Of a stretch of DNA of 32,129 nucleotides, positions 1-32,129 are shown in pieces. The notes beneath the pieces are model-generated. The model worked only from the letters and a program-made list of their open reading frames with translations. It searched no databases and had not been told where the DNA came from. This DNA is from a virus. How positions within the stretch are numbered: the first letter of the stretch is position 1; each line of letters starts with the position of its first letter. Position numbers and translations under genes: made by a program. The DNA lies in the IMG/VR virus record IMGVR_UViG_3300020057_000108, positions 1-32,129 of that record; one strand, given 5' to 3'.

Positions 1-559
1 ATTCGCATTGGCTTACCTTTGGAAAAGCAGCGCTGCTCGCAGCTCACAGTTAGGTTCCGTCACAGACAGGGTTTTGGGCAGTTCAAGCTACTCGGACTTT
101 CAATTCCTTCAAATAGCTACTCAGGAAAACCTGGAAAATAAGATGGCACGAATCCCGCCAGTAAATAGGATCACTCTAGAAGACTTCTCAACCGAGCAGA
201 GAGCCTGGATTGGAAAGCTGATCACGCCGATCAACACGTTCTTCCAGCAGGTATCGAGTGCGTTGAACGGGCAGTTGTCGTTCGGCGAGAATATCTTGGG
301 CCAAGCTCGGGAACTGGATTTTGTCTTCGTTTCTAGCGCTGATTATCCTAAATTTAAGCACTCGCTCGCGATTCGGCCGAATAGTTTCCAAGTCGTGAGC
401 GCTTTTGAGAACGCCTTGCCCGTAATTTTTCTTGGCGCGTTCGGCCTTGAGCAGGGCGATATTGTCGCGCTGAAGTCGGCTGCCATCGTTAAAAATGGCG
501 TGATTTCGGCGCTTTCGGCCGGAGCGAAATACAAGATCCTGTTGAGGATCTCGCCATGA
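1..559 (+). CDS. C-terminal part of tail protein ORF, fused in frame to a small virion protein
   Basis: The reading frame is open from the first base and is the continuation of the tail gene at the window end: the last two bases (GC) plus base 1 (A) make an Ala codon and the frame runs on without a stop. The first ~45 codons look like the C-terminus of a tail nozzle-type protein. From the in-frame ATG at 143 the sequence (MARIPPVNRI...) looks like an independent ~138-residue phage structural protein with its own N-terminus, a type I recall as a separate small gene in short-tailed phages (from memory, not searched). A TAA sits just before that ATG (139-141) but in another frame, so either the two proteins are truly fused, or a one-base error or a frameshift joins them. 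A TTG at 8 could only be a start if the window were not circular. Function beyond virion structure is unknown. Confidence 0.75.
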   Translation, partial: FALAYLWKSSAARSSQLGSVTDRVLGSSSYSDFQFLQIATQENLENKMARIPPVNRITLEDFSTEQRAWIGKLITPINTFFQQVSSALNGQLSFGENILGQARELDFVFVSSADYPKFKHSLAIRPNSFQVVSAFENALPVIFLGAFGLEQGDIVALKSAAIVKNGVISALSAGAKYKILLRISP

Positions 560-604
560 GTTCAAGCTTTTTTAAAAGTAAAACCTTTATGATAAGGAGC
601 CTCT

Positions 605-2053
605 ATGGCGGTTGAATACAATCAGTTCGAGTCCGAAGATGAACGCCGTCGTCGCGAAGAGGCCGAGAGCCAATCCGGGCAAACGCAGTCGCCATCAGAA
701 AACGGCGTCATTGCAGGCAGCAGTGAGCCCGCAGCGAAAAAGTCCACCGGTTCTGGCTCCTGGACCAATCTGGAATCGTACATGGAAGCCAACAAGCCGC
801 AAGCGTTCGGCCAAAAGGTAGCCGGTTTAGTTGACTCAGATATAGATTCAGCCCGCAACCAGCAAGCCGCGTCTGCCACTGGCTTCAAGAAGCAAGTAGA
901 CGATAACACTACTAATTTCGACAACGAGTTCGTAACTGGCACCGTAGCCAACGCCGGAAGCACCGCCCTGAGCGACGCTGACAAACTCAAATTTAAAAAG
1001 CAAAAAGACGCCGAGTTCAAGGGGCCTGGCCAACTAGCCGACACGGATGCATACACCGACGCTTATAAAAAAACTCAAAAGGCATCCGACGTCGTAAAGT
1101 CTTCCAAGACTGAACCTGGACGCTTCGCTTTGCTTGATAACTATTTCGCAAGACCGACTTACGGTCGTGGCGAAAAGGCGCTCGACAACCTACTCGTCCA
1201 GAATGATGAAGGTTCGAGAGAAGCCTTCGGCGCCGTGCAGGAAAAAGGCAAAAACCTCAATCCAGAATTCGACACGTACCTAAAAAGCCTTGGCGATTAC
1301 TCTGCAGCTGGCAAGGCGACCACCGCTGGGACCAGGGCGAGTACTCGCGCCTCACTCGGCATTGACGAGGCTGGAAACCTGACCAACGAGTCTGGCGCGA
1401 TCAAGTCGCTCAACGAAGCGGTAGACAGCAAAGTAACGGCACGCGGTCAGAAGCGAGATAAAGACGTTTCGGACATCAACACGGCGTTAACCAGTAGGGA
1501 TCTCAGAGGCTTGAGTCCGGAAATGCTTGCCTCACTCGGCATCGACGGCGTGGACGGCCTTTACGGCGTTAATGCAAATTCCTACCTGACCGGAAACACG
1601 AACATTAACCGCAACACTGTCGCCTCACCAGCTGAGCAGGCACGAGCTGCTGCCTTGTCTGAACTCGCTGGCCTGGAGAACAGCTTCCTCCCCGATGCTT
1701 CGCTTGCCGGGACCGCTGACGATGAACAGACCTATGCCTTCGATGGCGCGGGCTTCAAAACTGCGATCAGCGGCGCAAAGGGCGATGTCGACCGAGCCAC
1801 GAGCGCGCACGCAACGCGCACAGCCGGGATTCAGAATAGCATCAACACCTGGCAGAATATGATCACCAACCTGAACAATGGCGTAGGCTCTCGTCAATCG
1901 CCGGATGACATCGTCACAGATAAGGCGACCGGAATGACCGGCTCGTACAACGACATCTGGCGCTACTACATGAATCAGTTGGACGCCGCGAATAGTGAGT
2001 TTTCACAGTATATGGCTGGCACCGGGGCCGATGACCGTTTTAGGAGATCTTAA
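605..2053 (+). CDS. Large hydrophilic virion protein, probably internal/ejection
   Basis: 482 residues, not recognised by family. The ATG at 605 follows a perfect ribosome site (AAGGAG at 594-599). The N-terminal ~60 residues are highly charged and Ser/Gln/Glu-rich, probably disordered; the rest is polar, Ala/Asp/Asn-rich and mostly helical in composition, with no signal peptide, membrane segment or cysteine clusters. It lies between the tail protein and three further large Ala/Gln-rich proteins, the position held by internal virion or DNA-ejection proteins in short-tailed phages, which is the basis of the call. Its last residues (RRS) are encoded by the bases that form the ribosome site of the next gene (AGGAGA at 2042). 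TATGAT at 588-593 overlaps its leader. Confidence 0.75.
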   Translation: MAVEYNQFESEDERRRREEAESQSGQTQSPSENGVIAGSSEPAAKKSTGSGSWTNLESYMEANKPQAFGQKVAGLVDSDIDSARNQQAASATGFKKQVDDNTTNFDNEFVTGTVANAGSTALSDADKLKFKKQKDAEFKGPGQLADTDAYTDAYKKTQKASDVVKSSKTEPGRFALLDNYFARPTYGRGEKALDNLLVQNDEGSREAFGAVQEKGKNLNPEFDTYLKSLGDYSAAGKATTAGTRASTRASLGIDEAGNLTNESGAIKSLNEAVDSKVTARGQKRDKDVSDINTALTSRDLRGLSPEMLASLGIDGVDGLYGVNANSYLTGNTNINRNTVASPAEQARAAALSELAGLENSFLPDASLAGTADDEQTYAFDGAGFKTAISGAKGDVDRATSAHATRTAGIQNSINTWQNMITNLNNGVGSRQSPDDIVTDKATGMTGSYNDIWRYYMNQLDAANSEFSQYMAGTGADDRFRRS

Positions 2054-2055
2054 TC

Positions 2056-3087
2056 ATGGCAGCAGAAATCATTGGAGGAATCGCTAGTGTCGTAGGCGGT
2101 CTATTGGGGAAGATCTTCGGCGGGGCTGATCGAGCCAAGGCTCAAGAACTCTTGCAGAAAACTCTTTCCGAGTATGAGGCTATGGGCATTCCACCCATGG
2201 AGGCTCAACGTCTCACCCTGGAGAGGTTCAAGTCTGCTGGTATTTTCACGCCCGAGATGGAGCAGGCCATTCTCCAGGGTGAGACTAACTTCAAAAATAT
2301 TCAGATTGATCCGCGACTTAAGTCGGCGCAACGAAATGCCCTTGCTTCGCTGGAATCAATTGCGGACGAAGGCGGGATGGACCTGACCGACAAGGCTAAT
2401 CTCGAAAGGACCCTAGGCGAATCGCAGGATCAAGCTCGCGGTGGACGAGAAGCTATTTTAGCGTCAACGCGGGCTAGGGGAATGTCAGGGAGTGGCCTTG
2501 AAATGCAGGCCCAGCTTGACAATCAGCAGCGCTCTGCTCAGCAGGGACATCAGGCGGCACTCAGTGTAGCTGGCGACGCTCGCCGAAGGGCTTTGGCTGC
2601 CATCGAAGGCGCCGGAAGCATGGCCACTTCGCAACGGGGCCAGGAGTTTGGAGAACAGGCACAGATCGCAGGGAACCAGGATGCCATTGATCGCTTCAAC
2701 ACCGCCAACCGCCAGGATGTGTCGAGCGCGAATGTGGCGTCTCGTAACGCGGGCAGTAAGTACAACCTGGAGAAGAATCAGGGAATCATGGACAAAAATA
2801 CGAGCTTGGCGAACGACGAACAGGTGCACAACAAGGGTCTCTACCAGCAGGAATTCTCAAACAAAATGGCGAAGGAAGCGGCCGTTGGCGGCGCTCGGGC
2901 GAATGTGGCGAACGGACTTACGGGAAGCGCTGCGGCCACTGAAGCTGCGTTTTCCGGTGTCGGATCTGGAGTTGCTAAGGCTGCCGGGGCTTACGGCCAG
3001 CAGCAGGCTGAGTCGGACGCCGCTGATAAGCGATACGCCCGTGATGAAGATTTTTATAAAAAATACGGGAAAGTTCGGAGATCGTAA
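2056..3087 (+). CDS. Ala/Gln-rich virion protein with Gly-rich N-terminus (putative ejection protein)
   Basis: 343 residues. The N-terminus (MAAEIIGGIASVVGGLLGKI) is a Gly/Ala-rich amphipathic or membrane-active helix; the remainder is long, Gln/Ala/Arg-rich helical sequence without cysteines, the make-up of phage internal proteins released into the host envelope during DNA delivery. It starts 3 bases after the previous stop, with AGGAG 10 bases upstream, and its stop overlaps the next start (TAATG), so it is translationally coupled on both sides. It again ends in RRS because the next gene's ribosome site (CGGAGA) lies in its last codons. The ejection role is inferred from composition and position; a head-interior scaffold-like role is the alternative. 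Confidence 0.72.
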   Translation: MAAEIIGGIASVVGGLLGKIFGGADRAKAQELLQKTLSEYEAMGIPPMEAQRLTLERFKSAGIFTPEMEQAILQGETNFKNIQIDPRLKSAQRNALASLESIADEGGMDLTDKANLERTLGESQDQARGGREAILASTRARGMSGSGLEMQAQLDNQQRSAQQGHQAALSVAGDARRRALAAIEGAGSMATSQRGQEFGEQAQIAGNQDAIDRFNTANRQDVSSANVASRNAGSKYNLEKNQGIMDKNTSLANDEQVHNKGLYQQEFSNKMAKEAAVGGARANVANGLTGSAAATEAAFSGVGSGVAKAAGAYGQQQAESDAADKRYARDEDFYKKYGKVRRS

Positions 3088-4589
3088 TGGCCAATCGTCA
3101 AAAAGAATTTGAATCGCTGCTGCAGGCTCGCTTGAGAAACTTGCCGCCCGAGCAACAGCAAGATCCGGGTGCCATTGAATCGGTGCGCCAATCGGTGATT
3201 ATGGAGATTGGCCCACAGTTCGAGGCCGATCAGGCCCAGGGTCAACGTATCAAGCAGCGTTCTCGGGATTTCGATCAACAGCAGAGCGACACGTTCAACT
3301 CTATGGACGCCGAACTGGAGGCGACCCAGTCGGCCCGTAACTCAAAGCTGCGAAAGTACGCGGAGATCTCCGGCCAGGAGTTTTCACCTGCGAAGGCGGG
3401 CGTCCCTCCGGCAGGACTCGCCTCGATGGGAGATCTTAGAATTGCAGAACGCCGTGAACCGCAGAGCACGAGCGATATGGTAAGGGCCGCAATCTCTAAA
3501 TCACGGCCTCAGGCCCCTCAGGCCCCTCAAGCCCCTATTGTCCCGCCCAGACCCGCTGAACTGGACGAGTCGTCCGACCTTCGGGACGCGCAAAAGCTCG
3601 CGAGCGATTCTCGTTACCGTGCCAACCTCGGCGAGGCCTTCGATCAGATCGGAAACTCTATCGCAGGCACTAAGGCCGATCCTACCTTCTACCGTGGCAT
3701 GGCCGCTAAAGCAGATCAGCCTGTGAAAGATTTGATAGCGAACCAGGTGTTTTCAAAACAGGGGCGAGTCAACAAGCGTGAAGCCGATCTGATGGACGCA
3801 AACTCGGCGCAGTCAAAGACGATGCAATCTACGATCTCCCGGCTCTACCCTGGAAAATTCAGCGAAGGGGAACTGGCGAGTATCTCCGCTGCGGACTCCG
3901 AACTTATCTTCAAGCCCTTACAGCTATCTGAGGCGATCCAGGCACGACGTGAGGCGATACAGGCACGACGTGAGGCTTCGATAGCCTCCACGGCGCAGGC
4001 AGCTGAAGGACGTTCGACTAAAAGGTCAGAAAAGCAGAGTCTTTTTGATGATGGCCAAGCTGAACGATTCTCAAAATCCATGGAAAAGTCCGGGATACCA
4101 GACGCTTTATCTACTCTGGAGGATCTGGAGACCGAGCTGGGTTCGAGCATTGAGGATGCGACCAGCATGCCGGGCTATGGCAGAGTCGCGGGCCTGGTTC
4201 CGGATGCCCTTGTCGGTGAAAAGGCCGGTAAGATCCGCCAACTGGTTCAAAAATTAGCGAACGTCACGTTGAAGCAACGATCAGGAGCTGCCGTCACGAA
4301 CCAGGAGTACGCTCGTTTTAAAAAGGAATACGGAACGGGAACCTTTGTCTCGGACGATAGGCTGATCGACGCGTTGAAGTCCTATAAAAAGGCCATTGGC
4401 TCGATCATGCAGAATTACGAAGCCGGGATCAATCCCGAGGCTAAACAGCGTTATCAAGAGCGCGGCGGGGTCGATTCGAGTTCGATCAGACAGAAAAAGC
4501 AGGGGCACCAGCCGGGCGATATTATTAACGTCAAAGGCAAAGCTTATCGAGTCGGCGCCGACGGCGATGAACTGGAAGAGATTGAATGA
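3087..4589 (+). CDS. Large helical virion protein (putative ejection protein)
   Basis: 500 residues, coupled to the preceding gene by TAATG and to the next by ATGA. The N-terminal half is Gln/Arg/Glu-rich and helical. Around residues 138-150 there is a low-complexity Gln-Ala-Pro stretch coded by 9-bp DNA repeats, and around residues 282-295 the heptapeptide EAIQARR is repeated twice from a 21-bp tandem repeat. The C-terminus is a short beta-like tail (VKGKAYRV) followed by acidic residues. No enzymatic motif is visible. Its place in the four-gene block after the tail protein suggests an internal or DNA-injection protein; the exact role is unknown. Confidence 0.72.
   Translation: MANRQKEFESLLQARLRNLPPEQQQDPGAIESVRQSVIMEIGPQFEADQAQGQRIKQRSRDFDQQQSDTFNSMDAELEATQSARNSKLRKYAEISGQEFSPAKAGVPPAGLASMGDLRIAERREPQSTSDMVRAAISKSRPQAPQAPQAPIVPPRPAELDESSDLRDAQKLASDSRYRANLGEAFDQIGNSIAGTKADPTFYRGMAAKADQPVKDLIANQVFSKQGRVNKREADLMDANSAQSKTMQSTISRLYPGKFSEGELASISAADSELIFKPLQLSEAIQARREAIQARREASIASTAQAAEGRSTKRSEKQSLFDDGQAERFSKSMEKSGIPDALSTLEDLETELGSSIEDATSMPGYGRVAGLVPDALVGEKAGKIRQLVQKLANVTLKQRSGAAVTNQEYARFKKEYGTGTFVSDDRLIDALKSYKKAIGSIMQNYEAGINPEAKQRYQERGGVDSSSIRQKKQGHQPGDIINVKGKAYRVGADGDELEEIE
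3930..3971. repeat. 21-bp tandem repeat inside the virion gene
   Basis: Two adjacent 21-bp units (3930-3950 and 3951-3971) differ by one base and encode EAIQARR twice. The unit is a multiple of three, so the frame is kept; it probably arose by slippage in a helical region that tolerates heptad insertion. Confidence 0.9.
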
Positions 4590-6364
4590 AATTATCTGAA
4601 CTAAATCCAGCTGATGTGACCAAGGTTTCAAAATCGCGCTTGAGGTTATCCGATCTCGATCCTTCAGATGTGAAGAAGGTCGACAAGGCCGGGATACTGG
4701 AAACAGCCCTGCGCGGTATTTCGCAATCGGTCACGCTCGGCTTTGGCGATGAGATTCAAGCGGCAATCGAGTCGGCCTTAACCGACAAGACGTATGTTCA
4801 ATCAAGGGATGAATCTCGGATGAACAACGCCGCTGCTCGTAATGAAAATCCTTTGACCTACGCGGCAGGCGAACTCGCTGGCGGAGTGGCTACTGCCTTC
4901 GCGCCGGGATTGAATCTCGCTAAGGGCGCCACGATGGCCGCACGAGTCGGCAAGGCAGCTGCTCTTGGCGGAGTCTACGGCCTGGGCAACTCAACCGCTG
5001 ATTTGACCAAGGGGGAAGTGAAGGAAGCTGCAGTGGATACTGCTACCGGCGCTGCTCTCGGCGGGGCGCTTCAGTACGGAGGCGAGAAAATCGTCGAAGG
5101 AGCTAAGAAGGCTGTGAAGCCGATCTCCGAGTATTTTAAGGATTTTGCAGAAAAGCGAGCAGTGAAGTCAGCTGGAGCAATGCTGAAGGACTTCAGATCG
5201 CTCGACGGGAAGCCCGGAGGAGTGAACGAGTTCGGCCGCGCGCTTCTCGATGAAACTGCGGAAATGAACGGCAAGCAGGTCCCAATCGTAGGCTTTGGCG
5301 ACACACTAGAAAAAGTCGCAGCAAAGGGCAAAGCGCTACGTGAACAGAGCGGGAAGAAGATCGGAGAGATTGTCGATTTCCTGGACGATAAGGCTCTGGA
5401 ATATAGGGAAGCTCTGCCGGACATCAATGCAAGACTAAGCGCGGCGGAGCAAGAACTAGCGGACCGGCGGGCAATGATCAACATGGCGAAGGACCCGAGG
5501 CTTGGCCTCACCGATACGCAGAACCAGGCCCTGGCCCGAGTTGAACAGGAAGTACTTGGATTAAAAGATATTCACAAGCAGCTAGCCGATGATGTCGCAC
5601 AAATCGCGGACCTCGGCTTTTCTCCTGTCAAAGTCGCCGATAAAATCGAAAAAGAGATCATAAAAGATTTAGCTGATAAGCCAGCCTGGCGGCAGGTGGT
5701 CGGTCGCTTACGCGATGAGGCCGATGAGCTGAGGCGTCTTGGCGGAGAGGACGGAAAGAAACGACTGGGGCTCCAAAAGGCGCAGGAACTTAAGCGCTCT
5801 TACGATGACTTCCTGAACTACGACCGCGAAGAAACTCCGATGAAGGAGATGATTAAGCGAGTACGCGGAATCATCAATAAGGAGATCGAAGAGGAAGTCG
5901 ACAAGGCCGGGATTGTTCACGAGCTTTTTGTTCCGGGTGAAGGTGGACCAGAGGCTCAAAGAATGTTCACCCGGAACAAAAAGCTCTACGGAATTGGGGC
6001 CAGGGCGGAGGAGATGGCGGGAGATCGGGCGTTACGAGACGAAGCCAATCGCATGTTAAGCCCGTCTGATCACGCTTTAGGAATCGCAACAGGCATGGGC
6101 TCAGGAATCGCGACAGGCAGTCCCTTCACAGCGCTACTGAGCGGTATCGCAGTCGCGACGGGAAACAAGTTTTTGAGGGAGCGTGGCTCGTCTATGGCTG
6201 CCGTCTCTGCCGACAAGATCTATAAATTGCTCGTCGCGGATAAAAATCTTTTTGGAAAGTGGAGCGGGGCAATCTCAAAAGCTGCTCGCGGCGGGAACAA
6301 ATCTCTGGCCGTTACCATTGCGATTCTTTCCAAAGACCCCGAATTTAAGGCGGAGTTCAAATGA
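4586..6364 (+). CDS. 592-aa internal virion / DNA-ejection-like protein with Gly/Ala-rich segments
   Basis: The ATG overlaps the previous stop (ATGA). The first ~32 residues contain an internal duplication of the form LSxLxPxDVxKV. Residues ~35-60 (LRGISQSVTLGFGDEI region) are followed by Gly/Ala-rich stretches at ~90-150 that could insert in a membrane. The middle third is long charged helix, probably coiled coil, and a second Gly/Ala/Thr-rich hydrophobic stretch lies at ~490-530. Large size, membrane-prone segments and coiled coils fit the pore-forming ejection proteins of short-tailed phages. No transglycosylase catalytic motif was found. The family assignment is inference. Confidence 0.75.
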   Translation: MKLSELNPADVTKVSKSRLRLSDLDPSDVKKVDKAGILETALRGISQSVTLGFGDEIQAAIESALTDKTYVQSRDESRMNNAAARNENPLTYAAGELAGGVATAFAPGLNLAKGATMAARVGKAAALGGVYGLGNSTADLTKGEVKEAAVDTATGAALGGALQYGGEKIVEGAKKAVKPISEYFKDFAEKRAVKSAGAMLKDFRSLDGKPGGVNEFGRALLDETAEMNGKQVPIVGFGDTLEKVAAKGKALREQSGKKIGEIVDFLDDKALEYREALPDINARLSAAEQELADRRAMINMAKDPRLGLTDTQNQALARVEQEVLGLKDIHKQLADDVAQIADLGFSPVKVADKIEKEIIKDLADKPAWRQVVGRLRDEADELRRLGGEDGKKRLGLQKAQELKRSYDDFLNYDREETPMKEMIKRVRGIINKEIEEEVDKAGIVHELFVPGEGGPEAQRMFTRNKKLYGIGARAEEMAGDRALRDEANRMLSPSDHALGIATGMGSGIATGSPFTALLSGIAVATGNKFLRERGSSMAAVSADKIYKLLVADKNLFGKWSGAISKAARGGNKSLAVTIAILSKDPEFKAEFK

Positions 6365-6579
6365 GTTTTAAAAAGAAAACCTTCGATGAGCTTATTGCTT
6401 ACCTCGATGAGAGAGAGGGACAGGCTGTGGAGTCTCGCCTTGATCCGAACTCAGCCAGCAAAGAGGATCTGGAATCTGAACAACAGAGCGTGTTCGGTGA
6501 AAACCAGCCCAAGCCGCCTGAGCAAGTCACAAGCGAAACCGAAATCGAAAAGTTTAAAAGGGGGCTACGTGGAAGATAA
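6361..6579 (+). CDS. Small acidic hypothetical protein
   Basis: 72 residues, hydrophilic and Glu/Lys/Ser-rich, with no cysteines or membrane segment. The ATG overlaps the stop of the large virion gene (ATGA) and the end overlaps the next gene's GTG start by 11 bases. The AAGGGGG in its last codons is the ribosome site of that next gene. It sits at the junction between the virion block and the lysis cassette; function unknown. Confidence 0.65.
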   Translation: MSFKKKTFDELIAYLDEREGQAVESRLDPNSASKEDLESEQQSVFGENQPKPPEQVTSETEIEKFKRGLRGR

Positions 6580-6820
6580 GCTGGATAAAATCGACAGTAA
6601 AATCGATAGGCTGGACTCCCGGTTGGACTCTGTCGAAAAGATCCTTGTGGGCCAGGCCGTATCAATTCATGAGCATATCAGGCGATCTGGAGCTTCAGAG
6701 GATCGACTGGAGATTGTAGAGAAAGCGCACTTCAAGGCGCTGGGTTCACTGCAGCTGATTGGCGTACTCGGGGTGATAGCGGGGATCGCGGTTGCTTACT
6801 TTAAGATCGCTGGCTTGTGA
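6569..6820 (+). CDS. XhlA/holin-like coiled-coil protein with C-terminal membrane segment
   Basis: 83 residues from a GTG start chosen because AAGGGGG lies about 6 bases upstream; the same frame is open further upstream, but that part reads as a shadow of the neighbouring gene. Residues 1-28 are a heptad coiled coil (KLDKIDSKIDRLDSRLD), and residues ~61-80 form a single hydrophobic segment (LQLIGVLGVIAGIAVAY). This order, coiled coil then one terminal transmembrane helix, is that of the haemolysin XhlA-type proteins that act with holins or as small membrane lysis proteins. The next genes are a zinc ribbon and a lysozyme, supporting a lysis role. Whether it makes the hole or regulates it cannot be told from sequence. 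Confidence 0.7.
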   Translation: MEDKLDKIDSKIDRLDSRLDSVEKILVGQAVSIHEHIRRSGASEDRLEIVEKAHFKALGSLQLIGVLGVIAGIAVAYFKIAGL

Positions 6821-7047
6821 AAGACCTGAAACGCTCTGAGGCTTTGGAACTTTTCAAGAAAGATTTGGTTAAAATTCATGACGATCATATCAATAATTTG
6901 TTCTGTCCTTCGTGCCATTCTGGAATTCTTCGGGTTCATTCGCAAAGTGAAGAGCCTGCCTTCCGCAATATTAAAAAGTGCGGAACCTGCGGCTTTGCCA
7001 GAAAAGAAGCCGCTGCGGATAAGCCAAAGGGGCGTGGAGCTGATTAA
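6817..7047 (+). CDS. Zinc-ribbon protein overlapping the lysozyme gene
   Basis: 76 residues. The GTG start overlaps the previous stop (GTGA). Two Cys pairs, C30-x2-C33 (CPSC) and C55-x2-C58 (CGTC), form a typical zinc ribbon with ~21 residues between the pairs; the N-terminus is a charged helix and the C-terminus is basic. Its final 170 bases are also the beginning of the lysozyme gene in another frame. The spacing and regularity of the Cys pairs argue that it is a real protein, but function is unknown; its place inside the lysis cassette may be incidental. Confidence 0.6.
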   Translation: MKDLKRSEALELFKKDLVKIHDDHINNLFCPSCHSGILRVHSQSEEPAFRNIKKCGTCGFARKEAAADKPKGRGAD

Positions 7048-7438
7048 GATTTGTGAAGGCTGCAGGCTTAGCTCTTACAGGTGTTCAGCGAACGTTTTGA
7101 CAATTGGTTATGGCCATGCAAGCGGCGTTTGGGAAGGACTGGTGATCGACCAAGCTGAAGCAGATCGTCTATTGGCGGAAGATCTTGAAAAATTCGAATC
7201 CGGAGTCAGAAGGCTCGTGAAGGTAGATCTGACTCAAGGCCAGTTTGACGCGTTGGTGAGTTTCGCCTTCAACCTTGGCTTGGGCAATCTCGAAATGTCT
7301 GGGCTTTTGAGGCTGGTGAATTCCGGCGAGTTCATAAAAGCGAGTGAGCAGTTTTCTCGTTGGGATTTCGCTGGTGGCAAACGGCTTGCCGGACTTTCAG
7401 TCCGAAGGGCGAAAGAGCGGGATCTTTTCAATGAATAA
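6878..7438 (+). CDS. GH24 phage lysozyme (endolysin) with signal-anchor N-terminus
   Basis: 186 residues. Residues 1-~24 (MTIISIICSVLRAILEFFGF) form a weakly hydrophobic segment compatible with a signal-anchor-release domain, which lets an endolysin be exported and tethered before activation. The catalytic domain begins near residue 46 and carries the muramidase pattern E60-x8-C69-x5-T75 followed by IGYGH. The middle acid of the Glu-Asp-Thr triad is Cys here, a variant known in some phage lysozymes. The C-terminal helices (FDALVSFAFNLGLGNL, then RR) fit the family, and the total length suits an export-tagged member. It hydrolyses peptidoglycan glycan strands at lysis. The ATG at 6878 lies inside the zinc-ribbon gene and has no good ribosome site; a later TTG would remove the anchor. 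Confidence 0.88.
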   Translation: MTIISIICSVLRAILEFFGFIRKVKSLPSAILKSAEPAALPEKKPLRISQRGVELIKICEGCRLSSYRCSANVLTIGYGHASGVWEGLVIDQAEADRLLAEDLEKFESGVRRLVKVDLTQGQFDALVSFAFNLGLGNLEMSGLLRLVNSGEFIKASEQFSRWDFAGGKRLAGLSVRRAKERDLFNE

Positions 7439-7457
7439 TCTTCTCGAAAGTGAAGCC

Positions 7458-7485
7458 TTGCCCGAGTGAGAACAAAACTTATGAT
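7458..7485 (+). promoter_or_regulatory. Promoter-like element, best plus-strand copy
   Basis: TTGCCC (7458-7463), a 16-bp spacer and TATGAT (7480-7485) resemble a sigma-70-type promoter. Bases 7460-7489 recur exactly at 11158-11187, and a close copy is on the minus strand at 13915-13942. It would start transcripts at about 7492, ahead of the tail-fibre gene at 7640. Confidence 0.55.
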
Positions 7486-7633
7486 AAAAATTAAAAAGCC
7501 CAAAACCGAGAAACCAAAACAGCCGAAACCAAAACTTAAAGATCCGATCACGGTCTCAATAGCGACCGGCGAGCAGATCGCCGACATGGACCGTTTGCTT
7601 GACCAGCCAGAACGTTCTATTTTCTGGAGTTAG
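7481..7633 (+). CDS. Possible small Lys/Pro-rich protein
   Basis: A 50-codon frame whose first 20 residues alternate Lys, Pro, Glu and Gln, followed by a short ordered-looking tail (LLDQPERSIFW). It fills the space between the lysozyme and the fibre gene and its end carries the fibre gene's GGAG ribosome site, which favours it. Against it, its ATG is part of the TATGAT of the promoter-like element, so a transcript from that promoter would lack the start, and no ribosome site precedes it. It may be translated only from read-through transcripts, or not at all. Confidence 0.33.
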   Translation: MIKIKKPKTEKPKQPKPKLKDPITVSIATGEQIADMDRLLDQPERSIFWS

Positions 7634-7639
7634 TTAAAA

Positions 7640-8920
7640 ATGCCTTATTTTCAAATACCTAGCGCCGGAAGCGGCGGCACGACCACGCTCGCAACAACGG
7701 AGACCTACGTAGTCGCCTCTCAGGCCGCGATGCTTCTTTTAGCCCTCGCCGAAGTCGGCGACGTTGCCGTTCGAACGGACATCGCGAAGACGTTCATCCT
7801 CGCAGCCGATGGGTACGCAACCCTCGGAAACTGGCAAGAGTTCCTTACTCCTGCTGATTTAGTATCATCGGTAAACGGAGCCACCGGGACAGTTGCCCTG
7901 ACCACCGCGAACATTTCTGAAGTAACGAATCTCTACTTCACCAACGCCAGGGCGATGGCCGCCACCTTAACCGGTTACTCCAGCGGCGCTGGAACCGTAG
8001 CGGCAGCAGATACAATTTTACAAGCAATCAACAAGTTAAACGGGAATGATGCACTAAAGGCCCCGCTAGCCGCACCGAGTTTTACGGGCACTGTTAACAT
8101 GGCCGACTTGACTGCAAGCCGGGCAGTTGTGACAGATGGGTCTAAGAACTTGGCCAGCGTGGCTTATACAAACGCCAATACTGCCTCTGCTATAGTATCT
8201 CGCGATGCGAACGGAGATTTCCAATCCAGACAAATAATCGGGAATGGCGGCTCGACTGTGCCGTCGTTTATCATTCCGAGGAACAACTCGAAGCCCGCTC
8301 TTAGCTGCTCCGAAGACACATCGCAGGGGATCTGGTTCACTGCAGACGGAACGGTAGAGATCAGGCAGACAGCCAACGTCCGTCTTTTGTTCAGCGGCGG
8401 CGCTCAGTTAATCGGTCGATATATCTGGCTCTCGCCTCACGATAATGGCACGCAGCTATTCGCGCAGGGTTTTGCCCACACGACGAACACCGCACAAACC
8501 GGGAACACGGCTGGGGCAACAACGGACCTATTCTCTACCACGCTGTTTAACGGGGCGTTTACTCCCAATAAAGCTGGGTATCGCTTCCAGTACGCCGGGA
8601 CTTTCGCCGCGACGGCAAGCGCCGATAAAAAAATAACAGTCGTCGTGGGTAGCACTACTATCCTGGACACAGGAGATCTGGGCGTCGTAACGGCAGTCGG
8701 CTGGATCGTTGAGGGGACTTTGATCAGAACCTCCACGACCGCGTGCAAAGCGATAGTGACTTTCCGATGCCAAGACAACGTGAACGGCCCGCAGTTGGTG
8801 AAATACACATCAGTTTCGGAAACAATGGCCGCCGATCTCACTCTGAAAATCACGGGCAAGGGAACAAGCGCATCGGACGTGATTGGGGAAATGTCCAAAG
8901 TCTGGATCGACGCGGATTGA
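7640..8920 (+). CDS. Tail fibre / receptor-binding protein
   Basis: 426 residues with GGAG about 11 bases upstream of the ATG. The N-terminal ~75 residues would attach to the virion; then come fibre-type linkers (SSVNGATGTVALTTANISEV, AAPSFTGTVNMADL), repeated Ala/Thr/Gly beta motifs, and a C-terminal globular beta-sandwich from about residue 275. That C-terminal pattern (TTDLFSTTL, AGTFAATASADK, WIVEGTLIRTS) is one I recall from many phage fibres. It lies alone after the lysis genes and convergent to the integrase, with a promoter-like element upstream. The last 53 bases of the gene, including its stop, are duplicated directly downstream. Confidence 0.8.
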   Translation: MPYFQIPSAGSGGTTTLATTETYVVASQAAMLLLALAEVGDVAVRTDIAKTFILAADGYATLGNWQEFLTPADLVSSVNGATGTVALTTANISEVTNLYFTNARAMAATLTGYSSGAGTVAAADTILQAINKLNGNDALKAPLAAPSFTGTVNMADLTASRAVVTDGSKNLASVAYTNANTASAIVSRDANGDFQSRQIIGNGGSTVPSFIIPRNNSKPALSCSEDTSQGIWFTADGTVEIRQTANVRLLFSGGAQLIGRYIWLSPHDNGTQLFAQGFAHTTNTAQTGNTAGATTDLFSTTLFNGAFTPNKAGYRFQYAGTFAATASADKKITVVVGSTTILDTGDLGVVTAVGWIVEGTLIRTSTTACKAIVTFRCQDNVNGPQLVKYTSVSETMAADLTLKITGKGTSASDVIGEMSKVWIDAD

Positions 8921-8973
8921 GCGCATCGGACGTGATTGGGGAAATGTCCAAAGTCTGGATCGACGCGGATTGA
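8868..8973. repeat. Exact 53-bp tandem duplication over the fibre gene stop
   Basis: Bases 8868-8920 and 8921-8973 are identical 53-mers. The first supplies the last codons and TGA of the fibre gene; the second is out of that gene and untranslated. A perfect, non-coding second copy suggests a very recent duplication or an assembly artefact, such as an unmerged contig overlap. Confidence 0.95.
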
Positions 8974-9053
8974 TTCTCACTAAAAAGAGAACGACACTCG
9001 CGCTTAGCCTTAGCCTTGGGCTTTTGTCTGCGGAATTATCATTTTAGTGAGAA
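8974..9053. repeat. 12-bp inverted repeat between convergent genes (possible bidirectional terminator)
   Basis: TTCTCACTAAAA (8974-8985) and its perfect complement TTTTAGTGAGAA (9042-9053) flank a 56-bp spacer holding short CTTAGC/CTTGGG repeats. It lies between the end of the plus-strand fibre gene and the end of the minus-strand integrase, where a two-way terminator is expected, but the loop is long and the stem AT-rich, so efficiency is uncertain. Confidence 0.45.
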
Positions 9054-9103
9054 CGGCTTTACTAGCGGTGGCCCTTAGTAAAGCGCTCGAACGTGTAGCC
9101 GGT

Positions 9104-10234
9104 CTAGGCTTTGGTCTTCCTGCTTTGCCACTGCATGGGTTCTTCGTAGCGAGCGATACGCTTCGAGGTGTAGCTTTTGTCCGCCGTGGTGAGGCCGATG
9201 TGCCCGAGCCAGGAATCAATACAGCCTTCACGCTTGTAGCCTCGCAGCTCCATTTCGACAGAGAAGCCCTTTCGGGCGCTTCGGTTGGTGAGCTGTGCTC
9301 CGCTTTGCCGGAGCTTACTGAGGGGTATCGCCTTGAAAGCTACTTGCTGGATGGCCGAGATGAGAGCTTCTTGCTCGGGCTCCACCAGGGGCACCGCTTT
9401 CCAGCAAAGGCGGGGCTCGATACCTTTGCGCTGCAGCTTGTGTTGGAAAATGTGAAACACTTGAAAGCCTCGGCGGTCCTTATCCAAGTACCAAGTAGTT
9501 TCACTGGGTGGATTGGCCAGGATGAAATCCAATTCCTCTTTTCTTAAACCGCACCAGAAGGCAAGCTTCAGCGAATTGTATTCCTCTGGAGCTAGATGAG
9601 CTTCGGCTGTCTTAAGCTGATCCGTTGATAGTTCCAGGGTGGGCCGGTTGCCTTTTTTCTCGAAGTGGTGGCGCAGGATTTTCGATCTGTCTGCGCCTTT
9701 CGGCCGGGCCACGGGCGTCCACGCCTTGCCAGTGCGTCGGCAGTAGAATTCACCCCAAGCGTTCACGAACACCAGGAGCTTCCGAGCGTATCCGAGGCTC
9801 CAGCCTTTCTGAGTAACCCTGTCCCAGAAGACTTGGGCTCTCCAATGCCACTCGTAGGGAGGAAGCTCGATCTTGGTGAGGATGTCCTTCACGAGAAGCC
9901 AACGTTCCTTGCGCTTCGAGATCGAAGGCAAGATGTCTCGCTCGAACTCTCTGACGACTGCTGCGGGCAACCAAGCGGTTGAAGCCAGATCGGCTTGTCG
10001 GAGCCTTTCCGCGATGCGCGCTCTACGTTCCAAGTGGTAGCGGGCCTTGCCGTCCAAGCGGTGGAGCATGAGCGCCTTCTTGGCCGCAGCGGTGTCCATG
10101 CCCGTGAACACCCCTAAGCCATCAGCTTCCGGCGTTCCGAGAGCGACGCTTCGAGTCTTCAAAACCTTGTGCTTTTCGTACTCGCGATGAACGAGAACCC
10201 ACTTTGTTTTTTTCTGAATAATCAGATAGGCCAT
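9104..10234 (-). CDS. int: Tyrosine-recombinase integrase
   Basis: 376 residues, full length for a phage integrase. The N-terminal ~60 residues look like an arm-type DNA-binding domain, residues ~85-190 a helical core-binding domain, and ~200-376 the catalytic domain. Catalytic residues visible are R231 in GLRKEEL, R321 in RSARKGF, H345 in SWLGH and nucleophile Y355 in ADKSYTS, with normal spacing. The usual HxxR box reads RSAR, so the first His is Arg (R318). The start has AAGGA about 7 bases upstream on the minus strand, partly inside an inverted repeat. A tRNA 3'-end-like sequence 90-125 bp upstream is the likely attP. The enzyme integrates and, with an unseen excision factor, excises the phage. 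Confidence 0.93.
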   Translation of the reverse strand: MAYLIIQKKTKWVLVHREYEKHKVLKTRSVALGTPEADGLGVFTGMDTAAAKKALMLHRLDGKARYHLERRARIAERLRQADLASTAWLPAAVVREFERDILPSISKRKERWLLVKDILTKIELPPYEWHWRAQVFWDRVTQKGWSLGYARKLLVFVNAWGEFYCRRTGKAWTPVARPKGADRSKILRHHFEKKGNRPTLELSTDQLKTAEAHLAPEEYNSLKLAFWCGLRKEELDFILANPPSETTWYLDKDRRGFQVFHIFQHKLQRKGIEPRLCWKAVPLVEPEQEALISAIQQVAFKAIPLSKLRQSGAQLTNRSARKGFSVEMELRGYKREGCIDSWLGHIGLTTADKSYTSKRIARYEEPMQWQSRKTKA

Positions 10235-10299
10235 ATACGTGTCCTTATCGGAATACCGTTGGGGATACGTAACTGCGGTATCTACCCGGACACGTATAT
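10233..10299 (-). promoter_or_regulatory. Inverted repeat enclosing the integrase start (possible RNA hairpin)
   Basis: ATATACGTGTCC (10233-10244) is the perfect complement of 10288-10299, and a nested 6-bp pair ATACCG/CGGTAT lies at 10253-10258 and 10276-10281. On a minus-strand mRNA the 12-bp stem would include part of the Shine-Dalgarno AAGGA (10242-10246) and run up to the ATG (10232-10234), hiding the start. It could instead be a pair of integrase arm-binding sites. Confidence 0.5.
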
Positions 10300-10323
10300 C
10301 GTAGCTAAGTGCTTGATATTATT

Positions 10324-10361
10324 GACGCAATGCGTCCCCAACGAGATTCGAACTCGTGTCC
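10324..10361 (-). other. Probable attP core: tRNA 3'-end-like sequence
   Basis: Read on the minus strand, 10357-10341 is a perfect T-arm (ACGAG, loop TTCGAAT, CTCGT), followed at once by a 7-nt acceptor strand TGGGGAC and then GCA. No D-arm or matching 5' acceptor half is nearby, so it is a tRNA fragment, not a gene. It lies just upstream of the integrase, where attP sites that rebuild a host tRNA gene on integration are found. The acceptor resembles tRNA-Glu, but the identity is uncertain. The palindrome GACGCAATGCGTC (10324-10336) overlaps its end. Confidence 0.6.
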
Positions 10362-10495
10362 AGTCGAGACAATAGCATGGCGCAGGGTGCTAAAAACAGG
10401 CTTTTTCAGAGGGTTAGACGGGGTGCGTTTCGACTATGACAGGCCGAGCGGGCAGAAAGCTAATAGACACACCGATTCCTCGATCACGATGCGGG

Positions 10496-10523
10496 AAATC
10501 CGAGAGGAAGTGAAACTTATGAT
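10496..10523 (+). promoter_or_regulatory. Degenerate copy of the promoter-like element
   Basis: Aligned to the 7458 copy, this has AAATCC in place of TTGCCC, keeps CCGAG, a 16-bp spacer and AAACTTATGATAAA (TATGAT at 10518-10523). The poor -35 makes activity doubtful. Apart from this element, the attP-like site and the flanking inverted repeats, the 392-base gap 10235-10626 holds no supported gene: frames that look open on the plus strand are shadows of the HNH gene or of the tRNA-like sequence. Confidence 0.35.
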
Positions 10524-10555
10524 AAATTCTAGGCTCTCTACGGCGCCGATACGGT

Positions 10556-10621
10556 GTAACCGATCGGGGTCAGATCCCACCGTCCGAGCCTGGCCAGCGC
10601 TGGCTGACCCCGATCGGTTAC
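10556..10621. repeat. Perfect 18-bp inverted repeat (large hairpin) beyond the HNH gene end
   Basis: GTAACCGATCGGGGTCAG (10556-10573) is perfectly complementary to 10604-10621, with a 30-bp loop that itself contains the 12-bp palindrome GCCAGCGCTGGC. It begins 5 bases past the stop of the minus-strand HNH gene, so it may be that gene's 3' hairpin, but no T-run follows. A recombination, replication or endonuclease target role is also possible. Confidence 0.7.
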
Positions 10622-10626
10622 GGCTG

Positions 10627-11139
10627 TCAAGCGACACGCTCGAACGTGAAACTTTTTGCGTGGCGGCGTTCGCCTCTGATGACTGCGCTGACGCTGCCTT
10701 GGTACAAGCCAAGTGCTTTTGCAGCGGCACACTGCGATTCGAAGATCTCTCTAGTCTGGTGACAGAGGATCTTTTGAGGCATCAGTCTCGGATTTATCAA
10801 GCCGGTCTCTTGAGCGTGCTTGAAGTTCTGGGCGTTTGTACACCACTCAAGGTTTTCGACGCGGCTGTCGGTTTTGACGCCCGAAATGTGGTTCACAGTT
10901 TCGAATCCAAAGGGATTAGGAAGGAAGGCCTCAGCCACGAGGCGATGAACGCTGTGGGTGGTTTGCTTGCCGTCTTTGTAGAGGATGACGCTAAGATAGC
11001 CACGGCTCAAGCGGGGCCTCAAGATCCGCTCTTTGATCATGTAGGTTCTGCCACCGTTGCGCACCAACCTCGCCAGGCTCTTCACCTGGCCTTCAATAGA
11101 AATTTGGTAACAGCCTTCAAAACCGATTACGTCTCGCAT
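10627..11139 (-). CDS. Free-standing HNH homing endonuclease (NUMOD4-HNH_3-NUMOD1 type)
   Basis: 170 residues. The N-terminal NUMOD4-like part reads DVIGFEGCYQISIEGQVKSL. The HNH core follows with HRLVAEAFLPNP, then VNHISGVKTDSRVENLEW, giving the His-Asn-His/Asn metal-finger pattern. Residues ~130-165 form a NUMOD1-like helix-turn-helix (CAAAKALGLYQGSVSAVIRG) for DNA binding. Such endonucleases nick or cut phage DNA and spread their own gene. It is clearly paralogous to the HNH gene at 13959 on the other strand. The ATG is preceded by GGAGA, very close to the start. A promoter-like element immediately upstream points away from the gene. Confidence 0.9.
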   Translation of the reverse strand: MRDVIGFEGCYQISIEGQVKSLARLVRNGGRTYMIKERILRPRLSRGYLSVILYKDGKQTTHSVHRLVAEAFLPNPFGFETVNHISGVKTDSRVENLEWCTNAQNFKHAQETGLINPRLMPQKILCHQTREIFESQCAAAKALGLYQGSVSAVIRGERRHAKSFTFERVA

Positions 11140-11155
11140 TCTCCATTAATACGGC

Positions 11156-11183
11156 TCGCCCGAGTGAGAACAAAACTTATGAT
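11156..11183 (+). promoter_or_regulatory. Promoter-like element, copy pointing away from the HNH gene
   Basis: TCGCCC (11156-11161), a 16-bp spacer and TATGAT (11178-11183) match the 7458 copy exactly over 30 bases (11158-11187). Transcription would run rightwards into the intergenic repeat at 11194 and then antisense to the helicase, so if active it makes a short or antisense RNA. Confidence 0.45.
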
Positions 11184-11193
11184 AAAACGAATT

Positions 11194-11298
11194 GTCAAGC
11201 TGTAATCCGCGTTGCCCCGCGTTGCACCGATCCCGTTTAATGCGTCCCAGAGTACCGCCAGTCGATTCAAATGACCTGAGGTAGGCTACCCCATCAAC
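11194..11298. repeat. Dispersed ~105-bp intergenic repeat, copy A
   Basis: This stretch and 29683-29786 share about 84% of bases in the same orientation, including GTAATCCGCGTTGC, GATCCCGTTTA and GTACCGCCAGTCGATTCAAA. This copy lies between the helicase stop and the HNH start and encodes no convincing protein. TTGCCC and TTTAAT 18 bp apart within it (TTGCAA/TTTAAA at 17 bp in copy B) could be a plus-strand promoter; a conserved structured RNA or protein-binding site is also possible. Confidence 0.85.
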
Positions 11299-11327
11299 GT
11301 TGCACTGGGAACGCAGGGCACGGCCTT

Positions 11328-12446
11328 CTAATCCTTTTCTAGAATTTCGCTCACGTTCTCGCGTTGCCGAGTCTCGATCCAAACCTTCTGTTTCAGACTG
11401 AACGCCCAGTCATCGACAACATACGCGTTACGGTCGATGTCGTAGCCACAGGTGACTTTCGATCTCGAATTGTTGTCATCGCGGGATTTCCACACGAAGA
11501 ACGTTGTGAGGAATCGATCCCAATCCACAACTAATTCAACCATTTGGCCAGCTCGGAAGGCAATACTCTGAGCGCCCCAAAGCCGATCCTTCACATGCAC
11601 ATCAGCCAAGTTCTTCGCTGGCGGCCGGACCTGAGCCAGCAGAAAAATCGGCGCCATTCCAGAGATGCCTTTCTGGACCTCAAGGAATTCACCAAATCGC
11701 ATTTGGTTCTGCCAATGTTCGCTGCCCGAGGCCTCTGAGTGGCCACACACGTTCTGGTAGTAGTCGATAACGATTGCGTCGTACTTTCCGGCAGTCACTT
11801 CCTGCTCCCACAGAAACTGAAAACCGTCCACCGTGGTTAAGAACTCGGGCTTACCCGGCACCCAGTCCTTGTCGATAACGCGAACAAAGTTCGGGATTTC
11901 CTGCAGGATCTCGGCCACGGTGAGGATTTCTTCATCGCTAAGCTTCAGCAGCCCCTGCGCTGCCTTGGCCGAATTGATCCCTGATTTTAACCTCACCAGC
12001 CTGTGTTCGAAGGCGGACCGTTTTTCCTCCGTCGTCACCAGAAGGACCTTTTTGCCCTGCTGCCACAAACTATAGGCGATATTGGCAGCAACAGCTGACT
12101 TGCCGTGACCAACCTGGGCCGCGAGGATCACCAGCTGGTTTTTAGCCAACGTGATGATTTTCGAGACTTTTTCGTTGATCAGCTGTGTCGTAATCAGCGG
12201 CTGGGCCAGGCTAGTGATGAACTCGCTCACGCTGGCCTCTGCAACCTGATCGGCAGTAGGCGGTGGCACTGGCGTGAGCTTGTCGAGCTTCGAAAGGGCT
12301 AGAAGTTTCTCCCCAGCCAGCAAACGCCTGTCTCGGAGCAGGTCCAGCTCAAAACGCTGAGCGTGCTGTGCCATTGCTCTCTTGAAATTCTCTGTATTTG
12401 TCTTAATTTTGTCTTTTTGATCTTCTTTTTGTTTTTCTTCGGCCAT
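11328..12446 (-). CDS. DnaB/RecA-fold replicative helicase-like ATPase
   Basis: 372 residues. After a charged ~95-residue N-terminal part comes an ATPase core with Walker A QVGHGKSA (111-118), an acidic pair after strand 2 (VTTEEKR, E140-E141), Walker B YDAIVIDYYQ (D228) and the sensor motif IFLLAQVR (Q272). These match the C-terminal ATPase domain of DnaB-type helicases, but the usual N-terminal primase-interaction domain is absent or unrecognisable, so it may be a minimal phage helicase or a loader-type ATPase. AAGGAG lies about 7 bases upstream of the ATG. It follows the initiator gene by 27 bases in one operon, as in lambda O-P. It would unwind DNA for host polymerase. Confidence 0.85.
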   Translation of the reverse strand: MAEEKQKEDQKDKIKTNTENFKRAMAQHAQRFELDLLRDRRLLAGEKLLALSKLDKLTPVPPPTADQVAEASVSEFITSLAQPLITTQLINEKVSKIITLAKNQLVILAAQVGHGKSAVAANIAYSLWQQGKKVLLVTTEEKRSAFEHRLVRLKSGINSAKAAQGLLKLSDEEILTVAEILQEIPNFVRVIDKDWVPGKPEFLTTVDGFQFLWEQEVTAGKYDAIVIDYYQNVCGHSEASGSEHWQNQMRFGEFLEVQKGISGMAPIFLLAQVRPPAKNLADVHVKDRLWGAQSIAFRAGQMVELVVDWDRFLTTFFVWKSRDDNNSRSKVTCGYDIDRNAYVVDDWAFSLKQKVWIETRQRENVSEILEKD

Positions 12447-12473
12447 TGGTATCTCCTTGAAATTATTGGTGTT

Positions 12474-13445
12474 CTACGAAATTTCGGTAAATCCGCCGTA
12501 CACAATATCGTACGTGGCTTTAGCTTCAGCCTTGGCTCGTGCAGCAGCCAACTCAGTTCGTTTAGCCTCGCTGGCAGCAACATCCGTGGTTTGGCCAGTG
12601 CTCTGGCGAGCGTCAATGCCAATCTCAGCCCATTCTACGACCTTTTCCCTAGCCCGGGCTTTTGAGTCTTTGTTGCGGAAGTGCCTCGCCGCAGCAAAGG
12701 CCGTGGTGTGTGGGTCCAGGCTTGAGCCTTCGGGTAGACTGAAAGCAGCAATCACTGTGGGCTCCACTCGATCCATCCAGAATTTCTTTTCGCCATTTTT
12801 GATCAGCTGTCCAATCTCATCGTTCAACGAGCTTTGGAGATTCGTTGATTCCGAATCCGAATCCGAATCCGAATTCGATTCCAAATCCGAAACACCAACT
12901 GGTGTAGGTAGGATAGTATTTCTTATATTATGAAGTGTCCCACCAGGAGCCCACTGGTTTTCGGTTTCGTGCCTAGAAGCGGTTTCTTGCTGGGCTTGTG
13001 GTGGGACACCCACCTTTTCCGAACTGTTGTCGGTGTACCTGTGGTGGGACACTTCGTCCTTGTGGTGGGACAGATCGTCCTTGTGGTGGGACACTTCGGG
13101 CTCCTGGTGGGACACTTCGGGCTCCTGGTGGGACACTTCGGCGAACGAATTTTCGAAAACCAGGTCCTTTGACCACTGGTCGGGAGGAAGGATCTTTAGG
13201 GCGTCTCCTTCCTGTCTGAGCAATCCGTAAAGTTGGAGCTTCTCCAAAGTCCTCGCGATTGTGCTTTTGCCCAGGCCGGTCACCTTGGCCAGGTAGCGAG
13301 TGGACACTGCCCATCCTCCGTAAAGCGACAGGAGATAAGCAAAGATCCCCTTTTCCGTCATGCTCAGGGAGCGGCACAGCCACAGTTCGTTTGGCACTAA
13401 AGAGAATTTCTTCTCAATTTTGAATTCAGATTTGTCGATTCTCAT
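12474..13445 (-). CDS. O-like replication initiator with winged-helix N-terminus and internal repeats
   Basis: 323 residues from the ATG at 13445, chosen over a TTG two codons upstream because GGGAAG lies 6 bases before the ATG and the ATG overlaps the previous stop (ATGA). Residues ~15-85 form a winged helix-turn-helix (MTEKGIFAYLL, VTGLGKSTIARTLEKLQLYG) typical of phage and plasmid replication proteins. Residues ~103-135 hold five heptad repeats around VSH (EVSHQEP, DLSHHKD), then a polar linker with an SDSDSDS run, and a helical Ala/Lys-rich C-terminus. The repeats arise from 21-bp DNA iterons, so the gene probably contains its own origin, as lambda O does. Partner: the helicase downstream. 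Confidence 0.85.
   Translation of the reverse strand: MRIDKSEFKIEKKFSLVPNELWLCRSLSMTEKGIFAYLLSLYGGWAVSTRYLAKVTGLGKSTIARTLEKLQLYGLLRQEGDALKILPPDQWSKDLVFENSFAEVSHQEPEVSHQEPEVSHHKDDLSHHKDEVSHHRYTDNSSEKVGVPPQAQQETASRHETENQWAPGGTLHNIRNTILPTPVGVSDLESNSDSDSDSESTNLQSSLNDEIGQLIKNGEKKFWMDRVEPTVIAAFSLPEGSSLDPHTTAFAAARHFRNKDSKARAREKVVEWAEIGIDARQSTGQTTDVAASEAKRTELAAARAKAEAKATYDIVYGGFTEIS
12910..13134. other. Candidate replication origin: 21-bp iterons plus AT-rich segment inside the initiator gene
   Basis: GGTGGGAC occurs at 13043, 13064, 13085, 13106 and 13127, exactly 21 bp apart, within longer shared units (for example CTGGTGGGACACTTCGGGC), with a sixth copy at 13000. An inverted copy of the unit (GTCCCACCAGGAGCCC) is at 12937-12952, directly beside an AT-rich tract (12910-12934). 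TCCGAA hexamers repeat at about 12850-12890. Iterons plus an AT-rich unwinding-type element inside an initiator gene match the lambda O/ori arrangement. Confidence 0.6.
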
Positions 13446-13723
13446 TTGCAACTTCCCAGGAACTCATCGACCCTCTTCAAGATTTTTCCGTTTAAGATCC
13501 CGATTACGATTGGATTGGTGATGGCGATGGTCGGCTTGTTCTCGTCATCTGTGCACTCGGCGCAAGTCCAGCCGTCGCCCGTGCTCCGGAAATAGAATTC
13601 GCAGGTCTTGCTATAAAAAATAATAGCTCCTGTGAAGAGGACGTCCCACGCGTCCAGACGACAGCCTTGCTCGCTGGTCACGATGCTTGCGATCCGATTA
13701 TTAATAAGTTTGTCGGTGGTCAT
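13442..13723 (-). CDS. Small hypothetical protein at head of the replication operon
   Basis: 93 residues, not recognised. It has beta-rich hydrophobic strands, Cys at 21, 41, 54 and 57 (the last two as CAEC, a possible metal or redox pair) and an acidic turn after them. Its stop overlaps the initiator start (ATGA), so the two are co-translated. The ATG is preceded only by a weak GGGA and lies 12 bases past the U-run of a terminator, with a leader ORF running across its start. This suggests controlled expression. It could be a replication regulator or repressor-like factor, but nothing in its sequence proves it. Confidence 0.65.
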   Translation of the reverse strand: MTTDKLINNRIASIVTSEQGCRLDAWDVLFTGAIIFYSKTCEFYFRSTGDGWTCAECTDDENKPTIAITNPIVIGILNGKILKRVDEFLGSCK

Positions 13724-13841
13724 AGAAGTCCCAATAAAAAACCTCCAGAAGTCTTCCCTTTCTGGAGGGTGAAGCGAGAGAGAGACCCGATGACAGGATT
13801 GGAAGCTCGCTAATCGAATAAATTTTAAAATCGGTGGTCAT
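13701..13841 (-). CDS. Possible leader peptide spanning the terminator
   Basis: A 46-codon minus-strand frame from the ATG at 13841. It begins with the same bases as the gene it precedes (ATGACCACCGA, coding MTTD), crosses the terminator hairpin at 13742-13768 and stops at 13701, 22 bases inside the downstream gene. Only a weak AGAG precedes it. A ribosome on this frame would block the hairpin, so translation could allow read-through into the replication operon. It may equally be a truncated duplicate of the downstream gene start. Confidence 0.4.
   Translation of the reverse strand: MTTDFKIYSISELPILSSGLSLASPSRKGRLLEVFYWDFYDHRQTY
13736..13768 (-). terminator. Rho-independent terminator or attenuator in the replication-operon leader
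   Basis: On the minus strand CCTCCAGAA and TTCTGGAGG form a perfect 9-bp stem (13768-13760 with 13750-13742) with a 9-base loop, followed at once by six U (13741-13736). It lies downstream of the minus promoter-like element at 13915-13942 and upstream of the first gene of the operon, which is the position of an attenuator. Confidence 0.75.
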
Positions 13842-13878
13842 CAGATTCTCTAGTTGAAGATTAAAGCATCCAAAAGGC

Positions 13879-13931
13879 AGAACAAAATTTATGATAAAAA
13901 TAAATGTTGTTCTTATCATAAGTTTTGATCT
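13879..13931. repeat. Inverted pair of promoter-like elements
   Basis: Bases 13879-13897 and 13913-13931 are inverted copies (17 of 19 match; core TTTATGATAA versus TTATCATAAG) separated by 15 bp. Each arm carries one TATGAT, so the site is symmetric and could be a dimeric regulator's operator as well as two face-to-face -10 boxes. Confidence 0.7.
13890..13895 (+). promoter_or_regulatory. Plus-strand TATGAT of the face-to-face pair
   Basis: TATGAT preceded by AGAACAAAATT as in the other copies, but with no recognisable -35 at the usual distance (ATCCAA at 13868-13873). If active it would drive the HNH gene at 13959 and genes to its right. Weak alone; an activator or the paired site may matter. 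Confidence 0.35.
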
Positions 13932-13942
13932 CCCTCGGGCAA
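13915..13942 (-). promoter_or_regulatory. Minus-strand promoter-like element for the replication operon
   Basis: On the minus strand TTGCCC (13942-13937), a 16-bp spacer and TATGAT (13920-13915), nearly identical to the 7458 copy. Transcripts would start near 13908 and run left through the leader ORF and terminator into the small gene, initiator and helicase. It is the only good promoter candidate seen for that operon. Confidence 0.6.
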
Positions 13943-13958
13943 GCCGTATCAATGAATA

Positions 13959-14450
13959 ATGAAAGACGTAATCGGCTACGAAGGGTTTTATCAGGTTAAC
14001 GAGATTGGCCAGGTGAAGAGCTTGTCGAGGAAAGGACGTCGAGCGGACAGGATTCTGAAGCCCGGCCTGAACGGCTGTGGCTATTTGACAGTCATTCTGT
14101 ACAGAGACAGCGTCAGGACCGGTCACCTCGTTCATCGCCTGATCGCTGAAGTCTACCTTCCGAATCCCGACAGTCTCAGCCAAGTCAATCATATCAACGG
14201 CATCAAGACCGATAACAGAGTCGAGAACCTTGAGTGGTGTACACAAGCCCAAAACATCAAACACTCTCAAGCGACTGGACTCGTCAATCCGAGACTGATG
14301 CCTCGACAGGTCCTCTGCCACCAAACTGGCGTGATTTACGAATCGCAGTGTGCCGCAGCCAGGGAGCTTGGGCTGCACCAAGGCCACATCAGCGGCGTGA
14401 TCCTCGGCAAATGCCGTCACAAAGGCTACACGTTTGAGCGTGTGAAATGA
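13959..14450 (+). CDS. Second free-standing HNH homing endonuclease (NUMOD4-HNH_3-NUMOD1 type)
   Basis: 163 residues, paralogous to the minus-strand HNH gene at 10627 along its whole length. NUMOD4-like start DVIGYEGFYQVNEIGQVKSL; HNH core HRLIAEVYLPNP then VNHINGIKTDNRVENLEW; NUMOD1-like helix-turn-helix CAAARELGLHQGHISGVILG; conserved C-terminus YTFERV. The ribosome site is poor. Its stop overlaps the start of a Cys4 zinc protein (ATGA), so the two are coupled. Upstream it shares with its paralogue a ~45-bp sequence containing the promoter-like element, pointing away from the endonuclease in both cases. It probably acts as a selfish nuclease; a packaging-nick role is less likely because the gene lies away from terminase. 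Confidence 0.9.
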   Translation: MKDVIGYEGFYQVNEIGQVKSLSRKGRRADRILKPGLNGCGYLTVILYRDSVRTGHLVHRLIAEVYLPNPDSLSQVNHINGIKTDNRVENLEWCTQAQNIKHSQATGLVNPRLMPRQVLCHQTGVIYESQCAAARELGLHQGHISGVILGKCRHKGYTFERVK

Positions 14451-14680
14451 AAATCTGCAAAAAGTGCCAGCTCAGCCAAGAAGCTTCAGAATTTCGAATC
14501 GTAAAAAAGACGAGCAATCCGAGCAGCTCGTGCCGGAGCTGTGAGAAAGCTTACAAGCAGGCCTACAACAAGAACAGCCTGGCCGATTATTTCGCATCCA
14601 GAAAACCAACCTGCTCAATCCACGATCAATGGGCCGATCCCATCCTGGGCATCGAAGATGAACCCGAATTTGTATCATAA
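14447..14680 (+). CDS. Cys4 zinc-finger small protein coupled to HNH endonuclease
   Basis: 77 residues starting in the HNH stop (ATGA). C4-x2-C7 and C29-x2-C32, with aromatic and basic residues after the second pair (CRSCEKAYKQAY), match the short zinc finger often found at the N-terminus of, or beside, phage HNH nucleases; no catalytic HNH residues follow. It may help DNA binding of the neighbouring endonuclease, or be a relic of another one that lost its nuclease domain. Its 3' end contains an inverted TATGAT copy (14674-14679). Confidence 0.7.
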   Translation: MKICKKCQLSQEASEFRIVKKTSNPSSSCRSCEKAYKQAYNKNSLADYFASRKPTCSIHDQWADPILGIEDEPEFVS

Positions 14681-14760
14681 GTTTCGAGCGCGAAAATTTA
14701 TTTTGTGCCTGGAAACATCGTTCTGCCACTGGTCTGCCTTTCCTAGCGCATTCTAGATCA

Positions 14761-15012
14761 ATGGAATCTACAAAGCTTACTGCACTCCTGGCAACAGACA
14801 CAGAAACCCAAGCTCAACGGATCTTCCGCTTCCTGCAGAATTACGAGGCACCCCTCTCCCGAAATCAGATAGCCGAGATCCTTGGACTCAGGCTCGCTTC
14901 TGTGTGTGGTCGGGTCAATGAACTCCTTCGAGATCGCCAGCTTGAAATCGGCGAAACCACGGTCGACCCGCGATCTGGCCACCTGGTTGAGACTGTGAGG
15001 ATTTTAAAATGA
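14761..15012 (+). CDS. Winged-helix DNA-binding protein
   Basis: 83 residues. Residues ~18-62 form a helix-turn-helix with wing (RIFRFLQNYEAPLSRNQIAE, then LGLRLASVCGRVNELLRD and LEIGE), the layout of small phage or MarR/Dprot-like transcription or replication regulators. The ATG lacks a good ribosome site, though the 80-base gap before it leaves room for a promoter that I could not define. Its stop overlaps the next small membrane gene (ATGA). It is the best candidate regulator in the window, but no evidence shows which operator it binds. Confidence 0.72.
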   Translation: MESTKLTALLATDTETQAQRIFRFLQNYEAPLSRNQIAEILGLRLASVCGRVNELLRDRQLEIGETTVDPRSGHLVETVRILK

Positions 15013-15152
15013 GGCGTCTCGGCATCTTGACCTCGGTCGCCCTGGCGGCTTATGCGCTGACCGATGCCGCAAGATTTTCAAACATAGTGGCCGCTGCAGC
15101 CTTCGCTGTTGCAGTCGCTTTTTACCTCAAAGGAAAATATGACGGAAAATAA
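15009..15152 (+). CDS. Small two-segment membrane protein
   Basis: 47 residues in a frame starting at the stop of the winged-helix gene (ATGA). Two hydrophobic stretches, ILTSVALAAYAL (about 6-17) and NIVAAAAFAVAVAFYL (about 25-40), separated by a short polar turn and ending in basic/acidic residues (KGKYDGK), predict a small hairpin membrane protein. Its stop lies in the 12-bp repeats that form the start of the next gene. Holin-like or immunity-type membrane proteins have this form; there is no further evidence. Confidence 0.55.
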   Translation: MRRLGILTSVALAAYALTDAARFSNIVAAAAFAVAVAFYLKGKYDGK

Positions 15153-15486
15153 AACGGAAAATAAAACGGAAAATATGACCGAAAATAAGGCACCGAATGA
15201 AAACGAACTTCTCTTGGCACAAATCGCCAGCCTTGGTCAGCTGCTAGCCGACGCGCAGCTTCCTGGCAGCAGATCTGCCGAGGTCGCCCAGGCTCTGAGC
15301 TTCCTCTCGAAATTGTACGAAGCTACCCAACTTAAAATCGAAAACGACGCGACCGAGGCGTTTAAGAAACAACAGATACTCGAACAAATCCAGAAGGACT
15401 CCGTTACCGTCTCTGTGTCGGAGTGGGTAAAAGTTGGCGTACTGGCCGCGCCCAATGACCAGAGTGAGCCTCGTGCCGCCGAATAG
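15139..15486 (+). CDS. Helical hypothetical protein with repeated N-terminus and two in-frame starts
   Basis: 115 residues. The ATG at 15139 has AAAGGA 5 bases upstream. The first 16 residues are a TENK-type repeat (MTENKTENKTENMTENK) coded by 12-bp DNA repeats, and the second ATG at 15175 is preceded by a copy of the same bases (CGGAAAAT), so initiation could occur at either. The remainder is helical, Leu/Ala/Glu-rich, with no recognisable domain. Its end overlaps the start of the following gene by about 30 bases. Confidence 0.65.
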   Translation: MTENKTENKTENMTENKAPNENELLLAQIASLGQLLADAQLPGSRSAEVAQALSFLSKLYEATQLKIENDATEAFKKQQILEQIQKDSVTVSVSEWVKVGVLAAPNDQSEPRAAE

Positions 15487-15808
15487 GAAATTTCCGACGC
15501 CCCGCCACGCGCGTGACCTCTCGGACTTCGATTACCTCGATAAGCTATCAAAGTCGGATCTTCAATTCCTACGCGATTTCAACGATGAGTACTACGTAGG
15601 TCGAAATTGCGGGCAGACAAAGGACCAGCCCGGCAAGCGTGCCAACTGGTCCCGTAGACATCGGCAATTACGGTCCATCTGGACCCGGTCATTCCAGGCC
15701 AAGGAGCCCGCACAGCCGCGCTCACTGAGCGCTCAGTCGGACGCGCTGATAGGTCTCCTTGATCTTAAACGAGAGATAGAGGCTCTAGCTAAAAGGAAAA
15801 AGAAATGA
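15455..15808 (+). CDS. Basic hypothetical protein
   Basis: 117 residues if the ATG at 15455 is used; a GTG three codons later is equally possible and neither has a clear ribosome site, so the start relies on coupling to the gene it overlaps. It is Arg/Lys-rich, with a central stretch (RNCGQTKDQPGKRANWSRRH) and a C-terminal helix ending in RKKK, suggesting nucleic-acid binding. The stop overlaps the next start (ATGA). No family recognised. Confidence 0.6.
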   Translation: MTRVSLVPPNRKFPTPRHARDLSDFDYLDKLSKSDLQFLRDFNDEYYVGRNCGQTKDQPGKRANWSRRHRQLRSIWTRSFQAKEPAQPRSLSAQSDALIGLLDLKREIEALAKRKKK

Positions 15809-16218
15809 ATAAAGCCGTATTGATGTTGGTGGGTTGTATATCGAAAATGCTCTTTTTGTTCAGGACGGGCCTTACGTTTAAAAAACAGCGCCGTCTCCAT
15901 CAGGACCTATTCCAACTTTGGCTCGCTGATTGGCGCGCATGCGTAATCCCAAAAACAGAGCAAAGGTTCCTGCTTCGCACAATGAAAGGCGGACCGGAGG
16001 TCCAGATCGATCTCAATCGCTACTATTTCACGTACAGAAAAAACCAACAAAAGTACGTTATCCAAATCCACGACGAGAACGAGCCGGGCAGCTTCCGAGA
16101 TGTCGAAATCTTTTCGAAGGAAGCACGCCCTGTTTGGCCTGTGTTGCAGTACCTCAAATCCGAGGCTAGGAACATGGAACCTTCCAACGTGGGCCTTGTG
16201 GGAGTTCCACATGAATAA
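15805..16218 (+). CDS. Hypothetical protein with hydrophobic N-terminus
   Basis: 137 residues, ATGA-coupled to the previous gene. The N-terminus (MNKAVLMLVGCISKMLFLF) is hydrophobic with LVGC resembling a lipobox at Cys11, though unusually short for a lipoprotein signal. The body is beta-rich and polar (YYFTYRKNQQKYVIQIHDEN). It could be an exported or membrane-anchored protein, or simply cytoplasmic; no family recognised. Confidence 0.62.
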   Translation: MNKAVLMLVGCISKMLFLFRTGLTFKKQRRLHQDLFQLWLADWRACVIPKTEQRFLLRTMKGGPEVQIDLNRYYFTYRKNQQKYVIQIHDENEPGSFRDVEIFSKEARPVWPVLQYLKSEARNMEPSNVGLVGVPHE

Positions 16219-16546
16219 CCTCGGCGTAGGCGGTAGCTTCGCGCCTGATTTCATTTCTACGGTCAACGGCAAGACAATCACACTCCTGGACGATCAAGGA
16301 GTGGAACAAACTGTGGTGGTGGACCTCTGCGTGCTGTCGCAAGTCTATCCAGCCCGCGCCATCATCTACTACGGTGGGCAAACTCAGTCTGCATTTATCG
16401 ATTTGCTCGAACTCGCGGAGCAGACCAGCGGCCTGGCAGCGAGCCCCGAATACAAGGCCGAGTGGGTGAAGATTGTAAAACAGGTGGAGAAAGAGTACGC
16501 GGCTGCCACACCCTTTCATCCTAGGCACGGAGGTCCCAGTGAATAG
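16211..16546 (+). CDS. Hypothetical protein in the pre-terminase cluster
   Basis: 111 residues from the ATG at 16211, chosen because GGGAG lies about 6 bases upstream; longer frames overlap the preceding gene almost fully. It overlaps that gene's end by 8 bases. The N-terminal half is beta-rich (KTITLLDDQGVEQTVVVDL), the C-terminal half helical with WVKIVKQVEKEYAA. Its 3' end carries the strong GGAGG ribosome site of the next tiny gene. Function unknown. Confidence 0.65.
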   Translation: MNNLGVGGSFAPDFISTVNGKTITLLDDQGVEQTVVVDLCVLSQVYPARAIIYYGGQTQSAFIDLLELAEQTSGLAASPEYKAEWVKIVKQVEKEYAAATPFHPRHGGPSE

Positions 16547-16652
16547 ATCTCAAGTGCACAGCTACCTGAATTCGCTGGATTACCGAAATCACATGAACAG
16601 GTCGAAGTCCGCAGCCTGGCCGACTGGAACTCCGTTTTTTTACTTATCTTGA
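16539..16652 (+). CDS. Tiny ORF with strong ribosome site
   Basis: A 37-codon frame from GTG at 16539, overlapping the preceding stop by 8 bases and preceded by GGAGG at ideal spacing, which is the main reason to accept it. The product is polar with Ser/Asn/His and ends in an aromatic tail (FFYLS). It fills the gap to the next gene, whose ribosome site (AGAGG) directly follows its stop. Function unknown. Confidence 0.5.
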   Translation: MNRSQVHSYLNSLDYRNHMNRSKSAAWPTGTPFFYLS

Positions 16653-16663
16653 AAGAGGTTCCA

Positions 16664-16885
16664 ATGAATAAAGATTTGCCCGAGATCTCCTCGTTCACAA
16701 TTGTACCCGTGCCCTACAACGGCAAACGCCGCTTCGCCGTGGCTACAATCGTCTCGATTGGGCACGAGGTCGTAGAGGTGACCCTGTCAGACCCCTACCT
16801 GCCTTTTGAGGCCAAGCGGAAGTTCCTGGCTTTGATTGCCACAAATCTCCTGAAGAAGATCTTTGAGGGAAAAATCAATGCGTAA
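16664..16885 (+). CDS. Small hypothetical protein
   Basis: 73 residues from the ATG at 16664, with AGAGG about 6 bases upstream; a TTG further up would overlap the preceding tiny gene. It is a beta-rich protein (SSFTIVPVPYNGKRRFAVAT) with a C-terminal helix (FLALIATNLLKKIF). It overlaps the next gene by 8 bases. No domain recognised. Confidence 0.65.
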   Translation: MNKDLPEISSFTIVPVPYNGKRRFAVATIVSIGHEVVEVTLSDPYLPFEAKRKFLALIATNLLKKIFEGKINA

Positions 16886-17201
16886 GCTTCTAGGCTTTTT
16901 AAATCTGCTGGACGCCGAAAAACGGTTGAGCTTAACGAACCTCGCGCTCATAGCTTGCGTGGCTAAGGTCATCGTCGCTCAGAACCCATCCTTTGTGGAA
17001 TTGGGGGGTCTCCTGCTATCGTTGACGAACTACGCGCATAAGCGCTCCAGCAACAGCTCACCGCAAGTCATTGAAAATACACAGCTAACGGAGCTGGCCA
17101 GCAAGCTCGAAGGCTTCGAAGCCGTGAAAAAGCAAATAGAAACCATTCAATCTAAATTCACTGCGGTCGATTTAAGCCTAGGCATTAAGCGTTCGATCTA
17201 G
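16878..17201 (+). CDS. Small membrane protein with two transmembrane segments (possible second holin)
   Basis: 107 residues from ATG 16878 (GAGGGA 8 bases upstream). Two hydrophobic stretches, SLTNLALIACVAKVIVA (about 18-34) and VELGGLLLSLTNYAH (about 40-54), are followed by a basic turn (HKRSS) and a ~50-residue C-terminal helical coil (LTELASKLEGFEAVKKQIET). Two-span proteins beside terminase genes are a common site for class II holins in short-tailed phages, so this is an alternative or second holin to the gene at 6569. The assignment is inference. Confidence 0.68.
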   Translation: MRKLLGFLNLLDAEKRLSLTNLALIACVAKVIVAQNPSFVELGGLLLSLTNYAHKRSSNSSPQVIENTQLTELASKLEGFEAVKKQIETIQSKFTAVDLSLGIKRSI

Positions 17202-17217
17202 GAAGAAAGAATAGAAT

Positions 17218-17550
17218 ATGGCGCCTGGATTCAAAAGTGGCGGGCGGAAGAAAGGCTCGCGAAACAAGAAGACCATCCTCTACGTCGACCTCGCAGCCAA
17301 GCTTACCTCACTCCACTACGACGTCTCGGTTGAGCTTGTGAAGGAGCTGCAGAAGCCGGACGGCATATTCAACAAAGATAAGGCTAAAATCCTCAGCGAC
17401 CTCCTTCAATACCAGTACGCCCGCATGCAGGCTGGAACTGCTCCAGCTCCTACTGCCCCTGCTCCAGCTCCAGTCACAGAGCCAACCGAAGACATAGGCA
17501 CGCTCCTGAGTGTCCTGACTGGCGGTAAGAATGACCCCGAGCGAAGCTAG
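17218..17550 (+). CDS. Putative terminase small subunit
   Basis: 110 residues directly upstream of, and overlapping by 20 bases, the large terminase. The N-terminus is very basic (GGRKKGSRNKK), then helical (LVKELQKPDGIFNKDKAKIL), then a Pro/Ala-rich low-complexity linker and a short acidic tail. Position, size and DNA-binding character suggest the small packaging subunit that recognises viral DNA; the sequence itself does not prove it. The start codon follows AGAAAGAATAGAAT, with no strong ribosome site. Confidence 0.6.
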   Translation: MAPGFKSGGRKKGSRNKKTILYVDLAAKLTSLHYDVSVELVKELQKPDGIFNKDKAKILSDLLQYQYARMQAGTAPAPTAPAPAPVTEPTEDIGTLLSVLTGGKNDPERS

Positions 17551-18949
17551 AGCAAAACTATGGCAACTTTTCTGGGCCGGTAAGCTGCCTGACTTGTCGT
17601 TCATATACCACGATGGCCAAAAGAAAATCGACCAGCGGTTTCGCTCGATCAAAAAGCGCATCTTCATAGCGCTGTGCAGCAGGCAGCTAGGCAAGACCGT
17701 TTGGGCTTTGTCGAAAGTCCTAGAGACAGGCAGAGATCAACCTGGCGCCCGGATGAGGTACGGCACTGCCTTCTATACCGACTTAGCCGAATTAATCGTG
17801 CCCGCTTTGGACTTTCTGCTGCACGACTGCCCCGAAGCGCTGCGCCCAAAGTACGTGCCCAGTAAACAAAAGCTCGTTTTCCCAAACGGCAGCGAATGTA
17901 AGTTCATCGGGCTAGACCTCAAGCCACAGGGTATGAGGGGCAACCGGCTGGCCCTCGTTGTCATCGATGAAGCGGGCTTCGTTGCCCGCCTTGCACGGTT
18001 GTGGGCCTCTGCCATCCTGCCCACGTTCACGCACAGCCCTGGCTCGAAATTGATTATGATCTCAACCTCTCCGGAGGAGCCAGACCACGACTTCTGGGCC
18101 TTCTGTGATAAAGCCGAATTGAACGGCGCACTGACGACCCTGACTGTGTACGACAACCCCTTGCTGACCGCAGCTGCAATAGAGGAGCTGTGTGAAGAAT
18201 CTGGTGGGGAAAACTCTAGCACCTGGCAGCGAGAATATTTATGCAAACGTGTCGTGGATCAAACCCGGGCTATCTGTGGCGAGTTCGAAGCAATGGAAAA
18301 CCAGATCGTAAGAATTATCGAAAAAGACCAGCTCTATCCGCTGTGGCATAAGTACGTAGCTATCGACGTTGGTGTTCGAGATTACACAGTGATCCTCTGG
18401 GGTTACTGGCACTTCCAAAAAGCGATCTTTGTGGTCGAGGACGAGTTACCGCTGGTAGGGAACCAAGTGGTGACCGACTCCCTAGCCCGTGCTCTAAAGG
18501 CCAAAGAAGCGGAGCTATGGGGCCAGCAACAGCCTTACCGCCGAATCGCGGACTCCAGCCTGCTGTTCATTAACGACCTGTCCCTCAATCACCAGATCAG
18601 TATCGTCTCCGCAAAAAAGGGGCCAATCGAAGAGGGAGTCAACGCCCTTCGGGTCGCCATCAAGAAAGTACAGATCGCCATTCATCCTAGGTGCAAATTC
18701 CTAATAGGCTCATTGAAGGCTGGAGTGTGGGACAAACAGAGAAAATGCTTTGCCCGGTCCAAGACCTACGGCCACTTCGATGCCGTGGCTGCCCTGACCT
18801 ACGCCATCACAAACGTAGATCGGACTGTCAACCCCGTACCGTTCGAGCACGGCGTGGACCTCGGCAATACCCTTGTTATCCGGCGCCCGAACTCCCAGGG
18901 TGATACCGCTAGTACGCTGCGCTCTATTTTTGGCAAGAAGTTCGAATAA
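17531..18949 (+). CDS. terL: Terminase large subunit (packaging ATPase-nuclease)
   Basis: 472 residues, normal family length. ATPase domain: Walker A-like SRQLGKT (50-56), Walker B ALVVIDEAG (141-149, D146 and catalytic E147) and the coupling motif LIMISTSP (~174-181). Nuclease domain (RNase H fold) acids: D279 in YVAIDVG, D341 in RRIADSS and D417 in GHFDAVA. It pumps DNA into the prohead and cuts it, docking on the portal encoded next. It begins inside the small-subunit frame (20-base overlap) with a weak ribosome site, implying coupled translation. The cutting mode (headful or site-specific) cannot be read reliably, though a circular map fits headful packaging. Confidence 0.97.
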   Translation: MTPSEARAKLWQLFWAGKLPDLSFIYHDGQKKIDQRFRSIKKRIFIALCSRQLGKTVWALSKVLETGRDQPGARMRYGTAFYTDLAELIVPALDFLLHDCPEALRPKYVPSKQKLVFPNGSECKFIGLDLKPQGMRGNRLALVVIDEAGFVARLARLWASAILPTFTHSPGSKLIMISTSPEEPDHDFWAFCDKAELNGALTTLTVYDNPLLTAAAIEELCEESGGENSSTWQREYLCKRVVDQTRAICGEFEAMENQIVRIIEKDQLYPLWHKYVAIDVGVRDYTVILWGYWHFQKAIFVVEDELPLVGNQVVTDSLARALKAKEAELWGQQQPYRRIADSSLLFINDLSLNHQISIVSAKKGPIEEGVNALRVAIKKVQIAIHPRCKFLIGSLKAGVWDKQRKCFARSKTYGHFDAVAALTYAITNVDRTVNPVPFEHGVDLGNTLVIRRPNSQGDTASTLRSIFGKKFE

Positions 18950-18965
18950 TGCCGTATTAAATTCG

Positions 18966-20918
18966 ATGGATAAATACTTCGCGACCGCTCCGGTACAAGA
19001 AATCGTAGGCTTGCTCAAGGCTAAAATCTCTACCTACGAGGACTTCCTCAAGACTAGCGGCCGATTCAATCGCTGGCGACTGGCCTACGAGTCCTACTAC
19101 GCGGGGCATTTCTATCCCCTCATCCGGAGCGTAGGGAGCTACGGTGAGAAGAAGAAGATTGAAACGGGCGATTTTCGGAACCTCATTCAGCATATCTTTG
19201 CTCAAACAACGCAAACGCGGCCAGCCTTGCAGGCCAGTGCAGAGAATACCGATCTAGAGTCCATGGCGCACACCCTCCTGGGTGAAGGTCTGCTAGCCCA
19301 TCATTTTACGGCCAACGAATACCGCTGCGAGGAGGTCATCAATAAGGCAGTCGAGCTAGCTTTGGTGGTTGATGAGGGCTTCGCCTGTCAAGAGTGGTCC
19401 CGCTTCGCAGGCGGCCCAGTAGCGATGGACGAGAAGGGTCAGCCCGTCCAAGCCGGGGACTTCATATCTTACGCGTTACCACCCTGGGACGTCATTCGTG
19501 ACCCGAACTCAAAGGGCGCAACCAGCTGGCTGATCATAAAGGTGCAAACTAATAAGTTCGACCTAGCCGCAGATTACCCCGCCCACGCCGAGGCGATACT
19601 TTCCACCAAAGAGCCTGAGGACTTTTTTCAGATCGATAGCTCAACGAAGAACGACGACCTGGTAACCAAGCACGTCTTTTATCACAAGGTCTGCTCTTCT
19701 CTGTCCAGCGGCCGGATCGTGACCTTCGTAGGTGATACCGCAATCGATGACCAGCCTCTGCTTGGAACCTATGACGAAATCCCCGTGTACCGAATGTCAG
19801 CTGGTGATGTGCTCGGACAGATCTTTGGTTACAGCCCAGGCGCAGACCTTCTAGCCTTGAGCCAGGTCAGTTCGCTTTTACATAGCTGCATTGTTACGAA
19901 CCAGCTGGCATTCGGAACCCAGGGAGTGAAAGCGGCTCGCGGCAGCAATGTGACGGCGACAATGCTAGCTGACGTAGGCATGACCCTCTGGGAAACGGAT
20001 GAAAAATTCATCGATGCGCTTCAGCCGCTGCAGCTCACCTCCAGTCCACCCGAAGTGTTCCAGTATATTAAAACTGTTGAAGCGAAGATGGAGATGCAAG
20101 CCGGGCAGAACTCCGTGACTCGCGGCTCGCCTGACGCTTCCCTCAAGTCGGGCTCTGCACTAGCGTTAGTCGCATCACAAAGCATTCAGTTCCACGCTCC
20201 AATTGCCCAAAGGTACAACTCCCTCCTGGAAGGCTACGGCACCGGGATGATCAAGGTTCTGCAGAAAAACGTAAAAACAGAACGTAAGGCCGAAATCCTG
20301 GGCAAGACCAATCGCTGGACCACCAAGGGTTATACGGGCGAATCGATCTCGAAGATCAACCGCGTAAGGGCTGTTGTTATTAACCCGCTGGCAAAGACCC
20401 AGGCGGGACGTCTTGAGATGGCTCGCGACATGTTGTCGGCCGGGTTCATCAAGCGACAAGAGCAGTACTTCGCTGTTCTGCAGTTTGGGACGGACCAAAG
20501 CCTGTACGACAATGAGCTTCTTCAGGCCTTGGCCATGAAAGAGGAAAACGAGGCCATCCTGGAAGGGAGGCCCGTGAAGGCCTTAATCACTGAGGATCAC
20601 CCGAAGCACATCCTGGAGGTTTTGAGCCTGATCAACTCACCCAAGGCTAAGGAAGACCAGGGGCTGGTAGACCGAGTAACCGCGCACGTGATGGAACACC
20701 TTGAGCTGTGGCGTAACGCGCCTGCCGACTTGATGCAGCTGCTGGGCGTGCAACCGCCTCCTGCTGTGGGTCCTGGTGGGCCTGTGGGTGCTGTGGGTGC
20801 TGTGGGTGCTGTGGGTGCTGTGGGTGCTATGCAGGGGCCTTCCGAGCCTCCTCCGGAAGCACAGATGCCAAAGAACCCAATCACTAATGAAAAATACGAT
20901 CCTGCTACTGGAGAATAA
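18966..20918 (+). CDS. Portal protein
   Basis: 650 residues from the ATG at 18966; the frame is open further upstream, but that part overlaps the terminase and is not needed. It has the layout of large short-tailed-phage portals: N-terminal helical wing (VQEIVGLLKAKIS, RWRLAYESYYAG), a beta-rich middle with PPWDVIRDP and a long helical stem/crown region (~320-590). The C-terminal ~50 residues are low-complexity Gly-Ala-Val from 9-bp DNA repeats (about 20785-20830), Pro-rich and probably disordered. It follows terminase by 16 bases and precedes scaffold and capsid, the canonical order. It forms the dodecameric DNA channel at the head vertex. Its start has no clear ribosome site. Confidence 0.88.
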   Translation: MDKYFATAPVQEIVGLLKAKISTYEDFLKTSGRFNRWRLAYESYYAGHFYPLIRSVGSYGEKKKIETGDFRNLIQHIFAQTTQTRPALQASAENTDLESMAHTLLGEGLLAHHFTANEYRCEEVINKAVELALVVDEGFACQEWSRFAGGPVAMDEKGQPVQAGDFISYALPPWDVIRDPNSKGATSWLIIKVQTNKFDLAADYPAHAEAILSTKEPEDFFQIDSSTKNDDLVTKHVFYHKVCSSLSSGRIVTFVGDTAIDDQPLLGTYDEIPVYRMSAGDVLGQIFGYSPGADLLALSQVSSLLHSCIVTNQLAFGTQGVKAARGSNVTATMLADVGMTLWETDEKFIDALQPLQLTSSPPEVFQYIKTVEAKMEMQAGQNSVTRGSPDASLKSGSALALVASQSIQFHAPIAQRYNSLLEGYGTGMIKVLQKNVKTERKAEILGKTNRWTTKGYTGESISKINRVRAVVINPLAKTQAGRLEMARDMLSAGFIKRQEQYFAVLQFGTDQSLYDNELLQALAMKEENEAILEGRPVKALITEDHPKHILEVLSLINSPKAKEDQGLVDRVTAHVMEHLELWRNAPADLMQLLGVQPPPAVGPGGPVGAVGAVGAVGAVGAMQGPSEPPPEAQMPKNPITNEKYDPATGE

Positions 20919-20921
20919 TTT

Positions 20922-21872
20922 ATGAGTAATTTTGAAAACACTGGCTCCACTGTAAGCGGCTCGGACACGGGAACTGATAGTCAGGATACTGGCACTGGAA
21001 CGGTTGATACCGGCTCTAGCCAAGACACTGGCTCTTCACCCGGCCAGGACACCGGTCAATCCACTCCGGAAGCAAAGGCTCAGGCTCGGAGCTTCAAGGT
21101 CAAGAACGGTAGTTTTGAGCGGGAATTCAAAACCGACGAAGAGATCCAGCATTACCTCGGCCTCGGCGTTGCCTCGGACAAGCGCTTTAAAGAAGCTTCG
21201 GCTGCCTCTGCACAGGCCAAGCAGCAAATTCAGCGTGCCCAGAACTTTTACGACAGAATGAAAAAAGACCCAATGGCGGCTCTGTCAGATCCTGCTCTGG
21301 GCTTGTCAAAGGAGCAGATACGCGAGAATCTTGAGAACTATTACAGAAAAGAGTTCATCGAAGAAGAGAGCCTGACCGCAGAGCAAAAAGAGCTTCGCGA
21401 TCTAAAGTCCTGGAAGAAGGGACAAGAGGACCTCGCCGAGACCGCCAAACAGAAACAGGAGCACGAGACGCACACCGCGCAAACTGAGCATTTTCGTCAG
21501 GCCTTGCAAACAGAGATTATCGCAGGGCTGGAAGCAGCCGATCTCCCTGGCGGACCGTCGAATATTCGAAAAGCTGCATACATACTCCGTCTTGCGGATG
21601 AACGTGGAATCGACTTAACGCCCGCTCAACTCGCTAAAGAGATCCAGTCACAGATCCAGAGTGATGCCGTGGCCGCCTTCAGCAAGGCCAGCGGTGAACA
21701 AATTATCAAAATGCTTGGTGACGACATTATTAATAAAGTGCGAGCTGCCGACGTGGCTCGGTTAAGAGGCGGGCAGGTCCAGCAGCAGCAAAAACAGATT
21801 CAGCAAGCTCAGCCATCGAAGGCGGCCGTGTCGATGGATCAGGTCGCCGACTACTTCGACAAGCTTAAGTAG
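20922..21872 (+). CDS. Head scaffold protein
   Basis: 316 residues, GGAG ribosome site. An acidic Ser/Thr/Gly/Asp-rich disordered N-terminus (~1-55) is followed by a short folded segment (GSFEREFKTDEEIQHYLGLG) and long Gln/Glu/Lys helical regions (~90-290), ending in a Gln-rich stretch and the short helix MDQVADYFDKLK. This composition and the place between portal and capsid are those of scaffolding proteins, which direct prohead assembly and are then removed. No protease motif is present. Confidence 0.82.
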   Translation: MSNFENTGSTVSGSDTGTDSQDTGTGTVDTGSSQDTGSSPGQDTGQSTPEAKAQARSFKVKNGSFEREFKTDEEIQHYLGLGVASDKRFKEASAASAQAKQQIQRAQNFYDRMKKDPMAALSDPALGLSKEQIRENLENYYRKEFIEEESLTAEQKELRDLKSWKKGQEDLAETAKQKQEHETHTAQTEHFRQALQTEIIAGLEAADLPGGPSNIRKAAYILRLADERGIDLTPAQLAKEIQSQIQSDAVAAFSKASGEQIIKMLGDDIINKVRAADVARLRGGQVQQQQKQIQQAQPSKAAVSMDQVADYFDKLK

Positions 21873-21893
21873 GACGCGCTGAGAGGCGACGAA

Positions 21894-22154
21894 ATGAACG
21901 ACGAAGTGAAGCAAGCAAATGACCTGCACGTTCCAAAGCGCGATTGTCCAACGTGCGGAATAACCATCGTTGACCGCATCGCCGCGCTCGAAGCGGAGAA
22001 CAAGCGACTGTGCGCGGCGCTGGAGGGGCTTTCAGTGAAGCTCAATACAATCTCAACCAGAGCCAATACCTACGGTCCAGGGTTTCCGCCGACGTACTCC
22101 GATGCGCTATGGAAGCTGGCGAATGAGGCCCGCGAAGCACTGAAGGGGGAGTAA
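21894..22154 (+). CDS. Small CxxC coiled-coil protein between scaffold and capsid
   Basis: 86 residues. Cys18 and Cys21 (CPTCG) are followed by a coiled coil (IAALEAENKRLCAALEGL, ~28-46) and a C-terminal helix. It starts 22 bases after the scaffold with a GAGAGGCG ribosome region and its stop overlaps the next gene (TAATG). It is not recognised; a half zinc finger that dimerises through the coiled coil is possible. Its position in the head block could mean a morphogenesis role, or it is an inserted accessory gene. Confidence 0.65.
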   Translation: MNDEVKQANDLHVPKRDCPTCGITIVDRIAALEAENKRLCAALEGLSVKLNTISTRANTYGPGFPPTYSDALWKLANEAREALKGE

Positions 22155-22357
22155 TGTTCGGCTACCGACTGATCCACAAGGACGAGTTGAAATTACTGCG
22201 CAGGCTCGAAGCAATGTCTTGGCGGCTACCTACGGCGAACCGCTGGCTCGCCGAGTTTGACTGGCTTCTTAAGCCACTGTGGGAATTCCTAGTCGTGGAC
22301 AATCCGCAGGATGTGCGCGACGTGCGAGAGCAAATGCGAAAAGCCAAACCGACATGA
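22154..22357 (+). CDS. Small Trp-rich hypothetical protein
   Basis: 67 residues, TAATG-coupled to the preceding CxxC protein. Helical, with six Trp including WRLPTANRWLAEFDWLLKPL and a charged C-terminus. Not hydrophobic enough for a membrane span. Function unknown; the pair interrupts the usual scaffold-capsid neighbourhood. Confidence 0.6.
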   Translation: MFGYRLIHKDELKLLRRLEAMSWRLPTANRWLAEFDWLLKPLWEFLVVDNPQDVRDVREQMRKAKPT

Positions 22358-22590
22358 TAAAAAATAGTTTTTAGTTTTTTGCCGTATCTTTATCAGAAGG
22401 GCAAAAAGCCGCTTTCCACTCCGCCTCAGGCGCTTTGCCAACCTGACCGGACCACGGACTGCCAAGCTCGCCCCTCACACAGATTCTCAGTTCCAGCCGC
22501 TGGATGCTTCGCTACCCGGCCTGCAAAGAACCCCGAATCTTCCCAACGCCCCAAATCAAACTTTAAAACAATTTTTCGAGGTTTTTCTTT
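22358..22590 (+). other. Non-coding leader upstream of the major capsid gene
   Basis: 233 bases without a supported gene. The start is AT-rich with T-runs, and TTTTTGCC/GGCAAAAA (about 22375-22405) could make an 8-bp hairpin around a 16-base loop. CGCCTCAGGCG follows. No clear promoter hexamers were found; GAGG at 22579-22582 is the capsid ribosome site. A long leader before the most abundant protein may hold a promoter or an RNA-stability structure. Confidence 0.4.
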
Positions 22591-23820
22591 ATGGCAACTG
22601 CCAATACTCCAGATAGCGTCCCAGGACTCTTTAAGAATGTTTACGAGAAATCCGGCCTTGTAAATGCCTTGCCCGGTTGGGCGCTTTTGCAAGACCGCTT
22701 CAAGTTCAGTGACGCTGACGCCACTGGTGATAAGTACATCATGGGGGTAAGCCTCCAGTACGAACACGGCGCATCTTACGGCCCGTCGAGCGGCGCCAGC
22801 ACGCTACTCACGCTGAATGCGGCCGTAGCCGGATACATCGGCAAAGCCGAAGTCGAAGGCTACCAGATCGTCATGCGTTGCCAGCTCGACTACGCTGCGG
22901 CGTCCAAGGCTAAGGCGAAGGGCGAAAAAGCGTTCGGTCAGGCTTATCAGGCGGTACTCTCCAACTTGAAAGAGTCTATGTCCAAGCGGCTTGAACTGTC
23001 CCTCCTCCGTGGACAGGAGTCGCTCGGCGAAGTCGCCAGCAACAGCACTGGCGCTCTGACCATGGAAGCGGCCGACTGGAGTTCCGCTCAGTGGGCAGGA
23101 ATGAAGGGCGCCGTACTCGAAGCGTTCGACGGCCAGACGGCCTCCGAAACTCAGGATGACGGCGATCTTACGATCAGCGGCATCGACATCAGCGGCAAAA
23201 TCATCACTGTAACTGGAACCTCCAGTGCGGTGGACGGCAACAGCTACCTGAGCTTCAAAGGTGCCCGGACGGCGTCTGCGTATAACGAGTGCGCGGGTCT
23301 TCTCAAGATCCTCTCCAACACTGGTACGCTGTTTGCCTTGTCGGCCACGACCCACGAACTCTGGCAGTCGCAACAGGTCAACGTCGGCGGCGCGTTCAAC
23401 ATGTCCCAGGTCTCTGACGGGGTGATGAAAGCGGTTGCTTTCGGCCTCGTCGGCGATGCTATCTGTTTCGTAAACGAAGATAACTTCAGCGAGCTTCTCA
23501 AGGATGAAGCGGCTCTCCGGGTCTATGATTCGCAGAGTTCGAAGGCCGAACGTGGCAACGAGGGTATCCGCTACAAGATCGGACCGGTTACCGTCGAAAT
23601 CGTGTGCCATCCTTTCATGCCTAAGAGCAGAGCTGCTCTTGTCCCGGCTAAGAAGGTGAAGCGTATCGGTTCGAGCGACATCGTGATGGGCCTCTCTGGC
23701 ATGCCGGAGTTCGCGCTTCACGTCGCTGATAAGAACGCGGTTGAGCTGCGTCTCTTCAGTGACCAGGCGATCTTCCTCATGTGCCCGGCGCAAGGGGTCA
23801 ACTTCCACACTATCTCTTAA
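22591..23820 (+). CDS. Major capsid protein (HK97-fold candidate)
   Basis: 409 residues, with GAGG 8 bases upstream. The N-terminal arm (NTPDSVPGLFKNVYEKSGLV) and the long helix region LDYAAASKAKAKGEKAFGQAYQ fit the E-loop and spine-helix organisation of HK97-type capsid proteins. The middle (about 180-225) looks like an inserted Ig-like beta domain (ISGIDISGKIITVTGTSSAV), and the C-terminus (VTVEIVCHPFMPKSRAALVP, then a short beta tail) resembles the P and A domains. It lies after portal and scaffold and just before a strong terminator. Assignment rests mainly on order, size and pattern. Confidence 0.82.
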   Translation: MATANTPDSVPGLFKNVYEKSGLVNALPGWALLQDRFKFSDADATGDKYIMGVSLQYEHGASYGPSSGASTLLTLNAAVAGYIGKAEVEGYQIVMRCQLDYAAASKAKAKGEKAFGQAYQAVLSNLKESMSKRLELSLLRGQESLGEVASNSTGALTMEAADWSSAQWAGMKGAVLEAFDGQTASETQDDGDLTISGIDISGKIITVTGTSSAVDGNSYLSFKGARTASAYNECAGLLKILSNTGTLFALSATTHELWQSQQVNVGGAFNMSQVSDGVMKAVAFGLVGDAICFVNEDNFSELLKDEAALRVYDSQSSKAERGNEGIRYKIGPVTVEIVCHPFMPKSRAALVPAKKVKRIGSSDIVMGLSGMPEFALHVADKNAVELRLFSDQAIFLMCPAQGVNFHTIS

Positions 23821-23856
23821 GCTTCTCGCCTCGTAGCAGAACGCTTTGAACATATA

Positions 23857-23893
23857 GGGGATCTGGATCGTCTCCAGGTCCCCTTTCCTTTTT
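23857..23893 (+). terminator. Strong rho-independent terminator after the capsid gene
   Basis: GGGGATCTGGA (23857-23867) pairs with TCCAGGTCCCC (23873-23883), 11 bp with one G-U pair, around a 5-base loop, and is followed by TTTCCTTTTT. It ends just before the next gene's GGAG ribosome site, so it probably lowers downstream expression relative to capsid. Confidence 0.88.
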
Positions 23894-23903
23894 AGGAGCC
23901 CCC

Positions 23904-24431
23904 ATGGCTACAATTAAAATTGTCCTCGCAAACTCGGCGCTCAGCAACTCAACCGCTGACCGTGACTACGTCGATGAGGATAAACGCAAGCAGTGCCAAA
24001 TCTTTGGCCAATACCTGAAGGACTTGGCCAGCGGCCTCAAAAAGGGCTCCCTCAAGTATAGCTTCGATCACAACGACACCTCGGCAACGGGCACGGTCAC
24101 CTGCGCCTCTGTTCAAGCGGCGGATACAGTCACCATTGCGGGCACGGTTTTCACGAGCCATGCATCCACTAACACCGCAGCGTTCTTCGCGCTCGGCGCA
24201 AGCGATACTGCGTGCGCGGCCAACCTTGTTCTGGCTATTAATCGCCATGCTACGGTGTCTAAATACGTGCTCGCGTCCAACGTACTCGGGGTCGTGACGA
24301 TTACCTCGATCATCAAGCATGAACTTGGCAACTTGGTTAGCGTGGCCACCAGCGAAAATACCCGCCTAGCGAAAAGTGGAACCGCTTTGACTGCCGGTGC
24401 TTCCACCGCTCCTTCCAGCTTCACCTTTTAA
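23904..24431 (+). CDS. Virion protein with beta domain shared with the tail nozzle protein (head decoration or minor)
   Basis: 175 residues with GGAG ribosome site right after the capsid terminator. The N-terminal ~50 residues are helical and charged. Residues ~60-150 form a beta domain beginning ADTVTIAGTVFTSH and ending VLGVVTITS; the same pattern (NDTVTIAGTTYTAKG ... PGKLLIEEASLGG) occurs inside the nozzle-like protein near 30740-31020. No Cys-rich or catalytic motif. Its place after capsid suggests a decoration or minor head protein, but this is inference. Confidence 0.72.
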   Translation: MATIKIVLANSALSNSTADRDYVDEDKRKQCQIFGQYLKDLASGLKKGSLKYSFDHNDTSATGTVTCASVQAADTVTIAGTVFTSHASTNTAAFFALGASDTACAANLVLAINRHATVSKYVLASNVLGVVTITSIIKHELGNLVSVATSENTRLAKSGTALTAGASTAPSSFTF

Positions 24432-24440
24432 GGAATCACT

Positions 24441-27224
24441 ATGGCTGTGATTTCACCTTATAATGGCCAGAACTACGAGATCCCCGAGGATTCAAACGAA
24501 TCTTGGGCAGGCGAGTTCAAGGTCGATGGACTCCTCATTGCCCTCGCGGCGAACGTGCTCCAGAAGACTGGCGGCCTGTGGACCCTTAGTGGCGAACTAG
24601 ACTTCGGCGCAGCTGCGGGGCTGAAGTCCCTTTATTTCAAGACTAGAACTGCCAGCCCTGCCACTGCAGGTCCATTCCGCCTAGCTGTTTCAGATCAGAT
24701 TAACTGGCGAAACACCGCGAACTCGGCCAACCTAAGCTTAGCGGTAGACGCCAGTGATCGCCTCACCTTCGGGGGCATCGTTCTAGCTGCGGCCGGTGCA
24801 ATCGGCGCCGCTAATACGGTTAGCGTATCGACAGGCACTGCTCCCTCTTGGGCGCTACTCGTAAACGCCAACATTTCTGCCGTTGCCGCAATTGCCTACT
24901 CCAAGCTTGCTCTTGCGGGCGAGATCTTAAACGCGGACATCGCAGCGGCTGCCGCAATAGCCCGGTCGAAGCTTGCATCAGGCACGAACGATCACGTATT
25001 AATAAATAGCGCCGCTGGCGTTATGTCCTCGGAGGCTGCGCTATCCCCTGTGCGCGGCGGAACAGGCGTTGCGAATAACGCGGCTGCCACTACGACCCGT
25101 TCAGGCAACCACGCCCTTACCCTGACCACTACCGCTATCACAAGCGTTACCCTTCCCACTACGGGCACGTTGGCCACCCTCCTGGGAGCGGAAACGCTGT
25201 CTGGTAAGACGTTCTCGGATGCGCTTCAAGTTGCTGAAATCGCCACGCCTACGACCCCCGCTTCCGGCTTTACGAAAATCTATCCTAAAACCGATAACAA
25301 GCTCTACTACCTGAACGATCTTGGAACAGAGACAGAAGTCGGCGCTGGTTCAGGTGGAATTAACTATTGCACGAACAGCGGAGCAGATGGCGACGTTTCA
25401 GGCTGGACTACATACGACGACGGGGCCGCCACACCCGTTGATTTAACGGCTGGAACATTTGACGGGACGTTTGCTCGAACAGCGACACTGCCCCTTCGCG
25501 GCACAGGCTCATTTCTCTATACCCCCTCTGCCCTTGGCGAAGGCGTAGCAACGACAATCACGCCCAACCTCGCTGACTACACGAAGCCGATTCAAATCAG
25601 TTTCGACTACACGTTCGTTACCGCGAATGCAGCCGAAGGCGATTACACGGTTTGGGTATACGACGTAACGAACTCCCAACTTATCCAACCCACCCCGTAC
25701 AAAATCCCCAGTGGAATTGTTGCTGGTCAATATCGGTGGATGGGTCAATTTCAAGCCTCGGCCACTGGCGTCACCTATCGCGTTGCTATCCATCAAGCGG
25801 CGGTCACAAGCGCGCTTCTCAAATTCGATAACGTCGTCATCGGACCGCTGGTTCAGGTCTTCGGCGCACCGATTAGCGAATGGACCGCGTATACGCCTAC
25901 CTGCCTTCTTACGGGCGGAACCAATACGGTGACTGGATTCTGGCGGCGACTAGGCGACACGATAGACGTGCGAATCGACGCCTTGTTCAACCCTGTTTTC
26001 ACTGGTGGTAGTGCTTCCTTCGGCTTGCCGTCAGGGCTTTCGATGGACATAGCAAAACTACCCGGACTTGACGATTCTTCGACCCTTCTTGGGTCAGTTC
26101 GTCACGTTGATACAGGATCCGACTACTACGCCGGGGATGTGGTTTATAGCACAACTACAACCGTCATTGCCCGGCTTTGGGTAGAAGACGCGGGGGCTGC
26201 TTCTGGTCATGTAGCGACTGGAAATTCCATGAGCACCACCGTCCCAATGATCTGGGCGAATAACGACCGGATGCACCTAACATTCTCCGTTCCCATCCTC
26301 GGCTGGGGCTCGTCCGTCGTGATGAGTCAGGACACGGACACGCGAGTTGTTGCGGCGAAGTACACGACTACGGTGGGGACCACGTTTGGCAACGGAACGT
26401 ATAGCGCAGCGTTCCCCTACGCAACTAAAGTGATCGACACGCACAATGCAATGTCTTCTGGCGTGTACACTTGCCCGGTCGCTGGCGTGTACCGCGTCAC
26501 GTCTTCGTTTAAGTCGGCGGCATACGCAGGCGTGGCTGACAGGGCAATCAGACTCGCGGTCTATAAGACCGGCGTTATCGAGTCTGTCGTGGCCTCTGGG
26601 ATGTGCCAAAACACTACGAGCGCGAAGAAAGTCGCCGCCGGTTCCGTCTTGGTTGAATGTCTGGCTGGGGGCACCCTAGACCTTCGCGGTTACTGCGACG
26701 ATGGCGCGATAGCACTAGACGGAAACGCAGACTCCAACTTTGTATGCATCGAACGCATCTCCGGTCCCGCAACGATTGCTGCGAGTGAGACGATCACGGC
26801 TAGGTATAGAACAACAGCGGGCCAGTCAATGGGCCATGGCGCTACAACGCTTATCAATTTTGGCACCAAAGATTGGGACTCGCATGGGTCGGTGACTACC
26901 GGAGCGAGTTGGAAATTCACGGCTCCTTCTGCTGGCAAATTTCAAGTCTCCGTTAGTTCCTCGTTGGCATCGGGTGGCGGCTGGGGAGTAGGGGAGGCGT
27001 TACAGCTAGATATTTTTAAGAACGGCGTAGCCGACAGTGTGCTTTTTTTTAAGCGTACCGAAAGTGCCAATACCAACTCAATCTCTGCCTTCGGCTCGCA
27101 GCAAGTCTCGTTACTTGCCGGGGATTATATAGACATTCGCCTCTACCAGGATTCGGGAGCGGCCATATCTCTCAGCGTGGACGGGACAAGTAACATGGTT
27201 TCCATTTCGAGGATAGCCCAATGA
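24441..27224 (+). CDS. 927-aa modular fibre with tandem C1q-like C-terminal domains
   Basis: AAGGAATC gives the ribosome site. Residues ~1-130 are an attachment region; ~130-250 is Ala/Thr-rich fibre linker (AAIARSKLASGTNDHVLINS, LSPVRGGTGVANN, VTLPTTGTLATLLG); ~305-470 is a jelly-roll, carbohydrate-binding-like module (GWTTYDDGAATPVDLTAGTF ... LLKFDNVVIGPL); ~475-625 is a further beta module; and two C1q/TNF-like sandwiches, ~635-775 and ~780-927, share openings and FTAP/CPVAG 'wall' motifs. Such trimeric modules bind host surface sugars or receptors. It sits in the head gene block rather than beside the other fibre (7640), so it may be a head or collar fibre or a second receptor-binding protein. 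Confidence 0.8.
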   Translation: MAVISPYNGQNYEIPEDSNESWAGEFKVDGLLIALAANVLQKTGGLWTLSGELDFGAAAGLKSLYFKTRTASPATAGPFRLAVSDQINWRNTANSANLSLAVDASDRLTFGGIVLAAAGAIGAANTVSVSTGTAPSWALLVNANISAVAAIAYSKLALAGEILNADIAAAAAIARSKLASGTNDHVLINSAAGVMSSEAALSPVRGGTGVANNAAATTTRSGNHALTLTTTAITSVTLPTTGTLATLLGAETLSGKTFSDALQVAEIATPTTPASGFTKIYPKTDNKLYYLNDLGTETEVGAGSGGINYCTNSGADGDVSGWTTYDDGAATPVDLTAGTFDGTFARTATLPLRGTGSFLYTPSALGEGVATTITPNLADYTKPIQISFDYTFVTANAAEGDYTVWVYDVTNSQLIQPTPYKIPSGIVAGQYRWMGQFQASATGVTYRVAIHQAAVTSALLKFDNVVIGPLVQVFGAPISEWTAYTPTCLLTGGTNTVTGFWRRLGDTIDVRIDALFNPVFTGGSASFGLPSGLSMDIAKLPGLDDSSTLLGSVRHVDTGSDYYAGDVVYSTTTTVIARLWVEDAGAASGHVATGNSMSTTVPMIWANNDRMHLTFSVPILGWGSSVVMSQDTDTRVVAAKYTTTVGTTFGNGTYSAAFPYATKVIDTHNAMSSGVYTCPVAGVYRVTSSFKSAAYAGVADRAIRLAVYKTGVIESVVASGMCQNTTSAKKVAAGSVLVECLAGGTLDLRGYCDDGAIALDGNADSNFVCIERISGPATIAASETITARYRTTAGQSMGHGATTLINFGTKDWDSHGSVTTGASWKFTAPSAGKFQVSVSSSLASGGGWGVGEALQLDIFKNGVADSVLFFKRTESANTNSISAFGSQQVSLLAGDYIDIRLYQDSGAAISLSVDGTSNMVSISRIAQ

Positions 27225-27274
27225 ACCGCTTCGACATAACCAACTGGCTTTCATATGAACGAATCGGAAATTAA
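27221..27274 (+). CDS. Tiny 17-residue linker ORF
   Basis: The ATG overlaps the fibre stop (ATGA), and the frame ends 9 bases before the next start, just upstream of its AAAGGA ribosome site. The product (MNRFDITNWLSYERIGN) is too short to judge. It might only carry ribosomes through to the next gene. Confidence 0.25.
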   Translation: MNRFDITNWLSYERIGN

Positions 27275-27283
27275 AGGAACTTT

Positions 27284-28189
27284 ATGATGAAGCGAAACTA
27301 CGACCCGGCCACACCGATGCTCGAATCTGAGGTAGCACAATCGGCTAATTCGCCCGCTATCGTCCTAGAAGGCGCTCACGGCTATTCGGCGGTGTCAGAG
27401 ATTACGGTTACCACGCCAGCAGCCAAGACATTTGATTCCAAGTCCAAGGCTGTGAGGATTGTGCAGGACCTCACCTACACGGCGGACTCCTTCGGTGCGG
27501 CAGGTAACAGCGTCACGATTGCCTATGTCGCAGGCGGCACGGCAGGGGCCGAAGTTGTAACACTGGTCGGGACTGCCATCTCGGTGTCCATGGAAACCAC
27601 TGTCTCGACCGCTAACCAAATCAAGACCGCTATCGAAGCCTCGGCCCCTGCCGCAGCTCTGGTCGACATCACTGTGTCCGGCAACGGCGCTACGGCGCAG
27701 GTAGCGGCCACCGCGATTGCTCTCGCTGGTGGAAGAGACTCGGAGCTGGAGCTGACCGCAAACACTATCGGCATTCCTGCCCACGGACTGGCCACCGGCT
27801 TGAAGGGCCAGCTGACCACGACTACGACTCTTCCTACCGGCCTCTCGCTCGCCACGGATTACTTCGTGATTGTCGTGGATGCGGCAACTATCAAGCTAGC
27901 TACTTCGCTGGCATTGGCTATCGCTGGCACGGGGTTCGACATCACCGGAGAAGGCGCGGGAGTTCACACGTTTACCTCTACGGCGATTGCGGGCGGCACG
28001 GTAAAACTCCAGGCTTCCATTGATGGAGTTGTTTTCGTCGATGTGGCCGATAGCAGCTCGAATGTCACGGCCACCGCGAACTTTATGTGGAACGTGGACG
28101 CCCCCTACTACAAATACTTCCGAATCGCTCACGCGCTTACCGCAGGGCAGGTTTCCATTAAAGATCGCGCAGTTGTGTGGGGCGAATAA
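27284..28189 (+). CDS. Virion protein with beta-rich repeats (connector or tail region)
   Basis: 301 residues; AAAGGA lies before tandem ATGATG, so starts at 27284 or 27287 are equivalent. After a polar N-terminus come Ala/Thr/Val beta segments (SFGAAGNSVTIAYVAGGTAG, AQVAATAIALAGGRD), a second part with LPTGLSLATDYFVIVVDA and a C-terminal part with VKLQASIDGVVFVDV and YKYFRIAHAL. The composition is that of phage surface or tail structural proteins. It couples to the next gene (TAATG). The exact place in the virion is unknown. Confidence 0.7.
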   Translation: MMKRNYDPATPMLESEVAQSANSPAIVLEGAHGYSAVSEITVTTPAAKTFDSKSKAVRIVQDLTYTADSFGAAGNSVTIAYVAGGTAGAEVVTLVGTAISVSMETTVSTANQIKTAIEASAPAAALVDITVSGNGATAQVAATAIALAGGRDSELELTANTIGIPAHGLATGLKGQLTTTTTLPTGLSLATDYFVIVVDAATIKLATSLALAIAGTGFDITGEGAGVHTFTSTAIAGGTVKLQASIDGVVFVDVADSSSNVTATANFMWNVDAPYYKYFRIAHALTAGQVSIKDRAVVWGE

Positions 28190-28782
28190 TGGACCCGAAA
28201 AAACAAGCAATTGAAGAACTCCTGAAGTTTATCGAAGGTAAAGACGCCGAGAGGATCCGTCCTAAACCGGGTGGGCTCAAAGCTGCCATGGAGGAGACTC
28301 GCAAGGCCATTCCTAAGGAAGTTAAGGGAAGGGCCACTGACCGTGACCGTTTCATTAAGGACGCTCACGCCGAGTCGGATAAATCCGAAGCTGAAGGCGG
28401 CTACGAGCTGGATTCAATCGAGTACGCCGACTGGCTGAAGTCCAAGGGTAAATACGTTCCTGATCTCCCTGAGCTAGAAGAGGCCAGGAAGCCTGACTCC
28501 AACGACGAAGCTGATAAAGAGCCTGACGAAGCTGATAAAGCCCAGCCTTCGGCTGAAGATGATCGAGAAGCTTACGAAGCTTCACGTTCGAGCGCGGATG
28601 AAGATCAAGAAGCCTCCGAGGCGGAAGAAGCTGACGAAGATCGGTCGAAGGCTGAAGATGATCGGTCGAAGGCTGAAGACCTGCTGACTGAGGATCAGTT
28701 GGAAAAGGTCGATGGCCTTCGGGGCAAGTTCACTGACGAAGAGATTGATAAACTGATCGAGTTCTACTCGAAAGATAAATAA
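28189..28782 (+). CDS. Acidic low-complexity protein before the adaptor gene
   Basis: 197 residues from the ATG at 28189 (TAATG coupling); a GTG 12 bases earlier would lie inside the preceding gene. The N-terminal ~95 residues are charged helical. The middle, ~105-165, is extremely acidic Glu/Asp/Ala/Ser repeats including an exact-length 21-bp DNA duplication (28639-28680, DRSKAED twice). The C-terminus, LTEDQLEKVDGLRGKFTDEE, is helical. It resembles an assembly chaperone or scaffold-like protein, but no family is recognised. Its stop overlaps the next start (TAATG). Confidence 0.68.
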   Translation: MDPKKQAIEELLKFIEGKDAERIRPKPGGLKAAMEETRKAIPKEVKGRATDRDRFIKDAHAESDKSEAEGGYELDSIEYADWLKSKGKYVPDLPELEEARKPDSNDEADKEPDEADKAQPSAEDDREAYEASRSSADEDQEASEAEEADEDRSKAEDDRSKAEDLLTEDQLEKVDGLRGKFTDEEIDKLIEFYSKDK

Positions 28783-29672
28783 TGGCGTTCACCACCACAG
28801 AACTTATCGCCGCGATCAAGCAGAGAGGCACGATTGCGACTGCAACTGGGCGTTTTACGAACGCTGTGCTTCTGGCTCTCGCGGACGATGAGATCCGTTC
28901 GGGCATTTTGCCCAAGTTGATCGGCAACCAGCGAGAGGAATTCTTCAAGCATAATCACGACGTGGCTCTTAATGCGACTGGCCTTTATAAAATACCTTCG
29001 CGTTCAACGGCAGCTGCGTTGGCTGACCTGAAGCTGATCGCGTCCGATGGACGTGAATATTCTTTGAAGCAAATCCGCGAAGAGCAGATCACGGATTTCG
29101 ATTTCTCTCCGATTGGCCAGGACGCGTTCTTTTTTAGGGGCAACAGCGTGCAGTTGGTTCCTCGGGCTCCAGCTGGGTACGCAACGCTACGTTTCGGCAT
29201 CAGTATCAGGCCATCTCAGCTCACCGTGCCCGCTGAGGCCGCTCGCATCACAGAAATCGACACAGTGACCAAGATTGTTACGTGTTCGAGCGTCCCAACT
29301 ACGTTCACTGCTTCAACGCTGCTCGACTTGGTGAACTCAAAACCGCATTTTGACTTGCACGCGATGGATCTCGATCCAGTAGCTGTTGTAACTGGAACGA
29401 ACGGAACAATTGAGTTTGCCGCCCTTCCACTTGACCTGGCTGTCGGAGATTACGTTTGCCTGGCCGGTTTTAGTCCAGTTGCTCAAATTCCTCTGGAGTT
29501 TCACGCAATTCTGGCGCAGCGAGTCGCGAACATTGCGATGCGCGTTTTGGGCGACTTCAATGGCTTAAAAGCAGGCCTGGCAGCGGTCGAAGAAATGGAA
29601 GTGGCGGTAGCTGCGCTGACGAGCCCGAGGATCAGTGACGAGCCGAAGAAGATCAACGCGAGGATCTGGTGA
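28782..29672 (+). CDS. Head-tail adaptor/connector candidate
   Basis: 296 residues, TAATG-coupled. The N-terminal ~55 residues (TTELIAAIKQRGTIATATGR, then DDEIRSGILPKLIGNQREEF) form a helical region I recall at the start of portal-adjacent structural proteins in short-tailed phages; it is followed by beta strands and a C-terminal long helix (LAAVEEMEVAVAAL). It lies just before the nozzle-like protein, the adaptor-nozzle order of P22/T7-like tails. No search confirms it; a minor tail protein is the alternative. A 105-bp repeat follows its stop. Confidence 0.65.
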   Translation: MAFTTTELIAAIKQRGTIATATGRFTNAVLLALADDEIRSGILPKLIGNQREEFFKHNHDVALNATGLYKIPSRSTAAALADLKLIASDGREYSLKQIREEQITDFDFSPIGQDAFFFRGNSVQLVPRAPAGYATLRFGISIRPSQLTVPAEAARITEIDTVTKIVTCSSVPTTFTASTLLDLVNSKPHFDLHAMDLDPVAVVTGTNGTIEFAALPLDLAVGDYVCLAGFSPVAQIPLEFHAILAQRVANIAMRVLGDFNGLKAGLAAVEEMEVAVAALTSPRISDEPKKINARIW

Positions 29673-29682
29673 TTTGTTCAAA

Positions 29683-29786
29683 GTCAAGCGGTAATCCGCG
29701 TTGCAACGCGGTGCACGATCCCGTTTAAACGCGCCCCAGTGTACCGCCAGTCGATTCAAACGCCCTGACCTAGGCCACCCCTCAAC
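29683..29786. repeat. Dispersed ~105-bp intergenic repeat, copy B
   Basis: Same-orientation copy of 11194-11298. It occupies nearly all the 127-base gap between the adaptor candidate and the tail gene, ending 14 bases before the tail ATG. TTGCAA and TTTAAA 17 bp apart inside it could be a promoter for the tail gene. Confidence 0.85.
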
Positions 29787-29799
29787 CCTCGAAAGGACT

Positions 29800-32129
29800 A
29801 TGTCACAGACGATTTTAAAAATAAAAGGCCTTGCTACCGCGCCCAACGAGCTGTCTTCCGTGCCAGAAGGCTCGCTTCTGTCAGCGAAAAACGTCGTTTT
29901 GTCAGACGACAACGTTTTGGAATCCCGGCGCGGCGAATCCCGGCTGTCGGCAGTCTTTCAGAACACTTCTGATCGAGCGCACCGCTTCGCTTTCTTCCAG
30001 GGCAAGCAAATAGCCGCAATTGCTGGAGAAAGACTTGCTTACTCCCACGGAGGCAGCTGGACCGAGTACAGCGGCACCTATAACGATCCCGACTCAGCAA
30101 CGGCCCGACTTCGCTTCCTGGAAGCCGCCAGCAACTTGTATTTCACTACTTCGGCTGGCATCAAGAAGCTGGACGCCTACACGGCGACCCCAACTTCAGC
30201 TGGCGCCCCCCGAGGCCTAGACATTCAACTGACTCTAACTGGTGCATCTGGTTATCTGGAAGATCAAAATCAGGTAGCTTACCGAGTTGTTTGGGGAATC
30301 CGCGACGCGAACAATCTGATCAGTACAGGCTCCCCCTCCGGCCGAGCCGAGATAACCAACAACGTTGGAGGAACTTCGACAAGAGACGTGACTGTCAGTG
30401 TCTCGATCCCGCCCGGGATAACGACCGGCCACTTCTTCCAAGTCTACCGCTCGCCCTTTTCTGGCGACGTGGCAGTGTCGGCCAGCGACGAGATGCAACT
30501 GATCTACGAAGCAAACCCGACCAGTGCCGAGATCACGGCGAAGCTGGTCAGCTTCACAGATCGGCAACCGAACTCACTGCGTGGACAAACGCTCTATACC
30601 TCTCCGTCACTGGAGGGCATCTCCCAGGCGAATGAACGTCCACCACTTGCAAAAGACCTGGTCGAATTCAAGCTCTGCGCGATCTACGCCAATACGATTT
30701 CTAAACATCGGTTATTCCTCACTATTCTGGCGGCAGGCGGCTCTGGCATCGTAAACAACGACACGGTCACCATTGCAGGAACGACTTACACGGCCAAGGG
30801 TACCGAAGCAATAAACTCACTGGAGTTCAAAGCATTCATTGGAGGAACACCTGCGCAGAATATCGCGGATACCTCCAACAGCCTCGTTAGGGTAATCAAT
30901 CGGAACACCACGAACACCCTCGTCCATGCCCAGTATATCTCCGGCTCGAACGATACGCCCGGTAAGCTCCTTATCGAGGAAGCCAGCCTTGGAGGGGTGG
31001 CCTTTGCGGCTATTTCCAGCAGAGGAAGTGCTTTCAATCCCGTACTGCCTGCAAGTGGCACTGCGATCTCCTCTGCTAACGATTCGTTTCAAAATCAAAT
31101 CATGTTCTCGAAGCCGGGACTCCCAGAGTCTGTGCCCTTGGCGAACAATAGGCTTGTCGGCTCTGCGTCGACGCCGATCTTGAGAGTTCTGCCTTTGCGG
31201 AATTCCTGCTTTATCTTTAAGACCGATGGCATCTGGAGAATGACTGGCGATGGCCCGCACAACTTCGCGGTGGAGCCATTCGATTCCTCAGCTAAGCTGA
31301 TAGCGCCTGATTCTGCAGTTGTGCTGAACAATCAAATTTGGATGCTTTCCGATCAGGGAGTCGCATTCGTGACCGAGACCGGGATCTCGGTTATTTCACG
31401 GCCGATTGAAAATCTGATCTTAGACGTCTTCGCTACCGGGCTGGATGTCGTCAAGCGGTACAGCTTCGGGGTCGCTTATGAATCAGGTCGCAAGTATTTT
31501 TTGTTCACGCCGTCCACCGCAGCTGATCTTTATCCAACAAAGGTGTTTATTTTCAATACGTTCACCAATGGCTTTACCTCGTGGCCGTGGTCAAAAACGT
31601 GTGGTTTGGTGCACCCGACGGAGGACAAGCTGCACCTGGGCGACGGCTTAACCTCGTTCACGACGGAAGAACGCAAGGCGCTGAATTTTACGGACTATGT
31701 CGATCAGGGCGTTGAGTACACGATCAATTCCAGTTCGGCCCTGGACGTCTACCTAAGTTCAACAAACGACATCAAAGTCGGTGATGTGCTTTATCAGACC
31801 TCCACGCGATCCAGCCGTATTTCTGCTGTAGACACAGCGTTCGTGACAGTGGCCGGAACCGTGGCTTGGGAACTCGGCTCAGTGACCGTGTTCAGAGGGA
31901 TTGATTGCGAGGCCACGTGGGTGCCGATCACAGGTGGAAATCCCGGTGTTGAGAAGCAAATAGCTGAATTAATTATGTTTTTTAAGACTTCGCGATTCGA
32001 TACAGCTTACGTTGATTTCGCTACGGACGTCAGCGGCTCTTTCGAAACCGTGGAGATCAACGGCAGTCGGCTGGGGCTTTGGGGACAATTTCCGTGGGGC
32101 GGCTTGCCTTGGGGCGGGACGAATAAGGC
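29800..32129 (+). CDS. Tail nozzle/tubular-like protein, open at window end and continuing at base 1
   Basis: 776 codons to the window edge, AAAGGA ribosome site. The N-terminus (IKGLATAPNELSSVPEGSLL, then AKNVVLSDDNVLESRRG) is a pattern I recall from nozzle-type or T7 gp12/P22 gp10-like tail proteins. Beta-propeller-like segments follow, with an inserted beta domain (~310-405) that resembles the protein at 23904. From residue ~480 come repeated strands (IFKTDGIWRMTGD, WMLSDQGVAFVTETG). Near the edge, Trp/Gly motifs (LWGQFPWGGLPWGG) lead straight into the frame at base 1. It would form the distal tail tube and the platform for fibres. Confidence 0.85.
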   Translation, partial: MSQTILKIKGLATAPNELSSVPEGSLLSAKNVVLSDDNVLESRRGESRLSAVFQNTSDRAHRFAFFQGKQIAAIAGERLAYSHGGSWTEYSGTYNDPDSATARLRFLEAASNLYFTTSAGIKKLDAYTATPTSAGAPRGLDIQLTLTGASGYLEDQNQVAYRVVWGIRDANNLISTGSPSGRAEITNNVGGTSTRDVTVSVSIPPGITTGHFFQVYRSPFSGDVAVSASDEMQLIYEANPTSAEITAKLVSFTDRQPNSLRGQTLYTSPSLEGISQANERPPLAKDLVEFKLCAIYANTISKHRLFLTILAAGGSGIVNNDTVTIAGTTYTAKGTEAINSLEFKAFIGGTPAQNIADTSNSLVRVINRNTTNTLVHAQYISGSNDTPGKLLIEEASLGGVAFAAISSRGSAFNPVLPASGTAISSANDSFQNQIMFSKPGLPESVPLANNRLVGSASTPILRVLPLRNSCFIFKTDGIWRMTGDGPHNFAVEPFDSSAKLIAPDSAVVLNNQIWMLSDQGVAFVTETGISVISRPIENLILDVFATGLDVVKRYSFGVAYESGRKYFLFTPSTAADLYPTKVFIFNTFTNGFTSWPWSKTCGLVHPTEDKLHLGDGLTSFTTEERKALNFTDYVDQGVEYTINSSSALDVYLSSTNDIKVGDVLYQTSTRSSRISAVDTAFVTVAGTVAWELGSVTVFRGIDCEATWVPITGGNPGVEKQIAELIMFFKTSRFDTAYVDFATDVSGSFETVEINGSRLGLWGQFPWGGLPWGGTNK

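Follow-up and report, generated by a model that had tools for sequence, protein, structure and literature searches.

A putative replication origin built from directional iterons inside the initiator gene of an uncultured tailed phage

The window, that is the whole stretch of DNA analysed here, is an IMG/VR record of 32,129 bases, and since genes for a terminase, a major head protein and an endolysin are present, its source is a tailed bacterial virus. As listed in Table 1, its replication module comprises an initiator gene, the gene of a DnaB-like replicative helicase directly downstream of it, which is the order of P22-type modules, and a 93-aa ORF, whose ATGA overlap with the initiator gene suggests that the two belong to one operon. 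No family match was found for the 93-aa ORF in Pfam, PHROG or NCBIfam. The helicase also matches phrog_19 (E=1.2e-12) and TIGR03600 phage_DnaB, the latter (E=5e-9) below the model's cut-off. Neither between the initiator and the helicase nor next to them was a loader gene recognised, some short ORFs being without assignment. NUMOD4/HNH_3/I-HmuI-like homing endonuclease genes at 10627-11139 (-) and 13959-14450 (+) bracket the module. The least stable stretch of the whole record, 13850-13916, is intergenic between the divergent 93-aa ORF and HNH gene, has promoter-like matches on both strands, and is likely the early promoter region.

Table 1. Coordinates of the genes and sequence features of the replication module
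Feature	Coordinates	Strand	Basis or remark
DnaB-like replicative helicase, 372 aa, next downstream	11328..12446	-	DnaB_C E=3.3e-11
Initiator gene, 323 aa, ATG at 13445	12474..13445	-	HTH_36 and PHROG matches
TCCGAA hexamer array	12850..12891	-	encodes Ser-Asp-rich linker stretch; just beyond AT tract
AT-rich tract, candidate unwinding element	12905..12934	.	duplex stability of 30-bp windows
Inverted iteron	12936..12945	-	core of 21-bp exact inverted copy
Iteron 6	12999..13008	+	43 bp from iteron 5, other reading frame
Iteron 5	13042..13051	+	exact match
Iteron 4	13063..13072	+	exact match
Iteron 3	13084..13093	+	exact match
Iteron 2	13105..13114	+	exact match
Iteron 1 (first in gene sense), TGGTGGGACA	13126..13135	+	exact match
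HTH_36 match	13218..13367	-	only one in record
93-aa ORF	13442..13723	-	stop codon overlaps initiator ATG (ATGA)

The nearest terminase is that of the Silvanigrella prophage CP017838 (27% identity), and no close named relative of the phage was found; CP017838 gave no match to a wHTH initiator or a helicase. Elsewhere in the record, a 376-aa ORF at 9104-10234 (-) reads by eye as a divergent tyrosine recombinase (GLRKEEL ... WLGH...SYT) and is matched by no Pfam, PHROG or NCBIfam model, and a tail-fibre-like ORF (7640-8920) has at its 3' end a perfect 53-bp tandem duplication (8868-8973), which might resemble an attachment site, or might have arisen by recent slippage or as an artefact of assembly. 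Of two further tandem arrays, one (12-bp unit, 15132-15188) opens a small ORF and encodes TENK-type repeats, and the other (9-bp unit, 20762-20828) encodes GAV repeats near the C-terminus of a portal-like ORF.

The initiator was assigned by its Pfam HTH_36 match (E=1.4e-8; 34.9 bits against a cut-off of 25; residues 27-76) and by PHROG matches to 'DnaD-like helicase loader' and 'replication initiation protein', with O-like families matched weakly. PF04492 (Phage_rep_O), which matches lambda O at 6e-36 and P22 gp18 at 7e-38, did not match the protein, for which HTH_36 was the only hit of the two. The initiator is therefore not a Phage_rep_O member but belongs to the HTH_36-type initiators, and it has their layout of an N-terminal HTH_36 domain, a linker and a C-terminal domain, with a DnaB-like helicase gene adjoining. 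AlphaFold2, using 14 aligned sequences, confidently predicted a winged helix at residues 21-90 (pLDDT about 90), followed by a linker with a pLDDT below 50 through most of its length, which is thus predicted to be disordered, and a helical C-terminal part of mixed confidence. The PDB fold neighbours of this model are MarR/ArsR-type winged helices, none with E<0.001, and among its viral fold neighbours is a RepA-like initiator from a Gordonia phage. A PDB sequence search gave no homologue of the initiator or the helicase, no close homologue of the initiator was found in viral contigs, with only weak wHTH matches in phages and plasmids, and Rfam returned nothing. No helicase-binding motif was recognised in the C-terminal domain of the initiator.

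An array of short repeats lies in the linker-coding part of the initiator gene. The original prediction had described five copies of GGTGGGAC at 21-bp spacing, a further copy at 13000 and an inverted copy at 12937-12944, and all of these positions proved exact, the five direct copies starting at 13043, 13064, 13085, 13106 and 13127. Elsewhere in the record GGTGGGAC does not occur (expected 0.74, and at most 3 in 100 shuffles). The repeat unit shared by the copies is longer, namely TGGTGGGACA, which has 7 exact copies in the 32,129 bases, all inside the initiator gene; no further copy, even with one mismatch, was found in the whole record, and none is expected by chance. In gene sense the core of the iteron is GTCCCACCA, and it is directional. 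Iteron 6 forms the right arm of a dyad, GGTGGG-TGT-CCCACC, and the segment 12932-12952 around the inverted iteron is the exact reverse complement of both 13098-13118 and 13119-13139, two iteron-plus-spacer units, as would be expected if an inverted duplication had taken place fairly recently. The iterons had been expected to differ from those of lambda, and so they do: their internal dyad score is 0.48, a value reached by 381 of 500 column shuffles, against 0.75 for lambda, reached by 0 of 500. By this measure there is no lambda-type hyphenated inverted repeat inside each iteron.

Read in the direction of the gene, the tandem copies are GTG TCC CAC (V S H), with CTG as first codon of the fourth, and they encode a 7-residue period (VSHQEPE, VSHHKDE). 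Iteron 6, however, reads GTC CCA CCA (V P P) and the inverted copy GGT GGG ACA (G G T), and since the out-of-frame and inverted copies encode different peptides, the signal lies in the DNA. When synonymous codons were shuffled without changing the protein, no more than 4 copies arose in any of 20,000 trials, compared with the 7 observed, and the serine codon TCC is used in the repeats 5 times out of 5 but elsewhere only 2 times out of 27. As the synonymous shuffles never reproduced the repeats, the 7-residue period is a by-product of the 21-bp spacing. We conclude that the repeats are selected as DNA. Of the heptad repeats noted originally, the 7-residue period of the five tandem copies is thus real, but it is not a conserved protein repeat, given the predicted disorder of the linker, the out-of-frame position of iteron 6 and the GGT reading of the inverted copy. 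The locus accordingly presents what characterises initiator-embedded iterons, at least three direct repeats about 20-24 bp apart within an initiator gene and selected as DNA.

Adjoining the iterons on their gene-sense 3' side is an AT-rich, easily melted tract, in agreement with the earlier placement of such a tract beside the inverted copy. Among all 30-bp windows of the record it ranks second in instability (0.03 percentile), and no 30-bp window in the initiator or helicase gene is less stable. The tract is short (25-30 bp), and longer, weaker AT-rich stretches lie at 12385 and 13850-13887; over 50 bp or more, the one at 12385, in the helicase gene, is weaker than the region of 12905-12934.

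Comparison with known systems placed these features in context. For ori-lambda, located in gene O, there is experimental evidence that the iterons are bound by O and that an AT-rich unwinding region adjoins them (PMC7466680, PMC6022878). Like the gene described here, lambda O has mid-gene iterons between its DNA-binding and C-terminal parts, 20-24 bp apart, with an AT-rich tract on the 3' side (PMC7466680), but it belongs to the Phage_rep_O family, each of its iterons is an 18-bp hyphenated inverted repeat, and the loader P, not a helicase, follows. P22 gene 18 resembles our gene in that an origin is annotated within it, an AT-rich tract lies 3' of the repeats, and a DnaB-like helicase, gene 12, comes directly after; it differs in encoding a Phage_rep_O (PF04492) protein and in its GGTAAA-type iterons. 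Expressed as a fraction of gene length, the iterons span 0.32-0.52 here, against 0.39-0.48 for lambda O and 0.44-0.53 for P22 gene 18; in each of the three genes the weakest 30 bp lies close by on the 3' side, with nearly equal values of 1.05, 1.04 and 1.05 kcal per step. The original comparison with lambda O and its origin therefore holds for the place of the iterons and of the weak duplex in the gene, whereas the initiator-helicase order of the module is that of P22 and not the initiator-loader order of lambda, the protein is of HTH_36 and not Phage_rep_O type, and the iterons are without the internal dyad of lambda iterons. A classification of phage replication modules has reportedly been given by Weigel and Seitz.

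Several HTH-type initiator genes of named phages show the arrangement as well. In the Burkholderia phage Bcep176, gp11, annotated 'primosomal protein', is likewise an HTH_36 gene with mid-gene GTCCCA iterons, an inverted copy and the gene's weakest 30 bp directly 3', although its spacing is 22 bp and out of frame, its terminal inverted copy overlaps the last direct copy (GTCCCAAATTTGGGAC), and a DUF6475 gene comes next, with no annotated helicase adjoining. Escherichia phage phiV10 p43 and Edwardsiella phage GF-2 gp62 are also HTH-type, with mid-gene iterons of a related core (ATCCCA) and an AT-rich tract 3' of them, but the phiV10 iterons tend to internal dyads. Comparable spacing with other cores was seen in phiV10, GF-2, Ab105-2phi, Vibrio P2, Psychrobacter Y8A and Vibrio 1.061.O, while in AP22, EPP-1, Cafasso, Nebkiss and Vibrio 1.167.O no chain rose above chance in an exact-word test that also misses the iterons of lambda and whose negatives are therefore weak. 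The gene after the initiator is a replication P gene in phiV10, GF-2 and Y8A, in which the first two differ from our phage, and a helicase gene in AP22, Ab105-2phi and Vibrio 1.061.O.

Viral contigs were scanned for three copies of TGGGAC at 20-24 bp spacing, using the scrambled core TGGCAG as control, and a locus was counted if an ORF matching a wHTH profile built from three initiators overlapped it or lay within 1 kb. Among the matches listed, a wHTH ORF was found at 25 of 138 TGGGAC loci, a test set pooled from several scans, compared with 4 of 120 TGGCAG loci (Fisher P=1e-4); with the two seed loci removed, the count among the matches listed was 23 of 136 (P=3e-4). The 4 control loci with a wHTH ORF carry iteron-like TGGCAG arrays of their own, indicating a general architecture with a variable core sequence. 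In or beside the wHTH genes, GTCCCA copies are most often 22 bp apart, 39 of 53 spacings cannot be divided by 3, and an out-of-frame step occurs in 22 of 24 loci; many arrays terminate with an inverted copy. In 17 of 27 such genes, where 4.4 would be expected, the weakest 30 bp is found no further than 120 bp 3' of the iterons (P about 5e-8 if the genes are independent, which is optimistic since some are related). Two initiator genes of other phages, L153:7190-7940 and L038:2895-3702, have GTCCCA/TGGGAC sites on both strands, overlapping or nested and denser than the array described here. A further initiator with GTCCCA sites in its gene (L144) matches O-like proteins in its C-terminal part and theirs, which links HTH_36 and O-type initiators. 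In a less motif-biased set of HTH_36 genes, clear arrays were present only in genes behind TGGCAG matches and the rest were mostly at chance level, so not every HTH_36 gene encodes an iteron initiator. Scanning genome contigs for the TGGGAC triplet yielded at least 120 matches, none of them near a wHTH ORF by the profile among the matches listed; these are probably protein repeats for the most part.

These scans raise the tentative idea that GTCCCA could be the common core of directional iterons that form a widespread, undescribed class, spaced by 21-24 bp and frequently closed off by an inverted copy, and that the HTH_36 initiators which recognise them, in phages with many different hosts, are highly divergent. 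The recurrence across divergent initiators was found by motif-first searching, and we regard such a class as possible rather than probable. No description of GTCCCA iterons was found in a literature search whose coverage of subscription journals is thin, and aligned wHTH domains revealed, by eye, no simple rule relating residues of the recognition helix to the core.

We propose that the phage has its replication origin at 12905-13142, inside the linker-coding part of its own initiator gene; this is by far the preferred reading, and from sequence we put its probability at roughly 0.86. The proposal is founded on the repeats and the evidence that they act as DNA, on the order of the genes, on the weak duplex and on the occurrence of the same arrangement in other phages. 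An origin embedded in the initiator gene had been predicted, and the wHTH protein beside a DnaB-like helicase, the selection of the repeats as DNA and the similar arrays in many wHTH initiator genes support it; GC skew, suggested at that time as a check, showed no peak at 12.9 kb and was of no use as a signal. Origins of this kind are already known from lambda and P22, and the one proposed here is built with a different repeat set. The initiator is best read as functionally lambda O/P22 gp18-like, and the order of the module as P22-like. We infer that such an origin would be used through initiator binding, melting and helicase loading. The N-terminal winged helix would bind the directional iterons, and several bound initiators would form a nucleoprotein complex, in which the inverted copy might act as an end stop or a loop partner. 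This complex would strain and open the AT-rich tract, and the C-terminal domain of the initiator would then recruit the DnaB-like helicase encoded by the next gene.

Could the repeats instead be operators, through which a wHTH protein regulates its own operon while replication starts elsewhere? MarR/ArsR-type regulators are the fold neighbours of the protein, and Pfam HTH_36 by itself is not specific to replication, but the array lies mid-gene, 300-500 bp downstream of the start codon and not at a promoter, the helicase is the next gene, and in lambda a mid-gene array with a weak duplex is known to be the origin, as it is annotated to be in P22. We therefore consider operators in place of an origin unlikely, although autoregulation could exist alongside the origin role. 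Even less probable, and by now largely refuted, is a 7-residue linker repeat that spread by replication slippage and has no function as DNA: the five in-frame 21-bp copies agree with it, as does the identity of iterons 1 and 2, suggesting recent duplication, yet the sixth copy is shifted in frame and the seventh is inverted, both encoding unrelated peptides, codon choice is non-random, and the linker is predicted to be disordered. Moreover, other initiators mostly have 22-23 bp spacing, at which no peptide repeat is kept. An equally improbable reading is that of a plasmid-like prophage whose partition site (parS-like) or incompatibility site is formed by the array. Centromeres, too, can have direct repeats in clusters together with inverted copies; here, however, the repeats are inside an initiator gene beside a helicase, no ParA/ParB gene was recognised among the proteins of the record searched with Pfam and PHROG, and the ORF that resembles a tyrosine recombinase by eye suggests integration over plasmid maintenance.

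An origin inside the initiator gene, the reading we prefer, places a candidate origin in an uncultured phage without close relatives, and it supports a simple origin finder that looks for 21-24-bp frame-independent repeats in the linker of a wHTH initiator and then for the weakest duplex. If the GTCCCA class is true, a single core motif would suffice to call origins from the sequence itself. The recurrence of GTCCCA leads to a testable question, namely how winged helices choose their sites and why origins stay embedded in initiator genes.
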